Both the position numbers and the translations under genes were made by a program. A stretch of 64,000 nt of DNA, taken from assembly GCF_001458175.1 (NCBI RefSeq), contig NZ_CYPW01000017.1, forward strand, positions 1 to 64,000, written 5' to 3'. Of this stretch, positions 1 through 64,000 are shown in pieces (position 1 is the stretch's first letter; each line of letters starts with the position of its first letter). The notes under the pieces are model-generated. The model was not told where the DNA came from. It ran no database searches and saw only the letters and a program-made list of their open reading frames with translations. This stretch comes from Shimia marina (GTDB lineage: Bacteria > Pseudomonadota > Alphaproteobacteria > Rhodobacterales > Rhodobacteraceae).

Positions 1-23
1 TCGTCCGAAAATCTGCGTTTCAT
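1..23 (-). CDS. 5' end of an unidentified gene running off the left edge
   Basis: On the minus strand an AAGGA motif sits about six bases before an ATG at 23, giving a reading frame that starts MKRRFSD and leaves the window. A second ATG at 30 in another frame (MDNETQ) lies directly against the same purine run, so the start and frame are undecided. Only a few codons are visible and no family can be named. The alternative is that this is non-coding sequence beyond the sRNA array. Confidence 0.25.
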
Positions 24-110
24 TGTCCATCCTTTGCTTGGACGGATTACTAACATCTCAATGGCCCGATTTCAGGGGGCTGGGTCAACCAGATTTCACG
101 AACAGAACAT

Positions 111-135
111 AAAGGCGCTCTTCGGAGCGTCTTTT
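111..135. terminator. Terminator-like hairpin left of the sRNA array
   Basis: A 10-bp stem closes on a TTCG loop and is flanked by T and A runs on both sides. The C(TTCG)G tetraloop and one G-U pair favour the plus strand. However, the only transcript that obviously needs an end here is the minus-strand sRNA array at 198-702, for which the hairpin has one A-C mismatch followed by TTT. It may work in both directions. Confidence 0.5.
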
Positions 136-197
136 GCTGTGCGCAGCTTGGGAGGAACCGCTTCAGGATTGGCAACTGATGATGTTGAAGGGGAGCA

Positions 198-270
198 GCG
201 GCGACATCAGGGAGGAGGAGAGATGTCGCCGCGCTTCACACAAAAGGCTCAGGGAGGAGGAAAGAGCCCT
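198..270 (-). ncRNA. Cuckoo/CcsR-like sRNA unit 5 (last)
   Basis: First hairpin 264-268 with 246-250 (short, with a loop variant UUUCCUCCUCCCU), second hairpin 222-232 with 198-208, a perfect 11-bp stem. It ends the array. The next strong hairpin in the direction of transcription is the terminator-like structure at 111-135. Confidence 0.78.
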
Positions 271-306
271 TTGATACCGGTGCCTCGCGGGAGGCGAATT
301 TCAAGT

Positions 307-383
307 GCGGCAGCACCAGGGAGGAGGAGAGGTGCTGCCGCTCTAGTCTCAAGAGATCTCAGGGAGGAGGAGAGAGATCCCTT
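307..383 (-). ncRNA. Cuckoo/CcsR-like sRNA unit 4
   Basis: First hairpin 374-383 with 351-360 (a G-U wobble on the minus strand only), second hairpin 331-341 with 307-317, a perfect 11-bp stem. Both loops carry the CCUCCUCCC core. The layout and spacer match unit 3, showing that the units arose by tandem duplication. Confidence 0.82.
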
Positions 384-414
384 GATTCCGGTGGGCGTTA
401 AGCCCGAATTCTGC

Positions 415-490
415 GCGACGACACCAGGGAGGAGGAGAGGTGCCGTCGCTCTAGTCTCAAGAGGTCTCAGGGAGGAGGAGAGAGACCGCT
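415..490 (-). ncRNA. Cuckoo/CcsR-like sRNA unit 3
   Basis: First hairpin 482-490 with 460-468 (GGUCUC core), second hairpin 439-449 with 415-425 (11 bp, one minus-strand G-U pair), both with the 13-nt anti-SD loop. It is preceded by a spacer with a GGGC/GCCC mini-hairpin and the sequence CACCGGAATCAA, repeated before unit 4. That spacer could be a processing site. Confidence 0.82.
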
Positions 491-522
491 TGATTCCGGT
501 GGGCGTTGAGCCCGAATAAGCT

Positions 523-598
523 GCGACGATACCAGGGAGGAGGAGAGGCATCGTCGCTTTGTTCAAGCCACTCCAGGGAGGAGGAGAGGAGAGACTTG
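523..598 (-). ncRNA. Cuckoo/CcsR-like sRNA unit 2
   Basis: Two hairpins with identical 13-nt anti-SD loops. The first (588-598 with 564-574) has a 4-bp upper stem, a 3-nt internal mismatch and a 4-bp lower stem. The second (547-557 with 523-533) is an 11-bp stem with a single G-U pair on the minus strand that would be an A-C mismatch on the plus strand. A small hairpin with arms 618-622 and 608-612 separates it from unit 1. Confidence 0.8.
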
Positions 599-633
599 AT
601 CTGGTTTGGACCTTTCTGGTCCGGTGTTCCCTA

Positions 634-702
634 CGACGACACCAGGGAGGAGGAGAGGCATCGTCGCAGTCATGGAGAACCAAAAGGGAGGAATGGTTCT
701 CC
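634..702 (-). ncRNA. Cuckoo/CcsR-like sRNA unit 1 (first after DUF1127)
   Basis: The unit has two hairpins. The first (694-702 paired with 674-682) has a 9-bp stem and a shortened 11-nt loop UUCCUCCCUUU. The second (657-666 paired with 634-643) pairs fully only on the minus strand, using U-G and G-U wobbles. It begins eight bases after the DUF1127 stop codon, so it is probably cut out of the same transcript. Its first loop deviates most from the consensus. Confidence 0.78.
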
Positions 703-709
703 GAAAGTC

Positions 710-925
710 TTATGCGTCGCGGCTGGCTTCGAGGGCCAAGCGGCGGATCATGGAGCGATGCAAACCAAGGTCTGCCAGCTCACGGTTAGACAGTGCGCTC
801 AGCTCACTAACGGTCTCGCGATAGACGCGATGTTTGCGAACACGCTCCGCAACATTTGCGAAAAAGACCGAAAGGCCGGATGCCTTGGAAACTGCTGTTT
901 CAGCGTGATTTGCTACATATGCCAT
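710..925 (-). CDS. DUF1127 small protein upstream of the sRNA array (CcaF1-like)
   Basis: A 71-aa basic protein starting at ATG 925, preceded by a GAGAGA purine run. An in-frame upstream ATG at 1027 would add 34 residues with no family resemblance and is not preferred. The C-terminal half (RKHRVYRETVSELSALSNRE then LADLGLHRSMI) is the arginine-rich DUF1127 signature. In Rhodobacter sphaeroides the DUF1127 protein CcaF1 is co-transcribed with the CcsR sRNAs and was reported to bind RNA and affect sRNA maturation. The same gene order here, with the first sRNA hairpin eight bases past the stop codon, makes the same role likely. Stress (RpoH-type) control is inferred from that system; I could not identify a convincing promoter by eye in 926-1169. 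Confidence 0.85.
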   Translation of the reverse strand: MAYVANHAETAVSKASGLSVFFANVAERVRKHRVYRETVSELSALSNRELADLGLHRSMIRRLALEASRDA

Positions 926-1169
926 GTCGTCTCTCTCAGTCAGGCGTATCGTCTGTTGTCTTGTGATTGGTGATATAGGGTTATGCTGCGACTGCACAAT
1001 AGACGGTCTCGCAAAGCAGTTATGCACCTAGGGTATAGCGGAAGTTACGTTAAGGTAAACTGCGCAAAAAATGAGCAAGATGCGGATTTGGTTGAAGAAA
1101 TGTGAAATTTTTACTACATGATAAACGAGATTTTGCTCGCATTTTGCACTTGCAGCATAGGAGTTCAGC

Positions 1170-2246
1170 ATGCCAATCACTAAGGACGAAATTCAGGCTA
1201 TTTTGGCTAAATTGGAATTGCCAGGTGGTGGAAACCTTATTTCCAGAGACTTTGTTCGCGCCCTAAGCATTCGCGAAAAAAATGTGCAGTTTGTCATCGA
1301 AGCACCGAACGCAGAAATTGCCCGACTGATGGAGCCGCTGCGCAAAGCTGCAGAAGCAAGCGTTGCCGCGTTGGACGGTGTCGACTCGGTGCAGGTTGCG
1401 GTGACCGCACATACGGAGGCACCCTCCGCCAAGCCTGCGGCCCCGAGCCTGAAAATCGGCGGCCATCCAAAACCGCAGGCTGGGCCGATGAAGGTGGCTG
1501 GGGTGGCGCGTATCTTAGCGGTTGGATCTGGCAAGGGCGGTGTTGGCAAATCCACCGTCAGTTCCAATCTGGCCGTCGCCCTTGCCAAACAGGGGCGCAA
1601 AGTCGGCCTCCTGGACGCTGATATCTACGGGCCAAGCCAGCCGCGCATGATGGGCGTGCACAAACGCCCGGCCTCTCCGGATGGCAAAACCATCATGCCT
1701 CTAAAGGCACATGGCGTAACAGTGATGTCCCTCGGCTTGATGCTGGAAGAGGACAAACCGGTCGTGTGGCGGGGGCCTATGTTGATGGGGGCCCTGCAAC
1801 AAATGCTCACGCAGGTGCAATGGGGCGAGCTGGATGTGCTGATCGTCGATCTGCCTCCGGGCACAGGTGACGTGCAGCTGACGCTCTGTCAAAAGACGGA
1901 ACTGACCGGTGCAATTGTGGTGAGCACGCCGCAGGATGTTGCTCTCCTGGACGCCCGCAAAGCCCTTGGCATGTTTGATCAATTGAAGACACCTGTGCTT
2001 GGGCTGGTCGAGAACATGAGCCTGTTTCACTGCCCCAAGTGTGGTCACGAATCTCATATCTTTGGCCACGGCGGTGTGGCTGCTGAAGCTGAGAAACTTG
2101 GCGTACCTTTGTTGGGCGCCCTGCCGATCGATCTGGACACGCGCCTTGCCGGTGATGGGGGCACGCCCATTGCAGCAGGCGAGAGTGATATGGCCGCAGC
2201 CTACGGCCGGATAGCCGAAGGGTTGATTCGTGGCGGGATGGCATAG
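1170..2246 (+). CDS. mrp: Mrp/ApbC iron-sulfur cluster carrier ATPase
   Basis: This 358-aa P-loop protein matches the Mrp/NBP35 (ApbC) family, which binds and hands over Fe-S clusters in the cytoplasm. An N-terminal MIP18-like domain covers about residues 1-80, followed by an Ala/Pro-rich linker. The deviant Walker A GKGGVGKST is at 121-129, the family signature DADIYGPSQPRM near 149-160, and VDLPPGTGD near 226-234. The pair C288-x2-C291 is the cluster-binding CxxC of the homodimer. An AGGAG sits before ATG 1170. It stands alone, divergent from the DUF1127/sRNA unit. Confidence 0.93.
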   Translation: MPITKDEIQAILAKLELPGGGNLISRDFVRALSIREKNVQFVIEAPNAEIARLMEPLRKAAEASVAALDGVDSVQVAVTAHTEAPSAKPAAPSLKIGGHPKPQAGPMKVAGVARILAVGSGKGGVGKSTVSSNLAVALAKQGRKVGLLDADIYGPSQPRMMGVHKRPASPDGKTIMPLKAHGVTVMSLGLMLEEDKPVVWRGPMLMGALQQMLTQVQWGELDVLIVDLPPGTGDVQLTLCQKTELTGAIVVSTPQDVALLDARKALGMFDQLKTPVLGLVENMSLFHCPKCGHESHIFGHGGVAAEAEKLGVPLLGALPIDLDTRLAGDGGTPIAAGESDMAAAYGRIAEGLIRGGMA

Positions 2247-2269
2247 GCTCAAGGCGTCAGCCTTGAGCC
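2246..2269 (+). other. Perfect stem-loop overlapping the mrp stop codon
   Basis: A 10-bp perfect inverted repeat (GGCTCAAGGC, loop GTCA) begins on the last base of the mrp stop codon. There is no T run on either side, so it is more likely an mRNA 3'-end stabiliser or a Rho-assisted end than an intrinsic terminator. Confidence 0.5.
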
Positions 2270-2484
2270 ACGCCCAACGCCAGACAAGCAGCTTGCTGCG
2301 CAGCTCTGGCGGCGGGAGCTTCCGCCTGCTTTGAATGGTGCCCTGTTAAGCTATTCAGCGCCTCCGAATCGGGGGATTTCACATGTCGGTATTGCGTCGG
2401 TATTCCAACGGTAGTGCGGAGGTGGTGTTTCCTCGCCCTCAAAACAGCGCGGTTTGCCCTATGTGTTAAGACACCGACCGCAGC

Positions 2485-2985
2485 TCAACGCGAAGCAGCA
2501 ACGCTCCGGCGCAGAAAATCGTCCAGCTCACCATAGAGCTGTTTGCGCTCCTCCTCAGAGAGGAAACGGCCGATCTCAACCTGACGTCCATTTCCAGACA
2601 GGGTCACATAATGCGGCACGGGGCCACCGGTCACATGCATCTCCACCCTGACCCAATAGATATTGCACGCCCATTCCTGAGCGGTGCCACGGGCGGGCTT
2701 GTGGCAAAGGCGCAGTTCATCTCCTGACAGTGTCAGTTCCTCCAGAATGTCCCCATCCCTGTAAGAGCGCTCCAGCCCCCACCAGAGCCCGGCCACCATC
2801 ACCAGAATAAACGGCAGAATCCCCCACAACAGAACCGTTCCCAACACGCCGAACAATGGGATGACCCCCATCACAAAGGCAAAGAGCACCATCGCGGCAA
2901 ATCCCCGTCGCGGCAATGAACGGTGTGGCCACAAGGTCAGGGCGGGACCTTGGGGAGACGCGGTTTCTGTCCAGCGGTACGGCAT
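2485..2985 (-). CDS. DUF2244 family inner-membrane protein
   Basis: 166 aa when started at ATG 2985 (MPYRWTET...). The longer frame to 3129 adds a low-complexity basic stretch and is not preferred. Two adjacent hydrophobic segments (about residues 27-70) form a membrane hairpin, followed by a soluble domain with the DUF2244 pattern (ELTLSGDELRL, ...WVRVE..., IGRFLSEEERKQLYGEL). The function is unknown. In this group such genes are often found near cytochrome oxidase genes, as here downstream of ctaD, but 317 bp and a terminator separate them. Confidence 0.8.
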   Translation of the reverse strand: MPYRWTETASPQGPALTLWPHRSLPRRGFAAMVLFAFVMGVIPLFGVLGTVLLWGILPFILVMVAGLWWGLERSYRDGDILEELTLSGDELRLCHKPARGTAQEWACNIYWVRVEMHVTGGPVPHYVTLSGNGRQVEIGRFLSEEERKQLYGELDDFLRRSVAASR

Positions 2986-3301
2986 CGGTTTATCTCTTCT
3001 CAAAAACGGTAGGGCGCGATCAGGTGGTTTGCGCTCCCCCCTGCCCTGTTTTGCGGACCTTACGCCAAGATGCTCAAGCCTCAAAGCACGCGGACCGCCC
3101 CCACGACATGCCACAGTTTCTGCCCCCACTCTGCCTGCTCTTTTCCGTTACGATTAGAGACACAGGCCGGATCAGCGCGCGGTTGTTTTACGATCTGTGG
3201 GCAGAAGAACCGCCCACAGGCGCGGCAGAGCGCTCAAAGAAAAAGGCCCCGATGCCTGTGCAATCGGAGCCTTTCAATCTCAATCCTGAAACAGCGTCAG
3301 C
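2986..3301. other. Intergenic region between DUF2244 gene and ctaD
   Basis: This 316-bp gap holds the ctaD terminator (3239-3274) and the upstream region of the DUF2244 gene. Short open frames on both strands have no plausible starts or family resemblance. Nothing else is supported. Confidence 0.6.
3239..3274 (-). terminator. Intrinsic terminator of ctaD
   Basis: On the minus strand a 9-bp stem (3263-3271 with 3245-3253, one mismatch) is followed by TTTTT, 28 bp after the ctaD stop codon. Confidence 0.8.
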
Positions 3302-4975
3302 TTAGTGGCTGTGGCCTTTGTCCCAGTCTTCCTGCTTGGGCAGGATTTCGAAGGTGTGCTCTGGGGGTGGGCTCGGCAGAGTCCATTCCAGAGTGTCTGC
3401 GTATTCGTTCCAGTAGTTGTTCTCGGTCACGCGGCGACCTGCGAACAGGGAGTAGAACACCACACCGAAGAAGAACAGGAAGGACGCAAAGGAGATAAAC
3501 GCGCCGTAGGAGCTGATCTTGTTCCAATATGCAAAGGCTTCCGGATAGTCGATGTAACGACGTGGCATGCCCTGACGGCCCAAGAAGTGCTGTGGGAAGA
3601 AGGTCAGGTTGGCGCCGATGAAGAACAGCCAGAAGTGCAGCTTGCCGGCCCACTCTGGGTAATGACGACCGGTCATTTTGCCAAAGTAGAAGTAGATGCC
3701 AGCGAAGATCGCAAAGACCGCGCCCAAGCTCATCACATAGTGGAAGTGCGCCACCACATAATATGTGTCGTGGTAGTAGCGGTCCACAGAGGCTTGCGAC
3801 AGCACGATGCCGGTCACGCCGCCCATGGTGAAGAGGAAGAGGAAACCAAAGGCCCAGAGCATGGGTGTTTTGAACTCGATGGAGCCGCCCCACATAGTGG
3901 CGATCCAAGAGAAGATTTTCACACCCGTCGGCACCGCGATGACCATGGTGGCCAGCATGAAGTAGGACTGCTGGGTCAGGGACATGCCGGCGGTGTACAT
4001 ATGGTGTGCCCAGACAACAAAGCCCAGCGCGCCAATCGCGATGATCGCCCAGACCATTGGCAGGTAGCCGAAGACCGGCTTACGCGCAAAGGTGGCAATC
4101 ACGTGAGAGATGATGCCGAAGCCCGGCAGGATCACGATATACACTTCCGGGTGGCCGAAGAACCACAGGATGTGTTGATACAGGATCGGGTCACCGCCGC
4201 CAGCAGGATCAAAGAAGGTGGTGCCGAAGTTACGGTCTGTCAGCAACATGGTGATCGCACCGGCCAGAACTGGCAGCGCCAGAAGGATCAGCCATGCGGT
4301 CACGAAGATGGACCATGCAAACAGAGGCACTTTGAACAGGGTCATGCCAGGGGCACGCATGTTCAGGAAGGTGGTGATGATGTTGATCGCACCCAGGATG
4401 GAGGAGGCACCGGAGACGTGGACCGCAAAGATCGCGAGGTCCATGGACATGCCGCCTTCATTGGTGGAGAGCGGTGGATACAGAACCCAACCCACACCAG
4501 AGCCCAATTGGTCGTTGCCGCCCGGCGCCAGCATGGAGGCCACACCCAGCGCGGTACCAGCGACATAGAGCCAGAAGCTGAGGTTATTCATCCGTGGGAA
4601 CGCCATGTCCGGCGCACCGATCTGCAGCGGCATGAAGTAGTTGCCAAAGCCACCGAAGAGCGCGGGAATCACCACGAAGAACATCATCAGAACGCCGTGA
4701 TAGGTGATCAGAACGTTCCAGAGATGGCCGTTTGGCGTACAGGGGCCTTCGCCACCGCCAAAGAAGCGCGCGCCTTCCAGACACATGTATTGCACGCCTG
4801 GATCCATAAGCTCCATGCGCATCAATACGGTGAAGAAAACTGAGATCAAACCGGCCAGGGCCGAGACGATCAGATAGAGAAGACCAATGTCTTTATGGTT
4901 GGTGGACATAAACCAACGAGTGAAAAACCCTCGCTCGTCTTCATGGTCGTGGCCTGAAATGGCTGCGTCTGCCAT
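3302..4975 (-). CDS. ctaD: Cytochrome c oxidase subunit I (aa3-type)
   Basis: 557 aa from ATG 4975, which has an AGGAGG seven bases upstream. The 55 residues before it in the same frame do not resemble the family. It is the catalytic haem a/a3-CuB subunit of the terminal oxidase in the inner membrane, with about 12 transmembrane helices. Visible motifs: [10 protein letters not shown] (haem a His), [16 protein letters not shown] (CuB His and cross-linked Tyr), WAHHMYTAG (CuB His pair), and VAHFHYVMS (haem a3 and a ligands). The gene is monocistronic here. Subunits II and III and the haem O synthase gene are not in the window. FNR-like control is possible (site at 5168-5181). Confidence 0.97.
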
Positions 4976-5146
4976 GCCTCGCCTCCTGCTGGTATGTTTA
5001 CTGGCTCGCGGAATCTCGCCGATGCCGCCTGTTCCCAGCCGTTTTAGTTGGCTCTGCCGGTGCTCGCAATCTCCGTATTTGACGCAGATCAAAATAAAAT
5101 GTCGCACCCTAGGCACGACCGACGGGCACGGAATGGACATAAAATC

Positions 5147-5168
5147 TTGATTTTATAAACAAAATCAA
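5147..5168. promoter_or_regulatory. AT-rich inverted repeat upstream of ctaD
   Basis: TTGATTTT and AAAATCAA form perfect 8-bp arms around ATAAAC. The last bases overlap the FNR-like site at 5168-5181. It lies about 175 bp upstream of the ctaD start codon. Confidence 0.5.
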
Positions 5169-5181
5169 TGATATAGATCAA
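5168..5181 (-). promoter_or_regulatory. FNR/FnrL-like box upstream of ctaD
   Basis: ATGATATAGATCAA matches the FNR consensus TTGAT-N4-ATCAA at nine of ten fixed positions. FnrL regulates aa3 oxidase genes in Rhodobacter under oxygen limitation, so oxygen-dependent control of ctaD is plausible. The assignment rests on sequence match only. Confidence 0.5.
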
Positions 5182-5299
5182 AAACCCCAAGAACATGTTT
5201 GAAGCGGACCTCTAATAGGGGGGCTGGGGGGTGATCCGCGCAACTCTCATTATTTGACGGGCCAGCCCCCTGCGCGGCTCCTGTTCGCCGCGCGGCCGG

Positions 5300-6196
5300 T
5301 CAGCGTCGCTTTCGAAAACTGAGGTCAGGCGTGCATTTGTGGCAGCGGGGAATCACCGGAAACGCCTCTGTGAGGAAATAAGCATAGGTGCCCTGCGGGG
5401 TCTCTTGCGTGGTCACAACCGCGCCGTTGCAAGCATCCAGACGGCCCGATCCTGCGACATATATATAGTCTTGCACAAAAGTGCCGTCATGCTGCCCGGG
5501 CGGGCCACCCGCAGGGCGGCGGCCCGGATTGAGCTGATAGGAACTTGTCATTTCCACCAACTGGCCATTCTGGACGGCAGTGATGGCATAAATCGGAAAA
5601 CCGTCTGCGGCATAGCCGACCAATGGCGACGGTTGACGGGGCGACCAGCCGAGACGGTTGAGCAAGCCAATGGGCAAGCCATGATAGTGATAGGCGCCAT
5701 TGGGTTGCACATGGCCATAGTTGGCATCCAGCCCGAGCGGCACAGCGCCGCCCAAGGCTTCGTATTGCCAGCCGGATCGCGGATTGCCTTGCCAGAATTC
5801 TGCCGCTGCCGGGTCAAAAGGCACCCCGTTCAGCGCCACACCAAATAGAGAGCGTTTTAGAGGGCGTGCCGCCGCACCCTGAGGATTTGGTTTCAGCGGC
5901 ACCGCAAAGCGATAGGACTGTGCTTTGATCCGATGTGGGTTGCCGCGATTGGGGAACCGGCCAATTTTGTGATCGGGCACGCCATTGGCTTTGATGATCC
6001 GGGAGGTGCCCTGCTCTGTAATCTTGACCAACGCGCGCCCGGCGGAGCGGGTGGCAGCCACAAGCGCGAGGGTCTGGGATTGCGTGGCGGTATGAACCCG
6101 CAGAGGTGGGCGCCCCTGTGCCTCCGCTTTCGCCACGAATCCCAATGCAAGGGCCAGCACCAAAGCAGCGATTTTTGCATCTCCCGTGAAGGACAT
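5300..6196 (-). CDS. Exported YHYH-domain protein
   Basis: 298 aa from ATG 6196. A GTG at 6208 in the same frame is possible, but the GAGAGGTGGG run fits ATG 6196. It has a signal peptide (hydrophobic core LVLALALGFVAKAEA then AQG) and a C-terminal half with the GAYHYHGLP motif that names the YHYH family, plus GYAADGFPIYA and a late CxxC (RCHKCTPD). YHYH proteins are periplasmic or secreted and of unproven function; the His pairs suggest metal binding. It lies directly downstream of the small His-rich exported gene at 6236-6598 and probably shares its transcript. Its leader contains an exact 19-bp tandem duplication. Confidence 0.82.
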   Translation of the reverse strand: MSFTGDAKIAALVLALALGFVAKAEAQGRPPLRVHTATQSQTLALVAATRSAGRALVKITEQGTSRIIKANGVPDHKIGRFPNRGNPHRIKAQSYRFAVPLKPNPQGAAARPLKRSLFGVALNGVPFDPAAAEFWQGNPRSGWQYEALGGAVPLGLDANYGHVQPNGAYHYHGLPIGLLNRLGWSPRQPSPLVGYAADGFPIYAITAVQNGQLVEMTSSYQLNPGRRPAGGPPGQHDGTFVQDYIYVAGSGRLDACNGAVVTTQETPQGTYAYFLTEAFPVIPRCHKCTPDLSFRKRR

Positions 6197-6201
6197 CCGA
6201 T

Positions 6202-6239
6202 TTCCCACCTCTCTTATTATTTCCCACCTCTCTTATTAT
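6202..6239 (-). repeat. Exact 19-bp tandem duplication in the ribosome-binding region
   Basis: Two perfect adjacent copies (6202-6220 and 6221-6239) each read ATAATAAGAGAGGTGGGAA on the minus strand. The upstream copy contains the TAA stop codon of the preceding gene; both contain the purine-rich Shine-Dalgarno-like run. Only the downstream copy is properly placed for ATG 6196. Slipped-strand gain or loss of a copy would alter the leader. Confidence 0.9.
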
Positions 6240-6598
6240 AGCGTGACCGTCACCGGTCCTTTGCCGTGTTCTCCAAAGTCCAGCATGAGCGTGAAAATCC
6301 CTGGCACATCGTCGTGAAAGCGCAGCGAAACGGGCGCCTCGACCAAAGCACCTGCTGGCACAGCGGTTTTCACCGCATTCAGCACCTGCGCGTTTTCGAC
6401 TGCCACAGTCTCCAGCATCACCGCATCGCGCCCCTGATTGAGGAAAGTCACGATCAAATGCAGGGTCCGCCCCCGACGTTTGCGCAGCGTAACGCTGGTT
6501 TTGACATGAGACACGCCATGGCCCTCATGTGAAAAGGCCGGGGCAGCGGCCAAGATGGGGCAGGCCAGAAAGGCCAAGAGGAGTTTACGTCGGTTCAT
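6236..6598 (-). CDS. Small exported His-rich-start protein
   Basis: 120 aa from ATG 6598 (MNRRKLLLAF...); nearby ATG 6610 in the same frame is an alternative and ribosome binding is weak for both. A signal peptide ends near AAPAFS, so the mature protein would begin HEGHGVSHVK, a His-rich N terminus. The remainder is beta-rich without cysteines. It loosely recalls periplasmic copper-chaperone-like folds, but I do not recognise the family. It precedes the YHYH gene with 39 bp between them, so the pair looks like an operon for exported, possibly metal-related proteins. Confidence 0.6.
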   Translation of the reverse strand: MNRRKLLLAFLACPILAAAPAFSHEGHGVSHVKTSVTLRKRRGRTLHLIVTFLNQGRDAVMLETVAVENAQVLNAVKTAVPAGALVEAPVSLRFHDDVPGIFTLMLDFGEHGKGPVTVTL

Positions 6599-6748
6599 AA
6601 CTGTAAGCATCACTTTGAGTTGGCTGTGAAAGGTAAAACGCAGGGTGTCATGAATTCCGGCACAAGAAATCCAAATATTTTTCACCCAAGTGCATTTTCC
6701 TCTTGCAGCCCACCGCGAGTCTTTATATTTCACGCCTCACCCAAGGAA

Positions 6749-6823
6749 GCGGGCGTAGCTCAGGGGTAGAGCATAACCTTGCCAAGGTTAGGGTCGGGCG
6801 TTCGAATCGCCTCGCCCGCTCCA
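6749..6823 (+). tRNA. tRNA-Gly(GCC), copy 1
   Basis: A 75-nt cloverleaf: acceptor arm GCGGGCG/CGCCCGC, D-arm GTAGCTCAGGGGTAGAGC, anticodon loop with GCC at 6781-6783, T-arm GGGCG-TTCGAAT-CGCCT, encoded CCA end. Sequence is identical to copy 2. Confidence 0.97.
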
Positions 6824-6866
6824 AAATCTCCCAAGATGGAGAGAATGGAATTTCCTAGGGAACTTG

Positions 6867-6897
6867 TGAAAAAGGCGTGGAAGCATCCGCGCCTTTT
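6867..6897 (+). terminator. Terminator after tRNA-Gly copy 1
   Basis: Stem 6874-6881 with 6886-6893 (7 of 8 pairs) is preceded by A's and followed by TTTT. The second tRNA gene begins 128 bp later, so each copy may be its own transcription unit. Confidence 0.65.
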
Positions 6898-7024
6898 CGC
6901 GTTTCTGACTGCCCTGCTCACAATAAGACGCTCTGAAAAATAATCGCCCCTCAGGGGGAATTTCTGTGATTTTTGCTCTTGCGGTCCCCCGGCGGGATGG
7001 GTAAATCACGGCCATCCAAACGGT

Positions 7025-7099
7025 GCGGGCGTAGCTCAGGGGTAGAGCATAACCTTGCCAAGGTTAGGGTCGGGCGTTCGAATCGCCTCGCCCGCTCCA
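7025..7099 (+). tRNA. tRNA-Gly(GCC), copy 2
   Basis: Identical over all 75 nt to the copy 276 bp upstream, anticodon GCC at 7057-7059, with encoded CCA. The sequence between the two copies is unrelated outside the tRNA. Confidence 0.97.
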
Positions 7100-7117
7100 T
7101 TTGGATCAAACCGAAAA

Positions 7118-7151
7118 GGCGCTGAGAGAACTCTCAGCGCCTTTCGTTTTT
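7118..7151 (+). terminator. Terminator after tRNA-Gly copy 2
   Basis: Perfect 11-bp stem (7118-7128 with 7131-7141) followed by TTTCGTTTTT. Confidence 0.88.
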
Positions 7152-7253
7152 CGCACCCCATAGAACCGTAAGCTTGCCTAGGCCCAAGGCCTGTCGCGTT
7201 TCGGGCTTAGCTTGAGACGCGAAGACACTGCCATAGGTAAAACCCGAAACGCT

Positions 7254-8600
7254 TTATTCCGCCAATGCGCGGGCCAAAGCATTTTGCAGGGCAATCACAG
7301 CCCGCAGATCAAGGGTCGTCACCTGACCATCGCGCACGATTTGGCGGCCCTCAACAAAAAGATCCCGCACCGTCGTCGGCCCCGCCAGCAGAAGGGCCAC
7401 CGGATCCCAACTCCCTGCAGCTTCGATGCCCGACACATCCCAGAGCGCCAGATCCGCACGCTTGCCCACCGCGATCTGACCACAGTCGTGACGTCCCAGA
7501 ATCTCCGCCCCACCTCGCGTGGCAATCTCCAGCGCCTCCCGTGCGCTCATGGCATCTGCGCCCCGCGCAACACGTTGCAACAACATGGCCTGACGGGCCT
7601 CAAGAATCAGATTGCCCGCATCATTGGAGGCAGACCCATCCACCCCCAATCCTACAGGCACCCCCGCATCCCGCATGGCGCGAACCGGGGCGATGCCGCT
7701 GCCCAGACGACAATTGGAACATGGGCAATGCGCCACGCCTGTCTTGGTGCGGGCAAAGAGATCAATTTCCGTTTGGTCAAGTTTCACGCAATGGGCGTGC
7801 CACACATCTTCCCCCACCCAGCCGAGCTCTTCGGCGTATTGTCCGGGACGACAACCGAAGGTGGCAAGGGAATAGGCGATGTCTTCGTCGTTCTCAGCGA
7901 GGTGCGTATGGAGCATGACAGATTTGTCTCGCGCCAAGAGAGCAGCCTCACGCATCAGATCGCGGCTGACAGAGAAGGGAGAACATGGCGCGATTCCAAC
8001 GCGCACCATGCTACCCTCGGCAGCATCATGGTGCAGGTCGATCAGTCGAATGGCATCCTCCAGAATATCTGCTTCCTTTTCCACCAGCATATCCGGTGGC
8101 AGACCGCCGTCGCTTTCTCCGATGCTCATGGCACCGCGTGTTGGATGAAAGCGCATGCCAATCTGGCCCGCTGCGGCGATCGTGTCATCCAGGCGCGCCC
8201 CATTGGGATACAGGTAAAGATGATCGGAGGTCAGCGTGCAGCCGGACAAAGCCAACTCTGACAACCCGACCAGAGCTGAGACATGCATCTCCTCTGGGCC
8301 AAAGCGCGACCAGATTGGGTAGAGGGTTTTTAGCCACCCAAACAGCAGAGCGTCCTGACCGCCGGGCACCGCACGGGTCAGGGTTTGGTAGAGGTGGTGG
8401 TGGGTGTTGACCAGACCGGGCGTCACCACACAGCCCTCTGCGCGGATCACCTCTGCGCCCTGCGGGTCCAAATTGGGGCCGATTTCAGCGATCACACCAT
8501 TGGCGATGCGCACATCCTGATCAGGCAACTCACGCCGGTCATCATCCATGGTGACCACAATCCGTGCTGCGGTGATCAGATAACTGTTGCTTGCGGACAT
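7254..8600 (-). CDS. Amidohydrolase, probable 8-oxoguanine deaminase
   Basis: 448 aa from ATG 8600, with AGGAG nine bases upstream; 25 residues upstream in frame are not family-like. It is a metal-dependent amidohydrolase of the AtzB/TrzN/guanine deaminase group. Metal ligands: NTHHHLYQT near residue 67, HTHLAEND near 230, WHAHCVKLD near 265, and LGVDGSASND near 318. The HHLYQ and DGSASND patterns are typical of annotated 8-oxoguanine deaminases (hydrolysis of 8-oxoguanine to urate plus ammonia). Related hydroxytriazine hydrolases share them, so the substrate is an inference. It stands alone. Confidence 0.82.
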   Translation of the reverse strand: MSASNSYLITAARIVVTMDDDRRELPDQDVRIANGVIAEIGPNLDPQGAEVIRAEGCVVTPGLVNTHHHLYQTLTRAVPGGQDALLFGWLKTLYPIWSRFGPEEMHVSALVGLSELALSGCTLTSDHLYLYPNGARLDDTIAAAGQIGMRFHPTRGAMSIGESDGGLPPDMLVEKEADILEDAIRLIDLHHDAAEGSMVRVGIAPCSPFSVSRDLMREAALLARDKSVMLHTHLAENDEDIAYSLATFGCRPGQYAEELGWVGEDVWHAHCVKLDQTEIDLFARTKTGVAHCPCSNCRLGSGIAPVRAMRDAGVPVGLGVDGSASNDAGNLILEARQAMLLQRVARGADAMSAREALEIATRGGAEILGRHDCGQIAVGKRADLALWDVSGIEAAGSWDPVALLLAGPTTVRDLFVEGRQIVRDGQVTTLDLRAVIALQNALARALAE

Positions 8601-8750
8601 ATGCGCACTCCTAGGGCCAAAAATATGGCCCGATTCGGATGCGTTTCCTGAGGCGCAGCGACAGAATACGGGCAAAGGACTCGCAGCGCGCAGCTACCAT
8701 AGAGGGCAGCAGACCATGCAATCAAGCCCAGAGGTGTCAGCCCGGGCGGC

Positions 8751-9542
8751 TCACCCCGCGTTAAGAAGCTCCAGAGCTTGCTGATGAAGTTCGGCATTGG
8801 CGGCAGCCACCACTTGACCACCCATGTGGACCGGCGCACCCTGCCAGTTGGTCACAAGCCCGCCAGCGGCTTCGATCACGGCAATCGGCGCCTGAATATC
8901 ATAAGCATTCAACCCCGCCTCGATCACCAGATCCACCTGCCCCACCGCCACAAGCGCATAGGCATAGCAATCCATGCCATAGCGGGTCAGTTTGACATTT
9001 TTAGACACGCGCTCAAAGGCTTGACGTTCTGCCTCGGTCCCCACTTCGGGGAAGGTGGAAAACAACGTGGCCTCCGAAAGCTGCGCCGTTTGCCGCGTAT
9101 GAAAGGCTGTCGTGCCCATGGGGCCTTGCGCCTCGGCCACACCGAGGCCGCCGCGAAATCGCTCCCCGATATAGGGCTGATCGACGACGCCATAGATGGG
9201 ACCATTGTCATCAGACACAGCAATCAACACCCCCCAAGTGGGCGTTCCGGTGATGAAGCCCCGCGTGCCGTCGATCGGATCCAACACCCAGATCAGCCCG
9301 CTTGTGCCGGGCTGATTGCCAAACTCTTCTCCCAAGATGGCATCCTGCGGGCGCTGCTCTTGCAGCACGGCGCGCATGGCTTGTTCTGCGGCGCGGTCAG
9401 CCACGGTCACCGGATCAAACCCGCCCGTCAGCTTGTTGTCAGCTGTCAGGCCGCGGTTGCGAAAATGGGGAAGAATGGCAGATCTCGCCGCATCCGCCAT
9501 GGCGTCAGCCACGGCTACCAATGCATCACGATCGTAGGTCAT
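8751..9542 (-). CDS. hisN: Inositol-monophosphatase family, histidinol-phosphatase-like
   Basis: 263 aa from ATG 9542, which has GTGGAG nine bases upstream; ATG 9551 and GTG 9557 are in-frame alternatives without better signals. IMPase motifs: ILGEEFG, DPIDGTRGF and YDIQAPIAVIEAAGG, the last replacing the usual WD. The acidic residues bind two or three Mg2+ ions. The DPIDGTRGF and YDIQAP forms are those of HisN-type histidinol phosphatases, which finish the penultimate step of histidine synthesis. Specificity within the family cannot be fixed from the sequence alone. Confidence 0.83.
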   Translation of the reverse strand: MTYDRDALVAVADAMADAARSAILPHFRNRGLTADNKLTGGFDPVTVADRAAEQAMRAVLQEQRPQDAILGEEFGNQPGTSGLIWVLDPIDGTRGFITGTPTWGVLIAVSDDNGPIYGVVDQPYIGERFRGGLGVAEAQGPMGTTAFHTRQTAQLSEATLFSTFPEVGTEAERQAFERVSKNVKLTRYGMDCYAYALVAVGQVDLVIEAGLNAYDIQAPIAVIEAAGGLVTNWQGAPVHMGGQVVAAANAELHQQALELLNAG

Positions 9543-9600
9543 GAGGTTCATCTCCACTCTGAGCTGGTCGCCAAGGACCTAGCTCAGAGCGGAATCAAAC

Positions 9601-9969
9601 TCAAGCAACGTCGCTCAGCACTCGCGCAAGCTCAAACAGGCGACGACGCTGGTTTTCCGGGATCGCATAGTAGCTGCGGATCAGATCCAGCGCTTCTTTG
9701 TCACCCATAATGTCAGAGGGCACCGACTGTGTTCCGCCGCCATCTTTGTCATTTTCCAGACCTTCAAAGAAGAAGCTCACCGGAACATCCAGAGCATCGG
9801 AAATGTCCCAGAGACGAGAGGCGCTGACCCGATTGGCCCCGGTCTCGTACTTCTGGATTTGCTGGAACTTGATCCCGACCTGCTCCGCCAATTGCTGTTG
9901 GGTCATCCCCGTCAACCAACGACGCTGCCGGATCTTCTTCCCAACATGTACGTCCACCGGATGTGTCAT
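9601..9969 (-). CDS. XRE-family HTH transcriptional regulator
   Basis: 122 aa from ATG 9969 with AAGGAGA upstream. An N-terminal HTH_3 domain (residues about 9-66) shows the typical IRQRRWLTGMTQQQLAEQVG ... QQIQKYETGANRVSASRLWDIS pattern. The C-terminal part (MGDKEALDLIRSYYAIPENQRRRLFELARVL) is a helical tail shared by many short regulators in this bacterial order. The target genes are unknown. It is the last gene of the minus-strand group and faces a 329-bp region shared with the quinone reductase gene. Confidence 0.85.
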   Translation of the reverse strand: MTHPVDVHVGKKIRQRRWLTGMTQQQLAEQVGIKFQQIQKYETGANRVSASRLWDISDALDVPVSFFFEGLENDKDGGGTQSVPSDIMGDKEALDLIRSYYAIPENQRRRLFELARVLSDVA

Positions 9970-10298
9970 CCCACGTCTCCTTAAGAATCTCTTAGCAGGA
10001 TAGCACAACAACTTCGCGTACGCCCGAAGGCGGCACTGCAATTACAAGTGAAGTTCTCGCGCATCCCATTCGCGATGGTTCACCTTAGCAGTTCTGGCCT
10101 TATAATCAAGAGCTCCAAATTGCTGTCAAAGTTAAGCATTTGCTGGCTTTTACACGCATGAATTGTCTCCAGTTTGCCGCCTATTCGCACAAGGACCCGC
10201 ATCCCCGTGACGTGAAGTCACAATCAGCGGTTTTCACAGCGTCATCTTTGACTTGCGCGCGTTAGGATGTGTAATCGCCCTATCACGAGGAGAGAACC
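9970..10298. promoter_or_regulatory. Divergent intergenic region between the XRE regulator and the quinone reductase
   Basis: 329 bp without a gene. It carries a promoter candidate for the plus-strand gene (10248-10275) and presumably the XRE promoter. A TTAA-N7-TTAG near-match at 9981-9995 overlaps the XRE ribosome-binding site and is probably chance. Confidence 0.5.
10248..10275 (+). promoter_or_regulatory. Candidate sigma-70 promoter for the quinone reductase
   Basis: TTGACT and TGTAAT are spaced 16 bp apart, about 24 bp upstream of the start codon at 10299, followed by an AGGAGA ribosome-binding site. Confidence 0.45.
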
Positions 10299-11261
10299 AT
10301 GCGCGCATTCCAAGTCACATCCCACGACGCCCCACCCTCATTGGTTGATTTGCCGGTGCCGGACCCCGGCCCTGGTCAGATCCGTGTGAAGATCCGGGCC
10401 TGCGCATTGAACTTCGGTGATCTGCTGATGATCAAGGGCACCTATCAGGCCACACCGCCGGTTCCCTTTACGCTGGGAATGGAGGTTGCCGGAGAAGTGG
10501 ACGCGCTTGGCGACGGCGTAAAAGGGCCCGCCATTGGCACCCGCGTTCTGGTGTTTGGCGGCAGCGGGGGCCTCGCAGAATATGGCGTTTATGACGCTGC
10601 TGGCGCGGTGCCCATTCCCGATAACATGCGTTTTGAAGATGCCGCCGCTTTCCCTGTGGCCTATGGCACCAGCCATGTCGCGCTTGACTATCGCGCACGC
10701 CTGCAACCGGGTGAAAACCTGCTCGTACTGGGCGCCGCCGGGGGCGTGGGTCTGACAGCGGTGGAGCTGGGCAAGCTAATGGGGGCCAATGTGATTGCTT
10801 GCGCACGTGGGCGAGATAAACTTGAGGTTGCAAAGTCTGCTGGTGCGGACCACCTGATTGACGCCACCGATGCCGACATCCGTGCGGAGGTCAAAGCCTT
10901 GGGTGGTGCGGATGTTGTGTATGATCCGGTGGGCGGCGAGCAGTTCAAGGCCGCCTTCCGCGCCTGCCGGCCTGAGGCGCGCCTGCTGCCCATTGGGTTC
11001 GCCTCTGGCGATATTCCCCAGATCCCGGCCAATCACCTTTTGGTGAAGAACCTCACCGTGATGGGCCTATATTGGGGAGGATATATGGCCTTTAAGCCAC
11101 AGGTCATCGCCAACAGCATGCGCACCCTCTTTGGCTGGTATGGCGAGGGCAAGCTGTCACCGCACGTCAGCCATGTGTTGCCACTGTCAGAATCAGCAGC
11201 CGCCTACGATCTGTTGAGCAGTCGCAAATCCACCGGCAAGGTGGTTGTCTCCGTCAACTGA
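10299..11261 (+). CDS. NADPH:quinone oxidoreductase (zinc-free MDR family)
   Basis: 320 aa, started at ATG 10299 after GAGGAGAGAACC. A GroES-like domain (about 1-120, with [12 protein letters not shown]) precedes a Rossmann domain with [18 protein letters not shown] near 145-160 and [12 protein letters not shown] near 205. The zinc-ligand cysteines of alcohol dehydrogenases are absent, which fits the quinone reductase branch that reduces quinones or enals with NADPH. It converges with the lysR gene and their 3' ends overlap by eight bases. Confidence 0.87.
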
Positions 11262-12147
11262 CGATTCCCAAGCGCACCGGGGCGTCGATCTGCGGGCGCA
11301 TCGGCTGGAAACTCTTGCGCAACAACTCGGCCAAATGGGCGACAACATCGCCCTTGGCCTGCTCTGCACCATACATGTTGATGTGCTGCTCTCCCAGTTC
11401 GGGCAAAGCACCACCGTGTTCGATCACCTCAAGATGCGGTGGCTCGGTGCCAAGGATCATCTCGCCCACCCCGAGATCTGCGGCGATGGTGGCTTCAACG
11501 GTGCGATCAGATTCGGTTTCCAGTGCTGACTCCCACTCCACGCCAGCTTTGTCCAAGGCTGCAATGGCGCGCTGACGGAACACACATTGCCGCGCAGAAG
11601 CAAAAGGGAGTGGGCGCCGTCGCCACCCTGCTCCGCCTGGCGCACCAATCCAGACCAGAGGCAGCGCACAGAGCCCCTCCGCTGTTTCAGGGGTCTTGGA
11701 CTCTGTTGTGATGATCAGATCAACCTCGCCCTTCTCAAAGATCTCTTTGAGTTGCAGCGTGTAGGAAGAAATCAGGTTCACCTTCACCCGTGGGTAGGCC
11801 GCACTGAACTGTTGCAACACGCGGGGAATGGCCGGGTAGACAATGTCATGCGGCACGCCAAGCGAAATCGCGCCTTCAAACTCATCGTCGGAAAGGCGGC
11901 GCATGATTTCATCGTTCAAGGTCACCATGCGTCGGGCGTACCCCAGCATCTGCTCCCCCTCAGGGGTGAGCGCGATGCCGCGCCCAGAACGGTCCAACAA
12001 GGAAACCCCAATCAACTCTTCCAGCCGCTTAAGCTGCATGGACACGGCCGATTGGGTGAGATGCAGAAAGCCTGCGGCCTTGGTCACGCCGCCCATATCC
12101 GCAACCGCAACAAAACTTCTGAGCGTGGTGACATCAAGATTTCGCAT
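11254..12147 (-). CDS. LysR-family transcriptional regulator
   Basis: 297 aa from ATG 12147 (GAGGAAA upstream); ATG 12159 in frame is less well placed. The N-terminal winged HTH (about 5-63) reads TTLRSFVAVADMGGVTKAAGFLHLTQSAVSMQLKRLEE. The remainder is the two-lobed effector-binding domain. It is divergent from a DUF1127 gene across 159 bp, where LysR-type regulators usually bind, so that gene is a candidate target. The effector cannot be predicted. Confidence 0.9.
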   Translation of the reverse strand: MRNLDVTTLRSFVAVADMGGVTKAAGFLHLTQSAVSMQLKRLEELIGVSLLDRSGRGIALTPEGEQMLGYARRMVTLNDEIMRRLSDDEFEGAISLGVPHDIVYPAIPRVLQQFSAAYPRVKVNLISSYTLQLKEIFEKGEVDLIITTESKTPETAEGLCALPLVWIGAPGGAGWRRRPLPFASARQCVFRQRAIAALDKAGVEWESALETESDRTVEATIAADLGVGEMILGTEPPHLEVIEHGGALPELGEQHINMYGAEQAKGDVVAHLAELLRKSFQPMRPQIDAPVRLGIVS

Positions 12148-12306
12148 AAATTTCCTCATTAAAATCAGTATTCTTGATCATACATCATGATCCGTGATGA
12201 AGTTCGTCACAAACATTCGCTTTCAAGATACACCTGTCGCACCATATACATCAAGTAATTTGATGCAGACTACGAAAACAATCGCAATTTAGGAAAGGAG
12301 CGACTC

Positions 12307-12516
12307 ATGGCTTTCATCAGCATCCCCTCAGCAGCCCCTGCCGCAGGTAAATCTATTCTCTCCCGCCTGAAACAAGCGGCCGCTGTGCGGCGTCAACGGC
12401 GCCAGTTGGCACAGCTAGACAGCTTTGCCCTCGATGACCTCGGCCTCACAAATGCCGATGTGCAAGAAGAACTGAAGCGTACCGCTTGGGACGTGCCTGC
12501 CCATTGGAAGGGCTAA
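12307..12516 (+). CDS. Second DUF1127 small protein
   Basis: 69 aa, starting at ATG 12307 with AGGAG upstream. The arginine-rich segment VRRQRRQLAQLDSFALDDLGLTNADVQEEL matches DUF1127. An N-terminal Ala/Pro-rich stretch distinguishes it from the copy at 710-925. No CCUCCUCCC hairpins follow it. Small DUF1127 proteins are implicated in RNA binding and in phosphate, carbon and stress adaptation. It is the divergent partner of a LysR regulator. Confidence 0.82.
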   Translation: MAFISIPSAAPAAGKSILSRLKQAAAVRRQRRQLAQLDSFALDDLGLTNADVQEELKRTAWDVPAHWKG

Positions 12517-12671
12517 CACCGCCGCAATACGCACTGCCTAAAATCAGCGCGGGTTTTTCGCCCGCGCTGACACCGGAAATCCTTGAATTTACAGCTCCCG
12601 TCACCGATATTTAGCCGTGAAACACCCGAAACCGTTGTTTTGGGTACAATAAAGGTAACTCGGAGGCTTTG

Positions 12672-13448
12672 ATGGCTGAATTCGACACATTGCGCAGCGG
12701 CATTGGCGCGCGCACAGCAGATATTGACGCGGGCCTGCGCGCCCATATGAACAAAGTCTACGGCACCATGTCCGTGGGCATGCTGATCACATTTGCCGCC
12801 GCCTGGGCCGTGGCCGGTCTGGCCGTCACCGCAGATCCAAGCGCTGCCGTGGCACAGCTGTCCGCAGATAAATTCCTGACGTCCTTCGGCTATGCGATCT
12901 ATGGCTCCCCCCTGAAATGGGTGATCATGTTTGCACCGTTGCTGTTTGTCTTTGGCTTCAGCGCCGCAATCAACCGCATGTCTGCCGCCGCAGCGCAGCT
13001 GGTGTTCTATGTCTTCGCCGGCGTTATGGGCCTGTCGATCAGTTCCATCTTCCTGGTGTTCACTGGCGAGTCCATCGTGCAGGTCTTCCTGATCACGGCC
13101 ATCGCTTTCGCGGGCCTGTCTCTTTACGGCTACACCACCAAGCGTGATCTTGGCCCAATCGGCACCTTCCTGATCATGGGTCTGATTGGTCTGATCGTGG
13201 CGTCTATTGTGAACATCTTCATCGCCTCTTCTGCGATGTCCTTCGCAATCTCCGTGATCGGCGTGCTGATCTTTGCTGGCCTGACCGCTTATGACACGCA
13301 GAACATCAAGAACACCTATCTGGCACATGCGCACCACGGTGACAGCGAGTGGCTGGGCAAATCCGCCATCATGGGCGCGCTGAGCCTCTATCTGAACTTC
13401 ATCAACATGTTCATGATGCTGCTGCAGCTGTTCGGCAACCGCGAGTAA
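12672..13448 (+). CDS. Bax inhibitor-1/YccA family membrane protein
   Basis: 258 aa from ATG 12672 with CGGAGG upstream. About seven hydrophobic helices and the BI-1/TMBIM pattern (INRMSAAAAQLVFYVFAGVMGLSIS..., GLTAYDTQNIKNTY, SLYLNFINMFMMLLQLFG) are visible. Bacterial members are inner-membrane proteins; some are pH-sensitive Ca2+ leak channels (BsYetJ) and YccA modulates FtsH. A terminator follows directly, so the gene appears monocistronic. Confidence 0.92.
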   Translation: MAEFDTLRSGIGARTADIDAGLRAHMNKVYGTMSVGMLITFAAAWAVAGLAVTADPSAAVAQLSADKFLTSFGYAIYGSPLKWVIMFAPLLFVFGFSAAINRMSAAAAQLVFYVFAGVMGLSISSIFLVFTGESIVQVFLITAIAFAGLSLYGYTTKRDLGPIGTFLIMGLIGLIVASIVNIFIASSAMSFAISVIGVLIFAGLTAYDTQNIKNTYLAHAHHGDSEWLGKSAIMGALSLYLNFINMFMMLLQLFGNRE

Positions 13449-13473
13449 GCCAATCAGATATGAAGCAGGAAAA

Positions 13474-13500
13474 GGTCGGTCATTGTGACCGGCCTTTTTT
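13474..13500 (+). terminator. Terminator of the BI-1 gene
   Basis: Stem 13474-13482 with 13486-13494 (GGTCGGTCA/TGACCGGCC) followed by TTTTTT. Confidence 0.9.
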
Positions 13501-13549
13501 CTTGCCACTATAACACTTTAATAGGCGCGCAGAACGTCCCCTACCCGCG

Positions 13550-14077
13550 TCAGGCCAAGCACGGATCCGCAAGGCGGCGGGTCATCTGCACGGCCGGAAA
13601 ATGCACTCCGGGTGCGAGTGTCAATTCCACCTCAGCAGCCTCTTCAAATCCCATGGCCTCATAAAAGGGGCGGGCTGTGTAGGTGCTCATGCAGCTCATC
13701 TGGCGCATGCCATGCGCCTCAGCAGAAGCCAAGGCCACATCAATCAGCGCCCGCGCAACGCCACGCCGCAGCCAATCTGGGCGAGTGGCAACATGGCGCA
13801 TATGCCCAAGGTCTGTGCCACTGACGCCACGAGAGGGGGAGAGATCGGTCCAACCGCCTGCCCCGACAATAGCGTCCGTCTCGGCACATTCCGCAATAAA
13901 ATAAGTCCCACAGGACAAGAGCGCGGTCTGGGCTGTTTCGAAAAGCGGCAAAGCTCCTGCCAAGACTTCATCGGAATAATCCGCAGGCAGCAGCTCGGGA
14001 TAGGACCTCTGATAGAGGCTGGAAAGCGCCGCGCTATCATCACTGGATGCGGGGCGAATAAAGAATGGGCGGGGCAT
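13550..14077 (-). CDS. GNAT-family N-acetyltransferase
   Basis: 175 aa from ATG 14077, with AGGAGGG upstream. The acetyl-CoA-binding region is visible as HVATRPDWLRRGVARALIDVALASAEAHGM (motif A, R-x-x-G-x-A), followed by FYEAMGFEEAAEVEL (motif B). The substrate is unknown. It lies 60 bp upstream (minus strand) of nothing obviously co-regulated, between the BI-1 and rpmG terminators. Confidence 0.85.
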   Translation of the reverse strand: MPRPFFIRPASSDDSAALSSLYQRSYPELLPADYSDEVLAGALPLFETAQTALLSCGTYFIAECAETDAIVGAGGWTDLSPSRGVSGTDLGHMRHVATRPDWLRRGVARALIDVALASAEAHGMRQMSCMSTYTARPFYEAMGFEEAAEVELTLAPGVHFPAVQMTRRLADPCLA

Positions 14078-14137
14078 GGGGGACCCTCCTGAAGAAAACG
14101 ATTCTAGTGTTTTTCTCAGGCGCGGCTCCCCTCAAAG

Positions 14138-14168
14138 CAAAAAGCCGCGCCTTGGTCTGGCGCGGCTC
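14138..14168 (-). terminator. Terminator of rpmG
   Basis: A perfect 9-bp stem (14159-14167 with 14143-14151) on the minus strand ends in TTTTTGC, 24 bp past the rpmG stop codon. Confidence 0.88.
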
Positions 14169-14192
14169 TTGCATGTGTCTCAGAGGGGGATC

Positions 14193-14360
14193 TTATTTGA
14201 TCTTACCTTCTTTGTACTCGACATGCTTGCGCACCACCGGGTCGTATTTGCGTACGACCATCTTTTCGGTCATGGTACGTGCGTTCTTCTTGGTCACGTA
14301 GAAATGGCCAGTGCCCGCTGTCGAGTTCAGACGGATCTTGATGGTCGTCGGCTTCGCCAT
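14193..14360 (-). CDS. rpmG: 50S ribosomal protein L33
   Basis: 55 aa, start ATG 14360 with GGAGAA upstream. The sequence begins [11 protein letters not shown], continues with [13 protein letters not shown] and ends [14 protein letters not shown], characteristic of the alphaproteobacterial L33. It has none of the CxxC zinc pairs, so it is the zinc-independent form. It stands alone with its own terminator. Confidence 0.96.
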
Positions 14361-14567
14361 TGTGCTTCTCCTGCGCGGGGTACAGTTTCCCCGTGTAAAT
14401 CTCTTGAAGCCCGCCTTTTAAAGATGGTTTGGGCCGAGTCAATAAGATTCCCTAAGAAAAATGTGCAATCTCTGGAAATATCCGTATCGCATGGCTTTGC
14501 ACTGCCACAAGCTGCAGATAATTTTCCGGCACGGTGAAAGACCGCAGCGCTTTGGAGGGAATATATC

Positions 14568-15599
14568 ATGGTCTGGTTCTGGATCGCTACAACGATTCCC
14601 GTGGTGCTTTTGGCGCTGGCCGGGCTGATGGGCGGCCCTTGGGCCGTGGCTGCGCTGCTGTATATGGGGCTGCTTGTGCATGTGATGGATCGGCTGGTGC
14701 AGGGCGCTGCGGCGAAGACCGGGGAGGATGGCGAGTTCCCCTCTGGCCTCAGGCTGTCGCTGTTTCTAGGGCTGGCGCATTTCCCCCTTATGGGGATCGC
14801 AGTGGGCGCGCTGGCTGGGCTGACCGGCATAAGCCTTGGCGCGAAGCTTTGCTGTTTTCTGGCGTTTGGTCTTTTCTTTGGGCAGGTGAGCAATGCCAAT
14901 GCCCATGAGCTGATCCACAAACCTGCCCGCCTGCCGCGCCGATTGGGCATGTGGGTCTATATTTCTTTGCTGTTTGGGCATCATACTTCGGCACATACCA
15001 AGGTGCATCACGTGTGGGTGGCAACAGAGCGGGACCCAAACAGCGCGCGCGATGGAGAAAGTTTTTATCAGTTCTGGCCACGCGCCTGGATCGGCTCTTT
15101 CACAGCGGGGCTGGAGGCGGAAAACACCTTGCGCGGGCGCGCGGGCGCGCGGGCATTGGGGCTGCATCCCTATGTGCTCTATGTCGGAGGGGCCGCAGGA
15201 TTTCTGTTGCTGGCAGCGTTTGTGGGCGGGGCAGCGGCTGTCGTGGCCTATATCACGCTGGCAAGTTATGGCACGATGCAGCTGTTGTTGTCAGATTACG
15301 TGCAACACTATGGCCTGCACCGTAAACTACGAGAGAGCGGCAAACCGGAGCCGGTGGGGCCAAGCCACAGCTGGAACGCGCCGCAGCTTTATACCTCCGC
15401 CCTTATGCTCAATGCCCCGCGCCATTCTGACCATCACACCACGCCGAGCCGCGATTACCCGGCGCTCAAACTGGACGTGGTCAGCATGCCAATCCTGCCA
15501 CGCTCGCTGCCGCTCATGGCCACATTGGCGCTCTGGCCGCGCATGTGGCGGCGGGTGATGGACGCGCGTGTGGCAAAACTGCGCGCATCACAACGATAA
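14568..15599 (+). CDS. AlkB-type alkane 1-monooxygenase homologue
   Basis: 343 aa membrane di-iron hydroxylase. The eight-histidine clusters are present: HELIHK at 113-118, GHHTSAHTKVHHVW with H138, H139, H143, H147 and H148, and NAPRHSDHH with H286, H289 and H290. Several hydrophobic segments in the first 100 residues and near 200-235 fit the six-helix fold. AlkB hydroxylates terminal carbons of alkanes with electrons from a rubredoxin, and no rubredoxin or reductase gene is adjacent. Roseobacter members could use the ferredoxin system instead; the real substrate is unproven. Confidence 0.87.
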   Translation: MVWFWIATTIPVVLLALAGLMGGPWAVAALLYMGLLVHVMDRLVQGAAAKTGEDGEFPSGLRLSLFLGLAHFPLMGIAVGALAGLTGISLGAKLCCFLAFGLFFGQVSNANAHELIHKPARLPRRLGMWVYISLLFGHHTSAHTKVHHVWVATERDPNSARDGESFYQFWPRAWIGSFTAGLEAENTLRGRAGARALGLHPYVLYVGGAAGFLLLAAFVGGAAAVVAYITLASYGTMQLLLSDYVQHYGLHRKLRESGKPEPVGPSHSWNAPQLYTSALMLNAPRHSDHHTTPSRDYPALKLDVVSMPILPRSLPLMATLALWPRMWRRVMDARVAKLRASQR

Positions 15600-15637
15600 G
15601 GCTGGCTTGACGGACCAAGCTAAGGCAGCATACGCTC

Positions 15638-16039
15638 ATGATGATACGATGGATTTTTCTGGCCAGCTTGTTGAGCGGCCCGGCCCTTGCCCAAGAGGCA
15701 ATGACGGCTGCGGAGTTTGAAGCTTATACCGCAGGCAAGACGCTATTTTTTGAAGCGGACGGCGGCAAATACGGCGTGGAAAAATATCTGCCCAACCGCC
15801 GCGTGCGCTGGTCTTTCCTGGATGGGAAACAGCAATGCAAAGACGGCTTCTGGTATGAAGACAGCGGGCAGATCTGCTTTCTGTATGAGGACACCACAGC
15901 CCCGCAATGCTGGAGCTTTTATGCAGGGGCCGACGGGCTGACAGCGAAGTTTGAAAACGACCCTGACGGGACTGTGCTTTATGAACTGGAAGCCGCCGGT
16001 GACGAGATGATTTGCTTGGGACCGGACGTGGGCGTGTGA
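15638..16039 (+). CDS. Exported small protein of unknown function
   Basis: 133 aa with a signal peptide (WIFLASLLSGPALA then QEA). The mature part is acidic, with WSFLDGKQQCKDGFWYEDSGQICFLYED and four cysteines that could form two disulfides. The pattern is seen in small secreted proteins of Rhodobacterales, but I do not recognise a characterised family. It starts 38 bp after the alkB-like gene on the same strand and may share its transcript. Confidence 0.7.
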   Translation: MMIRWIFLASLLSGPALAQEAMTAAEFEAYTAGKTLFFEADGGKYGVEKYLPNRRVRWSFLDGKQQCKDGFWYEDSGQICFLYEDTTAPQCWSFYAGADGLTAKFENDPDGTVLYELEAAGDEMICLGPDVGV

Positions 16040-16042
16040 CGC

Positions 16043-17581
16043 TTAAAACAGGCTGCCCTGCTCTGGAGGAAGCGTTTTGGCCTTGGGCGCGGTCTTGGGC
16101 GCGGGTTTTTCCGCAGGTTTGGCAGGGGCCGTAGGTGGCGTTGGCGGAGGCGTGTCGCTCTGCCCGACGGTCATACGGCCATCCGCAAATTCCAGCTCCA
16201 GAACCTGCGCCGCGCGTGCGGCTTCTGCCGTTTTGACAAGCGCCCCATCCCCACGGACCAAGGCAAAGCCGCGCTGTAAGGTATTGGTATAACTGTAAGC
16301 CTCTGCCAGCCCTGCGAGGCTGTCCAACTGACCGCGCAGTTTGCTGGTCTGGCGTTCCCCCAGAAACTGGAGCCGCTGTACCGTACTCTGAAGCTTGTCT
16401 TTCTTTTGGCGAATGTCACGCCCAAGCGCCTCAGGGGACAGGCGGTCAGCAGAGCGTCCCAGCCGCTGGCGCTGAATTTCAATCATTCGCAGCAGGGTTC
16501 TGTCGCTGAGGCCACCACTTTTCTCTGCCAGAGCCACCCGACGCGACTGAACGCCGGATTGCAGGGCCCGTGGCAAAGTATCTGCGGCGGTGTCGAGCCG
16601 CTGGCGGGGCGTTTGCAGCAGCGCATCAGCGCGCGGCAGCGCGCGCGACAGGTCGCGCAGACGCTGATCCCGCTGGCGCAAACCCTGCTCCAACCCACGC
16701 GTCAGGCGGGCGCCCTGCTCTTCAACCCAAGCCAGCAGTTCAAGCCGTACCGGCACGGCAAGCTCTGCCGCCGCCGTGGGCGTGGGGGCCCGTTTGTCAG
16801 ACACAAAATCAATCAATGTGGTGTCGGTTTCATGGCCCACCGCAGAGATCAGCGGAATGTCAGAGGCCGCAGCCGCGCGCGCCACCACCTCTTCGTTAAA
16901 GCCCCAGAGATCTTCGAGACTGCCGCCACCACGCGCTACAATGATCAAATCCGGGCGCGGCATGGCCCCGCCGGGCGTGAGCTTGTTAAAGCCCTCAATG
17001 GCATTGGCCACCTGCGTCGCGCATTGTTCGCCCTGAACAGCCACCGGCCACAGCAGGACTTTGCGCGGAAAGCGATCGCGCAGACGATGTAAAATGTCAC
17101 GGATCACCGCCCCACTGGGCGAGGTCACCACACCGATGATTTCAGGAAGAAAGGGCAGAGGTTTCTTACGCTCCGACGCGAACAGACCTTCGGCCTGCAA
17201 CATGGCTTTGCGCTTTTCTAGCATCGCCATCAACGCGCCCACACCCGCTGGCTTGATGTCATCAATCATCAACTGATATTTGGACTGACCGGGGAAGGTG
17301 GTAAGACGCCCGGTGGCGACCACTTCCATCCCCTCTTCGGGGCGCGTGGAGACGCGGGCGGCAACGCCTTTCCACATCACGGCGGCAATCACGGAGCGAT
17401 CATCTTTGAGATCGAGATAAACATGGCCGGAGCGCGGGAAGGACACACGCCCCACCTCGCCTTTGATGCGCACATGGGAAAACTCGCCCTCAATCATCCG
17501 TTTGATCGCCCCGGACAATTCGGTGACGCTAAATTCCGGAGCGTTTTCGCCCTCTCTCGGGTCGTCGATCAGATCTGACAT
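16043..17581 (-). CDS. xseA: Exodeoxyribonuclease VII large subunit
   Basis: 512 aa from ATG 17581. It has an N-terminal OB fold (about 15-115, with [21 protein letters not shown]), the catalytic domain with [36 protein letters not shown] and [24 protein letters not shown], a long helical segment (about 290-440), and a Pro/Ala-rich tail. ExoVII degrades single-stranded DNA with the small XseB subunit, which is not in the window. It is divergent from purD with an 83-bp spacer. Confidence 0.95.
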
Positions 17582-17664
17582 GGATGCGGCGCTCAGTTCC
17601 CTTGTTTCCTGTGCGCACCCACCTTAGAACGCCCACAAGCGGAGGCCAAGCGGAAGGCGGCATT

Positions 17665-18927
17665 ATGAACATTCTTATTCTGGGCAGCGGTGGACGTGAG
17701 CATGCGCTGGCATGGGCAGTGATGCAGAACCCCAAATGCGATAAATTGATTGTCGCGCCGGGCAACGCTGGGATTGCGCAGATTGCGGAATGCGCAAGCT
17801 TTGACATCGAAGATGGCGCGGAGGTTGTGACCTTTGTGGTCGCCAATGCGATTGATTTTGTCATTGTCGGGCCAGAAGCCCCCTTGGCCGCAGGCGTGGC
17901 CGATCGGCTGCGCGAGGCAGGCGTGCTGGTGTTTGGCCCCTCACAAGCGGCCGCCAAGCTGGAAGCCTCCAAAAGCTTCACCAAAGAAATCTGTGACGCC
18001 GCCAACGCGCCCACCGCAGCCTATGGGCATTTCACCGCTGCAGATGCCGCGAAAGCCTATATCCGCGACCAAGGCGCGCCGATTGTGGTGAAGGCAGACG
18101 GTCTGGCCGCAGGCAAAGGCGTGATCGTGGCGATGGATCTGCAAACCGCGCTGGACGCTGTAGATGACATGTTCGGTGGTGCCTTTGGTGGTGCCGGTGC
18201 TGAAGTGGTTGTCGAAGAATTCATGGAGGGCGAAGAAGCCTCTTTCTTCATTCTGTGTGACGGCAAGACCGCGCTGCCCATTGGCACCGCGCAAGACCAC
18301 AAACGTGTGGGTGAAGGTGACACGGGGCTCAACACCGGCGGCATGGGGGCCTATTCGCCTGCGCCGGTTCTGTCAGATGATGTGGCCCAGAAAGCGCTCG
18401 ATCAGATTGTGCAACCCACCATTGATGAGATGGCCAAGCGCGGCACGCCCTACCAAGGGGTGCTCTATGCCGGGTTCATGATCAAAGACGGTCAGCCCCG
18501 ACTGGTGGAATACAACGTGCGCTTTGGCGACCCGGAATGTCAGGTGCTGATGATGCGTCTTGGCGCGCAGGCGCTGGATCTGATGCAGGCTGCAGCCGAA
18601 GAACGCCTGCATGAGGCGCAGGTGAACTGGGCCGATGATCATGCGATCACCGTGGTGATGGCGGCGAATGGCTATCCCGGTGCCTATGAAAAAGGCTCTG
18701 TGATTGGCGGGCTGGACGCGCTGCCACAGGACAGCAAAAACATGGTGTTTCACGCAGGCACCACCGTCAAAGATGGGCAGATCACAGCCAGCGGAGGCCG
18801 TGTTTTGAACGTTACGGCACGCGGGGCGAGTCTTCAGGAGGCGCGCGACCGGGCCTATGCGATGGTCGCTGCGATTGACTGGCCCGGTGGGTTTTACCGC
18901 CGCGACATCGGCTGGCGCGCGCTCTGA
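17665..18927 (+). CDS. purD: Phosphoribosylamine-glycine ligase
   Basis: 420 aa when started at ATG 17665 ([17 protein letters not shown], the canonical N terminus); the longer frame to 17584 overlaps nothing useful. It catalyses step 2 of purine synthesis, joining glycine to phosphoribosylamine with ATP. Visible are the N domain, the ATP-grasp domain ([22 protein letters not shown] ..., [40 protein letters not shown]) and [16 protein letters not shown]. No purine riboswitch is seen in the short leader. Confidence 0.96.
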
Positions 18928-19005
18928 GCCAAGGGTAGGTAGTAGTGCGGGCGTTGCACCAAGAGGAGCAGCGCCCTATCCTCCCCACAATCAGGGGGAG
19001 AAGAC

Positions 19006-19617
19006 ATGACCATTTCGGTGGCAGAGGCCTACGCCTCGGGCGACTTTGTGGAGCTGGCCTTCAGCTTCGCACCCGTGGGCATCGTGGTGACGGAAAACCG
19101 GGTCATCCGGGATTGCAACGACACTTTCGCGGAGATGTTCCGCTATGAGCGCGCGGCGCTCAAAGACAGCACTTTTGCCATTCTCTATCCCACACAGGAA
19201 GAATTCACCAATATTCGCAATCGCGGTGTCCAGGAGCTGCGAGAGGGCAACTTCTATTGGGATGAACGCGTTATGATGCGGCGCGGTGGTGAGATGTTCT
19301 GGTGTCGGGTGCGCGGCCATACGTTCACACCGGAAGAACCTTTGCAGCGCGCTGTCTGGAGCTTTGCCGACATTTCCGACACCCGCCCTTATCAGGCACT
19401 TACGCGACGCGAACGGGAAGTGTTTTCATTGTTGGCGGAAGGGCTGACCAGCAAGGAAATCGCGCTCAAGCTGGAGATGAGCAACCGTACGGTGGAAGTC
19501 CACCGGGGCAAGTTGCTCAAGAAGTTTGGCGTCTCCAACACCACAAGCCTGTTTCAGTCGCTGGGTGCCATTGGCACGCGCCACATCTATTCCGCCAGTG
19601 ATGGCACGATGCGGTAG
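19006..19617 (+). CDS. PAS-LuxR transcriptional regulator
   Basis: 203 aa, start ATG 19006 after GGGGGAGAAG. An N-terminal PAS domain (about 12-125: FSFAPVGIVVTENRVIRDCNDTFAEMFRYE...) is followed by a LuxR/GerE HTH (about 133-190: LTRREREVFSLLAEGLTSKEIALKLEMSNRTVEVHRGKLLKKFGV). There is no phospho-acceptor receiver domain. This layout is common in roseobacter regulators that sense a small ligand or redox state through PAS. The target genes are unknown. Confidence 0.9.
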   Translation: MTISVAEAYASGDFVELAFSFAPVGIVVTENRVIRDCNDTFAEMFRYERAALKDSTFAILYPTQEEFTNIRNRGVQELREGNFYWDERVMMRRGGEMFWCRVRGHTFTPEEPLQRAVWSFADISDTRPYQALTRREREVFSLLAEGLTSKEIALKLEMSNRTVEVHRGKLLKKFGVSNTTSLFQSLGAIGTRHIYSASDGTMR

Positions 19618-19621
19618 AGGC

Positions 19622-19639
19622 AGAGGGGCCAGCCCCTCT
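19622..19639 (+). terminator. Short stem-loop after the PAS-LuxR gene
   Basis: An 8-bp perfect stem (AGAGGGGC, CA, GCCCCTCT) lies five bases past the stop codon, followed only by TTGAG. It is a weak terminator or 3' stabiliser. Confidence 0.4.
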
Positions 19640-19688
19640 TGAGCGCGCGGCGATCAATTGACCCCGGGATATTTCCGGCCATATGAAA

Positions 19689-20419
19689 TCAGCGGGAGGC
19701 GCATGTGAGCGCGGCTTCGAAAGCGGCCTGACCGGTGAAAGGGCCGAGTGTCTCGCCGCTCAGCCCCGTGCCGTCAAAGCCGGTGGCAACCACACTGCGC
19801 CAGGCGCCGTCTGCCGTGATCATCTCAGGCCCCTGACCGCAATCGCGGATGCCGCCGGAGATGAAATCCTCACCGATGCGGTGATTGGTCAGCCCCGTCA
19901 GGCTGGCCACTTCGGTGAGCTGATCGTCTTGAAAGCGCCAGACACGCAGGGTTTTGGCCAGATGAGGTCGGTCAATATAGGCGATCTCGACAGCGCCGTC
20001 GCCGTCCAGATCTGCGGCCCCAATGGGGGCAAGCCAGCGATTGCGCTGACCGATATAGGGCGTGGCGGCGCGCAGCCCTTTGGCATCATAGATCGCCAGA
20101 CGCGCCCCTGCGCTCTGACTGCTTTCCACGACGATCACTTCGGGGGCGCCGTCCCCATCCATATCGAAGAGGCGCGGCGCAATGTCCTCAAACACGCGAT
20201 CTTGGGGCAAGGTGATCAAAAGGCGCTGGCCGTTTTGCAAGGTCAGCTCTAGAGCGCCATATTCAATCGCATCTCCAAGCACGCCATGGGCGTAGCGCGT
20301 GGTTTCCTGCTGATAGCGGGCAGCAGTGATTTCTGCTGTGGCAGGCGCCCCCGCCACCATCAGCCCCGCGCACAGCACTGGCCATGCGCGGCGCATGCAA
20401 CGGCGCGCCTTCCTCACCA

Positions 20420-20420
<1 letters not shown>
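19689..20420 (-). CDS. Exported VCBS/FG-GAP-repeat protein
   Basis: 243 aa, start ATG 20420, which shares its A with the TGA of the ferredoxin gene, so translation is probably coupled. A signal peptide (about 1-29, ending APATA) precedes two Ca2+-binding-like repeats, DMDGDGAPEVIVVE and DLDGDGAVEIAYID, of the FG-GAP/VCBS kind that build beta-propeller blades. The protein is short for a full propeller. Its function is unknown, and why it is coupled to a ferredoxin is unclear. Confidence 0.8.
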
Positions 20421-20776
<356 letters not shown>

Positions 20777-21013
20777 CTAGTTAGTCAAGGGGGGCTGCTG
20801 CTTCCACCCCCTTTTGCGACATCTGTTATGTCCCCTTGCGACAGGTCGCAGATTTTCTTCATTTGTTCCCTCAAATGTTGCGTAGCCCCTTCAGTGGCCC
20901 GCATTGGAACACCACCACGGCCTGCACCAGAAGAGCCCTGCTCTCAACAACATGACAGAGTTTCGCTGCGCGACAAAAGGCGCTACAACGGGCAAAACAC
21001 ATGAGGCGCGAGC

Positions 21014-21577
21014 ATGCCCGCATATTTTGTCGCACGATCGGTTTTTGCCGTCACAGCGCTCACATCCACGCTGTGCCTGAGCGGCTGTCAACAAACCATT
21101 GCCGATGCGCCCTATCTTGCGGCCTTCAGTGAACCAGAAATTCTGCGCGCAGAGGATGCCGGAGCCCCCCCCGGGGCGAGGCCCGGAAGCTGCTGGGGGC
21201 GGGATGTGACGCCTGCCGTTGTGGAAACCGTCAGTGAGCAGATCATGGTGCAACCGCCAGAAGTTCTGGCCGATGGCACGGTTCTGTCACCGGGGATTTT
21301 TCGCACAGAGACACAACAGCGCATTCTCAAAGAGCGGCGGGAGCTGTGGTTTGAGAGCCCTTGTGAGGAGATCTGGACCGAAGAGTTCACAGCCTCTTTG
21401 CAGCGCGCGCTTAAGGTCCGGGGACATTATTACGGGCCCGTCACAGGCACGCGAGACGGGCGCACCCGCGCCGCTATCCGGCGCTATCAGAACACTGGCG
21501 GCCTCGACAGTGCCATCCTCTCCATGGAAAGTGCCCGTCGCCTTGGCCTTATTGCCGTGCCCAGAGACACGATTTAA
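21014..21577 (+). CDS. Lipoprotein with peptidoglycan-binding-like domain
   Basis: 187 aa with a lipobox LSGC near residue 24, so probably membrane-anchored by lipid. The C-terminal third (FTASLQRALKVRGHYYGPVTGTRDGRTRAAIRRYQNTGGLDSAILSMESARRLGL) is a PG_binding_1-type three-helix repeat with the ALKxxGxYxGxxxGxxDxxTxxAIxxYQ pattern. The middle contains two cysteines, in GSCWGRD and SPCEEIW. It probably sits at the envelope contacting murein. A strong terminator follows. Confidence 0.82.
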   Translation: MPAYFVARSVFAVTALTSTLCLSGCQQTIADAPYLAAFSEPEILRAEDAGAPPGARPGSCWGRDVTPAVVETVSEQIMVQPPEVLADGTVLSPGIFRTETQQRILKERRELWFESPCEEIWTEEFTASLQRALKVRGHYYGPVTGTRDGRTRAAIRRYQNTGGLDSAILSMESARRLGLIAVPRDTI

Positions 21578-21668
21578 CCCTCTCGCTCACCGTCACTTCA
21601 TTGACCGTCACTGGGACAGGCTCTCAAACAGCCAGCCGCAACGCGCACGCCGAGTGCCGGATTGCCAT

Positions 21669-21705
21669 GACGGGCGCCCCCCTTCGGAGGCGCCCGTCGT
21701 TTTTT
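21669..21705 (+). terminator. Terminator after the peptidoglycan-binding lipoprotein
   Basis: A 10-bp perfect stem (21669-21678 with 21689-21698) around a CCTTCGGA-type loop, followed by GTTTTTT. On the minus strand there is no T run after the stem, so it does not end the facing protease gene. Confidence 0.88.
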
Positions 21706-21719
21706 CATAAGATGTCAGC

Positions 21720-23183
21720 TTACTCTTCGATATTGAGGGCCACGAAACGAGGCTCCCCTGCCCGGCGCACCAAGAGCAGCAAGGATTTGCGACCAGCCTC
21801 TGTGGCTTCTTCGATGCGGTCTTCGAGATCTGCCACAGATCGCAGCTTCTGCTGGCCTGCTTCGGTCAGGACATCCCCGGCACGCAGCCCTTTTTCATAG
21901 GCTTTGGAGAGCTCATCCACATTACTCACCAACAGCCCTTCGGTGCTGTCAGGGAGATCCATCTCGGCGCGCATGTCATCCGTGAGCACAGACACGGTCA
22001 GACCAAGAACCTCTTTTTCAACTGGATCTTCGGAGGGCACAGGCTGGCTTGCAGGCACCGCACCTTCGGCTTCTTCGCGGCGGCCCAGCGTCACAGCCAG
22101 CGTCACCTCTTCACCGCCACGCAGCACCACAACATCCACGGTCTTGCCAACGGAGGTGTTGCCAACGCTGCGCACAAGGCTCCGCACATCTTCGACAGTG
22201 CGGCCATCAAAGGTCATGATCACATCACCGGCCTGCATCCCGGCCTCCATGGCGGGGCCCTCCGGCACATCCGTGATCATGGCGCCGGAAGCAGTTTGCA
22301 GACCATCAACGGCCTCCACCATGTCCTCGGTCACATCCTGAATGCGCACACCCAGCCAGCCACGGCGGGTTTCGCCAAACTCTTGCAACTGGTCGATAAC
22401 GCGGGTCACCACATTGGAGGCCATAGAGAAGCCGATGCCGATGGAGCCGCCATTGGGAGACAGGATCGCCGTGTTCACGCCAACCACTTCGCCATCCATG
22501 TTAAACAGTGGGCCACCGGAGTTGCCCCGATTGATCGCTGCATCGGTCTGGATGTAGTCGTCATAGGCACCGGCGAGAGCACGGCCGCGCTGAGACACGA
22601 TACCGGCAGAGACAGAAAAGCCCTGTCCCAACGGGTTGCCCATGGCAATCACCCAATCCCCCACGCGCGCCATGTCACTGTCGCCAAATTCGACAAACGC
22701 CAGAGGCTCGTCAGATTCGACTTTCAGCAAGGCGATGTCGGTGTTCTTGTCCGTGCCAATCACCTTGGCAGGAAGCTCTCCGCCTTCGAAGAACTCCACC
22801 AGAATTTCATCGGCGCCTTCAATGACGTGGTTGTTTGTCACAACAAAACCATCCGCAGAGATCACAAAGCCCGAGCCAAGTGCCGAGGAACGGCGGGGGC
22901 GTTCTCCGTTGCCCTGACGATCCTGAAACTCCCGAAAGAAATCTTCAAACGGCGAGCCTTCGGGCACGATGTTCTGAGGGCCTGTGCGCCCTTCGACCAC
23001 GGTGGAGGTGGTGATATTCACAACTGCGGGGCTGATCTTTTCTGCCAGATCCGCAAAGCTTTCGGGGCGGGCCTGTGCGGTCACGGCTTGCGCCAAGACA
23101 ACGACAGTGCTCATCAACGCGAGAAAAAGCATCCGTACAGCGGATGCGTTCGGACGCCTGTCCGTAAAAGTGTCAGAAAACAC
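21720..23183 (-). CDS. degP: Periplasmic Do-family serine protease (DegP/HtrA)
   Basis: 487 aa from a GTG start at 23183 with AAGGAGAA seven bases upstream. A signal peptide covers about 1-38. The trypsin-like domain has H119 (VTNNHVIEG), D149 (KNTDIALLKV) and S222 (INRGNSGGPLFN), followed by two PDZ domains (about 285-375 and 400-480). It degrades or refolds damaged periplasmic proteins. The signal peptide and double PDZ fit DegP or MucD (DegQ-like); which one cannot be separated by eye. Confidence 0.93.
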   Translation of the reverse strand: MFSDTFTDRRPNASAVRMLFLALMSTVVVLAQAVTAQARPESFADLAEKISPAVVNITTSTVVEGRTGPQNIVPEGSPFEDFFREFQDRQGNGERPRRSSALGSGFVISADGFVVTNNHVIEGADEILVEFFEGGELPAKVIGTDKNTDIALLKVESDEPLAFVEFGDSDMARVGDWVIAMGNPLGQGFSVSAGIVSQRGRALAGAYDDYIQTDAAINRGNSGGPLFNMDGEVVGVNTAILSPNGGSIGIGFSMASNVVTRVIDQLQEFGETRRGWLGVRIQDVTEDMVEAVDGLQTASGAMITDVPEGPAMEAGMQAGDVIMTFDGRTVEDVRSLVRSVGNTSVGKTVDVVVLRGGEEVTLAVTLGRREEAEGAVPASQPVPSEDPVEKEVLGLTVSVLTDDMRAEMDLPDSTEGLLVSNVDELSKAYEKGLRAGDVLTEAGQQKLRSVADLEDRIEEATEAGRKSLLLLVRRAGEPRFVALNIEE

Positions 23184-23406
23184 GATCGGTTCTCCTTTGG
23201 TGTTTCACAACGGGCCGACAGCGCGTCGGCTTCTGAGCAAAACATGTGCGTTTAGGGGAATGAGTGCAACCTTGCGCCTGTCTCTTCGGCACAATTGCGC
23301 GTGAGCCTGTGTGAAATTGTGGACCAAATAGTCCTTTATTCGCAAGGCGCTTTTGGGTCATGCCCCCTTTTGAGGTGCACAACCCAAAGCTTTGTAACAG
23401 AGCCGG

Positions 23407-23910
23407 TCAGTGCAACATGCGGCTCATCATTTGCTTCGCAGGGGAGTCCGAGCGCGAGGCGTTTTGAGCCGACGGACGGCTGGGTCGGGCCGGCAGGGAT
23501 CGCGCCAGTGCCGCCATAGCCATGCCAAACTCGGCGGCAAGACCGGCGAAACACATGGCCATATCCGGACGCACCATCAGAGCGGCCAACATGGCTGCAT
23601 CCTCTGCATCTCCATTCGCTGCGGTCTCCACAAGATGGGCGAAAATTGCCTCATCTGCACCAAGACACTGACAATGGCAGGCGTGCCGACACAGTTTGCG
23701 ACGCCCATATACATGCGCCAGCTCCATGAGATCAGCAAAAACAGCTGTCACATTCCGCGCACGTGCCTCACCAAAGCCAGTGGCCAGAGCCTCTTGCAGC
23801 TGTGCCTGGCCGCTGGGATCACGCTCCCAGTGGCGCAACCAACGCACGGCAAAGCGCTCCACATGCCCGAGATCATCAATCCAGCCAACCCGTTGTGCTC
23901 CGACCGACAT
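23407..23910 (-). CDS. Unknown protein with a Cys/His cluster, next to hemP
   Basis: 167 aa from ATG 23910; a GTG at 23922 overlaps the hemP TGA and is an alternative. The striking part is GRRKLCRHACHCQCLGADEAIF near residues 70-88, where four cysteines and two histidines are packed in nine residues. A hydrophobic helix-rich stretch (AAMLAALMVRPDMAMCFAGLAAEFGMAMAALA) follows. I do not recognise the family. The cluster could bind iron, haem or zinc, and the location directly after hemP suggests iron or haem handling, but that is inference. Confidence 0.65.
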   Translation of the reverse strand: MSVGAQRVGWIDDLGHVERFAVRWLRHWERDPSGQAQLQEALATGFGEARARNVTAVFADLMELAHVYGRRKLCRHACHCQCLGADEAIFAHLVETAANGDAEDAAMLAALMVRPDMAMCFAGLAAEFGMAMAALARSLPARPSRPSAQNASRSDSPAKQMMSRMLH

Positions 23911-23918
23911 GGCAGGGC

Positions 23919-24077
23919 TCACTTGGTCAGGATCAATTTGCCCGCGCGGGTGATGCGCAGCGTATAGAGCTGGTCGTTCAGACGAATGTGGGCCAGTCCA
24001 TTTTCACCAGTCAGGATACGGGCGTCATGTACAGGCAGGGCATTCACATAGTCAGCGGCTTGGGCTTGCATGGTCAT
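23919..24077 (-). CDS. hemP: Hemin uptake protein HemP
   Basis: 52 aa from ATG 24077 (GGAGAG upstream). The C terminus ARILTGENGLAHIRLNDQLYTLRITRAGKLILTK shows the HemP hallmark, tyrosine followed by LRxTxxGKLILTK. HemP-type small proteins are needed for full expression of haem-uptake receptor genes in several proteobacteria. The usual hemR or hmuSTUV genes are not adjacent. The upstream AT-rich region (24120-24160) presumably holds an iron-responsive promoter, but I could not assign an operator. Confidence 0.88.
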   Translation of the reverse strand: MTMQAQAADYVNALPVHDARILTGENGLAHIRLNDQLYTLRITRAGKLILTK

Positions 24078-24212
24078 TTGGGCTCTCCAAAATCTACGTT
24101 GGGATGCTCCACTCCGGAGCGCTGGCTTATTTCTGATTATTTTTGTCGGAATTGTCAACCCACCAAATTAAAGCCCTGTTCAGCATTCCAAATAACCTTC
24201 AGAATCCCCCCC

Positions 24213-24255
24213 AAAAGCAAAAAGGGCGCCCCGATGGGACGCCCTTTTTGCTTTT
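24213..24255 (-). terminator. Terminator of the SLT lipoprotein gene
   Basis: Arms 24240-24255 and 24213-24228 form a perfect 16-bp stem ending with A/T-rich tails on both sides. It lies 17 bp after the stop codon of the minus-strand lytic transglycosylase gene and also insulates the hemP promoter. It could act in both directions. Confidence 0.88.
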
Positions 24256-24271
24256 GAATTCTGCCTCACGC

Positions 24272-24859
24272 TCACCAGATGCGCGAACAGCTCTTCAGTT
24301 GTGCCTGATACCGCGCCGACCGGCTGGCCACATCATCCGCAACCCGCATCAGCCAGGCCTTGTTGCGATATGTGCCCCGTGCGTATCCTGTATGCCCTTC
24401 GTGATAATTGAGATACTGCGCACGCGCGTCGTGTAGTGACACGCCATTGCGATCCCGCGACTGATGGAAATACCAGCCCATGAAGTCTGAGGCATCTTTG
24501 ATATCGTCGCGACGCGCGCCCCGGTTTCTGGTCTCACGACGGTATTCATCCCATGTGCCGTCAAGTGCTTGGGCGTAGCCATACGCGCTGCTTTGACGCC
24601 CCATCGGCAGAATGCCCAGCGCATATTTATGCGGCGTCCGGGCGTTGGAAATGAATTTGCTTTCTTGATACAACACCGCCATCTGAACGTGCACAGGCAC
24701 GCCCCACTTACGTTTGGTGGCTGTGAATGCACGTTTAAAGTGCGGCTTCTCTTTGAGAATCGCACACGCGTTGTCCAAATTGCGCGGCGCACTGGTATCT
24801 TTGCCGCCGCAGGCCGCAACAAATGCCAACATCACCAACGCGAAGAGAAGTCTGCTCAT
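24272..24859 (-). CDS. Lytic transglycosylase-like lipoprotein (SLT domain)
   Basis: 195 aa with a lipobox FVAAC near residue 17. The domain has AVLYQESKFISNA (catalytic Glu of the goose-lysozyme-type fold), GILPMGRQSSAYGYAQAL (GxxQ element), and the C-terminal YLNYHEGHTGYARGTYRN. It resembles the SLT_4 group of lipid-anchored muramidase-like proteins, which cut murein glycan strands. Its cellular role is not known. Confidence 0.85.
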   Translation of the reverse strand: MSRLLFALVMLAFVAACGGKDTSAPRNLDNACAILKEKPHFKRAFTATKRKWGVPVHVQMAVLYQESKFISNARTPHKYALGILPMGRQSSAYGYAQALDGTWDEYRRETRNRGARRDDIKDASDFMGWYFHQSRDRNGVSLHDARAQYLNYHEGHTGYARGTYRNKAWLMRVADDVASRSARYQAQLKSCSRIW

Positions 24860-24933
24860 CTGCCTCTCGCTATATTCTGTTTTTTTTGCAGCCTAGCCGA
24901 TATCCGCAAGAGGCGACAATCACATTTGCTTGG

Positions 24934-25815
24934 CTAGACAAGCATCGTGAGCAACAGAGGCAATCCGATCACGGATACAAGTGTGGAAACCACAACAAAA
25001 CCTGCCACTGCGCCGGAATCCGCTTCGTATTTCTCCGCAAGCAAATAGCTGCTCACGCCAACGGGCATCGCCATTTGCAACACCAACACACCAAACAACG
25101 TCCCACTCAGGCCAAAGGCGCGTGCCATCGCGTAACCGATCAGAGCACATAGGGCGAACTTCACAACGGACAGCCCGACGGCGGTGACAACCCGGCCCGG
25201 TGTCAGGCGTGCCACGGCCACACCAAGCGTGAGCAGCATCAGAGGAATCGCCATCTGCCCGATCAGTTCCAGCGTGTCGGTCACAAAACCCGGCGTTTCC
25301 CACCCCATGGCCAAAAACAACGCGCCCAGCAGGGTCGCCCAGATCATCGGCTCCTGCGCCATTTTGCCAAGGGCGCCCTCCCCTGCGACCAGCCAAATCC
25401 CCCATGTGAAAGAGAGAAGCGCAGTGATCGACAGGAGCACTACCGCCCCATCAAGCCCTGCTTGCCCAAAGGCAAAAAGCGCCATGGGCACGCCGAGGTT
25501 GCCGGTGTTTCCGAAGATAAACGGCGCGAGATAGGAACGGATATCGAGCTTCAAGAGCTTCAAAAGGCTCCACCCCACAGCACCAATCAGCAAATATCCT
25601 GCAAATCCTGCAAGTGTCAGCCGCCCCAATTCATTGAGATCCGCATCAGACTTCATCAGCGCCGTGAAGATCAGACAGGGCACAGCCAAGTTCACGCCAA
25701 GTCGCGTAACAAATTGAATGCGATACTCAAATCCCGCCTTCACCCAGGCAAAACCGACCCCAGCCACCAAGAAGACTGGCGCCACGATTTCCAACACTGT
25801 TAAGATCAAGTTCAC
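24934..25815 (-). CDS. AEC-family (auxin efflux carrier-like) transporter
   Basis: 293 aa, GTG start at 25815 after AGGAAACA. About ten hydrophobic helices with the family features VNLAVPCLIFTAL, FGNTGNLGVPMALFAFGQ and MAMPVGVSSYLLAEKY are visible. Bacterial members carry malonate, malate or other organic acids. The substrate is unknown. It is divergent from hspQ. Confidence 0.87.
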   Translation of the reverse strand: MNLILTVLEIVAPVFLVAGVGFAWVKAGFEYRIQFVTRLGVNLAVPCLIFTALMKSDADLNELGRLTLAGFAGYLLIGAVGWSLLKLLKLDIRSYLAPFIFGNTGNLGVPMALFAFGQAGLDGAVVLLSITALLSFTWGIWLVAGEGALGKMAQEPMIWATLLGALFLAMGWETPGFVTDTLELIGQMAIPLMLLTLGVAVARLTPGRVVTAVGLSVVKFALCALIGYAMARAFGLSGTLFGVLVLQMAMPVGVSSYLLAEKYEADSGAVAGFVVVSTLVSVIGLPLLLTMLV

Positions 25816-25898
25816 AGACTGTTTCCTGCTAAAAATCGCCGAAAGTTGGACAAAGCCCCCTTGCAGGGTCTAACTTTGAGGAGTAGGGGCTGCAATAC

Positions 25899-26225
25899 AT
25901 GCTTACAACACGTGCAAAATATTACCTCGGTCAGGTCGTCCGTCACCGCAAACACCCGTTTCGCGGCGTTGTGTTTGATGTGGACCCAGAGTTTTCCAAT
26001 ACCGAAGAATGGTATGAGGCCATCCCTGAGGACAGCCGTCCCGTGAAGGATCAGCCGTTTTACCATCTGCTCGCCGAAAATGACCAAAGCTACTATGTGG
26101 CCTATGTGTCTGAGCAGAATCTGATCGCAGACTATTCCGGTGAACCGGTCAGCCATCCGGATTTGGATGAGATGTTTGGGCCGTTTGAAGATGGCGCCTA
26201 TCCTTTGCACTACGCATTGAACTGA
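25899..26225 (+). CDS. hspQ: Heat shock protein HspQ
   Basis: 108 aa, start ATG 25899 after GAGGAGTAGGGG. The YccV-like domain covers nearly the whole length (KYYLGQVVRHRKHPFRGVVFDVDPEFSNTEEWYE ... QPFYHLLAENDQSYYVAYVSEQNLIAD). In Escherichia coli HspQ is heat-induced, binds hemimethylated DNA in vitro and enhances Lon activity. A terminator follows directly. Confidence 0.92.
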   Translation: MLTTRAKYYLGQVVRHRKHPFRGVVFDVDPEFSNTEEWYEAIPEDSRPVKDQPFYHLLAENDQSYYVAYVSEQNLIADYSGEPVSHPDLDEMFGPFEDGAYPLHYALN

Positions 26226-26243
26226 TCAGATCAAGATGAAGAC

Positions 26244-26271
26244 ACGCCGGCCTCTGCAGCCGGCGTTTTTT
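26244..26271 (+). terminator. Terminator of hspQ
   Basis: Stem 26244-26250 with 26260-26266 (ACGCCGG/CCGGCGT) followed by TTTTT, directly abutting the 3' end of the facing rhodanese gene. Confidence 0.85.
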
Positions 26272-26657
26272 CAGCTCTCCAGAATCGGAGCGCCACGTTT
26301 CTTCCAGCTTGAGAAGCCGCCTTCCATCTCGGCGATATTGGTCACGCCCATGTCTTGCAGCACCTTGACCGACAGCGCAGAGCGCCACGCGCTGGCACAA
26401 AACAGGATCAGTGTCTTATCTGTTGCAAGCGCTGGTTTGTGATACGGGCTGTCAGGGGCGATCCAAAACTCCAACATGCCACGCGGCGCGTGAAATGCAC
26501 CTTCGATGCGGCCTTCGCGCTCAAGTTCCCTTGGATCACGAATATCCACAAACAGGGCCTCGCCCGCCGCAACCATCGCGGCGGCCTCTTCCTGACTGAG
26601 GCTGCGAATTTCAGATTTGGCCGCGTTGACAAGGTCTTTGATGGGGGTGATAGCCAT
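26271..26657 (-). CDS. Rhodanese-domain sulfurtransferase
   Basis: 128 aa single-domain rhodanese. The active-site loop is LFCASAWRSALS with catalytic C87, preceded by FVDIRDPRELEREGRIEGAFHAPRG. The residues after the cysteine differ from the classic CRxGxR/S loop. It starts three bases after the stop codon of the gamma-glutamyltransferase gene, so the two form an operon. Linking glutathione breakdown with sulfane-sulfur transfer is plausible but unproven. Confidence 0.9.
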   Translation of the reverse strand: MAITPIKDLVNAAKSEIRSLSQEEAAAMVAAGEALFVDIRDPRELEREGRIEGAFHAPRGMLEFWIAPDSPYHKPALATDKTLILFCASAWRSALSVKVLQDMGVTNIAEMEGGFSSWKKRGAPILES

Positions 26658-26660
26658 GTG

Positions 26661-28238
26661 TCAGTATCCTATCGCGGCGCCGTCTTTGCGCGGATCAGAC
26701 GCGCCTTCCAGCACGCCGCTTTCATGAATGCGAATCGCCTGTGCCCCACCGATTGGCGCATCCGGCACCACCACCTTGTGGCCCATATCGGTCAGGGCCT
26801 GCTTGACCTCGTCCCCATAGCCGCGTTCGAGTTTCAATACGCCGTCCTCCACGAAAGAGCGCGGCGAATCCAACGCGGTCTGCGGATCCATGCCAAAGTC
26901 CTCCATGTTGGAAAGCACACGTGCATGGCCGTTGGGCTGATAATGCCCGCCCATCACCCCAAAGGGCATCTCCACGCGACCATTGCGACGCACCATACCG
27001 GGAATGATCGTATGCATCGGGCGCTTGCCCCCGGCCATTTCATTTGGATGCCCCTCCTGGAGCGTGAACCCTCCGCCGCGGTTTTGCATCAGAATGCCAA
27101 ATTTGTCGGAGGCAATGCCGGACCCAAAGGCGTGGAAAATCGAATAGATCATCGACACTGCCATGCCATCTTTGTCCACCACGGAGAGGTAGACTGTGTC
27201 TTTGTGCACCGCTTCGGTGAGCGGGGCCGCAGCGGGCATGGCCCGTTTGGGATCAATCAGGGCCGCGAGCTTTGCAGCTGTTTCCTCAGACAGCATATGC
27301 GCCGTGCGGATGGTGTGATCTGGATCCGCAATCAGCCGATCCCGCGCGTCATAGGCCAATTTGGCGGCCTCTGCCTCAATGTGCGTGCGTTCGACGCCAA
27401 AGGGATCCATGGCAGCGATATCGAAATGCTTCAGGATATTGAGCAGCAGGATCGCCGTGGCGCCTTGACCATTGGGCGGATGCTCCAACAATTCCACGCC
27501 TTTATACGTGCCCCCAATCGGCGTCGTCTCATTGCCCTTGGTGGCCGCAAAATCCTCCAGCGTGTGCACACCGCCCATCGCCCGCAAAGTGTTGACCATG
27601 TCTTCGGCAATTTCACCGGTATAGAAGGCATCCCGCCCCTGTGCGGCGACACGGCGCAAGACCTCAGCCTGACCTGGCGCGCGGAAAATATCTCCTTTGG
27701 ACAAAGGCTGGTCGTCTTTGAGATAATGACGGCGGCCATGGCCTTGCAGATTGCCTTGGCAGGACTGCCAGTCAAAGGCCGCCCGTGGTGCGACGGGAAT
27801 GCCCTCTTCGGCGTAATGGATGACCGGAGCGAGGCTGTCGGCGATGCCAAGCTTGCCAAATCTTTCAGAAAGAGAGCAAAAGCCATCAATCGCGCCGGGA
27901 ATGGTCACCGCCTCAACCCCAAAGAGCGGCACAGCCTCAAGCCCGCGTGCCCGCAGATCTGCAGCTTTGGCCGCTTGTGGCGCGCGGCCTGATCCATTGA
28001 AGGCCAGAACCTCATCACTCCCAGCAGGCGACACCAGAGTAAAACAATCCCCGCCAATGCCCGTGGACGCAGGCTCGCAAATCCCGAGCAGCACAGAGCC
28101 AGCAATGGCCGCATCCATTGCATTGCCCCCCTGCCGCAGAATGCTCACGGCGACTTCAGCGGCCAATGGCGTAGAGGTGGCACACATGCCATTGGTGGCC
28201 ATCACAGGTGAGCGGCCGGGGAAATGAAAATCGCGCAT
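26661..28238 (-). CDS. Gamma-glutamyltransferase-family protein
   Basis: 525 aa from ATG 28238 with AAAGGAGG upstream. It belongs to the Ntn hydrolase family that cleaves itself to create an N-terminal catalytic threonine. Here that Thr is near residue 348 in KDTVYLSVVDKDG. Other family motifs: GGNAMDAAIA, STGIGGDCF, and ANGMAMGGKRPMHTIIPG-like NEMAGGKRPMH. There is no obvious signal peptide, so it may act in the cytoplasm on gamma-glutamyl compounds; cephalosporin-acylase-type relatives exist. A palindrome lies just upstream. Confidence 0.88.
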   Translation of the reverse strand: MRDFHFPGRSPVMATNGMCATSTPLAAEVAVSILRQGGNAMDAAIAGSVLLGICEPASTGIGGDCFTLVSPAGSDEVLAFNGSGRAPQAAKAADLRARGLEAVPLFGVEAVTIPGAIDGFCSLSERFGKLGIADSLAPVIHYAEEGIPVAPRAAFDWQSCQGNLQGHGRRHYLKDDQPLSKGDIFRAPGQAEVLRRVAAQGRDAFYTGEIAEDMVNTLRAMGGVHTLEDFAATKGNETTPIGGTYKGVELLEHPPNGQGATAILLLNILKHFDIAAMDPFGVERTHIEAEAAKLAYDARDRLIADPDHTIRTAHMLSEETAAKLAALIDPKRAMPAAAPLTEAVHKDTVYLSVVDKDGMAVSMIYSIFHAFGSGIASDKFGILMQNRGGGFTLQEGHPNEMAGGKRPMHTIIPGMVRRNGRVEMPFGVMGGHYQPNGHARVLSNMEDFGMDPQTALDSPRSFVEDGVLKLERGYGDEVKQALTDMGHKVVVPDAPIGGAQAIRIHESGVLEGASDPRKDGAAIGY

Positions 28239-28253
28239 GCAGGAGCCTCCTTT

Positions 28254-28267
28254 GTTCACATGTGAAC
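28254..28267. promoter_or_regulatory. Palindrome upstream of the gamma-glutamyltransferase gene
   Basis: GTTCACATGTGAAC is a perfect 14-bp palindrome whose edge is 15 bp upstream of the ATG, between the ribosome-binding site and the presumed promoter. The spacing and symmetry suggest a repressor operator. Confidence 0.5.
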
Positions 28268-28357
28268 TTTAATCAGGCCAGCAAACGATGCAAGCGCGCA
28301 AATCCATAAGATGGAACCGCGTGCGGGGATGTGATGATGTAATGCGGGAGGGAAGCG

Positions 28358-28792
28358 TCAATCCGGGACGCGGAAACTCAGGCGATTATGCCCTGTGGCA
28401 CGCCGCTGATAGTCGATATCTTGTGCCAGAGAACGCACGAGGCCCCACCCAAAGCCGCCCTCAGGCATATCGGAGAGATCGCGTTCAAGATCAGGCATTT
28501 GACCATCTGGCAATTTATTTTCAGGCATCTGTGCGCCATTGTCGCGCACCTCAACAAACCAGCAGTGATCGGAATAATTACAGGCAATCACAATCTGCCC
28601 ATCCTGACGCCCGGCCAGCGCATGTTCGACAACATTATTGAGCACTTCTGCGAGCACAATTTCAAGCACGCCGGCATTGCAGGCCGCAAACTCCTGAGCC
28701 GTCAGCTTGTGCCGAAGCGTTTCCAGAGCATTGCGCACCTCTTGGGGTGTGCCTTCGAGCTCAATATGAATATCAGCCTGCGGGTTGGTCAC
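28358..28792 (-). CDS. RsbW-like serine-protein kinase (anti-sigma-type ATPase)
   Basis: 144 aa HATPase_c_2 protein. The N box is EIVLAEVLNNVVEHAL near residues 45-60, the G1 region EVRDNGAQMP near 80, and G2 GGFGWGLVRSLAQDIDY near 110. This is the GHKL fold of RsbW/SpoIIAB anti-sigma kinases. The STAS gene lies 33 bp upstream on the same strand, forming the usual antagonist and kinase pair. No sigma factor or PP2C phosphatase gene is adjacent. Confidence 0.87.
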   Translation of the reverse strand: MTNPQADIHIELEGTPQEVRNALETLRHKLTAQEFAACNAGVLEIVLAEVLNNVVEHALAGRQDGQIVIACNYSDHCWFVEVRDNGAQMPENKLPDGQMPDLERDLSDMPEGGFGWGLVRSLAQDIDYQRRATGHNRLSFRVPD

Positions 28793-28825
28793 TCTTCTGT
28801 GTGCCCTTTAAGTGCGACGAAGCGA

Positions 28826-29155
28826 TCAGATAGCAATCGCGTCAGTCAAAGAATTGTGAATTCTGAATACGGTGTCCATACGGGTCAAACGGAAAACTTT
28901 ATCAACATTTTCATTGAGACCAGCCAATTCAAGAGGATGACTGCCCCCAAGTTGCTTCATGGCTGCAACAATTGCACCCAATCCACTGGAATCGATGAAA
29001 TCCACTTCGGAAAGGTCTAGGATCACACGACCGGAGACATCGTCCGTTTCTTCACGCATGCGGTCTTTGAACTGAATCGCCACAGAGGCATCAATCCGCG
29101 TCTCATGCACGGACACAATCAGAGCATCGCCCTCTGTCTTACTCGACACATTCAT
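28826..29155 (-). CDS. STAS-domain anti-anti-sigma-like protein
   Basis: 109 aa from ATG 29155 with GGAGAGG upstream. It shows the STAS pattern with LDLSEVDFIDSSGLGAIVAAMKQL, where the first Ser of DSSGL is the usual phosphorylation site. It probably binds the kinase encoded just downstream. An alternative is a role in flagellar, biofilm or envelope control as for other alphaproteobacterial STAS proteins. Confidence 0.9.
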   Translation of the reverse strand: MNVSSKTEGDALIVSVHETRIDASVAIQFKDRMREETDDVSGRVILDLSEVDFIDSSGLGAIVAAMKQLGGSHPLELAGLNENVDKVFRLTRMDTVFRIHNSLTDAIAI

Positions 29156-29346
29156 TCTGACCTCTCCTTCACTTTCGTCCAAGACGAACTCTATCCCCTA
29201 ATCGTTACCAAGAAGTGAGCGCGCCCCTGTGAACGATTGATTTACCACAGCGCGCACCCTGAGGGAGGGGGTTGTAACATCCTTGCAAAGATTGTCGTGC
29301 AAGGCCATGGAGAAATAATATTTCGTGGCTGAAGAGGAGCACAGCA

Positions 29347-30519
29347 ATGCGGAAAGTTGTGATTGCGGGAGCGGCCCGCACACCTATGGGAGGATTTCAG
29401 GGCGCTTTCGACGGCGTTGAAGCGGCGGAGCTTGGCGGCGCGGCGATTCGTGCTGCCCTGTCAGATGCGCGCACAGAAAGCGTAGATGAAGTTCTCATGG
29501 GCTGTGTGCTGCCAGCCGGCCAAGGTCAGGCCCCGGCGCGTCAAGCGGGCTTTAAAGGCGGTCTGGGCGAAGAGGTACCGGCAACCACGCTCAACAAGAT
29601 GTGCGGCTCTGGCATGAAGGCAGCGATGATGGCTTATGACGCCGTGGCACTTGGGGATCGGGATCTGATGATCGCAGGCGGCATGGAAAGCATGACCAAT
29701 GCACCCTACGTTCTGCCAAAGATGCGCGGTGGCGCGCGCATCGGCCATCAACAGGTGGTTGATCACATGTTTCTGGACGGGCTGGAAGACGCCTATGACA
29801 AAGGACGCCTGATGGGCACCTTTGCTGAGGACTGCGCCGAAAGCTTTCAGTTCACACGCGAAGCACAGGATGACTATGCCCTGAAATCGCTCTCCAATGC
29901 CCTGAACGCGCAGAAAAGCGGGGCCTTTGAGGGGGAAATTGCGCCTGTGACGATCTCTACCCGCAAGGGAGAGATCGAAATTCATGAGGATGAACAACCC
30001 GGCAACGCCCGCCCGGAGAAAATCCCACAGCTGAAACCGGCGTTTCGCAAAGATGGCACCGTGACAGCGGCCAACAGTTCTTCCATCTCCGATGGAGCCG
30101 CCGCATTGGTGGTGGCCGCTGAGGAGGCTGCCAAAGCGCAGGGTTTGAATGTCCGCGCCCATATTGTGGGGCATGCCAGCCACGCGCAGGCTCCGGGTCT
30201 GTTCACAACCGCACCTGTGCCCGCCACGCAGAAACTCCTGCAAAAAATCGGCTGGCGCAAAGAGGATGTGGATCTTTGGGAGGTGAATGAGGCCTTTGCC
30301 GTGGTGCCCATGGCGTTCATGCATGAAATGGGGCTGAGTCGCGATATTGTGAATGTGAACGGGGGGGCCTGCGCTTTGGGCCATCCGATTGGTGCCTCGG
30401 GCGCGCGGATCATGGTGACGCTTCTGAACGCGCTGGAAAAGCGCGGGTTGAAACGCGGCGTGGCGGCCATCTGCATTGGCGGCGGCGAAGGCACCGCAAT
30501 CGCCATCGAGCGACCTTAA
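29347..30519 (+). CDS. Acetyl-CoA C-acetyltransferase (thiolase)
   Basis: 390 aa, start ATG 29347 after GAGGAG. Thiolase motifs: NKMCGSGMKA with C86 (acyl-enzyme), GGMESMTNAPY, GGACALGHPIGASGARI with catalytic His, and CIGGGEGTA with the second Cys. It interconverts acetyl-CoA and acetoacetyl-CoA for PHB synthesis or fatty-acid breakdown. There is no neighbouring phaB or 3-hydroxyacyl-CoA gene, so the pathway is not fixed. Confidence 0.93.
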   Translation: MRKVVIAGAARTPMGGFQGAFDGVEAAELGGAAIRAALSDARTESVDEVLMGCVLPAGQGQAPARQAGFKGGLGEEVPATTLNKMCGSGMKAAMMAYDAVALGDRDLMIAGGMESMTNAPYVLPKMRGGARIGHQQVVDHMFLDGLEDAYDKGRLMGTFAEDCAESFQFTREAQDDYALKSLSNALNAQKSGAFEGEIAPVTISTRKGEIEIHEDEQPGNARPEKIPQLKPAFRKDGTVTAANSSSISDGAAALVVAAEEAAKAQGLNVRAHIVGHASHAQAPGLFTTAPVPATQKLLQKIGWRKEDVDLWEVNEAFAVVPMAFMHEMGLSRDIVNVNGGACALGHPIGASGARIMVTLLNALEKRGLKRGVAAICIGGGEGTAIAIERP

Positions 30520-30536
30520 GACTTCGACAAACAGCA

Positions 30537-30565
30537 ACCGCCGCGCGTTTTGACGGCGCGGCGGT
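30537..30565. other. GC-rich stem-loop between convergent genes
   Basis: A 10-bp perfect stem (ACCGCCGCGC/GCGCGGCGGT) with a GTTTTGACG loop lies in the 55 bp between the thiolase stop and the DUF2065 stop. There is no T run on the plus strand and a short one on the minus, so it is a 3'-end structure possibly shared by both transcripts. Confidence 0.5.
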
Positions 30566-30574
30566 CTGATACGC

Positions 30575-30772
30575 TCAGGCGCCCAGCGCCTTCGCAATCC
30601 AGACAACGAGTAGCCCAAAGGCCAAAGCGGCCAGCCCGACCAAGCGGCGTTGCTGTTCGGGAATGGCCCGCAGCATTGCCAAAAGCTCCTCAACAAGCGA
30701 AGGGGCCAGTGCGTACACCAGCCCCTCGACAATCAACACCAGCCCAAGGGCCAGAAGCGCAGTTTCCACCAT
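30575..30772 (-). CDS. DUF2065 (YjeT-like) small membrane protein
   Basis: 65 aa with two hydrophobic helices (about 4-24 and 41-61) separated by a short loop (EELLAMLRAIPEQQRRLVG). Its ATG 30772 overlaps the hflC stop codon, so it is the third gene of the hflKC operon. DUF2065 proteins are commonly linked to hflKC; their role is unknown. Confidence 0.85.
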   Translation of the reverse strand: MVETALLALGLVLIVEGLVYALAPSLVEELLAMLRAIPEQQRRLVGLAALAFGLLVVWIAKALGA

Positions 30773-31641
30773 CAGCGGCCCTGCACATCCTTGAAGTAGT
30801 TGAAGAAATCACTGTCAGGTGACAGCACCATTGTGGAATTGCCGGACTGCAACGCCGCACGATAGGCATTCAGCGACCGGTAGAATTCAAAGAACTCCGG
30901 GTCCGCGCCAAAGGCGTCTGCAAAGATCGCGTTGCGTTCTGCATCGGCTTCACCACGGGTGATTTCCGCTTCACGACGTGCTTCGGAGACGAGTTCCACC
31001 ACGGTACGATCCGCTTGCGCACGCACACGCTGCGCCGCTTCGTTACCACGGGCCCGCTCATCGGTTGCCTCACGTTCACGCTCTGCACGCATCCGCTCAA
31101 AGGTGGCTTCCAAGTTCTGCGGTGGCAGATCGGTGGCCTTCAGACGCACGTCGACCACTTCGAGACCAAGCGCGCGCGCCTCCGCAATGGCGGCATTGCG
31201 AATGCGCAACATAAGCGCGGCACGGTCTGTCGAAAGGATATCCTTGGAGGACACGGTGCCGAGAACTTCGCGGGTTTCTGCTGTCAGGATGCGGTCAAGC
31301 CGCTGCCCCGCAACAACTTCACCACCGTTACCAACAGCCTGACGGAACTGAACCACGTCTGCGATGCGGAAACGCGCAAAGGCATCCACAACAAGACGAC
31401 GGTCATCCGCCGGGGTGACTTCGATCGGCCCGACATCAATGGACAGAATGCGATCGTCATAGGTGACGACTTCCTGAACCAGCGGAATCTTAAACGCCAG
31501 ACCCGGATCTTCCTTCACGGAGACAACCCGACCAAATTGCAGCACAAGCGCCTTTTGACGTTCATCCACGATGAAGATCGAGGACAGGAGACCGGCAATC
31601 ACAATCACCACAATCGGCAGAAGATATGTAGACTTGTTCAT
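30772..31641 (-). CDS. hflC: FtsH modulator HflC
   Basis: 289 aa with an N-terminal membrane anchor (about 5-22) and an SPFH/band-7 domain (VDERQKALVLQFGRVV, ..., RILTAETREVLGTVSSKDIL). A long charged coiled-coil (about 170-240) follows, and the tail ends MVLSPDSDFFNYFKDVQGR. HflC forms a membrane complex with HflK that surrounds the FtsH protease. Only one base separates it from the hflK stop codon. Confidence 0.94.
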   Translation of the reverse strand: MNKSTYLLPIVVIVIAGLLSSIFIVDERQKALVLQFGRVVSVKEDPGLAFKIPLVQEVVTYDDRILSIDVGPIEVTPADDRRLVVDAFARFRIADVVQFRQAVGNGGEVVAGQRLDRILTAETREVLGTVSSKDILSTDRAALMLRIRNAAIAEARALGLEVVDVRLKATDLPPQNLEATFERMRAEREREATDERARGNEAAQRVRAQADRTVVELVSEARREAEITRGEADAERNAIFADAFGADPEFFEFYRSLNAYRAALQSGNSTMVLSPDSDFFNYFKDVQGR

Positions 31642-31642
31642 A

Positions 31643-32773
31643 TCAGTTGCTCCCCTTCCGCAGTTCGTTCAGCGGCAGGTATGGCACCACCCCCTGATCG
31701 CCTGCTCCCTCATCGATGATCACTTTTTCGATGTCGCCAAGAACGTCTTCCATGGTTTCCAGATAGAGACGCTTGCGGGTCACATCAGGAGCCTTGACAT
31801 ATTCTTGCAGAACAGCGGTAAAGCGGCTGGCTTCACCCTGCGCTTCGTTCACGACCTGTGCACGATAACCTTCGGCTTCTTCCAGCACCTGCGCAGCTTC
31901 ACCGCGCGCTTCGGCCAGAACCCGGTTAGCATAAGCGTCCGCCACGTTTTGCAGACGGTCACGCTCCTGCGCAGCAGCCTGAACATCGCGGAAAGCGTCA
32001 ATCACGCTGGCGGGTGGATCCGCACGGTCAAAGTTCACACGCACGATGTTCACACCGCTGTCGTAGCTGTCGAGCGTGTCTTGGATCAGCTCTTGCAGAC
32101 GATCCGCGATCACACCACGATCCCGGTTCAGGATCGGCGCCAGCTCAGACTGCGCGATGATTTCGCGCATCGCAGATTCAGAAACCGCCCGGATGGTCTG
32201 GGGCGGATCGGCAAGGTTGAAGAGATATTTGGCAGGGTCGGAAATGTTCCAAACCACCTGATAGTCAACATCGACAACATTTTCATCGCCGGTCAGCATC
32301 AGGCCGTCTTCGCCACGGCGCGCGCCGCCCATATCTTCGGTCTGTTCGCGGGTCACAGGAAGAACTTCACGCGAGACCAAGGGCCAAGGTGCAAAGTTCA
32401 GACCTTCTGTGCCGGTGCGGTAGTATTCCCCAAGGAACAGCTCAACAGATTGTTCAAAGTTCTGAACCCTGTAGAGGCTCGCTGCGCCCCAAGCAAAAAC
32501 AGCAACCACGGCACCAATCAGCAACATGCCTTTGCTGATGCCCGGGCCGCCCGCGCCGCCGCCGGTCTGACCATTGCCGCCATCTCCACCGCGACCGCCC
32601 ATCAGCACACGCAGTTGATCCTGACCCTTTTTCATCAGGTCATCGATGTCGGGAATCTGTGGCCCGTCGCCCTGCGGCGGGCGCTGATCGCCGCCATTGT
32701 TGTTGCCGCGATTTCCGCCGCCGCCCTGGTTGCCGCCGCCCCCTCCCCAGGGGCCGCCATTGTTTCCTGCCAT
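31643..32773 (-). CDS. hflK: FtsH modulator HflK
   Basis: 376 aa from ATG 32773 with AGGGAAG upstream; ATG 32794 in frame is less well placed. A Gly/Asn-rich N terminus (GGGGGNQGGGGNRGNNNGG-type), a membrane segment (about 75-95) and a band-7 domain with RTGTEGLNFAPWPLVSR and GENVVDVDYQVVWNISDPAKYLF are visible. It partners with HflC. Confidence 0.94.
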   Translation of the reverse strand: MAGNNGGPWGGGGGNQGGGGNRGNNNGGDQRPPQGDGPQIPDIDDLMKKGQDQLRVLMGGRGGDGGNGQTGGGAGGPGISKGMLLIGAVVAVFAWGAASLYRVQNFEQSVELFLGEYYRTGTEGLNFAPWPLVSREVLPVTREQTEDMGGARRGEDGLMLTGDENVVDVDYQVVWNISDPAKYLFNLADPPQTIRAVSESAMREIIAQSELAPILNRDRGVIADRLQELIQDTLDSYDSGVNIVRVNFDRADPPASVIDAFRDVQAAAQERDRLQNVADAYANRVLAEARGEAAQVLEEAEGYRAQVVNEAQGEASRFTAVLQEYVKAPDVTRKRLYLETMEDVLGDIEKVIIDEGAGDQGVVPYLPLNELRKGSN

Positions 32774-32800
32774 GCGGGATCTTCCCTTTCTCAATAAGTC

Positions 32801-32835
32801 TCTGGCGTCCCCATAAACCTGAGGGTTACGCCAGA
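32801..32835 (-). other. Stem-loop in the gor-hflK spacer
   Basis: Perfect 8-bp arms TCTGGCGT and ACGCCAGA lie 19 bp apart in the 81-bp gap between the gor stop codon and the hflK start codon. On the minus strand no T run follows, so it could be an attenuator or a processing site rather than a terminator. Confidence 0.4.
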
Positions 32836-32854
32836 AAAATCAACCCATGCCGCC

Positions 32855-34210
32855 TTACAGGCTGCGCACGGGCGCTTTCATTGTGACCAACTCTTCAGAC
32901 ATGGTGGGGTGTACCGCCACGGTCCGGTCAAAATCTTCTTTGGTTGCGCCCATTTTTACGGCGATTCCCGCAAGCTGGATCATCTCTCCCGCACCCGGCG
33001 CGACGATATGACAGCCCAGTACCTTGCGGGTGGCCTTGCTCACGATGAGCTTCATCAGAACGCGCTCCGCACGGCCTGCGAAGGCCTGCTGCATCGGTTT
33101 GAAGCTGGTGGCGTAAACCTCAATCGGCTCCTGCTCGGCAGCTTCTTCTTCGCTGAGCCCCACGGTGCCCATTTCTGGCTGCGTGAAGATCGCGGTTGGG
33201 ATCAACTCGTGATCTACCGGCGTTGGATTGCCTTTGAACACGGTTTCCACAAAGGCCATGCCTTCGCGGATGGCAACAGGGGTCAGATTCACGCGGTCGG
33301 TCACGTCGCCCACAGCAAACACTGAAGGCACGCCGGTCTGGCCATAGTCATCAACGATGACTTCGCCCTTACGGCCCAACTGTACGCCGATCTCTGCCAG
33401 CCCCATATTGTCAGTGTTGGGCGCCCGCCCGGTGGCAAACATCACCTGATCAAACAAACGCTCTTCGCCGTTGGTCGCCTTGACCCAGATCTTGTCGCCT
33501 TCTTTGCGCATCTCCAGCACGTTGGTGCCGCAGTGGATATCCACACCGCGCTGCTGCATCTCTTCGGCAACCAGACCACGCGCCTCATCGTCAAAGCCGC
33601 GCAGGATCTGCGCACCGCGGTAGAATTGCGTGGTTTTCACGCCAAGGCCGTTCATGATCCCGGCAAATTCAGAGGCGATGTAGCCCCCGCCCACAATCAG
33701 GATGCTCTCCGGCAGTTTTTCCAGATGGAAAATCTCATTGGAGCTGATGCCCAGTTCCGCGCCGGGCAGATCCGGCCAGACCGGACGCCCGCCCATGGCC
33801 AGCAGGATATGTTTGGCGGTTTTCTGTGTGCCGTCTGAGAGTTCCACAGTATGCGCATCCACCATTTTGGCGCGCTGATCAAAGCTCTCCACACCGCTGT
33901 TTTTCAGCAGATTGCGATAGATGCCTTCCAGACGGTCAAGTTCGGCGTGCAGCTTGCCTTTGAAGGCGTCCCAGTCAAACGCGCCCGGCTGAATATCCCA
34001 GCCATAGGCCTGCGCATCTTCGACCATGCCCGCATATTCAGAGGCAAACACCATCAGCTTCTTGGGAACACAGCCCCGGATCACACAGGTGCCGCCATAG
34101 CGGTCTTCCTCTGCGAGCGCGACTTTTACACCTTCGGCCGCCGCAACGCGGGCAGCCCGTACACCACCGGACCCACCGCCGATGACAAAGAGATCATAAT
34201 CAAAGGACAT
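32855..34210 (-). CDS. gor: Glutathione-disulfide reductase
   Basis: 451 aa FAD/NADPH enzyme. FAD motif IGGGSGGVRAARVAA (9-23), redox-active GGTCVIRGCVPKK near 40-52, NADPH-binding VGGGYIASEFAGIMNGLG near 175, and C-terminal HPTMSEELVTM with the active-site His. It keeps glutathione reduced in the cytoplasm. It is 14 bp downstream of rpiA and probably co-transcribed, which would link NADPH use to the pentose phosphate route. Confidence 0.95.
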   Translation of the reverse strand: MSFDYDLFVIGGGSGGVRAARVAAAEGVKVALAEEDRYGGTCVIRGCVPKKLMVFASEYAGMVEDAQAYGWDIQPGAFDWDAFKGKLHAELDRLEGIYRNLLKNSGVESFDQRAKMVDAHTVELSDGTQKTAKHILLAMGGRPVWPDLPGAELGISSNEIFHLEKLPESILIVGGGYIASEFAGIMNGLGVKTTQFYRGAQILRGFDDEARGLVAEEMQQRGVDIHCGTNVLEMRKEGDKIWVKATNGEERLFDQVMFATGRAPNTDNMGLAEIGVQLGRKGEVIVDDYGQTGVPSVFAVGDVTDRVNLTPVAIREGMAFVETVFKGNPTPVDHELIPTAIFTQPEMGTVGLSEEEAAEQEPIEVYATSFKPMQQAFAGRAERVLMKLIVSKATRKVLGCHIVAPGAGEMIQLAGIAVKMGATKEDFDRTVAVHPTMSEELVTMKAPVRSL

Positions 34211-34224
34211 GATTTGCCTTTTTG

Positions 34225-35013
34225 TTAGTCCACAAGATCCGTGAACAGGTTGTCTGTTTCCGCGAAGTCGAGCATCGCCTCTTCGATTGTGCCAGCGTTG
34301 ATATCGCGCACTTCTACACGCCCGTCACCATAGCCGACCACTACGGCATCACAGATATCGATGAACAACCCGTTTTCAACCACGCCCGGCATCTGGTTGA
34401 TGGCCAACGCAAGCTGACGCGCATCACCGACGCGGTTCAGGTGCAGGTCTAAAATATGATTGCCCTCATCGGTAACAAAAGGCGCGGCACCATTCATCCG
34501 CAGGGTGCTGGAGCGACCCAGCACATCCATGCTGACAAGGGTTTCCTCAATCAGGGCCTGTGTGGTCTGCCAACCAAAGGGCACCACCTCCACCGGCAAA
34601 GGGAAAGCGCCCAGCGTCTCCACCTCTTTGCCGACATCTGCAATCACAACCATTTGATCAGAAGCAGTGGCCACAATCTTTTCTTGCAGAAGCGCGCCAC
34701 CGCCGCCCTTGATCAGATTGAGATCGGCGTCAAATTCATCTGCGCCATCAATCGTCACATCGAGCCATTTGGCCTCATCCAGACTGATGACATCAATGCC
34801 AACCTCCCGCGCAAGCTGCGCCGTGCGTGTAGATGTGGGCACGCCCTTGATGCGCAGGCCCTGATCGCGCACCATTTCCCCAAGGCAGCGCACAAGCCAT
34901 GCCGCAGTGGATCCGGTGCCCAATCCCACCCGCATACCATCCTCGACATAGTCGGTGGCACGCTTAGCGGCGACAAATTTGGCCTTGTCGATGGGCGACA
35001 ATTCTCCGGTCAT
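34225..35013 (-). CDS. rpiA: Ribose-5-phosphate isomerase A
   Basis: 262 aa from ATG 35013 with GGGAG upstream. Motifs: VGLGTGSTAAWLVRCLG, PTSTRTAQLAREVGID, LDVTIDGADEFDADLNLIKGGGGALLQEKIVA and LPVEVVPFGW. It interconverts ribose-5-phosphate and ribulose-5-phosphate. Upstream gene of the rpiA-gor pair. Confidence 0.95.
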   Translation of the reverse strand: MTGELSPIDKAKFVAAKRATDYVEDGMRVGLGTGSTAAWLVRCLGEMVRDQGLRIKGVPTSTRTAQLAREVGIDVISLDEAKWLDVTIDGADEFDADLNLIKGGGGALLQEKIVATASDQMVVIADVGKEVETLGAFPLPVEVVPFGWQTTQALIEETLVSMDVLGRSSTLRMNGAAPFVTDEGNHILDLHLNRVGDARQLALAINQMPGVVENGLFIDICDAVVVGYGDGRVEVRDINAGTIEEAMLDFAETDNLFTDLVD

Positions 35014-35232
35014 TGTGGCAACTCCCTGCATCTTTTGTCACTTTATAGAAAAGATGGCCGCCGGGGGCGAGAGCCGATTGCGGGAAATCCCCAGAGATCC
35101 TACGCTTTTCGGGCCTGAAACCTGTTTTCAACACGGGTTTGCCAGCTTGACCAGGGCCGGGCTGCGTGTTTCCGATCGGAAACGTCGCTTTTGCGCCGCC
35201 AGCCCGTTTCTACGACCGTTAGAAATCTTAGT

Positions 35233-35940
35233 ATGACAGATCCGTATCGCCTTCACTATGCACCTGACAATGCCTCGCTGATCATCCGGCTGGCACTGGA
35301 GGAGCTTGGTTTGCCCTATGAGACTCTGCTGGTGGATCGGCGCAAGACCGCACAACAATCTCCCGAGTACCTTGCCCTTAATCCCAATGGCACCATTCCG
35401 GTTCTGGAGACGCCAGACGGCCCCCTCTTTGAAACCGCTGCGATTCTTCTTTGGCTGTCGGAGACCACTGGCAAGCTCGCGCCACCTGCGCGCACAGAGA
35501 ACCGTGCGGCCTTTTTGAAATGGATGCTATGGTGCTCCAACACCTTCCAGATTGATCTGCGCCATTTGTTCTATCCTGAAAAAGTCATTGGTGCGGACCC
35601 CGACCATCAGGCGCAACTGCGCCGCGTGTTTCAGACCCGGCTGAAACAGGACTTAGACATTCTGGAACAAGGGCTATCAGACACATCTGGCCTTGCGGGC
35701 GATGTGACACCGACACTTCTGGACCTTTATGTGCCCTGCCTGCTGCGCTGGACCAAGCTCTATGCCGAAATGCCAGAGCAGCCATGGTTCCAACTTGATA
35801 CTTACCCAACCCTGCATGCAATATGCCTGCGCGCAGAAGCACGTGCCAGCACACATGCCGCGCAACAGGCAGAAGGGCTTGGCCCAACCCCCTTCACCGC
35901 CCCCATCCTAGCCACTCCGCCAGAAGGATCTGCGACCTAA
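35233..35940 (+). CDS. Glutathione S-transferase family protein
   Basis: 235 aa from ATG 35233; a longer frame to 35191 adds no family sequence. An N-terminal thioredoxin-like domain has LHYAPDNASLIIRLALEELGLPYE and NPNGTIPVLETPDGPLFETAAILLWLSE (cis-Pro and the ES-type glutathione-binding turn). The C-terminal helical domain is less conserved. Its stop codon TAA overlaps the ATG of sdaA, implying translational coupling. Confidence 0.88.
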   Translation: MTDPYRLHYAPDNASLIIRLALEELGLPYETLLVDRRKTAQQSPEYLALNPNGTIPVLETPDGPLFETAAILLWLSETTGKLAPPARTENRAAFLKWMLWCSNTFQIDLRHLFYPEKVIGADPDHQAQLRRVFQTRLKQDLDILEQGLSDTSGLAGDVTPTLLDLYVPCLLRWTKLYAEMPEQPWFQLDTYPTLHAICLRAEARASTHAAQQAEGLGPTPFTAPILATPPEGSAT

Positions 35941-37313
35941 TGTTCCTCTCCGTCTTTGACATGTTCAAAGTGGGCATTGGCCCCTCTTCATCACATACCA
36001 TGGGCCCCATGGTGGCCGCTGCACGTTTTCTGGATGTGCTGCGCAATTCTCCCTTTGAGGTGCATGGGCTGCGCGGCAGCCTGCATGGGTCTCTGGCATT
36101 TACGGGCGTCGGCCACGCAACCGACCGGGCTACAATTCTTGGATTGGCAGGCTTTCAACCTGACAGCTATGACAATGACAAAGCCGAAGCGGCTCTGGCC
36201 GAGATCCGCGACACGGGCCTTGTGCATCCAGAAGGTCTGCCCGCCCTGCATTTTGATCCCCGCCAAGATCTGAAGTTTGACTTCGGCCCCAATCTGCCGG
36301 GCCATGCCAACGGTATGATCCTCATGGCCACCGATGCGCAGGGCGATGTGATCCTGCAGGAGACCTATTATTCCATCGGCGGGGGCTTTGTGGTCACCGA
36401 AGCAGAACTCAACGACGGCAAGGCAACCGACGAAGGCGCCCCCGTTCCCTACCCGTTCAAAAGCGCGGTTGAGATGCTGGACATGGCGGAGCATTCCGGC
36501 AAATCCATCGCCGCCATGAAACAGGCCAACGAGGTGGCACGCGGATGCCCTGACAGTCTCAGCAAAGGCTGCGCGCGCATCTGGCAAGTGATGAACGACT
36601 GCATTGATCGCGGTCTGACCACCGATGGCACCCTGCCCGGCGGCCTCAATGTGCGCCGTCGCGCCAAAGGCATTCATGACGCGCTGCAGGCGGAGCGAGG
36701 CATGAACCTCAATGCGCCACATACGATCAATGACTGGATGAGCGCCTATGCCATGGCGGTGAACGAGGAAAACGCCGCCGGTGGTCAAGTGGTCACAGCC
36801 CCCACCAATGGCGCGGCGGGCGTCTTGCCTGCGGTGATCCGCTATTGGCTGGACCACGTGCCCGGCGCGACCTCCTCACGGATCGACGAGTTCCTGCTGA
36901 CCGCGGCAGCGATCGGCGGGCTGGTGAAATTCAACGCCTCCATCTCCGGCGCTGAGGCGGGGTGTCAGGCCGAGGTGGGATCCGCCTCTGCTATGGCGGC
37001 CGCGGGACTATGTGCTGTGATGGGGGGCACCCCCGCACAGGTGGAGAATGCCGCAGAGATCGCACTGGAACATCACCTTGGCATGACTTGTGACCCTGTC
37101 AAAGGGCTGGTGCAGGTGCCCTGCATTGAGCGCAATGGTCTGGGCGCGATCAAAGCGGTGTCTGCGGCCTCGCTTGCCCTGCGCGGCGATGGAGAGCACT
37201 TTGTCCCTCTGGACGCGGTGATCGAAACCATGCGCCAAACGGGTGCGGACATGCACGAGAAGTACAAAGAGACCTCGCTGGGCGGCCTCGCTGTCAACGT
37301 GCCCAACTGTTAA
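35940..37313 (+). CDS. sdaA: L-serine ammonia-lyase
   Basis: 457 aa from ATG 35940 (TAATG overlap with the GST gene). It converts L-serine to pyruvate and ammonia using a [4Fe-4S] cluster. The N-terminal beta domain has FDMFKVGIGPSSSHTMGPM. The catalytic domain has EAGCQAEVGSASAMAAAGL and MTCDPVKGLVQVPCIERNG, where the three Cys hold the cluster. The single-chain form is that of proteobacteria. Coupling to a GST gene is unusual and its meaning is unknown. Confidence 0.95.
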   Translation: MFLSVFDMFKVGIGPSSSHTMGPMVAAARFLDVLRNSPFEVHGLRGSLHGSLAFTGVGHATDRATILGLAGFQPDSYDNDKAEAALAEIRDTGLVHPEGLPALHFDPRQDLKFDFGPNLPGHANGMILMATDAQGDVILQETYYSIGGGFVVTEAELNDGKATDEGAPVPYPFKSAVEMLDMAEHSGKSIAAMKQANEVARGCPDSLSKGCARIWQVMNDCIDRGLTTDGTLPGGLNVRRRAKGIHDALQAERGMNLNAPHTINDWMSAYAMAVNEENAAGGQVVTAPTNGAAGVLPAVIRYWLDHVPGATSSRIDEFLLTAAAIGGLVKFNASISGAEAGCQAEVGSASAMAAAGLCAVMGGTPAQVENAAEIALEHHLGMTCDPVKGLVQVPCIERNGLGAIKAVSAASLALRGDGEHFVPLDAVIETMRQTGADMHEKYKETSLGGLAVNVPNC

Positions 37314-37347
37314 GGCAACGCGCGTTAAGCCATCGCGCCACTCGGCC

Positions 37348-38184
37348 TCATGGTTTGGCGAACACACATCCATCTGTGATCAGTTCAGGTGGCGTCATGC
37401 AAAGCGCGCGCGCCACCTGAAACGCGGCCAGCACTTTGGGCACATATGCGCGTGTCTCAGCATAGGGCGGCACACCGCTATGCTCCGCAATCGCATTCTC
37501 CCCTGCATTGTATCCGGCAAGCACCAAAATCGGGTCACCTTCGAACTTCTGCATCAGGAAATCCAGAAACAACGCTCCCCCCGCAATATTGGCGGCGCCA
37601 TCAAAACTGTCCACCACACCAAAACGCGCCGCCGTGGCAGGCATCAGTTGCATTAAGCCCTGCGCGCCTGCACCACTCTGGGCCTCGACACGCCCCCCGG
37701 ATTCCACGGCTATCACCGCGAGCACCAAAGCCGGAGAGACCTGCTTACCGATTGTGGCAATCAGAATGTCCGTGCCATGTGCTTGCACGATCCCCTGCAG
37801 GGTGGCCAGTCGTGGCGCAGGCACAGCTTCGCCTTGTGGTGGATTGGAGAGGCTTTGCAACGCAGGCTCCAGACGTCCCGGCCCGCTGGCATCCAAGTCA
37901 GGAGACACATCCTCCCAAAACCATGCCACAACGGCTGGTGCTTTCTGCCCTTTTGACTGAGGGGGGCCTGCTTCGGGTGTTTGAACGGCCAGAGGATCCT
38001 TGGGTGCGATTTGAACGGTGATGCGCTTGGATTGCCCCGGCTTTGGCGGCGTGACTCGCTTTGCAGAAAAATCAGGAAACGGCTTGGGCCCCTCAGCCAA
38101 ACCAGCAGAGGCGATGCCCAACGCTAAGGTCGAAACCAACAGAGACCACAGGGCAAAGGAAGCCCACACACTGTTTTTACGCAT
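37348..38184 (-). CDS. Lytic transglycosylase, divergent to the Tad cluster
   Basis: 278 aa with a signal peptide (about 1-30). The C-terminal SLT domain shows AVIAVESGGRVEAQSGAGAQGLMQLMPATAARFGV, in which the Glu of VES is catalytic, and ILVLAGYNAGENAIAEHSGVPPYAETRAYV. The middle (about 40-140) is Pro-rich and variable. It cuts murein glycan strands in the periplasm. Its start faces the flp pilin genes across 347 bp, so it may share regulation with the pilus and open the wall for it; that link is inference. Confidence 0.88.
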   Translation of the reverse strand: MRKNSVWASFALWSLLVSTLALGIASAGLAEGPKPFPDFSAKRVTPPKPGQSKRITVQIAPKDPLAVQTPEAGPPQSKGQKAPAVVAWFWEDVSPDLDASGPGRLEPALQSLSNPPQGEAVPAPRLATLQGIVQAHGTDILIATIGKQVSPALVLAVIAVESGGRVEAQSGAGAQGLMQLMPATAARFGVVDSFDGAANIAGGALFLDFLMQKFEGDPILVLAGYNAGENAIAEHSGVPPYAETRAYVPKVLAAFQVARALCMTPPELITDGCVFAKP

Positions 38185-38531
38185 TTATTGACACCCTGCT
38201 CGGATCCTTTTCGCGGAGTTTGGCAGAATTCTCATTTTGAAGCCAGTTTCGCGGCCCCAATCCCCTGAAAACGGATGCGATTCGTGAAGATCAAATGCAG
38301 CGCAAGCACTAAGGTTAAGGCAAAATTAAAATCATAATCATTCAAAAACAATAACTTACCATGGGAAATTCAACATTTCGCATTTGATCCAAAATGGAAC
38401 CACTTGCGCCCAATTCCCGCCCCATTCGAGGGGGATATTGCTGTCATACCAAGTCGGGCAGGCAAGAGAGAGACACGCCGCTAACGCCTGACAGGGTGGC
38501 AAAACCAACTGATCCTTTGGAGGGACACACT
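38185..38531. promoter_or_regulatory. Divergent region between the lytic transglycosylase and the first pilin gene
   Basis: 347 bp with an AT-rich stretch (about 38290-38395), unlike the GC-rich background. It carries a perfect TTAA-N7-TTAA box and presumably the flp promoter. No other gene is seen. Confidence 0.65.
38315..38329. promoter_or_regulatory. CtrA-type box upstream of flp genes
   Basis: TTAAGGCAAAATTAA matches the full CtrA consensus TTAA-N7-TTAA, about 200 bp upstream of the first pilin ATG. In Caulobacter, CtrA activates pilA, the equivalent pilin gene. The match itself is direct; CtrA binding is inference. Confidence 0.6.
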
Positions 38532-38747
38532 ATGATCAAGTTCATCAAAAACTTCCGCAAAGACGAAGCCGGCGCCGTAACTGTTGACTGGGTTGTTCTG
38601 ACCGCAGCCGTGGTTGGCCTCGCAGTGGCAGCATTCACCGCCATCGAAACATCCACCTCCACGCTGACAGGCCAAGCGGCTGGCGCGCTCAACGGTGCAG
38701 ACGCCGCAACCGCAACCATCGCTCCTGGCGCAGCGGCTGACAGCTAA
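38532..38747 (+). CDS. Flp-type pilin, copy 1
   Basis: 71 aa, ATG 38532 after TTTGGAGGG. A short basic leader (MIKFIKNFRKDEAG) is followed by AVTVDWVVLTAAVVGLAVAAF, so the prepilin peptidase would cut after G14. The leader motif G-AVTVDW differs from the classic Flp G-xxxxEY by Asp and Trp. The rest is a hydrophobic helix and a Thr/Ala-rich tail. Its protein is identical to copy 2 and the DNA differs by three synonymous bases. It builds the pilus shaft. Confidence 0.9.
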   Translation: MIKFIKNFRKDEAGAVTVDWVVLTAAVVGLAVAAFTAIETSTSTLTGQAAGALNGADAATATIAPGAAADS

Positions 38748-38760
38748 GTCCAGACCCTCT

Positions 38761-38793
38761 GAGCGCAGGCAGAAAACATATCCTGCCGCGCTC
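38761..38793 (+). other. Stem-loop after flp copy 1
   Basis: Arms 38761-38772 and 38783-38793 form an 11-bp stem with one bulged A and a 10-nt AT-rich loop, 13 bp past the stop codon. No T run follows. It could stabilise the flp1 message or pause transcription. Confidence 0.5.
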
Positions 38794-38823
38794 ACCTGAC
38801 ACATCTATTTTTGGAGAGACACC

Positions 38824-39039
38824 ATGATCAAATTCATCAAAAACTTCCGCAAAGACGAAGCTGGCGCCGTAACTGTTGACTGGGTTGTTCTGACCGCAGC
38901 CGTGGTTGGCCTCGCAGTGGCAGCATTCACCGCCATCGAAACATCCACCTCCACGCTGACAGGCCAAGCGGCTGGCGCGCTCAACGGTGCAGACGCTGCA
39001 ACCGCAACCATCGCTCCTGGCGCAGCGGCTGACAGCTAA
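38824..39039 (+). CDS. Flp-type pilin, copy 2
   Basis: 71 aa, identical in protein to copy 1 (213 of 216 bases equal, all changes at third positions). Start ATG 38824 after TTTGGAGAGACACC. The high identity, stopping abruptly at both ends of the gene, suggests recent duplication or gene conversion. The prepilin cut site follows G14. Confidence 0.9.
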   Translation: MIKFIKNFRKDEAGAVTVDWVVLTAAVVGLAVAAFTAIETSTSTLTGQAAGALNGADAATATIAPGAAADS

Positions 39040-39058
39040 GCCTAGCCGCCTACGACAT

Positions 39059-39081
39059 GAGGGCGCATCTGCGCCCTCTTT
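39059..39081 (+). terminator. Terminator-like hairpin after flp copy 2
   Basis: Stem 39059-39067 with 39070-39078 (GAGGGCGCA/TGCGCCCTC) followed by TTTC, 19 bp past the stop codon and ahead of copy 3. It may act as a partial terminator. Confidence 0.6.
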
Positions 39082-39125
39082 CACTTAACTGGGGGATGTC
39101 CTCCTATCCGAGACGAGAGGCTGCC

Positions 39126-39329
39126 ATGAAATTTTCTCTTTCCACATTCCGTCGCGAAGAAGCCGGCGCAGTCACTGTTGACTGGGTTGTGTTGACCGCG
39201 GCTGTGGTGGGGCTGGCTGTCGCTGCCTTTGCTGCCATCGAAGCCGTCACAGATGAACCTGTGCGTGCTGCTGCCGTGGTACTCAATGATGCGGATGCTG
39301 CAACCGACGCGGTTGTTGTCCCGCAATAG
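39126..39329 (+). CDS. Flp-type pilin, divergent copy 3
   Basis: 67 aa, MKFSLSTFRREEAG then AVTVDWVVLTAAVVGLAVAAF, the same mature start as the other two, so the same peptidase cut site. The C-terminal tail differs (VTDEPVRAAAVVLNDADAATDAVVVPQ). It may be a minor or alternative pilin subunit. Confidence 0.87.
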   Translation: MKFSLSTFRREEAGAVTVDWVVLTAAVVGLAVAAFAAIEAVTDEPVRAAAVVLNDADAATDAVVVPQ

Positions 39330-39343
39330 TCACCACGAGCGCG

Positions 39344-39359
39344 GGCCTGAGATCAGGCC
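39344..39359 (+). other. Small hairpin after flp copy 3
   Basis: GGCCTGA and TCAGGCC around GA form a 7-bp stem, 15 bp past the stop codon. The 268 bp between flp3 and cpaB hold this hairpin and otherwise no convincing gene; a 39-codon frame starting ATG 39418 lacks a ribosome-binding site. Confidence 0.45.
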
Positions 39360-39597
39360 ACCAAATCTGAACGCGATACCGGCGCCCGATCAGGAGCGCC
39401 TGTATCAATTTTCTGACATGCTGCGCGGCCTCAATACGGGAGCAATGTGGACGGAAGCCGGATTGGATCTAAAAGCCACGAAAGCTGCTCTATCCCACCC
39501 CGAAGTTGCCACATTCCAGGACAAGACTGTCAGATGACCCATTCTCGGCGCGGGCACACCGCCCAAAGGCCGGGAACACAAACACGAGGTAGAACCG

Positions 39598-40467
39598 ATG
39601 CGTGCTATATTCGCTGCCGTTTTGTTGATCGGACTGGGGATCGCAGGATTCGCGGTCTACATGGCGCAGAACTACATCAAAGAACTGGACCGTCAGGCTG
39701 AGATGGCGCGCAAGAATGCGCCCCCCGCCGTTGATCTGGTTGATGGCTTCATCGTTGCGCGTGAAATGAAATTTGGCGAAAAGCTCGCCATCAAAGACGT
39801 GCGCCGCGTGAAATGGCCCAAAGCAGCCGTGGTGGACGGCATGTTCACCGACGCCGAGGTGTTGTTCCCGGATGGGGACAACCAACAGCGCGTGATCCTG
39901 CGCACCATGGAAAAAGGCGAAGTTCTGATTGCCGCCAAACTGACCGAACCCGGCCAGGAAGCAGGCATTCGCTCGCGCCTTAAGGAAGGTGAGCGCGCCT
40001 TCACTATCAAAGTGGACGTGACCAGCGGCGTTTCTGGCCTGCTGCGCCCCGGGGATCGTGTCGACGTCTACTGGACGGGTCGTGCAGACAACGACCGCTC
40101 TGGCCGTGGTGACTTCACCAAACTGATCCAGCCCAATGTAAAGCTGATCGCGGTGGACCAATCCGTGAATGAAGAGATGAAAGGCGGCGGCATCGCTCGG
40201 ACCGTGACCGTGGCGGTCACATCAGAAGAAGTCCCCTCCCTGAACTTCGCTCAAAGCTCTGGCCGCCTGTCCCTGTCATTGGTCGGCGCGGGGGATGACA
40301 CCGTCGCGGAAGTGATCGAAGTGGATCAAAAATCCCTACTGGGTCTGCAGGAAGAGGCGCAGCCGGTCGCCCGTGAAATCGTGCAGGTCGCACCGGAACG
40401 GGTCTGCACCATCAAGAACCGCAAGGCGGGCCAAGTGATCGAAATCCCGATCCCCTGTACCAATTAA
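39598..40467 (+). CDS. cpaB: Flp pilus assembly protein CpaB
   Basis: 289 aa with an N-terminal membrane anchor (about 3-24). The SAF-like region covers about 45-110 (FIVAREMKFGEKLAIKDVRRVKWPKAAV) and the RcpC/CpaB core about 130-230 (FTIKVDVTSGVSGLLRPGDRVDVYWTG). The C-terminal tail ends CTIKNRKAGQVIEIPIPCTN. CpaB is thought to support or gate the CpaC secretin in the outer membrane. A terminator follows at once. Confidence 0.93.
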   Translation: MRAIFAAVLLIGLGIAGFAVYMAQNYIKELDRQAEMARKNAPPAVDLVDGFIVAREMKFGEKLAIKDVRRVKWPKAAVVDGMFTDAEVLFPDGDNQQRVILRTMEKGEVLIAAKLTEPGQEAGIRSRLKEGERAFTIKVDVTSGVSGLLRPGDRVDVYWTGRADNDRSGRGDFTKLIQPNVKLIAVDQSVNEEMKGGGIARTVTVAVTSEEVPSLNFAQSSGRLSLSLVGAGDDTVAEVIEVDQKSLLGLQEEAQPVAREIVQVAPERVCTIKNRKAGQVIEIPIPCTN

Positions 40468-40507
40468 GACTGCGTCACGCAGCGGTTCACAACATCGTTT
40501 TTCGAAA

Positions 40508-40537
40508 GGCGCCCGCATCTCGGGCGCCTTTATTTTA
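40508..40537 (+). terminator. Terminator between cpaB and cpaC
   Basis: GGCGCCCG and CGGGCGCC (40508-40515 with 40521-40528) form a perfect 8-bp stem followed by TTTATTTTA. It ends or attenuates the flp-cpaB transcript inside the Tad cluster. Confidence 0.85.
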
Positions 40538-40634
40538 TGAGAAAAACCGACATCCACCTCAGAAAGAATGTGGCCATGCCTCCACAGACTGAGCATTCAA
40601 AACACCGCTGAAACCATTGATTCTTGCAATAATT

Positions 40635-40665
40635 CGCCAATTGGCGCACAGTACAAAAAACTGTG
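40635..40665. promoter_or_regulatory. Two adjacent inverted repeats before cpaC
   Basis: The palindrome CGCCAATTGGCG (40635-40646) is followed directly by CACAGT-N7-ACTGTG (40647-40665). They lie 45-75 bp upstream of the cpaC start, where an operator or a leader hairpin would sit. Confidence 0.5.
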
Positions 40666-40709
40666 GGCGAAAGATCCACGAACTGAGGCGTGATCGAGAG
40701 GCAGGTCAC

Positions 40710-42110
40710 ATGACTATGAAAAGACTGTTTGGGGCGGCCCTGCTGGGTGTCGCCATCGGGATTATGCCATTCGTGGCGACCCCAAGTAACGCGGAAACGC
40801 TGCGCGTTGTGCGCAGTGGTACGTCTTCCACACTGGGGGTTCCGATGAACCGCGCCGTGGTTGTGGAAAGTGATGTGCCCTTTGCGGAGCTTTCCATCGC
40901 CAACCCGGCGATTGCGGATATTTCCTCTCTGTCGGACCGCACAATCTACGTTCTGGGGAAATCGCCCGGCCTGACAACACTGACCTTGCTGGACGCAACC
41001 GGCAAGTTGATCACCAACGTGGAAGTGCGCGTGGCGCCAGATCTGAGTGAATTCAAGGAACGGCTTCAGCAGATCCTTCCAAATGAAAAAATTGAGATCC
41101 GCTCCGCCAATGACGGTATCGTCATGTCCGGCACTGTTTCCTCGGCCCAGAAGCTGCAACGCGCGCTGGATCTGGCGGAACGCTATGCGCCCGAGCGCGT
41201 GTCCAACCTGATGGTGGTCGGCGGCGTGCAGCAGGTGACGCTCAAAGTCCGCTTTGCTGAGATGCAGCGCAGCGTGTCCAAAGCGCTGACAACCGACTTC
41301 AACATCACAAACAATGACGACATCACTCTGCGCACCGGGATTTTCAACCAGCGCCCCAACGATGATGGCACGCGCAATCTTGATCCCAACTCACGCGGCG
41401 CAGGTTTTTTCAATCTCAGCGCTGGCGCGTTTGAGATCAACCTTCTGCTGCAGGCGCTGGAAACCAAAGGTGTCGTACGTACCCTGGCAGAGCCGAATCT
41501 GACAGCACTGTCAGGTCAGGAAGCCAAATTCCTGGCAGGCGGGGAATATCCTATTCCGGTGGCGCAGGAAGAAGGCACCATTTCTGTGGAATTCAAACCC
41601 TTCGGTGTGGAGTTGAACTTCATTCCACGGGTGATTGATGGCGATTTGATCAACCTTGAGCTGGCCACCGCTGTGTCGGCGTTGGATACCGCAAATGGCT
41701 TTTCTGACGGCACATTGAACATCGCCGCCTTCAGCCGCCGTGAAACCTCCACCACGGTGGAGCTGCGCGACGGTGAGAGCTTTGCCATTTCCGGCCTGCT
41801 TCAGGATGACTTCCTCGACAACAACTCTCAGGTGCCCTGGCTCGGCGACGTGCCGGTGCTTGGCACACTCTTCCGCAGTGCCGACTACGAGCGATCTCAG
41901 TCAGAACTGGTGGTGATCGTCACCGCGCATCTGGTCACGCCAACACGCGGTGAAGCGCTGGCTCTGCCAACCGATCGTGTCAAACTGCCCACAGAGCAGG
42001 AACTCTTCCTGCTGGGTCACACGACCGGCAACGTGAAAAAACAGCGCGGTGCCGCTGGTGAAGTCGCAAAACACGATTTCTCCGGCTCTTACGGCTATGT
42101 GATGGACTGA
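40710..42110 (+). CDS. cpaC: Flp pilus secretin CpaC
   Basis: 466 aa from ATG 40710 with GAGAGGCAGG upstream. A signal peptide covers about 1-29 (ending PSNA). The N-terminal N0/BON-like domains (about 30-160) are followed by the secretin core with EPNLTALSGQEAKFLAGGEYPIPV and SVEFKPFGVELNFIPRV, and a C-terminal gate RETSTTVELRDGESFAISGLLQDD...PWLGDVPVLGTLFRS. It forms the outer-membrane channel for the pilus. Confidence 0.95.
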   Translation: MTMKRLFGAALLGVAIGIMPFVATPSNAETLRVVRSGTSSTLGVPMNRAVVVESDVPFAELSIANPAIADISSLSDRTIYVLGKSPGLTTLTLLDATGKLITNVEVRVAPDLSEFKERLQQILPNEKIEIRSANDGIVMSGTVSSAQKLQRALDLAERYAPERVSNLMVVGGVQQVTLKVRFAEMQRSVSKALTTDFNITNNDDITLRTGIFNQRPNDDGTRNLDPNSRGAGFFNLSAGAFEINLLLQALETKGVVRTLAEPNLTALSGQEAKFLAGGEYPIPVAQEEGTISVEFKPFGVELNFIPRVIDGDLINLELATAVSALDTANGFSDGTLNIAAFSRRETSTTVELRDGESFAISGLLQDDFLDNNSQVPWLGDVPVLGTLFRSADYERSQSELVVIVTAHLVTPTRGEALALPTDRVKLPTEQELFLLGHTTGNVKKQRGAAGEVAKHDFSGSYGYVMD

Positions 42111-42124
42111 GGAAGGGCAGAGAT

Positions 42125-42781
42125 ATGTTCAAAAAACTTGCCGCCCTCGCCCTCCTGCTCATGAGCGCCTGCTCTGATGGCGACAGCAGCGCGCTTCCCT
42201 CATGGGTGCGTGAGGCTGGCTCTGTCGTGGATCCGGGCACATATGGCGAGGCGACCTCCAACAATCTCGGGCTTCAGAATGGCGACCGCACCTATGTGCT
42301 GAGCCTTGCCACGCGGTTTGCCGAAGAGGTGCCAACCATGGTGAACTTTGGCTTTGACAGCGCGACGCTGGATCAGGAGGCCCGCGCCATCCTGCGTCAG
42401 CAGGCCATCTGGATCAATCAGTTCCCGGAAGTGCGCTTTAAAGTCTATGGCCATACGGATGCTGTTGGTTCAAACGCCTATAATAAGTCCTTGGGACTGC
42501 GCCGCGCACGTGCCGTCGTTGCCTATCTGACAACGCAAGGCGTGGAGCGTAATCGTCTTGAAGCGGTGGTGTCACTGGGCAAATCCCAGCCACTGGTTGT
42601 GACACAAGGGCGGGAGCGCAAGAATCGCCGCACCGTCACAGAGGTGACAGGCTTCGTAGACAACCACCCCAATATTTTGGACGGCAAATACGCCGCCGTG
42701 GTGTACCGTGAATATGTCTCCAGTGCCGTGCCAACCGCATCCATCAGCGGATTGTCGATCAGCGGCGACAGCGGCGGATAA
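42125..42781 (+). CDS. OmpA-family lipoprotein of the Tad cluster
   Basis: 218 aa. A short signal sequence with a lipobox-like MSAC near residue 16 suggests lipidation. An OmpA C-terminal domain (about 75-180: MVNFGFDSATLDQEARAILRQQAIWI, YGHTDAVGSNAYNKSLGLRRARAVVAYL) would bind peptidoglycan. It takes the place where CpaD (a pilotin-like lipoprotein) is encoded in Caulobacter, so it may help position the secretin. A terminator follows. Confidence 0.87.
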   Translation: MFKKLAALALLLMSACSDGDSSALPSWVREAGSVVDPGTYGEATSNNLGLQNGDRTYVLSLATRFAEEVPTMVNFGFDSATLDQEARAILRQQAIWINQFPEVRFKVYGHTDAVGSNAYNKSLGLRRARAVVAYLTTQGVERNRLEAVVSLGKSQPLVVTQGRERKNRRTVTEVTGFVDNHPNILDGKYAAVVYREYVSSAVPTASISGLSISGDSGG

Positions 42782-42810
42782 AACCACGCAGCTACAATCA
42801 CTTAAACAAA

Positions 42811-42836
42811 GCCGGCCCTTGGGTCGGCTTTTTTCA
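42811..42836 (+). terminator. Terminator after the OmpA lipoprotein gene
   Basis: AGCCGGCCC and GGGTCGGCT pair (one G-T) around TT, followed by TTTTTTC. It closes the cpaC-ompA unit. Confidence 0.85.
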
Positions 42837-42873
42837 TGCCGTGGAAACGATCGCCGCAAGGACGCAGGATCGT

Positions 42874-42892
42874 CGCACAATTCCGCACAATT
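42874..42892. promoter_or_regulatory. Direct repeats upstream of cpaE
   Basis: CGCACAATT occurs twice with starts exactly 10 bp apart, about 170 bp upstream of the cpaE start. This one-helical-turn spacing is typical of regulator binding. The rest of the 280-bp gap has no gene. Confidence 0.4.
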
Positions 42893-43061
42893 TCGGCTTT
42901 TTGGCCCCAATGTTGCCCCAGTTGAGGGAGATGTTCGGAGCTGAGGCAAACTGTGCCCTCTGACATGAGGGACAGATATGGGGACAAACCCTGCCTCACT
43001 GAGGTGGGCACCTCTTCAAAACAACGCGCTGAGTATGCGCAAGAGTAACTAGAGGCTGAAT

Positions 43062-44300
43062 ATGGGTAGCGAAGCGCTGCAGGCAGATCAAAGTCAAATC
43101 CTGGCATGTACCGTGTGCCGCGATGTGCAGAATTTTGAGCTGTTGATTGTCGACATGGAAGAGGCACTCGGAGAGCAATGGGGCGATCTGGGGCTGGAAG
43201 ACGCTGTGCCGTTTATGGAGCAACCCGACGCCGAACATCTGGAATTTATCGCCCTTGCCATTGATGACATGGATGAGGATGCGCTTGATGATCTCACAGA
43301 AATCATCACCGAAGCCCGCAATCGCAACATCCGCACACTTCTGATTGCCGAGGATGTGACGCCAGCCTCCCTGCACCATCTGCTGCGCAATGGGGCAGAT
43401 GAGTTCATCCCCTACCCGCTGCCACCCGGAGAGTTGCAGGCGGCAATCGAAAAAATCCGCATCCGCGCCAATACGCCTGAGCCGTCTCAGGCGCCGCAGG
43501 TGAAACTTGCCGCCAATGAAGAATCCCGCGAAGGCGTGGTGATCGCTGTGCATGGTCTGGCGGGGGGGACAGGGGCCACAACCCTTGCCACAAATCTGGG
43601 CTGGGAACTGGCCACAATTTCAAAAACACCACCCAGCGTCTGCCTGCTGGATCTGGATCTGCAATTTGGCACCATGTCGACGTATCTCGACCTTCCGCGC
43701 CCGGAGTCGGTGTTTGAATTGATCACAGATACAGAAAGCATGGACAGTGAAAGCTTTGGGCAAGCGCTTCAGACCTATGAAGAGAAGCTGCATGTGCTGA
43801 CCGCGCCCTCTGATATCATCCCGCTGGATCTGATTGGTCCGGAGGATGTGGAACGCGTGATCGAAATGGCGCGCAAACACTATGATTACGTGATCGTCGA
43901 CATGCCATCGACGCTGGTGCAATGGTCCGAAGTGGTGCTTCAGGCCGCTCATGTCTATTTTGCGACGATGGAAATCGACATGCGCTCTGCGCAGAACGCC
44001 ATGCGGCTCAAGCGCGCGCTGCAGGCCGAAGACCTGCCGTTTGAAAAGCTGCGCTATGTCATGAACCGCGCGCCAAAATTCACCGATCTGGCGGGCAAAA
44101 GCCGCGTCAAACGTCTGGCGGAAAGCCTGAGCATTGGCATTGACCTGCATCTGCCTGATGGCGGCAAGCAGGTTTTGCAAGCCGCAGACCACGGACAGCC
44201 ATTGGCGGTTGCCGCCGCTAAAAACCCGCTGCGCAAAGAGATCGCAAAACTCGCCAACAGCCTTCACGCGTTGGACCAATCCGACGACAAAGCCGCCTGA
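43062..44300 (+). CDS. cpaE: Pilus localisation ATPase-like protein TadZ/CpaE
   Basis: 412 aa. The N-terminal atypical receiver-like domain (about 15-140) is followed by a MinD/ParA-type domain (about 160-400). The P-loop region reads HGLAGGTGATTLATN: the usual KGG-GKT lysines are both absent, as reported for TadZ. LLDLDLQFGTMSTYLDLPRPESVFEL and YDYVIVDMPSTLVQW are the ParA-type strand motifs. TadZ marks the pole or site where the pilus is built. First gene of the unit cpaE to cpaA. Confidence 0.92.
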   Translation: MGSEALQADQSQILACTVCRDVQNFELLIVDMEEALGEQWGDLGLEDAVPFMEQPDAEHLEFIALAIDDMDEDALDDLTEIITEARNRNIRTLLIAEDVTPASLHHLLRNGADEFIPYPLPPGELQAAIEKIRIRANTPEPSQAPQVKLAANEESREGVVIAVHGLAGGTGATTLATNLGWELATISKTPPSVCLLDLDLQFGTMSTYLDLPRPESVFELITDTESMDSESFGQALQTYEEKLHVLTAPSDIIPLDLIGPEDVERVIEMARKHYDYVIVDMPSTLVQWSEVVLQAAHVYFATMEIDMRSAQNAMRLKRALQAEDLPFEKLRYVMNRAPKFTDLAGKSRVKRLAESLSIGIDLHLPDGGKQVLQAADHGQPLAVAAAKNPLRKEIAKLANSLHALDQSDDKAA

Positions 44301-44315
44301 GGAGGGACATAGCGC

Positions 44316-45788
44316 ATGTTCTCACGCTACAAAAAAGCCGACGCCAAGACAGATACCGCCGTCGCACAAAAAGCGGCGGAAACGGCGCCCAAGCCTGTGG
44401 CCAAGGCCGCCCCTGCGGCAAGCACGGCCAGCGCAGCTCCAGAACCAAAACGCGTCATGCGCCGCCCCGCTCCACAAGCGGCTGCGGAAGCTGTCGCAGG
44501 CGACAAGGAACGCCGCCGTAAGGAACGCCTGGGGGAGATCAAGCTTGAGCTTCACCGTGAGTTGCTCGACAATCTGAACCTGGCCGCACTGGACAAGGCC
44601 TCTGAGCGGGAACTGCGTACAGAAATTACCGCCATCGCAACCGAGGTATTACAGGACAAAGCCATCGTTCTGAACCGCGAAGAACGCACCACCCTATTTC
44701 AGGAACTCTACGATGAGGTCACGGGCCTCGGTCCGCTTGAGACCCTGCTCCAGGACGAAACCGTCAACGATATTCTGGTGAACGGCCCCAAACAGATTTT
44801 TGTGGAACGCGCAGGCAAACTTGAACTGACCGACATCGTGTTCAAAGACGAGCGCCACCTGCTGCGGATCATCGACAAGATCGTTTCCGCCGTTGGACGC
44901 CGTGTGGATGAATCCAACCCCTATGTGGACGCCCGTTTGGCGGATGGCTCGCGTTTCAACGCCATGGTCTCCCCGATTGCGGTGGATGGTTCGCTGGTGT
45001 CCATTCGTAAGTTTAAGAAAGACAAGCTTGGCATTGACGATTTGGTGCGGTTTGGCGCGTTTTCTGAGGAAATGGCCGCCTATCTTCAGGCCGCTGTGGC
45101 CACGCGCCTCAATGTGATTGTGTCCGGTGGTACAGGTTCAGGTAAGACCACCACGCTCAACGCGCTCAGCTCTTTCATCGACAACGCCGAACGCATCCTC
45201 ACCATCGAGGATACGGCGGAACTTCAGCTGCAACAGACTCATGTGGGTCGGATGGAAAGCCGCCCGCCCAACGTGGAAGGCAAAGGCGAAGTCTCCCCGC
45301 GCGACTGTCTGAAAAACGCGCTGCGGATGCGCCCGGATCGCATCATCGTGGGCGAGACCCGTGGCGAGGAAGTCATCGACATGCTGCAAGCAATGAACAC
45401 CGGCCACGACGGCTCCATGACCACCATCCACGCCAACAACGCGCGTGATGGTATTTCTCGCTTGGAAAACATGATTGCCATGGCCGGGATCGAAATGCCG
45501 ATCAAAGCGGTGCGCAGCCAGATTTCTTCGGCTGTGAACCTGATTGTTCAGGCCTCCCGCCTTCAGGATGGCTCCCGCCGCATGACCTCCATCACCGAGA
45601 TCACCGGTATGGAAGGGGATGTGATCTCCATGCAGGAAATCTTCCGCTTTCAACGCACCGGCCTGACGCCGGAAAACAAGATCATTGGCCACTTCACGGC
45701 CACTGGCGTGCGATCCCACTTCTCAGAGCGTTTCCGCCTCTGGGGCTATGATCTTCCGCCAGAAATCTACGAACCGTCTGCGGGGTAA
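44316..45788 (+). CDS. cpaF: Tad secretion ATPase CpaF/TadA
   Basis: 490 aa. An Ala-rich basic N terminus (about 1-70) is followed by the GspE/VirB11-type ATPase: Walker A SGGTGSGKTTTLNAL (271-279 core), RILTIEDTAELQL (Asp box), MRPDRIIVGETRGEEVIDMLQAMNTGHDGSMTTIHAN (Walker B and His box). It powers pilus extension and retraction at the inner membrane. Confidence 0.96.
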   Translation: MFSRYKKADAKTDTAVAQKAAETAPKPVAKAAPAASTASAAPEPKRVMRRPAPQAAAEAVAGDKERRRKERLGEIKLELHRELLDNLNLAALDKASERELRTEITAIATEVLQDKAIVLNREERTTLFQELYDEVTGLGPLETLLQDETVNDILVNGPKQIFVERAGKLELTDIVFKDERHLLRIIDKIVSAVGRRVDESNPYVDARLADGSRFNAMVSPIAVDGSLVSIRKFKKDKLGIDDLVRFGAFSEEMAAYLQAAVATRLNVIVSGGTGSGKTTTLNALSSFIDNAERILTIEDTAELQLQQTHVGRMESRPPNVEGKGEVSPRDCLKNALRMRPDRIIVGETRGEEVIDMLQAMNTGHDGSMTTIHANNARDGISRLENMIAMAGIEMPIKAVRSQISSAVNLIVQASRLQDGSRRMTSITEITGMEGDVISMQEIFRFQRTGLTPENKIIGHFTATGVRSHFSERFRLWGYDLPPEIYEPSAG

Positions 45789-45793
45789 CAGAC

Positions 45794-46762
45794 ATGCCAT
45801 TCTCACCCGAACTCATCGTCTATGGTCTTATCTTTGTTGGCGTCTTCGTGCTTGTGGAAGGCGTCTATCTGACCGTTTTTGGCAAATCCATCAGCCTCAA
45901 CAGCCGTGTGAACCGCCGCCTTGAGATGCTGGACAAAGGCGCCAAACGCGAAGAAGTCCTTGAACAGCTCCGCAAAGAGATGAAGCAGCACGGCGAAAAC
46001 CGTGGCATTCCGCTTTATTCCATGCTGGCGGAAAAGGCGCAGAAAGCCGCCATTGCCTTCACACCTCAGCAGTTGATCATGATCATGATCGCCGTCTCTG
46101 TGTTTGCCTTTGTCGGGCTGACGGTTGGCACGCAAACCGGCACGATCACCCGCGCAGCCATTGCCATTATGATGGGTGTGGGCGGCGTCTACACATGGGT
46201 CTCCATGAAAGCGGGCAAACGCATTGCCATGATCGAAGAGCAATTGCCGGATGCCATTGAACTGATGGTGCGCTCGCTGCGCGTTGGCCACCCTTTCTCT
46301 TCGGCTATTCAGATCGTTTCCAAAGAGATTGATGATCCGCTTGCCTCGGAATTTGGCATGATTGCCGATGAAGCCGCCTACGGTCGCGATTTGGGGGAAG
46401 CGCTCAAGGATATGGCCGAACGTCTGGATATGCAGGATTTGCGCTTCCTGTCTGTGGCGGTGACCATCCAGCAGCAATCCGGCGGTAACTTGGCCGAAAT
46501 TCTGGCCGGTCTGTCCAAGGTGATCCGCGCCCGCTTCCGCCTGTTCCGCCGCGTGAAAGCGATCACGGCAGAAGCCAAATGGTCAGGCAAATTCCTGTCC
46601 GCCTTCCCGGTTCTCGCTCTGATCGTGATCAACGTGATGGACCCTAACTATTATGACGACGTCAAAGACCACTGGCTCTACATCCCCGGCTGCATCGCCG
46701 TTGGCATGTTCCTGGGTGTGAACCTGATCGTCATGAAAATTTTGACCAACATCAAGGTCTGA
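45794..46762 (+). CDS. tadB: Inner-membrane platform protein TadB
   Basis: 322 aa T2SS protein F-family member. Membrane segments are near residues 10-28, 95-115, 120-140, 275-293 and 298-317. The cytoplasmic core has LPDAIELMVRSLRVGHPFSSAIQIVSKEIDDPLASEFG. It follows cpaF with only five bases between them and works with TadC as the assembly platform. Confidence 0.95.
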   Translation: MPFSPELIVYGLIFVGVFVLVEGVYLTVFGKSISLNSRVNRRLEMLDKGAKREEVLEQLRKEMKQHGENRGIPLYSMLAEKAQKAAIAFTPQQLIMIMIAVSVFAFVGLTVGTQTGTITRAAIAIMMGVGGVYTWVSMKAGKRIAMIEEQLPDAIELMVRSLRVGHPFSSAIQIVSKEIDDPLASEFGMIADEAAYGRDLGEALKDMAERLDMQDLRFLSVAVTIQQQSGGNLAEILAGLSKVIRARFRLFRRVKAITAEAKWSGKFLSAFPVLALIVINVMDPNYYDDVKDHWLYIPGCIAVGMFLGVNLIVMKILTNIKV

Positions 46763-46773
46763 GGAGACACGCC

Positions 46774-47748
46774 ATGACCACGATGCAAGCCATCAATCAG
46801 ATGTTGACCGACATGCTTGGCCCGCAAGGCCCATTGCTTGCGGTTCTGGTTCTGGGCGGCTTCTTTGCCCTGTTGATTTTCGCGATCATGGTTGCCCGCC
46901 AGGATGACCCGATCGAAAAGCTCAAACGCAGCCAGTCGGCCAACAGCTCCAAGAAGAAAGACCAGCAGGACAAGCTGCGCCGCAAAGCTGCCAATGCCAA
47001 GCTGGACAAATACAAAGCCTTTCTGGAACCCCAAACCGAAGAAGAGCTCAGCTCTGTACGGCTCAAACTGATGCAGGCGGGCTATCCCTCCCGCGATGCG
47101 GTGCGCGCGTATCACCTTGCGCAGATGGTGCTTGGTGTTGGGCTTCTAATCCTTGGTGTGAGCTATTTCATCTTCGTTAAGCAGACCCCGGAATCCACCA
47201 CCTCCGACATGCTGATGTGGACATTGGGCCCCGGTGCAGCAGGCTATTTCATGCCAAAATACTGGGTCACCCGCCGCGTGGAAGAGCGCAAGCAGGAGAT
47301 CACCGCAGGTTTCCCGGATAGCCTTGATATGATGCTTGTCTGCGTAGAGGCAGGGCAATCACTGGACCAATCCATTGTGCGTGTCGCCGCCGAATTGCGG
47401 GCCTCCTACCCGGCTCTGGCCCAGGAATTTGAGATCGTCGCGCAGGAAATGAAGGCCGGTAAGGACAAATCGCAAGTGCTCAACGATATGGGCGAACGCT
47501 GTGGCGTGCAGGATGTGTCCTCTTTCACAACCGTTCTGATCCAATCTGCCACCTTTGGTACCTCCATCGCCGAAGCCCTGCGAGTCTATGCGGGGGAAAT
47601 GCGTGACAAACGTGTGATGCGCGCGGAAGAGGCGGCAAACAAGTTGCCAACAAAGATGACTTTGGCCACTATGGCTCTGACTGTGCCGCCGCTGTTGATC
47701 ATTCTGGTCAGCCCGTCTGTGATCGGGATCACTTCGCTCGGCCAGTGA
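46774..47748 (+). CDS. tadC: Inner-membrane platform protein TadC
   Basis: 324 aa, second T2SSF-type protein. An N-terminal membrane segment (about 20-42), a charged Lys-rich stretch, two central helices and a C-terminal one are visible, with FPDSLDMMLVCVEAGQSLDQSIVRVAAELRASYPALAQEF as the F-domain core. Eleven bases follow tadB; part of the same operon. Confidence 0.95.
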   Translation: MTTMQAINQMLTDMLGPQGPLLAVLVLGGFFALLIFAIMVARQDDPIEKLKRSQSANSSKKKDQQDKLRRKAANAKLDKYKAFLEPQTEEELSSVRLKLMQAGYPSRDAVRAYHLAQMVLGVGLLILGVSYFIFVKQTPESTTSDMLMWTLGPGAAGYFMPKYWVTRRVEERKQEITAGFPDSLDMMLVCVEAGQSLDQSIVRVAAELRASYPALAQEFEIVAQEMKAGKDKSQVLNDMGERCGVQDVSSFTTVLIQSATFGTSIAEALRVYAGEMRDKRVMRAEEAANKLPTKMTLATMALTVPPLLIILVSPSVIGITSLGQ

Positions 47749-47777
47749 GGCAAAAACGAGCAATAAGCGACCCTTTC

Positions 47778-48341
47778 ATGACACGTTTGCGGGCCTATGC
47801 CCTCACAAGCTGCATTCTTTGTCTGGCCGCCTGCACCACAGGCGGCCCTGACCTCTCCAATGGCAGCCCCTATGCCCCAGATGTGGACAGATCTGCCGCT
47901 TCGGTGGACGGCGTGCTGGTGGGATGGCGCCTCATGGACGCGGGCGAATATGAGCTCGCGATGGATGCCTTCATTCGCGCCGGCGTGGAACAGGGGCGCA
48001 CACCAGAAATTCTGGCCGCAGTGGGCACCGTCAATCTGGCCATGGGGCGGCTGGGACAGGCTGAGGACAAACTTCGCGAAGCCCTGAAAGCCGACGACAG
48101 TCAGGCCGAAACCTGGAATAATCTCGGCGTTGTTCTCATGGAGAAAGGGGAATTCCCCGAGGCCGAACAGATCCTGCGAAAGGCCTATGCGCTGGACAAT
48201 GGCGAAAGTGACGCAATCCGCGATAATTTACGCTTAGCACTCGCAAATTCAGTTCAGCCCAGCTATGGTGAGCAAAAATCACAAGAATATAAGTTGGTAC
48301 GGCGGGGCAGCAGCGACTATCTCATCAGGCCAACACCATAA
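47778..48341 (+). CDS. TadD-like TPR lipoprotein 1
   Basis: 187 aa from ATG 47778. A lipobox LAAC near residue 18 follows a hydrophobic signal segment. Two or three TPR units span about 60-150 (AGEYELAMDAFIRAGVEQGRTPEILAAVGTVNLAMGRLGQAEDKLREALK, AETWNNLGVVLMEKGEFPEAEQILRKAY). TadD-type proteins help secretin or pilus assembly. Start ATG is in good context within the operon. Confidence 0.88.
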   Translation: MTRLRAYALTSCILCLAACTTGGPDLSNGSPYAPDVDRSAASVDGVLVGWRLMDAGEYELAMDAFIRAGVEQGRTPEILAAVGTVNLAMGRLGQAEDKLREALKADDSQAETWNNLGVVLMEKGEFPEAEQILRKAYALDNGESDAIRDNLRLALANSVQPSYGEQKSQEYKLVRRGSSDYLIRPTP

Positions 48342-48371
48342 TTGAGAGCTAGAGCAGCAAAGGACGCAAAC

Positions 48372-49220
48372 ATGCGCCATTTTGTGTTGGGGACAATCTG
48401 TTTGGCCGGGCTGGTTACGATGACCGCCTGCTCAGATAAGACTGACGAAAGCGTAGAGCGCGCCATTCAAGACGTGAATGCCGTGGATGAATCCAACCTG
48501 TCAGATGTGATGCTGACTGTGGCGGATCCCAATGAAGGCATTTCATACTTTCAGCGCACGTTGAAAAATAATCCGGATCGCATTGATATTCAGCGCGGTC
48601 TGGCAATTTCCTATGTGCGGGCCAAACGCTACACCGAAGCGGTCCCGGCATGGTCTCGCGTGACCAAGCATAAGGAAAGCACCGCAAACGATCTGGTGGA
48701 TCTGGCAGATTCCCAAATTCGCGCTGGCCAATGGGATGCGGCAGAGAAGACGCTGGACAGCATTCCGCCGACCCATGAAACCTTCAAGCGCTACCGGCTT
48801 GAGGCGATGATCGCGGACAGCAACAAAGAGTGGAACCGCGCCGACAGTTTCTATGAGATTGCCGTGGGTCTCACCACCCGCCCGGCAGGAGTGATGAACA
48901 ACTGGGGCTATTCCAAGCTGACCCGCGGCGAATACGCCGAAGCGGAACGGCTGTTTGGCGAAGCCATCCGACAGGACAGCACGTTGTTCACCGCCAAGAA
49001 CAATATGGTTCTGGCCCGTGGGGCGCAGCGCAAATACACGCTTCCGGTGATCCCCATGGTTCAGACTGAGCGGGCACAGCTTCTGCATACGCTGGCGCTT
49101 TCTGCGATCAAACAAGGGGATACAGAAACCGGCAAAGTGCTCCTGCGCGAAGCCGTGGAAACCCACCCGCAGCATTTCGAAGCCGCTGTGCGCGCATTGG
49201 ATGCTCTGGAGAATTCCTGA
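48372..49220 (+). CDS. tadD: TadD-like TPR lipoprotein 2
   Basis: 282 aa from ATG 48372 (AAAGGA upstream); a TTG at 48342 is in frame but has no signal. Lipobox MTAC near residue 20. The TPR region (about 60-220) has GISYFQRTLKNNPDRIDIQRGLAISYVRAKRYTEAVPAWSRV and AGVMNNWGYSKLTRGEYAEAERLFGEAI. A second TPR lipoprotein in the Tad operon; this longer one resembles TadD more closely. Confidence 0.88.
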   Translation: MRHFVLGTICLAGLVTMTACSDKTDESVERAIQDVNAVDESNLSDVMLTVADPNEGISYFQRTLKNNPDRIDIQRGLAISYVRAKRYTEAVPAWSRVTKHKESTANDLVDLADSQIRAGQWDAAEKTLDSIPPTHETFKRYRLEAMIADSNKEWNRADSFYEIAVGLTTRPAGVMNNWGYSKLTRGEYAEAERLFGEAIRQDSTLFTAKNNMVLARGAQRKYTLPVIPMVQTERAQLLHTLALSAIKQGDTETGKVLLREAVETHPQHFEAAVRALDALENS

Positions 49221-49246
49221 ACCACGCGCTTGATAAGGGGCCAGCC

Positions 49247-49780
49247 ATGCAGGTTTCCGCAACTTTTGCCCTGTGGTCGCTGATCTTTGCGCTGCCGCTC
49301 TGTGTCTACATCTTCTGGATGGACATGAAGCACAAGAGGATCAGCAACCTGTCGGTCTGGGCCCTTTTCGCGGTCTTTGTTGCCGTAGGTTTGCTCACGC
49401 TGCCGTTCACAGAGTTTGCCTGGCGGTTTGCCAATTATGCTGTTGTTTTTGCAGTGTTGATCCTGATGTGGATGCTGCGTCAGGTGGGGGCGGGTGATGT
49501 GAAAATGGCGGCTGTGGCGGCCCTGTTTGTCTCCGCCGCAGACGCGCGCGCCATGCTCTTCATCACTTTCGGATCCATCCTTGCCGCCACCGTCGCAACG
49601 CTGATCGTGCGCAACAGTCCCCTGCGACGTCTTGCACCGGATTGGGCCGCTTGGCGCATCAAAGCCTCTGAAAATGACATCAATGTTGGAACCGGGGATC
49701 AGATGACCCTGCCCATGGGCACGGGCATTGGCCTCGCGCTTTGCACCTACCTCGTGCTGGGCACGCTCTACGGGATCTAA
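49247..49780 (+). CDS. cpaA: Prepilin peptidase CpaA/TadV
   Basis: 177 aa, A24-type aspartic peptidase. The two catalytic Asp are in YIFWMDMKHKRISN near residue 26 and in VGAGDVKMAAVAALF near residue 83. About five to six membrane helices. It cuts the Flp leader after Gly and would mature all three pilins of the cluster. Shorter than PilD because the methylation domain is absent, as is normal for the Tad branch. Confidence 0.94.
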   Translation: MQVSATFALWSLIFALPLCVYIFWMDMKHKRISNLSVWALFAVFVAVGLLTLPFTEFAWRFANYAVVFAVLILMWMLRQVGAGDVKMAAVAALFVSAADARAMLFITFGSILAATVATLIVRNSPLRRLAPDWAAWRIKASENDINVGTGDQMTLPMGTGIGLALCTYLVLGTLYGI

Positions 49781-49903
49781 CAGCAAGCTTCACCTTGATG
49801 GCGCGAAGCAGCCCCAAAACCGCCACCTTTTGTGTGTCTACCCCATAGAAACGGAGTGGAACGACCGGGGCCTGTGCACGCCCCCTTCAGGAGAGTTGCG
49901 TTC

Positions 49904-51211
49904 ATGAACATGCAGACCGCCAATGTGACAGCCCCACCAGCCCCAAAACGGCTTGAGGACATGCAACTTCCTGTTGTCATGATGCGGGACATCCTGCTGA
50001 AAACCATTTTCCGCAAAAATGTGGACATGGTGAGTGACATTGCCAAAGCCGTCTGCCTGCCGCTCGCGGTCACACAACAGATCGTGGATATGGCACGAGA
50101 GCAGAAACTGCTTGAGGCCACGGGCACACTCAATGCCAACAGTGGCAATGAAATGGGCTATCAGCTCACCGATGCGGGCAAATCCCGCGCGCAGGATGCG
50201 CTGGCACAATCAGAGTATTTTGGTGCCATGCCGGTGCCACTCTCGGTCTACCGTGAGCAGGTCAAACGCCAGTCCATTCGCAATATTCAGATCACCCGCG
50301 ACCAGTTGACCAATGCCATGGGGCACCTGATCCTGCCCCCTGACCTGCTCGACCAGCTTGGCCCAGCGGTAGGATCTGGCCGCTCCATTCTCATGTATGG
50401 CCCGCCCGGCAACGGGAAATCCTCAATTTCAAACGGCATTCGTGACGCGATGGGCGACAAGGTCTATGTGCCCCACGCCATTGAATATGCCGGTCAGGTG
50501 ATCACCGTTTACGATCCCATTGTACACTCCGCCGCAGAGGCGGATGAGCAGGATATGAATAGCCTGCGCCGCACCGCCCGTTTTGACAGCCGCTATGTGA
50601 AATGTGATCGCCCCACGGTGATCACCGGGGGGGAACTCTCCCTCAACATGCTGGATCTGGTGTATAATCCCACCGCGCGCACCTATCAGGCACCGCTGCA
50701 GCTCAAATCCACCGGTGGCATCTTCATCGTGGACGATTTGGGCCGTCAGGAAGAGCCGCCTCAGGCACTCGTCAACCGCTGGATTGTGCCGCTTGAGGAA
50801 AGCAAAGACATCCTCGCCCTGCAATCTGGTGAAAAGTTTGAGGTGCCGTTTGACACCCTCGTGATTTTCTCAACCAACTTTCACCCCAATGAGATCTTCG
50901 ACCAGGCGGCGCTGCGCCGGATCTTTTACAAGATCAAAATTGATGGCCCGAGTCAGGAAAACTTCCTGAAAATTTTCGCGCTTGTCGCTAAGAAAAAGGG
51001 CCTCCCGCTGAACGAAGCCTCTCTCATTCACCTGCTCAAAGAGAAATATCCGACCATAAACAACGTCTACGCCAATTATCAGCCGGTTTTTTTGATCGAT
51101 CAGATCATTTCGATCTGCGAGTTCGAAGGCATTCCCTATCAGATGCGTCCAGATCTGATCGACCGCGCGTGGGCCAATATGTTTGTCAAAGACGAGCACA
51201 TCGTGAAGTAA
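49904..51211 (+). CDS. Tad-linked winged-helix and AAA+ ATPase
   Basis: 435 aa from ATG 49904 with CAGGAGAG upstream. The N-terminal part (about 20-105) looks like a winged helix (MRDILLKTIFRKNVDMVSDIAKAVCLPLAVTQQIVDMAREQKLLEATG ... YQLTDAGKSRAQDAL). The AAA+ module has Walker A MYGPPGNGKSS near 168-178, Walker B GGIFIVDDLGRQ near 278, and NRWIVPLEESKDIL, LVIFSTNFHPNEIFDQAALRRIFYKI (sensor 1 and arginine-finger area). A C-terminal helical lid follows. It is not CpaF or TadZ and I know no assigned function. Its position directly after cpaA suggests a role with the pilus, perhaps in regulation or localisation. Confidence 0.8.
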   Translation: MNMQTANVTAPPAPKRLEDMQLPVVMMRDILLKTIFRKNVDMVSDIAKAVCLPLAVTQQIVDMAREQKLLEATGTLNANSGNEMGYQLTDAGKSRAQDALAQSEYFGAMPVPLSVYREQVKRQSIRNIQITRDQLTNAMGHLILPPDLLDQLGPAVGSGRSILMYGPPGNGKSSISNGIRDAMGDKVYVPHAIEYAGQVITVYDPIVHSAAEADEQDMNSLRRTARFDSRYVKCDRPTVITGGELSLNMLDLVYNPTARTYQAPLQLKSTGGIFIVDDLGRQEEPPQALVNRWIVPLEESKDILALQSGEKFEVPFDTLVIFSTNFHPNEIFDQAALRRIFYKIKIDGPSQENFLKIFALVAKKKGLPLNEASLIHLLKEKYPTINNVYANYQPVFLIDQIISICEFEGIPYQMRPDLIDRAWANMFVKDEHIVK

Positions 51212-51267
51212 AGGCCACAGCGCCCTGAGACAAAGCGTCCCTTCCCTTCAGCCGCCACGCACCATAC

Positions 51268-51537
51268 ATGTCAGCCATGTCGCCTCTCGCCCATATCGCT
51301 GCGCTGCCGGTCCGCGCCTATCGCTTGATGTTCAGCCCTTGGGTCGGACATAATTGTCGCTATCAGCCCACCTGCTCTGCGTATGCGCTGGAAGCGCTTG
51401 AAAAACATGGTGCTCTCAAGGGCAGCTGGCTGACCATACGCCGGATAGGACGCTGCCATCCTTTTGGCGGCAGTGGATATGATCCTGTTCCCCCAAAACA
51501 CGATGAAAGCGACAGCGGGCCACGGCCGAAGGTTTGA
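51268..51537 (+). CDS. yidD: Membrane protein insertion efficiency factor YidD
   Basis: 89 aa; ATG 51277 (MSPLAH) is an alternative start. The family pattern [53 protein letters not shown] is complete, including the three cysteines. It assists YidC-dependent insertion of membrane proteins. It is normally next to rnpA and yidC; here yidC lies 3.6 kb downstream and rnpA is not in the window. Confidence 0.95.
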
Positions 51538-51628
51538 GCAAGTCTACGCGCATTTCCCGCATAGGTTTCTGGACAGTGTAGCGTCTCAACACTAACCTGC
51601 GGTCATCGTTTTGTTTTGGAGCATTCCC

Positions 51629-52132
51629 ATGCGTTCTTCCCGTTTCCTTGCCCTGTCTCTCTCCCTGTCCCTCGGTGCCACTGCGGCCATGGCCGAAAAG
51701 TTTATCGGTTACGGCGCCATCGAAGGTTGGAATGTCTATATCGACACTGAAAAGAACTCCTGCATGGTGGAGACCAAGGATGATTTCGACAACGTCATTC
51801 AGATGGGTCTGACGGATGATCGCGGCATTGCCTATATTGGCGTCTTCACCAAAGAAGAGACCAACGTGCGCACCGGTAAAAAATCCGGCGTGGCGCTTTT
51901 GATTGGCGATGACATCTATGTTGGTGAAGCCACCGGCATGCGCGGCAACATCACCAAGGGCTATAGCGGCGGCTATGTGCTGACCGATAATCCCAAGGTT
52001 TTCGAAGATATCAGCCGCTCCTACACCATGACAGTCTTCCCCGAAGAAGAATATGCCTTCACCGTTGATCTGAGCGGCACCGCCAAGGCGCTCGATCTGG
52101 CGCGTAAATGCAATCAGGAACAGCTGCAGTAA
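51629..52132 (+). CDS. Exported protein of unknown function
   Basis: 167 aa from ATG 51629 with TTTTGGAG upstream. A clear signal peptide ends ATAAMA. The mature protein (EKFIGYGAIEGWNVYIDTEKNSCMVETKDD...) has two cysteines, in NSCMVE and ARKCNQE, and a beta-rich pattern. Similar short periplasmic proteins occur in roseobacters, but no function is known to me. Confidence 0.72.
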   Translation: MRSSRFLALSLSLSLGATAAMAEKFIGYGAIEGWNVYIDTEKNSCMVETKDDFDNVIQMGLTDDRGIAYIGVFTKEETNVRTGKKSGVALLIGDDIYVGEATGMRGNITKGYSGGYVLTDNPKVFEDISRSYTMTVFPEEEYAFTVDLSGTAKALDLARKCNQEQLQ

Positions 52133-52455
52133 TACCTGCGTCGTGTTGTCCAATTGGACAGGAACGCCCGTGGCTCTGCCATGGGCGTTTTGCGTTCAGG
52201 CTTGGTTGCTATGTGGCTGTTGCATGCCTGCCTTGATGAGGCTGGGACAGTTTGACCATCAGACGCAGCAGAAGGTGTGAATTTTCATGGCATCTGTGAC
52301 TTCTCCGGCACAGAACGACGAGAAAAAGACCATTAAAATCAATCGCACAGCAGAAACCTCGCTTTTTCAAAACCAAGTCTTGCGACCTTGCGTAAACCTG
52401 TGGATATCTTTGGGGATAGATTGACCTTTGCGAAGCACTCTGCGTAAGGCACGGC
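52133..52455 (+). other. Intergenic region before ttcA
   Basis: 323 bp. It contains the terminator of the preceding gene (52163-52191) and a 45-codon plus-strand frame (ATG 52287 to TGA 52424) with a weak AAGG signal and Lys-rich start; it may be a small gene or chance. A TGTGGATAT near 52400 resembles a DnaA box but stands alone. The ttcA promoter is presumably near 52420. Confidence 0.45.
52163..52191 (+). terminator. Terminator after the exported-protein gene
   Basis: Arms 52163-52173 and 52179-52189 (AACGCCCGTGG/CCATGGGCGTT, one G-A-type mismatch) followed by TT, 30 bp after the stop codon. Confidence 0.75.
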
Positions 52456-53325
52456 ATGCTAGACGATTTGAACGATATACACCCGCTGTTTCACGACGCG
52501 CCCTCTTCTGCGAACTTCAAGAAGTTGCGCAAAAGAATCGTGCGGCAAACGCGCGAAGCGATTGAGCAATACGGGATGATTGAGCGGGGCGCCAAATGGC
52601 TTGTCTGCCTCTCCGGCGGCAAAGACTCTTATACGCTGCTTGCGGTGCTGCACGAGTTGAAATGGCGTGGGCTGCTGCCGGTAGAGCTTTTGGCCTGCAA
52701 TCTGGATCAGGGGCAGCCGAATTTCCCCGCCACGGTCCTGCCGGAGTTTCTGGAGCGCATGCAGGTGCCCCACCGGGTGGAGTATCAGGACACCTATTCA
52801 ATCGTGAAAGACAAAGTGCCCGCTGGTCGCACCTATTGCGCCCTGTGTTCCCGTCTGCGCCGTGGCAATCTTTATCGTATTGCCCGTGAGGAAGGCTGCA
52901 GCGCCGTTGTTCTGGGCCATCATCGTGACGACATTCTGGAAACCTTCTTTATGAATCTTTTCCATGGTGGCCGACTGGCGACCATGCCACCAAAATTGGT
53001 AAACGAAGAAGGCGATCTTTTTGTGTATCGGCCACTGGCTCATGTCGCCGAAGAGGACTGCGAAAAGTTCGCCAAGGCAATGAATTATCCAATTATCCCC
53101 TGCGATCTCTGCGGGTCTCAGGACGGCCTTCAACGTCAGCAAGTCAAGCAAATACTGGACCAATGGGAGGCCAACAGCCCGGGACGTCGTCAGGTGATGT
53201 TCAAAGCACTTACCAACATTCGACCCAGCCACATGATGGACCCGAAACTGTTCGATTTTGCCGGCCTCCTGCGAGATCCCTTAAAATTTGAGCAAGAGAG
53301 CGACGGTATTCCGCAGCTGCGTTAA
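52456..53325 (+). CDS. ttcA: tRNA 2-thiocytidine synthetase TtcA
   Basis: 289 aa. PP-loop SGGKDS at 53-58, and two CxxC pairs, C128-x2-C131 (CALC) and C216-x2-C219 (CDLC), hold the [4Fe-4S] cluster and substrate. It thiolates C32 in several tRNAs (a set that includes arginine and serine tRNAs in E. coli). Consistent full length for the family. Confidence 0.95.
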
Positions 53326-53386
53326 CGGATCACTTAAGAGAATCGATGACACTAGATTGGAATTAATGCCGTACGGGACATTTCAT

Positions 53387-54940
53387 ATGCAGTCGCGATT
53401 GGACTCTCTGTCATCCTCTCTCCGGGCGTTTTGGACCCGTGAAACGGCTTTGAGACGTGCGCTTCCAGTCCTCATACCTGCCATATGTCTTGGGGCCTGG
53501 TACGCTTTTGGCGAAATCGGGCTTCTGATCTGTGTGTTTTTCTTGCCGTTGCCCCTGCTTATTGCGGCCTCGGTATTCTCGGGCACGAAGCGTAGGTTCC
53601 GGGCAGAGATTGACGGGCTTACGGGATTGCTCACCCCGGCGGGCTTTGAACATCGCATGCAGGAGAAACTGGTCACCCTTGACGAAGACGGTCAGACCAC
53701 TGCCTGCTTCGCACTCAAGATCGACAATTTCGCGCGTTTGCGGGAAAACCATGGTGATCAAGCGGCCGAAGAGGTGCTGCGCTACGTTGCGGACCGCCTC
53801 AAGAGTGCGCTGCGCAACGGTGATCTGGTGGCCCGTGCCGGAGATGCCGCCTTTACTGTTGCCTTGGAACCTGTCTCACATATCGACGTAGACAGCGGCG
53901 TACAGATGGCCACCCGGTTTCAAACCGCCCTTGAAGAACCCATCCCTCTGCAGATGGCCTCCATCTATGTCAGTTGTTCCGTTGGCTTCTGCCTGTCCTC
54001 CCGCCTCAACCGCCCCAGCGCCACAGCGATGATACAAGCCGCCGATATGGCGTTGCATGAGGCCCAACTCACGGGCGATAGCAATATCCGCGCCTATTCC
54101 ACGGATATGGGGCGTAAGGTGATATCCCGCCGCAAAACCCAAAGCGAGGCAGCGCGCACTCTGCAACGTGACCAAATTCGGGCCTGGTTTCAGCCGCAGG
54201 TTTCGACAGACACCGGCCTTGTCACCGGTTTTGAAGCGCTGGCACGTTGGGAGCATCCAGAACGCGGTATTCTGGCACCGATCCAGTTCCTTGATGTGCT
54301 GCATCAGACTGGCCAGATGGGCCAACTGGCCGATCTCATGCTGCGCCAGTCTCTGGACGCCGTGCGGGCCTGGGATGATGCGGGCTTCAAAGTGCCGATG
54401 GTGGGCGTGAACTTCGCAGGGGAAGAACTGCGCAGCCCAACTCTGGTGGAACGTATTCAATGGGAGCTGGACCGTACCGAGCTCGACGCAAGCCGCCTTG
54501 GCATCGAAGTGCTTGAAAGCGTGGTTGCAGGCACGCCAGATGACATGGTTGTGCGCAATGTTGAGGCCATCAGCGCGCTTGGCTGCTCCATTGATCTTGA
54601 CGATTTTGGCACCGGCCATGCCTCGATCTCCTCTATCCGTCGCCTACCGGTGAAACGCATCAAAATTGACCGCTCTTTTGTGACCAATATCGACCGCGAC
54701 CCTGAACAACAGCGCATGATCGCCGCGATTGTCACAATGGCGGAGCGTCTGGGATTGGAAACTTTGGCCGAAGGTGTGGAGAACCCGAGCGAGCATACCA
54801 TGCTGGCGCAATTGGGCTGCTCGCACGTGCAAGGGTTTGGCATTGCCCGCCCGATGCCGTTTCATGAAACTCTGAAATGGATGACGGCCCATCAGGAAAA
54901 AATCGGCCCGGCGCTGAAAATTGGCAACAAGCCAAGCTAA
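53387..54940 (+). CDS. EAL phosphodiesterase with degenerate GGDEF domain
   Basis: 517 aa when started at ATG 53387 after CGGGAC; ATG 53366 is in frame. Two membrane helices at about 23-40 and 42-60 are followed by a GGDEF domain whose signature is ARAGDAAF, so the diguanylate cyclase site is lost. The EAL domain is intact: PQVSTDTGLVTGFEALARWEHP, VNFAGEELRS, LGIEVLESV, DDFGTGHASIS, KRIKIDRSFVTNI and ETLAEGVENPSEH. It should hydrolyse cyclic di-GMP, with the GGDEF relic possibly binding GTP for control. Confidence 0.92.
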   Translation: MQSRLDSLSSSLRAFWTRETALRRALPVLIPAICLGAWYAFGEIGLLICVFFLPLPLLIAASVFSGTKRRFRAEIDGLTGLLTPAGFEHRMQEKLVTLDEDGQTTACFALKIDNFARLRENHGDQAAEEVLRYVADRLKSALRNGDLVARAGDAAFTVALEPVSHIDVDSGVQMATRFQTALEEPIPLQMASIYVSCSVGFCLSSRLNRPSATAMIQAADMALHEAQLTGDSNIRAYSTDMGRKVISRRKTQSEAARTLQRDQIRAWFQPQVSTDTGLVTGFEALARWEHPERGILAPIQFLDVLHQTGQMGQLADLMLRQSLDAVRAWDDAGFKVPMVGVNFAGEELRSPTLVERIQWELDRTELDASRLGIEVLESVVAGTPDDMVVRNVEAISALGCSIDLDDFGTGHASISSIRRLPVKRIKIDRSFVTNIDRDPEQQRMIAAIVTMAERLGLETLAEGVENPSEHTMLAQLGCSHVQGFGIARPMPFHETLKWMTAHQEKIGPALKIGNKPS

Positions 54941-55101
54941 GACCAGCGCAGTCTCTTGCGCAGGTCGGCGACCTTCTGAAAGCTTTAACACCAGAGCAAC
55001 GCCTGCCGCGCATTCGTGGCGTTGCGGTCGAATCCCCTTGACCTTTGCCCCCCACCTCTGTTGAACCTCCCCAACGTTTCAACGACAGATGGCTTGCGGC
55101 A

Positions 55102-56919
55102 ATGGACGATCAGAACAAGAACCTCATCCTCGCGACGGCGCTCAGCTTTGGCGTCATCCTGATCTGGTTCCTCCTGTTTCCACCCCCAGAGACAGTGGAA
55201 GACCCAAATGCACCGGCCGTGGCCGAAAGCACTGAGGCAGGCACGCCAGCGACGGCGCCTGCGCTTTCCACCGCGGGCACGACCGCAGGCGCGGCCACCA
55301 CGATAGAGCCCACCGCCGCAGCGGACGCGCCGCGTCTGGACATCGCGACCGATCGCGTGACCGGCTCTATCTCCCTCTTGGGAGGCCGCATTGATGATCT
55401 CAAGCTGAACGACTATCGCGAAACCCTCGATGAGGGCGCGCCAATCGTGACGCTGCTGTCTCCCAATGGCGAACCCAACGCTTACTACGCGCTGTATGGC
55501 TGGGCGCCGGGCGCAGGGCTCACATTGGATCAGGTGCCCGGCTCCAACACGCTTTGGTCCGTGGAGAGTGGCGAGACCCTGACCGACGAGACCCCTGTGA
55601 CCCTGTCCTGGGACAATGGCGCAGGCCTGACCTTCCGCCGCACCATTTCTGTGGATGAAAACTTCATGTTCTCCGTCGCACAGACCGTGGAAAACACCGG
55701 CGCAGGCACCGTGTCCCTTGCGCCTTACGGTGTGCTCGCACGCTATGGGGAACCCGAAGATCTGAAAAACTTCTTCATTCTGCACGAAGGCCTGATTTCC
55801 ATGGCGGACGGCGAACTGGCAGAAGTTGATTATGACGATATGACCGACTACAGCTATGATCAGCGTGAAGGCGCGGCTGCTGAGGTCACACAGGTCGAAA
55901 GCGAAGGCTGGATCGGCTTCACCGATCACTATTGGATGGCCACATTGATCCCCGGCGGCGATGCGGGTTTCAAATCGGTTTCCAAATACGATGCCGCCCG
56001 CGACATCTATCAGGCCGAAGCGGTGATGCGCACGCTGACCGTGGCCGAGGGCGAGACAGCAGAGGCCAACAGCCAGCTGTTTGCTGGTGCGAAAGAATGG
56101 GCCACCATCCGTACCTATCAGAACGAAGGCGGCGTGACTGGCTTTCTGGAGTCCATCGACTGGGGCTGGTTTGCCTTCCTGACCAAGCCGATCTTTGCCC
56201 TGCTGCACTGGCTCAATGGCTTTATCGGCAACATGGGCTGGGCCATCATCGGTCTGACCGTGATCCTGAAAATCATCGTCTTCCCGCTGGCTTATAAATC
56301 TTATGCCTCCATGGCGAAGATGAAAGAGCTCCAGCCACAGATGGAAAAGCTGAAAGAAGCGGCCGGCGACGACCGTCAGAAAATGCAGCAATCCATGATG
56401 GAGCTTTACAAGAAAGAGAAGGTCAATCCGGCGGCGGGCTGTCTGCCGATCCTGATCCAAATCCCGATCTTCTTCTCGCTATACAAAGTGATCTTTGTCA
56501 CGCTGGAACTGCGCCACGCACCTTGGTTTGGTTGGATCAACGATCTCTCTGCGCCGGACCCAAGCTCGATCATCAACTTGTTTGGCCTGCTGCCTTTCGC
56601 CGTACCGGATCTGGGCTTCTTTGAACTCTTCAGCCTTGGCATCCTGCCGATCCTGCTGGGGATTTCCATGTGGCTGCAGCAGAAACTGAATCCAGCCCCC
56701 ACGGATCCGACCCAGCAGATGATCTTTGCCTGGATGCCATGGGTCTTCATGTTCATGCTTGGCAGCTTTGCCTCTGGCCTGGTTGTGTACTGGATCACCA
56801 ACAACGTGATCACCTTCACACAGCAGTATGCCATCATGCGGCATCACGGTTACAAACCGGACGTTTTTGGCAACATCAAAGCCAGCTTTAAGAAAAAACA
56901 GAAAGAGGACGCCAAATAA
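55102..56919 (+). CDS. yidC: Membrane protein insertase YidC
   Basis: 605 aa from ATG 55102 (MDDQNKNLILATALSFGVILIWFLLFP, the canonical start); the preceding frame does not resemble YidC. A first membrane segment (about 8-26), an Ala/Thr-rich linker, a large periplasmic beta domain (about 90-350) and a C-terminal five-helix core (LNGFIGNMGWAIIGLTVILKIIVFPLAYKSYASMAKMKEL...) are visible. It inserts and folds inner-membrane proteins. Its stop codon overlaps the MOSC start codon. Confidence 0.96.
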   Translation: MDDQNKNLILATALSFGVILIWFLLFPPPETVEDPNAPAVAESTEAGTPATAPALSTAGTTAGAATTIEPTAAADAPRLDIATDRVTGSISLLGGRIDDLKLNDYRETLDEGAPIVTLLSPNGEPNAYYALYGWAPGAGLTLDQVPGSNTLWSVESGETLTDETPVTLSWDNGAGLTFRRTISVDENFMFSVAQTVENTGAGTVSLAPYGVLARYGEPEDLKNFFILHEGLISMADGELAEVDYDDMTDYSYDQREGAAAEVTQVESEGWIGFTDHYWMATLIPGGDAGFKSVSKYDAARDIYQAEAVMRTLTVAEGETAEANSQLFAGAKEWATIRTYQNEGGVTGFLESIDWGWFAFLTKPIFALLHWLNGFIGNMGWAIIGLTVILKIIVFPLAYKSYASMAKMKELQPQMEKLKEAAGDDRQKMQQSMMELYKKEKVNPAAGCLPILIQIPIFFSLYKVIFVTLELRHAPWFGWINDLSAPDPSSIINLFGLLPFAVPDLGFFELFSLGILPILLGISMWLQQKLNPAPTDPTQQMIFAWMPWVFMFMLGSFASGLVVYWITNNVITFTQQYAIMRHHGYKPDVFGNIKASFKKKQKEDAK

Positions 56920-57662
56920 TGGGCAGCGTAGCAGCTCTCTGGCGGCACCCAATCAAGGCCCACGGACGCGAGTCCGTGGGTCAGATTTCTTTGGAGGAAG
57001 GCCAAACCTTCCCCTGGGATCGCCGCTACGCCGTGGCCCATGAGGCCGCAAAGACCGACGGGGGCGAATGGGCCTCCTGTCGCAATTTTTCCCGCGCGGC
57101 TGGCGCCCCCTCGCTCATGGCCATCACCGCCAAAGTGGATGAGGCCAGCGGCAAAATCACCCTACAGCATCCCGATCTCTGGGAGCTGACCTTTGATCCC
57201 GAAACACAGGGCGACAAGCTGATCGATTGGGTGCGCCCCATCATGCCCAAGGAGCGCGCGGCCAGCACCAAACTGGTGCCTGCGGGGGACGTGGGCATGA
57301 CCGACAGCAACTTCCCCTCTATCGCCATTCACACCACAGCCAGCCACAAAGCCGTAGAGCAACATCTGGGCGAAAGCCTGTCCACCGAACGCTGGCGCGG
57401 CAACATCTGGCTCACCGGGTTCGAGGCCTTTGAGGAATTCAACTGGCTGGGCAAAACCCTGCGCATTGGCACCGCGGAAATTGAAGTGCGCGAGCAGATC
57501 ACCCGCTGCCTTGCCACCGCATCCAACCCCGAAACCGGCATACGCGATGCCGATACACTGGGTGCGCTCAAAGCCCTGAACGATCATCGTGACTTTGGCG
57601 TCTATGGCGTTGTGACAAAATCCGGCACCATCTCGGTGGGCGATACAGCAGAGGTGCTTTGA
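56919..57662 (+). CDS. MOSC-domain protein
   Basis: 247 aa, ATG 56919 overlapping the yidC stop codon (TAATG). An N-terminal beta-barrel-like half (MGSVAALWRHPIKAHGRESVGQISLEEGQTFPWDRRYAVAHE) is followed by the MOSC core with WRGNIWLTGFEAFEEFNWLGKTLRIGTAEIEV and REQITRCLATASNPETG, whose Cys is the conserved sulfur-carrier residue. Related proteins are linked to molybdenum cofactor handling. It sits in a tightly coupled run with yidC and engB. Confidence 0.88.
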   Translation: MGSVAALWRHPIKAHGRESVGQISLEEGQTFPWDRRYAVAHEAAKTDGGEWASCRNFSRAAGAPSLMAITAKVDEASGKITLQHPDLWELTFDPETQGDKLIDWVRPIMPKERAASTKLVPAGDVGMTDSNFPSIAIHTTASHKAVEQHLGESLSTERWRGNIWLTGFEAFEEFNWLGKTLRIGTAEIEVREQITRCLATASNPETGIRDADTLGALKALNDHRDFGVYGVVTKSGTISVGDTAEVL

Positions 57663-58315
57663 TGCAGCTTCCTTTTCCATTTGTCGAAGATCCAGAACCC
57701 ATCGCACTGGAACGTGGACGCAAGCTCTTTAACGGTGCCAACTCCGACTTTCTCAAAGGTGTGGTGGCCATGGATGGCCTGCCTGCGGGCGACCGTGTGG
57801 AGGTTTGCTTTGCCGGCCGCTCCAATGTTGGAAAGTCCAGCCTGATCAATGCGCTGACGGGCCGCACCCGTCTTGCGCGCGCCTCAAACACGCCGGGGCG
57901 CACACAGGAAATCAACTTCTTCACCCTGACCGAAAGCCATTATCTGGTCGATCTTCCGGGCTATGGCTATGCGAATGCGCCTTTGCCGGTGGTGGAAAAG
58001 TGGCAGCGCCTGCTCAAACAGTATCTGTCTGGCCGCGCCAACCTGCGCCGGGCCTTTGTGCTGATTGACAGCCGCCATGGGGTCAAAGATGTGGACGAAG
58101 AGATCATGTCCTTGCTGGACAGCTCTGCTGTCACCTTTCAGGTGGTGATGACCAAGGCGGATAAGGTCAAAGAAAAAGACCGTGCCAAGATCTTCAAACA
58201 GGTGCGCGAAAAGCTGGCGAAACACCCCGCCGCCTATCCGGAAATGGTTCTGACCAGTTCGGAAAAAGGCGATGGCATTGCCACTTTGCGCGCGATTATC
58301 GCAGGTCTTGAATAA
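57662..58315 (+). CDS. engB: Ribosome biogenesis GTPase EngB/YsxC
   Basis: 217 aa. ATG 57662 shares a base with the MOSC stop codon. GTPase motifs: G1 GRSNVGKSSLINAL, G2 TPGRTQ, G3 DLPGYGYA, G4 TKADKV, G5 SSEKGDG. It helps assemble the large ribosomal subunit and is essential in many bacteria. Confidence 0.95.
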   Translation: MQLPFPFVEDPEPIALERGRKLFNGANSDFLKGVVAMDGLPAGDRVEVCFAGRSNVGKSSLINALTGRTRLARASNTPGRTQEINFFTLTESHYLVDLPGYGYANAPLPVVEKWQRLLKQYLSGRANLRRAFVLIDSRHGVKDVDEEIMSLLDSSAVTFQVVMTKADKVKEKDRAKIFKQVREKLAKHPAAYPEMVLTSSEKGDGIATLRAIIAGLE

Positions 58316-58318
58316 TCC

Positions 58319-58684
58319 ATGCGCCTGCTGACCACCTGTGCTCTTCTGCTGGCCGTACTGGTCTCCGCCGCCGTTCCGGCCGGCTGGATGCCAAAGGCTT
58401 TGCCAGATGGGCATATGGTGCTGGTCATCTGCACTGGGGAGGACATGGTCGAGCTGATCGTGGATGACACCGGGGCACCGGTGCCATTGCAGGAACAGAC
58501 TGACGACAAACGTCCCCCCTGTGCCTTTTCCGTCGTGGCAGAGGCCAATCTGGTGATGCACGGCCCTTTCCCTCTGCCTCTGCACAGCCTGCGCACTGCG
58601 CGCTGGCAGACCGAAGGTTTCACCCATGAAAGCGCCGGCTTCCACCGTCGCTATGACGCGCGCGGTCCCCCCGCTCTCTCCTGA
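58319..58684 (+). CDS. DUF2946-like exported protein
   Basis: 121 aa, start ATG 58319, three bases after the engB stop codon. A hydrophobic leader (LLTTCALLLAVLVSAAVPAGWMPKALPDG) carries the GWMP motif, followed by VLVICTGE and PPCAFSV. The GWMP...C pattern resembles DUF2946 proteins, often found beside copper or iron uptake genes. The fit is by pattern only. It probably pairs with the PepSY gene 75 bp downstream. Confidence 0.65.
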   Translation: MRLLTTCALLLAVLVSAAVPAGWMPKALPDGHMVLVICTGEDMVELIVDDTGAPVPLQEQTDDKRPPCAFSVVAEANLVMHGPFPLPLHSLRTARWQTEGFTHESAGFHRRYDARGPPALS

Positions 58685-58759
58685 TTTCATCTCACATTTC
58701 AGACGAAACATTGACCGCCCCGCAAAAGCTCGGGTGCGGCTCCTTAGGAGAGTCCTCTC

Positions 58760-60160
58760 ATGGCACACACCAGCCAACCAAGCGGCGATGCCGCCTCCAG
58801 TAAGCTGTCTCAAAAACTCTATTTCGCCGTATGGCGCTGGCATTTCTACGCCGGTCTCTACGTGATCCCCTTCCTGATCATGCTCTCAGTCACAGGGCTG
58901 CTGATGATGGCCCTCACACAGTTTGACGGCCGCGACGGGGAGAAAATTGCCGTTACCCCCACAGGCACCGCGTTGTCGATCAGCGATCAGGCCGCCGCCG
59001 CCACATCCGCGGTGCCCGGCGAAGTGGTCGAATATATCGGGCCGAAGACCGACGCGCTTGCGGCAGTGTTTCGCGTCCAAACCGACACGGATCAGATGAT
59101 GGTGGCCGTCGATCCCTATGGCGGTAACGTGCTGGAAAGCTGGAACCGTCGTGCAGGGCTCTATGATCTGGCCGACAACATTCACGGCTCTCTCTTACTC
59201 GGAGACACCGGTGATCGGTTGATCGAAATTGCCGCCGGGCTTGGCCTCGTTCTGGTGCTCACAGGACTCTACCTGTGGTGGCCGCGCGGCAATGCCACCT
59301 CCGTCTTGATCCCCAACCTCGCGGCACGCGGCCGCGCGCTGTGGAAAAGCCTGCATGCGGTGGTCGGCTTCTGGATTTCACTGCTGATGGTGATCTTCCT
59401 GATTTCAGGGCTGGCATGGACCGGCATCTGGGGCGGGAAGTTTGTGCAGGCCTGGTCGACCTTTCCGGCAGAAAAATGGAATAATGTCCCTCTGTCTGAC
59501 GAAACCCACGCCAGCATGGGCCATGGCAATCAAAACGACGTGCCATGGGCGCTGGAGCAGACACCCATGCCTGCTTCTGGCTCAGACGTAGGCGTCACAG
59601 GCACCGCTGCGGGTGCCGCGGTGGATATCAACAGCATCACTGCATTGGGGCGCAGTCTTGGCCTTGAGGGCCGCTTCCGCGTGGCCTATCCGCGCGGCGA
59701 CACAGGGGTCTGGACCATCAACCGCGACAGCATGAGCAGCGACAGCACCGACCCCATGGGCGATGTCACCGTGCATGTGGATCAGTACAGCGGCAAGATC
59801 CTCGCCCAAGTGCGCTTTGCGGATTACTCACTGGCAGGGAAATCCATGGCGGTCAGCATCCCCTTCCACATGGGGCTGATGGGGCTTTGGAACCTCCTCC
59901 TCAATGTGGTCTTCTGTCTTGCGGTGATTTTTGTCTGCGTCTCCGGCGTGGTGATGTGGGTCAAACGCCGACCACAAAACGCGCTGCGTCTGGCAGCACC
60001 GCCTGCGCCTGCCGAAATGCCACTCTGGAAAGGCGCGCTGCTGATCGCTGCGCTGGTGTCGGTGGCCTTCCCGCTGGTCGGTGTGACTTTTCTGGCCGTG
60101 CTCGCCTTTGACGTGCTAATCCTATCCAACATACCTGCGCTGAAACGCGCCTTCTCTTAA
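58760..60160 (+). CDS. PepSY-associated membrane protein
   Basis: 466 aa, ATG 58760 after AGGAGAG. Membrane segments at about 27-50, 150-175, 205-225, 375-400 and 435-460. The PepSY_TM hallmark WRWHFYAGLYVIPFLIMLSVTGLLMM is at the N terminus, with DNIHGSLLLGDTGDRLIEIAAGLGLVLVLTGLYLWWPRG in the middle and a periplasmic PepSY-like loop between. Such proteins are often iron-regulated and linked to siderophore or haem receptors; some act as ferric reductases. No TonB receptor is adjacent. Confidence 0.88.
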   Translation: MAHTSQPSGDAASSKLSQKLYFAVWRWHFYAGLYVIPFLIMLSVTGLLMMALTQFDGRDGEKIAVTPTGTALSISDQAAAATSAVPGEVVEYIGPKTDALAAVFRVQTDTDQMMVAVDPYGGNVLESWNRRAGLYDLADNIHGSLLLGDTGDRLIEIAAGLGLVLVLTGLYLWWPRGNATSVLIPNLAARGRALWKSLHAVVGFWISLLMVIFLISGLAWTGIWGGKFVQAWSTFPAEKWNNVPLSDETHASMGHGNQNDVPWALEQTPMPASGSDVGVTGTAAGAAVDINSITALGRSLGLEGRFRVAYPRGDTGVWTINRDSMSSDSTDPMGDVTVHVDQYSGKILAQVRFADYSLAGKSMAVSIPFHMGLMGLWNLLLNVVFCLAVIFVCVSGVVMWVKRRPQNALRLAAPPAPAEMPLWKGALLIAALVSVAFPLVGVTFLAVLAFDVLILSNIPALKRAFS

Positions 60161-60198
60161 ACCGGATGCCCTCTGCGCATCCCTGTGCGGAGGGCCAC

Positions 60199-61023
60199 AT
60201 GCCTCACGATTTTGCAACAACTGGCATCGGCGTCGCAGGCTGCGGACGTATGGGCGGGCCGATCCTGATGGCACTGCGCCATGCGGGTTTTGATGCAAAA
60301 GGCTTCGACATTCGCCCGGCCAGCGTTCTGACACTTCCCGCAAAACAACTTTTGTCCCTGCCCGATTTTGCAGCGGATCTGCGCGTGTTGATCACCGTGG
60401 TGCGAGATGTATCTCAAACAGATGATCTGTTGTTTGACGTGCAAAACCTGATCGACACAACCCCTCATCTGACCACTGTCATCATCTCCTCCACCCTCTC
60501 ACCGCGATATGTGCGCGCGCTGCGCGACAAGGTCCCGAGCCATATTACGCTCATCGCTGCCCCCATGTCCGGCGCAACCATCGCCGCCGAAGAAGCCCGT
60601 CTGTCCTTCATGCTTGGCGGCGAAATCGACGCGCTGGCACAGCATCAGCCTCTGTTTGACGCTATGGGCGCGCATTTCCACCACATGGGGCCCTTCGGCG
60701 CAGGCATGCAGGCGAAGGTGCTCAATAACCTGCTGGCGGCGACCAATACAGCAATGACCCGGATGGTGCTGGACTGGGCGGACCAAAGCAACATTGACGA
60801 GGCCGCCCTTCTCAAGCTGATCCATACCTCCTCAGGGCAAAATTGGCTCGCCTCAGGCTTTGACGAGATTGAGTTCGCCCGCGATGGCTGGGCAGAAGAC
60901 AACACCATTGGTATTCTCACCAAAGACGTGGCCTCCGCCCTGGACGCCGCGCCAGAGCACAGCGACACCACTCTGCCAGAGGCCGTTCGCGCCGCCATTT
61001 TTGCCCTCAAACCACGCCAATGA
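60199..61023 (+). CDS. NAD(P)-dependent dehydrogenase, 3-hydroxyisobutyrate dehydrogenase family
   Basis: 274 aa from ATG 60199 (GGAGGGCC upstream). The nucleotide-binding GVAGCGRMGGPILMALRHAGFDAKGFD fold is at the N terminus, and the helical domain has GPFGAGMQAKVLNNLLAATNTAM with the catalytic Lys in the family pattern. The signature near the front (IAAPMSGATIAAEEARLSFMLGG) matches the beta-hydroxyacid dehydrogenases. The substrate is unknown (3-hydroxyisobutyrate or tartronate semialdehyde type). Confidence 0.87.
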   Translation: MPHDFATTGIGVAGCGRMGGPILMALRHAGFDAKGFDIRPASVLTLPAKQLLSLPDFAADLRVLITVVRDVSQTDDLLFDVQNLIDTTPHLTTVIISSTLSPRYVRALRDKVPSHITLIAAPMSGATIAAEEARLSFMLGGEIDALAQHQPLFDAMGAHFHHMGPFGAGMQAKVLNNLLAATNTAMTRMVLDWADQSNIDEAALLKLIHTSSGQNWLASGFDEIEFARDGWAEDNTIGILTKDVASALDAAPEHSDTTLPEAVRAAIFALKPRQ

Positions 61024-61146
61024 GCCAGTCCGCTTCATTTGACCTCAAATATCCCCGCCGGAGGCATCCCACATCTGAGGGCAGGCCTGCACCAAACTGC
61101 GCGCTCCACCGTTGCACTCACGCGCCAATTCCTGCATGACACACAA

Positions 61147-61842
61147 ATGACTATTCGTGCCCGTGCCCTTGCCGTCCATCTCTTCACCGCAACCGGTGCT
61201 GTCCTGTCCATGCTCGCCATGCTGGCCGCTGTGGATGGGAAATGGAGCCTGATGTTCCTCTGGTTGGTGGTTGCTTTCATTGTCGATGGCATCGACGGAC
61301 CACTGGCGCGGCACTATGATGTTAAGAAGAACGCGCCCGAATTTGACGGTGTGCTGCTTGATCTGATCATCGACTACCTGACCTATGTCTTCATCCCGGC
61401 CTTTGCGCTTTTCAAATCCGGGCTGATGGATGGCTGGACCGGCTGGTTTGCCATCATTGTGATCACCTTCACCTCCGCGCTTTATTTCTGCGACACCCGT
61501 ATGAAAACCAAAGACAATTCCTTCTCCGGTTTTCCCGGATGCTGGAATATGCTGGTGATCGTGATTTTTGCGGTGGAACCAAATTTCTGGGTCAGCCTCG
61601 CGCTTGTGACCGTCTTGGCTGTGGCGATGTTCCTGCCGATCAAATTCATCCACCCCGTACGCACCGCGCGCTGGCGCTGGCTGTCGCTGCCGCTGGCTCT
61701 GGCCTGGACGCTTTTTGCAGGCTGGGCCGCCTGGGTGGATTTCCATCCCGAAAGCTGGGCCCTCTGGGGGCTTGTGGCCACCTCGGCCTATCTGCTCTGC
61801 GCCGGCGCGGCACAGCAGCTCATTTACCGTGAGCAGCTCTGA
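61147..61842 (+). CDS. pcs: Phosphatidylcholine synthase
   Basis: 231 aa from ATG 61147 (MTIRARALAVHLFTATG); a TTG-initiated frame at 61039 is longer but not family-like. The motif DGIDGPLARHYDVKKNAPEFDGVLLDLIIDY fits the Pcs-type signature DGx2AR-x12-Gx3Dx3D rather than the shorter spacing of other CDP-alcohol transferases. About six to seven membrane helices. It condenses CDP-diacylglycerol with choline. The 3' end abuts the ogt stop codon (convergent). Confidence 0.93.
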   Translation: MTIRARALAVHLFTATGAVLSMLAMLAAVDGKWSLMFLWLVVAFIVDGIDGPLARHYDVKKNAPEFDGVLLDLIIDYLTYVFIPAFALFKSGLMDGWTGWFAIIVITFTSALYFCDTRMKTKDNSFSGFPGCWNMLVIVIFAVEPNFWVSLALVTVLAVAMFLPIKFIHPVRTARWRWLSLPLALAWTLFAGWAAWVDFHPESWALWGLVATSAYLLCAGAAQQLIYREQL

Positions 61843-62295
61843 TCAGATCAGCAACCCGGCGGCGCGCTCATGCTTGAGCAGCCAGACCTTGGTCTCCACG
61901 CCACCTTCGCCTGAAAACCCGCCAAGCCCATTGGCGCCCAACACGCGGTGGCAAGGGATGATCACCGGTATCGGATTGCCGCCACAGCCCTGCCCGATCG
62001 CCTGCGCGGGCACACCAATCTCTTTGGCCAGATCCCCATAGGTCCGCGTCTCCCCCAATGGGATTGCCAGCATCGCGTCACAGACTTTCTGCTGAAATTC
62101 TGACGCCTCCACCCGCAGGGGCAAATCAAACCCGCGCACAGGGTCGTCAAAATAAGCCACCAATTGCGCCGCCGCTTCTCTTAGCAAAGGCGTGTCGCCC
62201 ACACCTCCCTGCCCCCATTCAGCACGGGTGATGGCCCCGTCCTCTTCGGTCAGGGTCATCGGGCCGGTCGGGGTTTCAACGGTGGTCTGCAACAT
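61843..62295 (-). CDS. ogt: Methylated-DNA-protein-cysteine methyltransferase
   Basis: 150 aa, Ogt-type. The active-site motif is IPCHRVLG with C115; FQQKVCDAMLAIPLGETRTYGDLAKEIG and GVPAQAIGQGCGGNPIPVIIPCHR are the helix-turn-helix and the Asn-hinge region. It removes O6-methyl groups from guanine by suicide transfer to the cysteine. It ends directly against the pcs stop codon. Confidence 0.94.
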   Translation of the reverse strand: MLQTTVETPTGPMTLTEEDGAITRAEWGQGGVGDTPLLREAAAQLVAYFDDPVRGFDLPLRVEASEFQQKVCDAMLAIPLGETRTYGDLAKEIGVPAQAIGQGCGGNPIPVIIPCHRVLGANGLGGFSGEGGVETKVWLLKHERAAGLLI

Positions 62296-62357
62296 GGGCG
62301 CACGATGCCGCCTCCCCCGCCCGGAATCAAGGCCACAGCGCAGCTCCTATAGCCATG

Positions 62358-62389
62358 AAAAAGGGCGCCCAAAACCGGACGCCCTTTCG
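62358..62389 (-). terminator. Terminator of ileS
   Basis: Arms 62379-62387 and 62360-62367 (AAAGGGCG/CGCCCTTT with interruptions) and a TTTTTC tail on the minus strand, 18 bp after the ileS stop codon. Confidence 0.8.
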
Positions 62390-62406
62390 ATCTCATTCGC
62401 AAAGCC

Positions 62407-64000
62407 TCAGCCCAGCGCGTCGTTACAGCGGCCACACACGCCTTCATGGCTGTGGCTGCCCACGTCAGGCAGGATCTTCCAGCAGCGCTGACATTTATCG
62501 CCGTCTGCCGTCTTGAAGACCACGCCAACACCAGCCACTTCATCCAGCGTAAACGCGCCTTCCGGCGCAGGCGCGTCACTCACAACAAGACCAGAGGTGA
62601 TGCACAGTTCATCAATGTCGATCAGGCTCAGCAGGCGACGGGTCTCCTCATCGGCCACATGCACCACAGGCGCCGCCTCAAGGCTGGAGCCGATCACCTT
62701 GTCACGGCGCTGCACCTCAAGCGCAGAGGTCACCACACGGCGCACCACACGCACCCGCGCAACATTCTCTTCGTTCTGAAGATTGCGCCAGCTCGCCGGT
62801 GTCTCCGGGAAATCAACCAGATGCACAGAGCTGTCCTCGCCCGGATACCGCTCCAGCCAGACCTCTTCCATGGTGAACACCAAAATCGGTGCCAGCCAGG
62901 TTGTCAGGCGGTGGAACAGGTGGTCCAGCACCGTCCGGCAGGCACGCCGCTGCAGCGTATCCCCGTCACAATAGAGCACGTCCTTGCGAATATCGAAGTA
63001 GAAAGACGACAGATCCACCGTGGCAAAAGTGAACACCGCGCTGAACACCCCTTGGAAATCAAAGGACGCATAGCCCTTGCGCACCACCTCATCCAGCTCC
63101 GCCATACGGCTCATCACCCAGCGGTCCAGTGGCGGCATGTCCATCGGATCTTCGATCCGATCCGCCTCGGTGAAATCGGCAAGCGAGCCCAGCATAAAGC
63201 GCATGGTGTTGCGCAGGCGACGATAACTGTCGGCAACACCTTTGAGGATCTCATCCCCGATGCGCTGATCGGCGGTGTAATCGGTCTGCGCCACCCACAG
63301 GCGCAGAATATCAGCGCCATATTGCTTCACCACCTTCTCTGGCACGATGGTATTGCCAAGCGACTTGGACATTTTGTTGCCCTTGGCGTCCAGCGTGAAG
63401 CCATGGGTCACCACATTGCGATAAGGCGCGCGGCCTTTGGTGCCACAGGCCTGCAGCAATGAGCTGTGGAACCATCCCCGGTGCTGGTCGGTGCCTTCCA
63501 TGTAGACGTCGGCAATGCCGTCCTCGGTACCGTCCTCACGATCACGCAGCACAAAGGCATGGGTTGAACCGGAGTCAAACCAAACGTCGAGCACGTCAAA
63601 AACCTGCTCCCACTCGTCTGCATTGTAAGCTTCGCCAAGGAAACGCTCTTTGGCCCCGTCAAAGTACCAGCAATCCGCGCCTTCTGCGTCAAAGGCCGCC
63701 TTGATGCGGGCATTGACCTCCGGGTCGCGCAGCAAGAAGCCTTCATCGGTGGGCAACAGACCTTTCTTGGTGAAACAGGTCAGCGGCACACCCCAGGCGC
63801 GCTGACGGGACAGCACCCAGTCCGGGCGGTTTTCAATCATGGAATAGAGACGGTTGCGGCCTTTTTGTGGGGTCCACTTCACCAGCTCATCAATCGAGCG
63901 CAGCGCACGCTCGCGGATGCTATCCCCCATCTCACCTTTGCCGTCATCCAGCTTGCGATCCACAGAGGCAAACCACTGCGGCGTGTTGCGATAGATGATC
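62407..64000 (-). CDS. ileS: Isoleucyl-tRNA synthetase, C-terminal part (5' end outside the window)
   Basis: 531 codons of the 3' part remain; the frame continues off the right edge (IIYRNTPQWFASVDRKL...). Visible are WGVPLTCF, VWFDSGSTHAF, EGTDQHRGWFHSSL, KMSKS in GNKMSKSLGNTIVP, the anticodon-binding helical domain, and C-terminal zinc ligands CQRCWKILPDVG and GVCGRCND. It charges tRNA-Ile with isoleucine. Only the length and start are unknown. Confidence 0.97.
   Translation of the reverse strand, partial: IIYRNTPQWFASVDRKLDDGKGEMGDSIRERALRSIDELVKWTPQKGRNRLYSMIENRPDWVLSRQRAWGVPLTCFTKKGLLPTDEGFLLRDPEVNARIKAAFDAEGADCWYFDGAKERFLGEAYNADEWEQVFDVLDVWFDSGSTHAFVLRDREDGTEDGIADVYMEGTDQHRGWFHSSLLQACGTKGRAPYRNVVTHGFTLDAKGNKMSKSLGNTIVPEKVVKQYGADILRLWVAQTDYTADQRIGDEILKGVADSYRRLRNTMRFMLGSLADFTEADRIEDPMDMPPLDRWVMSRMAELDEVVRKGYASFDFQGVFSAVFTFATVDLSSFYFDIRKDVLYCDGDTLQRRACRTVLDHLFHRLTTWLAPILVFTMEEVWLERYPGEDSSVHLVDFPETPASWRNLQNEENVARVRVVRRVVTSALEVQRRDKVIGSSLEAAPVVHVADEETRRLLSLIDIDELCITSGLVVSDAPAPEGAFTLDEVAGVGVVFKTADGDKCQRCWKILPDVGSHSHEGVCGRCNDALG

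Follow-up and report, generated by a model that had tools for sequence, protein, structure and literature searches.

The array at positions 198-702 on the minus strand of the window (the whole analysed stretch of 64,000 nucleotides of Shimia marina) was assigned with high confidence to the ccaF1-CcsR operons of the CcsR/cuckoo kind and is predicted to encode five sRNA units, which makes it one more member of a known sRNA family. In transcriptional order, the minus-strand unit comprises an RpoH-like promoter with an embedded dyad, a DUF1127 gene, five hairpin pairs with structured spacers and a terminator-like site (Table 1). The dyad TTGTGC-N4-GCAGCA might place the anti-Shine-Dalgarno (aSD) sRNA arrays of Rhodobacteraceae outside the class of pure stress genes. 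According to this reading, for which belief and doubt are held in equal measure, a near-invariant operator in a stress promoter would join the arrays to a regulon of central carbon, C1 and NADPH genes (phosphoserine transaminase, crotonyl-CoA carboxylase/reductase, transhydrogenase, formate-tetrahydrofolate ligase) to which a peroxiredoxin and an Fe-S carrier would also belong, all of them controlled by a separate factor. In R. sphaeroides, the CcsR RNAs are reported to act on C1 metabolism and pyruvate dehydrogenase (PMC10253847, PMC8625941). The operator reading, if true, would bear on why they act on these two targets, which is unanswered by stress biology alone.

Table 1. Positions of the array, its operon and the neighbouring dyad copy in the window.
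Feature	Position	Strand	Basis
Terminator-like (intrinsic) site 3' of the array	106-129	-	stem CGCTCCGAAGAGCG followed by CCTTTATGTT
Hairpins 1-5	674-702, 631-669, 563-599, 523-557, 457-493	-	hairpin scan
Hairpins 6-10	413-451, 349-385, 304-344, 241-273, 198-232	-	hairpin scan
CcsR unit 1: variant short hairpin 674-702 (loop TTCCTCCCTTT) and long hairpin 631-669	631-702	-	CcsR1 40.3 bits, E 4.5e-8
CcsR unit 2: hairpins 563-599 and 523-557	523-599	-	CcsR1 47.5 bits, E 3.3e-10
CcsR unit 3: hairpins 457-493 and 413-451	413-493	-	CcsR1 44.2 bits, E 3.2e-9
CcsR unit 4: hairpins 349-385 and 304-344	304-385	-	CcsR1 53.3 bits, E 6.2e-12
CcsR unit 5: hairpins 241-273 and 198-232	198-273	-	CcsR1 52.3 bits, E 1.3e-11
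Spacer 1, small third hairpin GGACC/GGTCC	600-630	-	paired in MFE and centroid folds
Spacer 2, small hairpin GGGC/GCCC	494-522	-	fold and sequence
Spacer 3, small hairpin GGGC/GCCC	386-412	-	fold and sequence
Spacer 4, small hairpin GCCTC/GAGGC	274-303	-	fold and sequence
DUF1127 gene, 71 aa, CcaF1-like	710-925	- (array strand)	PF06568 E 2e-14
Predicted RpoHI/RpoHII-type promoter, TTG-N17-CCTATAT, TTGTGCAGTCGCAGCATAACCCTATAT	973-999	-	read upstream of the DUF1127 start
Dyad TTGTGC-AGTC-GCAGCA, putative operator over the -35 TTG and the promoter spacer	984-999	-	read directly
Second dyad copy TTTTGC-ACTT-GCAGCA (one mismatch)	1142-1157	+	13 bases before the divergent mrp/apbC start
mrp/apbC gene	1170-2246	+	NUBPL/ParA Pfam E 2.5e-99

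The hairpin scan of the array resulted in ten hairpins with alternating shorter and longer stems, forming five short and long pairs which together fill 198-702 exactly from end to end. The sequence-only reading had proposed ten hairpins with a nearly fixed loop holding the core. The number, the alternation and the pairing were reproduced, but the full core was found in nine loops. CCUCCUCCC was present in nine of the ten loops, and the hairpin nearest the DUF1127 gene contained only UUCCUCCC. The longer motif CCTCCTCCC was also detected in nine loops, eight of which are TCTCCTCCTCCCT and one TTTCCTCCTCCCT; the tenth loop, adjoining the DUF1127 stop codon, is TTCCTCCCTTT with a length of 11 nt. 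The first detected hairpin lacked the full CCTCCTCCC in 19 of the 25 Shimia arrays, with mostly CTCCTCCC in its place, and in two of the remaining six arrays the first hairpin apparently escaped detection.

The five-unit tandem periodicity proposed earlier was recovered, as the long-type loops were 108-110 bp and the short-type loops 106-110 bp apart and TRF gave a period of 108 bp with 87% matches over 314-588. Units 2-4 were mutually 72-81% identical (81% for unit 3 with unit 2), and units 1 and 5 were more divergent, the values of unit 5 being lowered by cutting this unit without a spacer. The 12-mer CAGGGAGGAGGA occurred in nine copies in the 4.0 Mb genome; since all of these were confined to 208-654 and the reversed control gave none, the array is beyond chance. 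Over 2001-64000 of the window, the array hairpin detector returned four single matches and no cluster. The determined folding energy of the array strand was -260 kcal/mol, compared with -182 +/- 7.6 for 20 dinucleotide shuffles (z -10.3). Three terminator-like sites were found in 1-1300, where 1.0 was expected from shuffles. A further TTCCTCCC, unpaired in the centroid fold, was observed on the minus strand at about 145-160, past the last unit and before the terminator-like site.

The covariance-model search of the cuckoo family, which had been suggested as a check, gave a divided result. The Rfam model CcsR1 (RF02791) matched all five units with 40.3-53.3 bits, but the gathering score of 65.3 bits is above every one of these matches, and at gathering scores Rfam found two tRNAs only in the 64-kb window. 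As the E-values ranged from 6e-12 to 4.5e-8, we read the gathering threshold as too strict for this clade. Among 60 genomes (this genome and 59 relatives), 35 had a CcsR1 match at E <= 0.001 and none reached the gathering score, so the Rfam threshold passes none of the matching genomes; one of 14 control genomes also matched at E <= 0.001. At least two CcsR1 matches were detected in all the 25 genomes of the genus Shimia examined. Weak CcsR1 matches at two loci of relatives (L120, L121) were not accompanied by an array according to the hairpin counter. A second cuckoo locus in the S. marina genome, considered on the basis of a CcsR1 match of 34.7 bits at C27:560537, was rejected, as it consists of two terminator-like hairpins without CCUCCUCCC.

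The assignment to the cuckoo/CcsR type made in the sequence-only reading agrees with the five CcsR1 matches, the DUF1127 gene on the 5' side, the RpoH-like promoter and the terminator-like site. The closest counterpart is ccaF1-CcsR1-4 of R. (Cereibacter) sphaeroides, for which the same layout is reported and RNase E cuts the precursor into sRNAs (PMC10253847). Both loci consist of a DUF1127 gene and, behind it, a tandem series of two-hairpin sRNA units with CCUCCUCCC loops, flanked by an RpoH-like promoter and a terminator or terminator-like site. Two adjacent stem-loops with full CCUCCUCCC loops were found here in four of the five units, whereas only one of the two loops of unit 1 carries the full motif. 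In contrast to the four units of R. sphaeroides, the present array has five, with a short first loop and model matches below the gathering score. Chains of hairpins with the CCUCCUCCC loop are also reported for SmelA075/SmelA099 and ar14 (RF02344), the aSD-loop sRNAs of Rhizobiales (PMC3927594), but there each RNA has 3-4 hairpins and the genome holds several copies, whereas here there is one compact five-unit array. The ar14 model matched four stretches of the array, with E-values of 6.7e-8, 2.6e-6, 2.3e-4 and, for the last, 1.5; none of them reached its gathering score.

The DUF1127 gene stands on the same strand directly upstream of the array. The genome has six DUF1127 matches, of which only this one has an array beside it, and, apart from two stray matches, an operator within two mismatches (TTGTGC/GCAGCA) was likewise found beside this gene alone. 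Another of the DUF1127 matches lies in the window at 12358-12462 on the plus strand and has neither an array nor a close dyad. The possibility that the DUF1127 gene escapes its own anti-SD sRNAs by a weak Shine-Dalgarno sequence was rejected (Mann-Whitney p 0.54) in a weak comparison of 25 Shimia genes with 41 long ORFs of the window, the starts being taken as the first ATG.

The stems of the hairpins were found to covary. In 86 distinct Shimia hairpins, the eight loop-proximal pairs were paired in fractions of 0.78-0.93, each above the maximum of 500 shuffles which keep the relatedness of the sequences; this set was limited to hairpins whose loop differs from TCTCCTCCTCCCT by no more than one substitution. 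Several pair types occurred per stem position, e.g. CG 26, AT 16, TA 14 and GC 7 at pair 3. For other genera, 194 distinct hairpins gave 55-86% pairing, again with each position above the shuffle maximum.

The spacers between the units were also structured. The stems of the four inter-unit spacers of the window differ yet stay complementary. A perfect stem of at least four pairs was detected in 56 of 65 distinct Shimia spacers, compared with 22% after mononucleotide shuffling, and, outside Shimia, in 80 of 87 distinct spacers, compared with 29%; spacers were taken only if both flanking loops were near the consensus and 48-64 nt apart. The Shimia stems were mostly GGGCC/GGCCC or GGACC/GGTCC, with GCCTC/GAGGC in the window as well. 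In other genera, the stems were less varied, CCGGG/CCCGG and CCGGC/GCCGG being the commonest, and some of the counted stems may be the foot of the main hairpin because the spacers were cut by loop distance. In our reading, the spacer hairpin adds a third structural element to the repeat and perhaps guides processing. The RNase E-like motif RNWUU was not a feature of every spacer; its raw counts were 27 among the 65 distinct Shimia spacers and 26 among the other 87.

Two readings of the array without an RNA function were weighed against the CcsR assignment. Frames on either strand could encode a repetitive protein in which the hairpins are incidental. The overlapping frames pointed out in the sequence-only reading are indeed present (161 aa on the plus and 144 aa on the minus strand); stops are few in GGAGG repeats, and in several relatives a single antisense frame runs open through the entire array. 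However, none of the coding frames was consistently open across the arrays of the 25 Shimia genomes, the open frame differs between genomes, the loop spacings vary by amounts that are not multiples of three and the stems covary, so the probability of this explanation is close to nil. The array could instead represent repetitive extragenic palindromes or the remnant of a mobile element, which would agree with similar palindromes in tandem and with the identical spacers inside some arrays. That origin is very improbable, considering that the array is a single locus in the genome and stands behind DUF1127 in most relatives examined, that a near-constant loop is combined with variable paired stems, and that the promoter and the dyad are conserved.

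The use of an RpoH-type sigma factor at the promoter is inferred from its sequence. The pattern TTG-N16-18-C[CT][TC]ATNT was present in 68 of 109 DUF1127 upstream regions and in about 0.4% of shuffled ones, and the -35 TTG is reported to be important for both RpoH proteins of R. sphaeroides (PMC3441632). The upstream set started from 110 loci in which the array strand encodes a DUF1127 relative; one (L101) was dropped for lack of a start codon, and two of the resulting 109 are duplicates. The dyad TTGTGC-N4-GCAGCA was found exactly within 420 nt upstream of 97 of the 109 DUF1127 relatives. The N6 spacing occurred once and the spacings N1-N3, N5, N7 and N8 were absent. Among the 99 upstream regions that keep 12 or 13 of 13 bases, the positions immediately flanking the dyad are mostly variable, which argues that the conservation of the dyad is not plain sequence relatedness. 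The dyad of the window stands just outside the region which had been singled out as the array.

The distribution of the dyad was determined by a combined search for the dyad and the -10 element with up to two mismatches, which matched 145 of 295 genomes of the family, the reversed control matching two. Among 385 genomes drawn from the class, 20 matched, compared with two control matches. Four of the 20 are family members and the 16 matches outside the family, all with one or two mismatches, look like background. Of 30 loci from the family search that were examined, 26 had two or more aSD hairpins in the 1.3 kb downstream of the dyad, and a DUF1127 match was present at 25. Neither an array nor DUF1127 was found at L202 and L210; at L208 and L216 the array follows 3' of the dyad with no DUF1127 match in between. 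At ten loci (nine of Sulfitobacter and one of a Roseobacter MAG) the dyad is 64-71 bases before an array sited upstream of DUF1127. Since some arrays are preceded by the dyad although no DUF1127 match intervenes, it goes with the arrays, and it was found at array promoters over much of Rhodobacteraceae. In the full texts searched, where subscription journals are thinly covered, neither this dyad at array promoters nor the inter-unit spacer hairpin was found described.

The dyad was also detected before other genes. On the mrp strand, an operator with at most one mismatch was present at 14 of the 109 loci (12 without two duplicates), all belonging to the genus Shimia. Exact matches of TTGTGCANNYGCAGCA in 37 genomes amounted to 56, of which 55 were in Shimia genomes, and the reversed control gave three. 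Array promoters accounted for 21 and the divergent mrp promoter for seven of these matches. The exact dyad preceded serC in six cases (L178, L180, L185, L188, L191, L260), the proteins being 91-100% identical, pntA in two (L174 and L187; 734 and 736 bits) and ccr in one (L196; TIGR01751, 616 bits). It was found once each before genes for a peroxiredoxin (L255), bioY (L257), formate-tetrahydrofolate ligase/fhs (L192), a solute-binding protein (L258), an ANTAR regulator (L179) and a TetR-like gene (L261). The L192 dyad touches the end of the upstream frame, and a 180-aa frame crosses the dyad in L174. At L259 the dyad precedes a short frame and at L262 no long frame; five chance-like copies were inside long frames (L177, L186, L190, L194, L197). 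This sorting leaves out L172, L256 and four matches in G008, G015, G017 and G018.

The S. marina genome itself has a single exact copy of TTGTGCANNYGCAGCA, that of the array promoter. In addition, 14 dyads with one mismatch were examined, nine inside genes, one ambiguous and four non-coding, the last being located at mrp, the peroxiredoxin, the acetoacetyl-CoA reductase gene and L130. As the non-coding sites are four among 14, the wider regulon is thin in this genome. The S. marina peroxiredoxin with the one-mismatch dyad is 89% identical to the L255 peroxiredoxin. The element of the acetoacetyl-CoA reductase gene (L137; TIGR01829, 348 bits with a cut-off of 302) is 104 bp before the gene, and the product scored below the cut-off of the PhaB equivalog model NF042966. 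The overall pattern, assembled after the fact from counts that keep the relatedness of the genomes, suggests a regulon of carbon, C1 and redox genes.

Several candidates were considered for the factor that would bind the dyad. PhaR, the polyhydroxybutyrate-responsive regulator, is a tentative and rather unlikely one. The half-sites TTGTGC and GCAGCA equal those of PhaR (AniA) operators reported for S. meliloti, TTGTGC-ACC-GCAGCA at the mmgR promoter and TTGTGC-AGT-GCAGCA at SMa1961 (PMC12542648, Table 3); moreover, there is one phaR match in the S. marina genome and the one-mismatch element before its acetoacetyl-CoA reductase gene. However, these operators have three bases between TGC and GCA, as does CTGCNNNGCAG in R. 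sphaeroides (PMC12542648), and S. marina has a CTGC-N3-GCAG site upstream of its phasin match, whereas the upstream regions of the arrays have N4 in 97 and N3 in none of 109. The PhaR operator is described by YGCR-N-YGCR (TGC-N3-GCA), and TGC-N4-GCA was found at the array promoter. It is unlikely that the dyad is only an extended recognition sequence of the sigma factor and involves no separate regulator. Its fixed place over the -35 element and the spacer of an RpoH-like promoter would be in accordance with such a role, but the dyad is symmetric, it is kept at 12 of 13 bases where the -10 element varies (Sulfitobacter L070, L071, L077, L087), and its ccr and pntA copies have no CYTATNT at the corresponding place.

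Binding by a TetR-like regulator of the P0002 family (PF00440 23.3 bits, just under the cut-off of 24) which controls its own gene is considered improbable. In the Shimia genome G006, the gene is preceded by an exact N4 site and by another with two mismatches. Ten of 30 homologues had a site scoring 10-12 of 12 at a distance of 43-44 or 68 bases upstream of the start, and a score of at least 11 was obtained in 7 of 30 homologues compared with 13 of 600 random stretches. On the other hand, the S. marina homologue (L286) has no site, its best score being 8 of 12, and most homologues of about 50% identity have none; also, G029, G030 and G035, which are family members with CcsR1 matches, gave no match at E <= 1e-10. 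ScfR/RamB was set aside: the class 2 RamB site is described as two boxes 18 bp apart (PMC10370305), and the two loci with ScfR-domain genes had bare TGC-N4-GCA cores, lacking a TTGTGC or GCAGCA dyad. CenR was rejected too, its reported site TGA-N8-TGA (PMC9275681) not fitting the dyad. A study on LsrB/OxyR (PMC11975290) gave no lead to the dyad site.

By analogy with R. sphaeroides, stress sigma factors would drive one transcript of the CcsR operon, which RNase E together with the DUF1127 protein would cut into sRNAs. Each sRNA would present two CCUCCUCCC-type loops for pairing with the Shine-Dalgarno region of chosen mRNAs, and the pairing would lower the translation or stability of the target. 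A second, metabolic input might enter via the TTGTGC-N4-GCAGCA dyad, the binding factor of which would compete with or assist RNA polymerase at the array promoter. The copies of the unit would mainly raise the dosage and would be renewed by tandem duplication and loss.

The array had been described as a larger expansion, which is correct in relation to the four units of R. sphaeroides but not within the family, where the widely varying size of the arrays places five units in the ordinary range. The hairpin counts in the 25 Shimia genomes were 5 to 12, the commonest being 8, although the counter undercounts some loci (L014, L016, L025, L036 and L038 gave 5-7 in comparison with 8 by another counter). 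At least ten hairpins were found in four of the 25 arrays, those of the window, L023 and L031 with 10 each and L035 with 12. Outside Shimia, 16 hairpins were counted in Mesobaculum littorinae, 13 in Pseudoruegeria aquimaris, 12 in Pelagimonas phthalicica and 13 each at loci L209 and L227 of two other family members. Four identical spacers were present in each of the arrays L035 and L064, which is a sign of recent tandem duplication or homogenisation.
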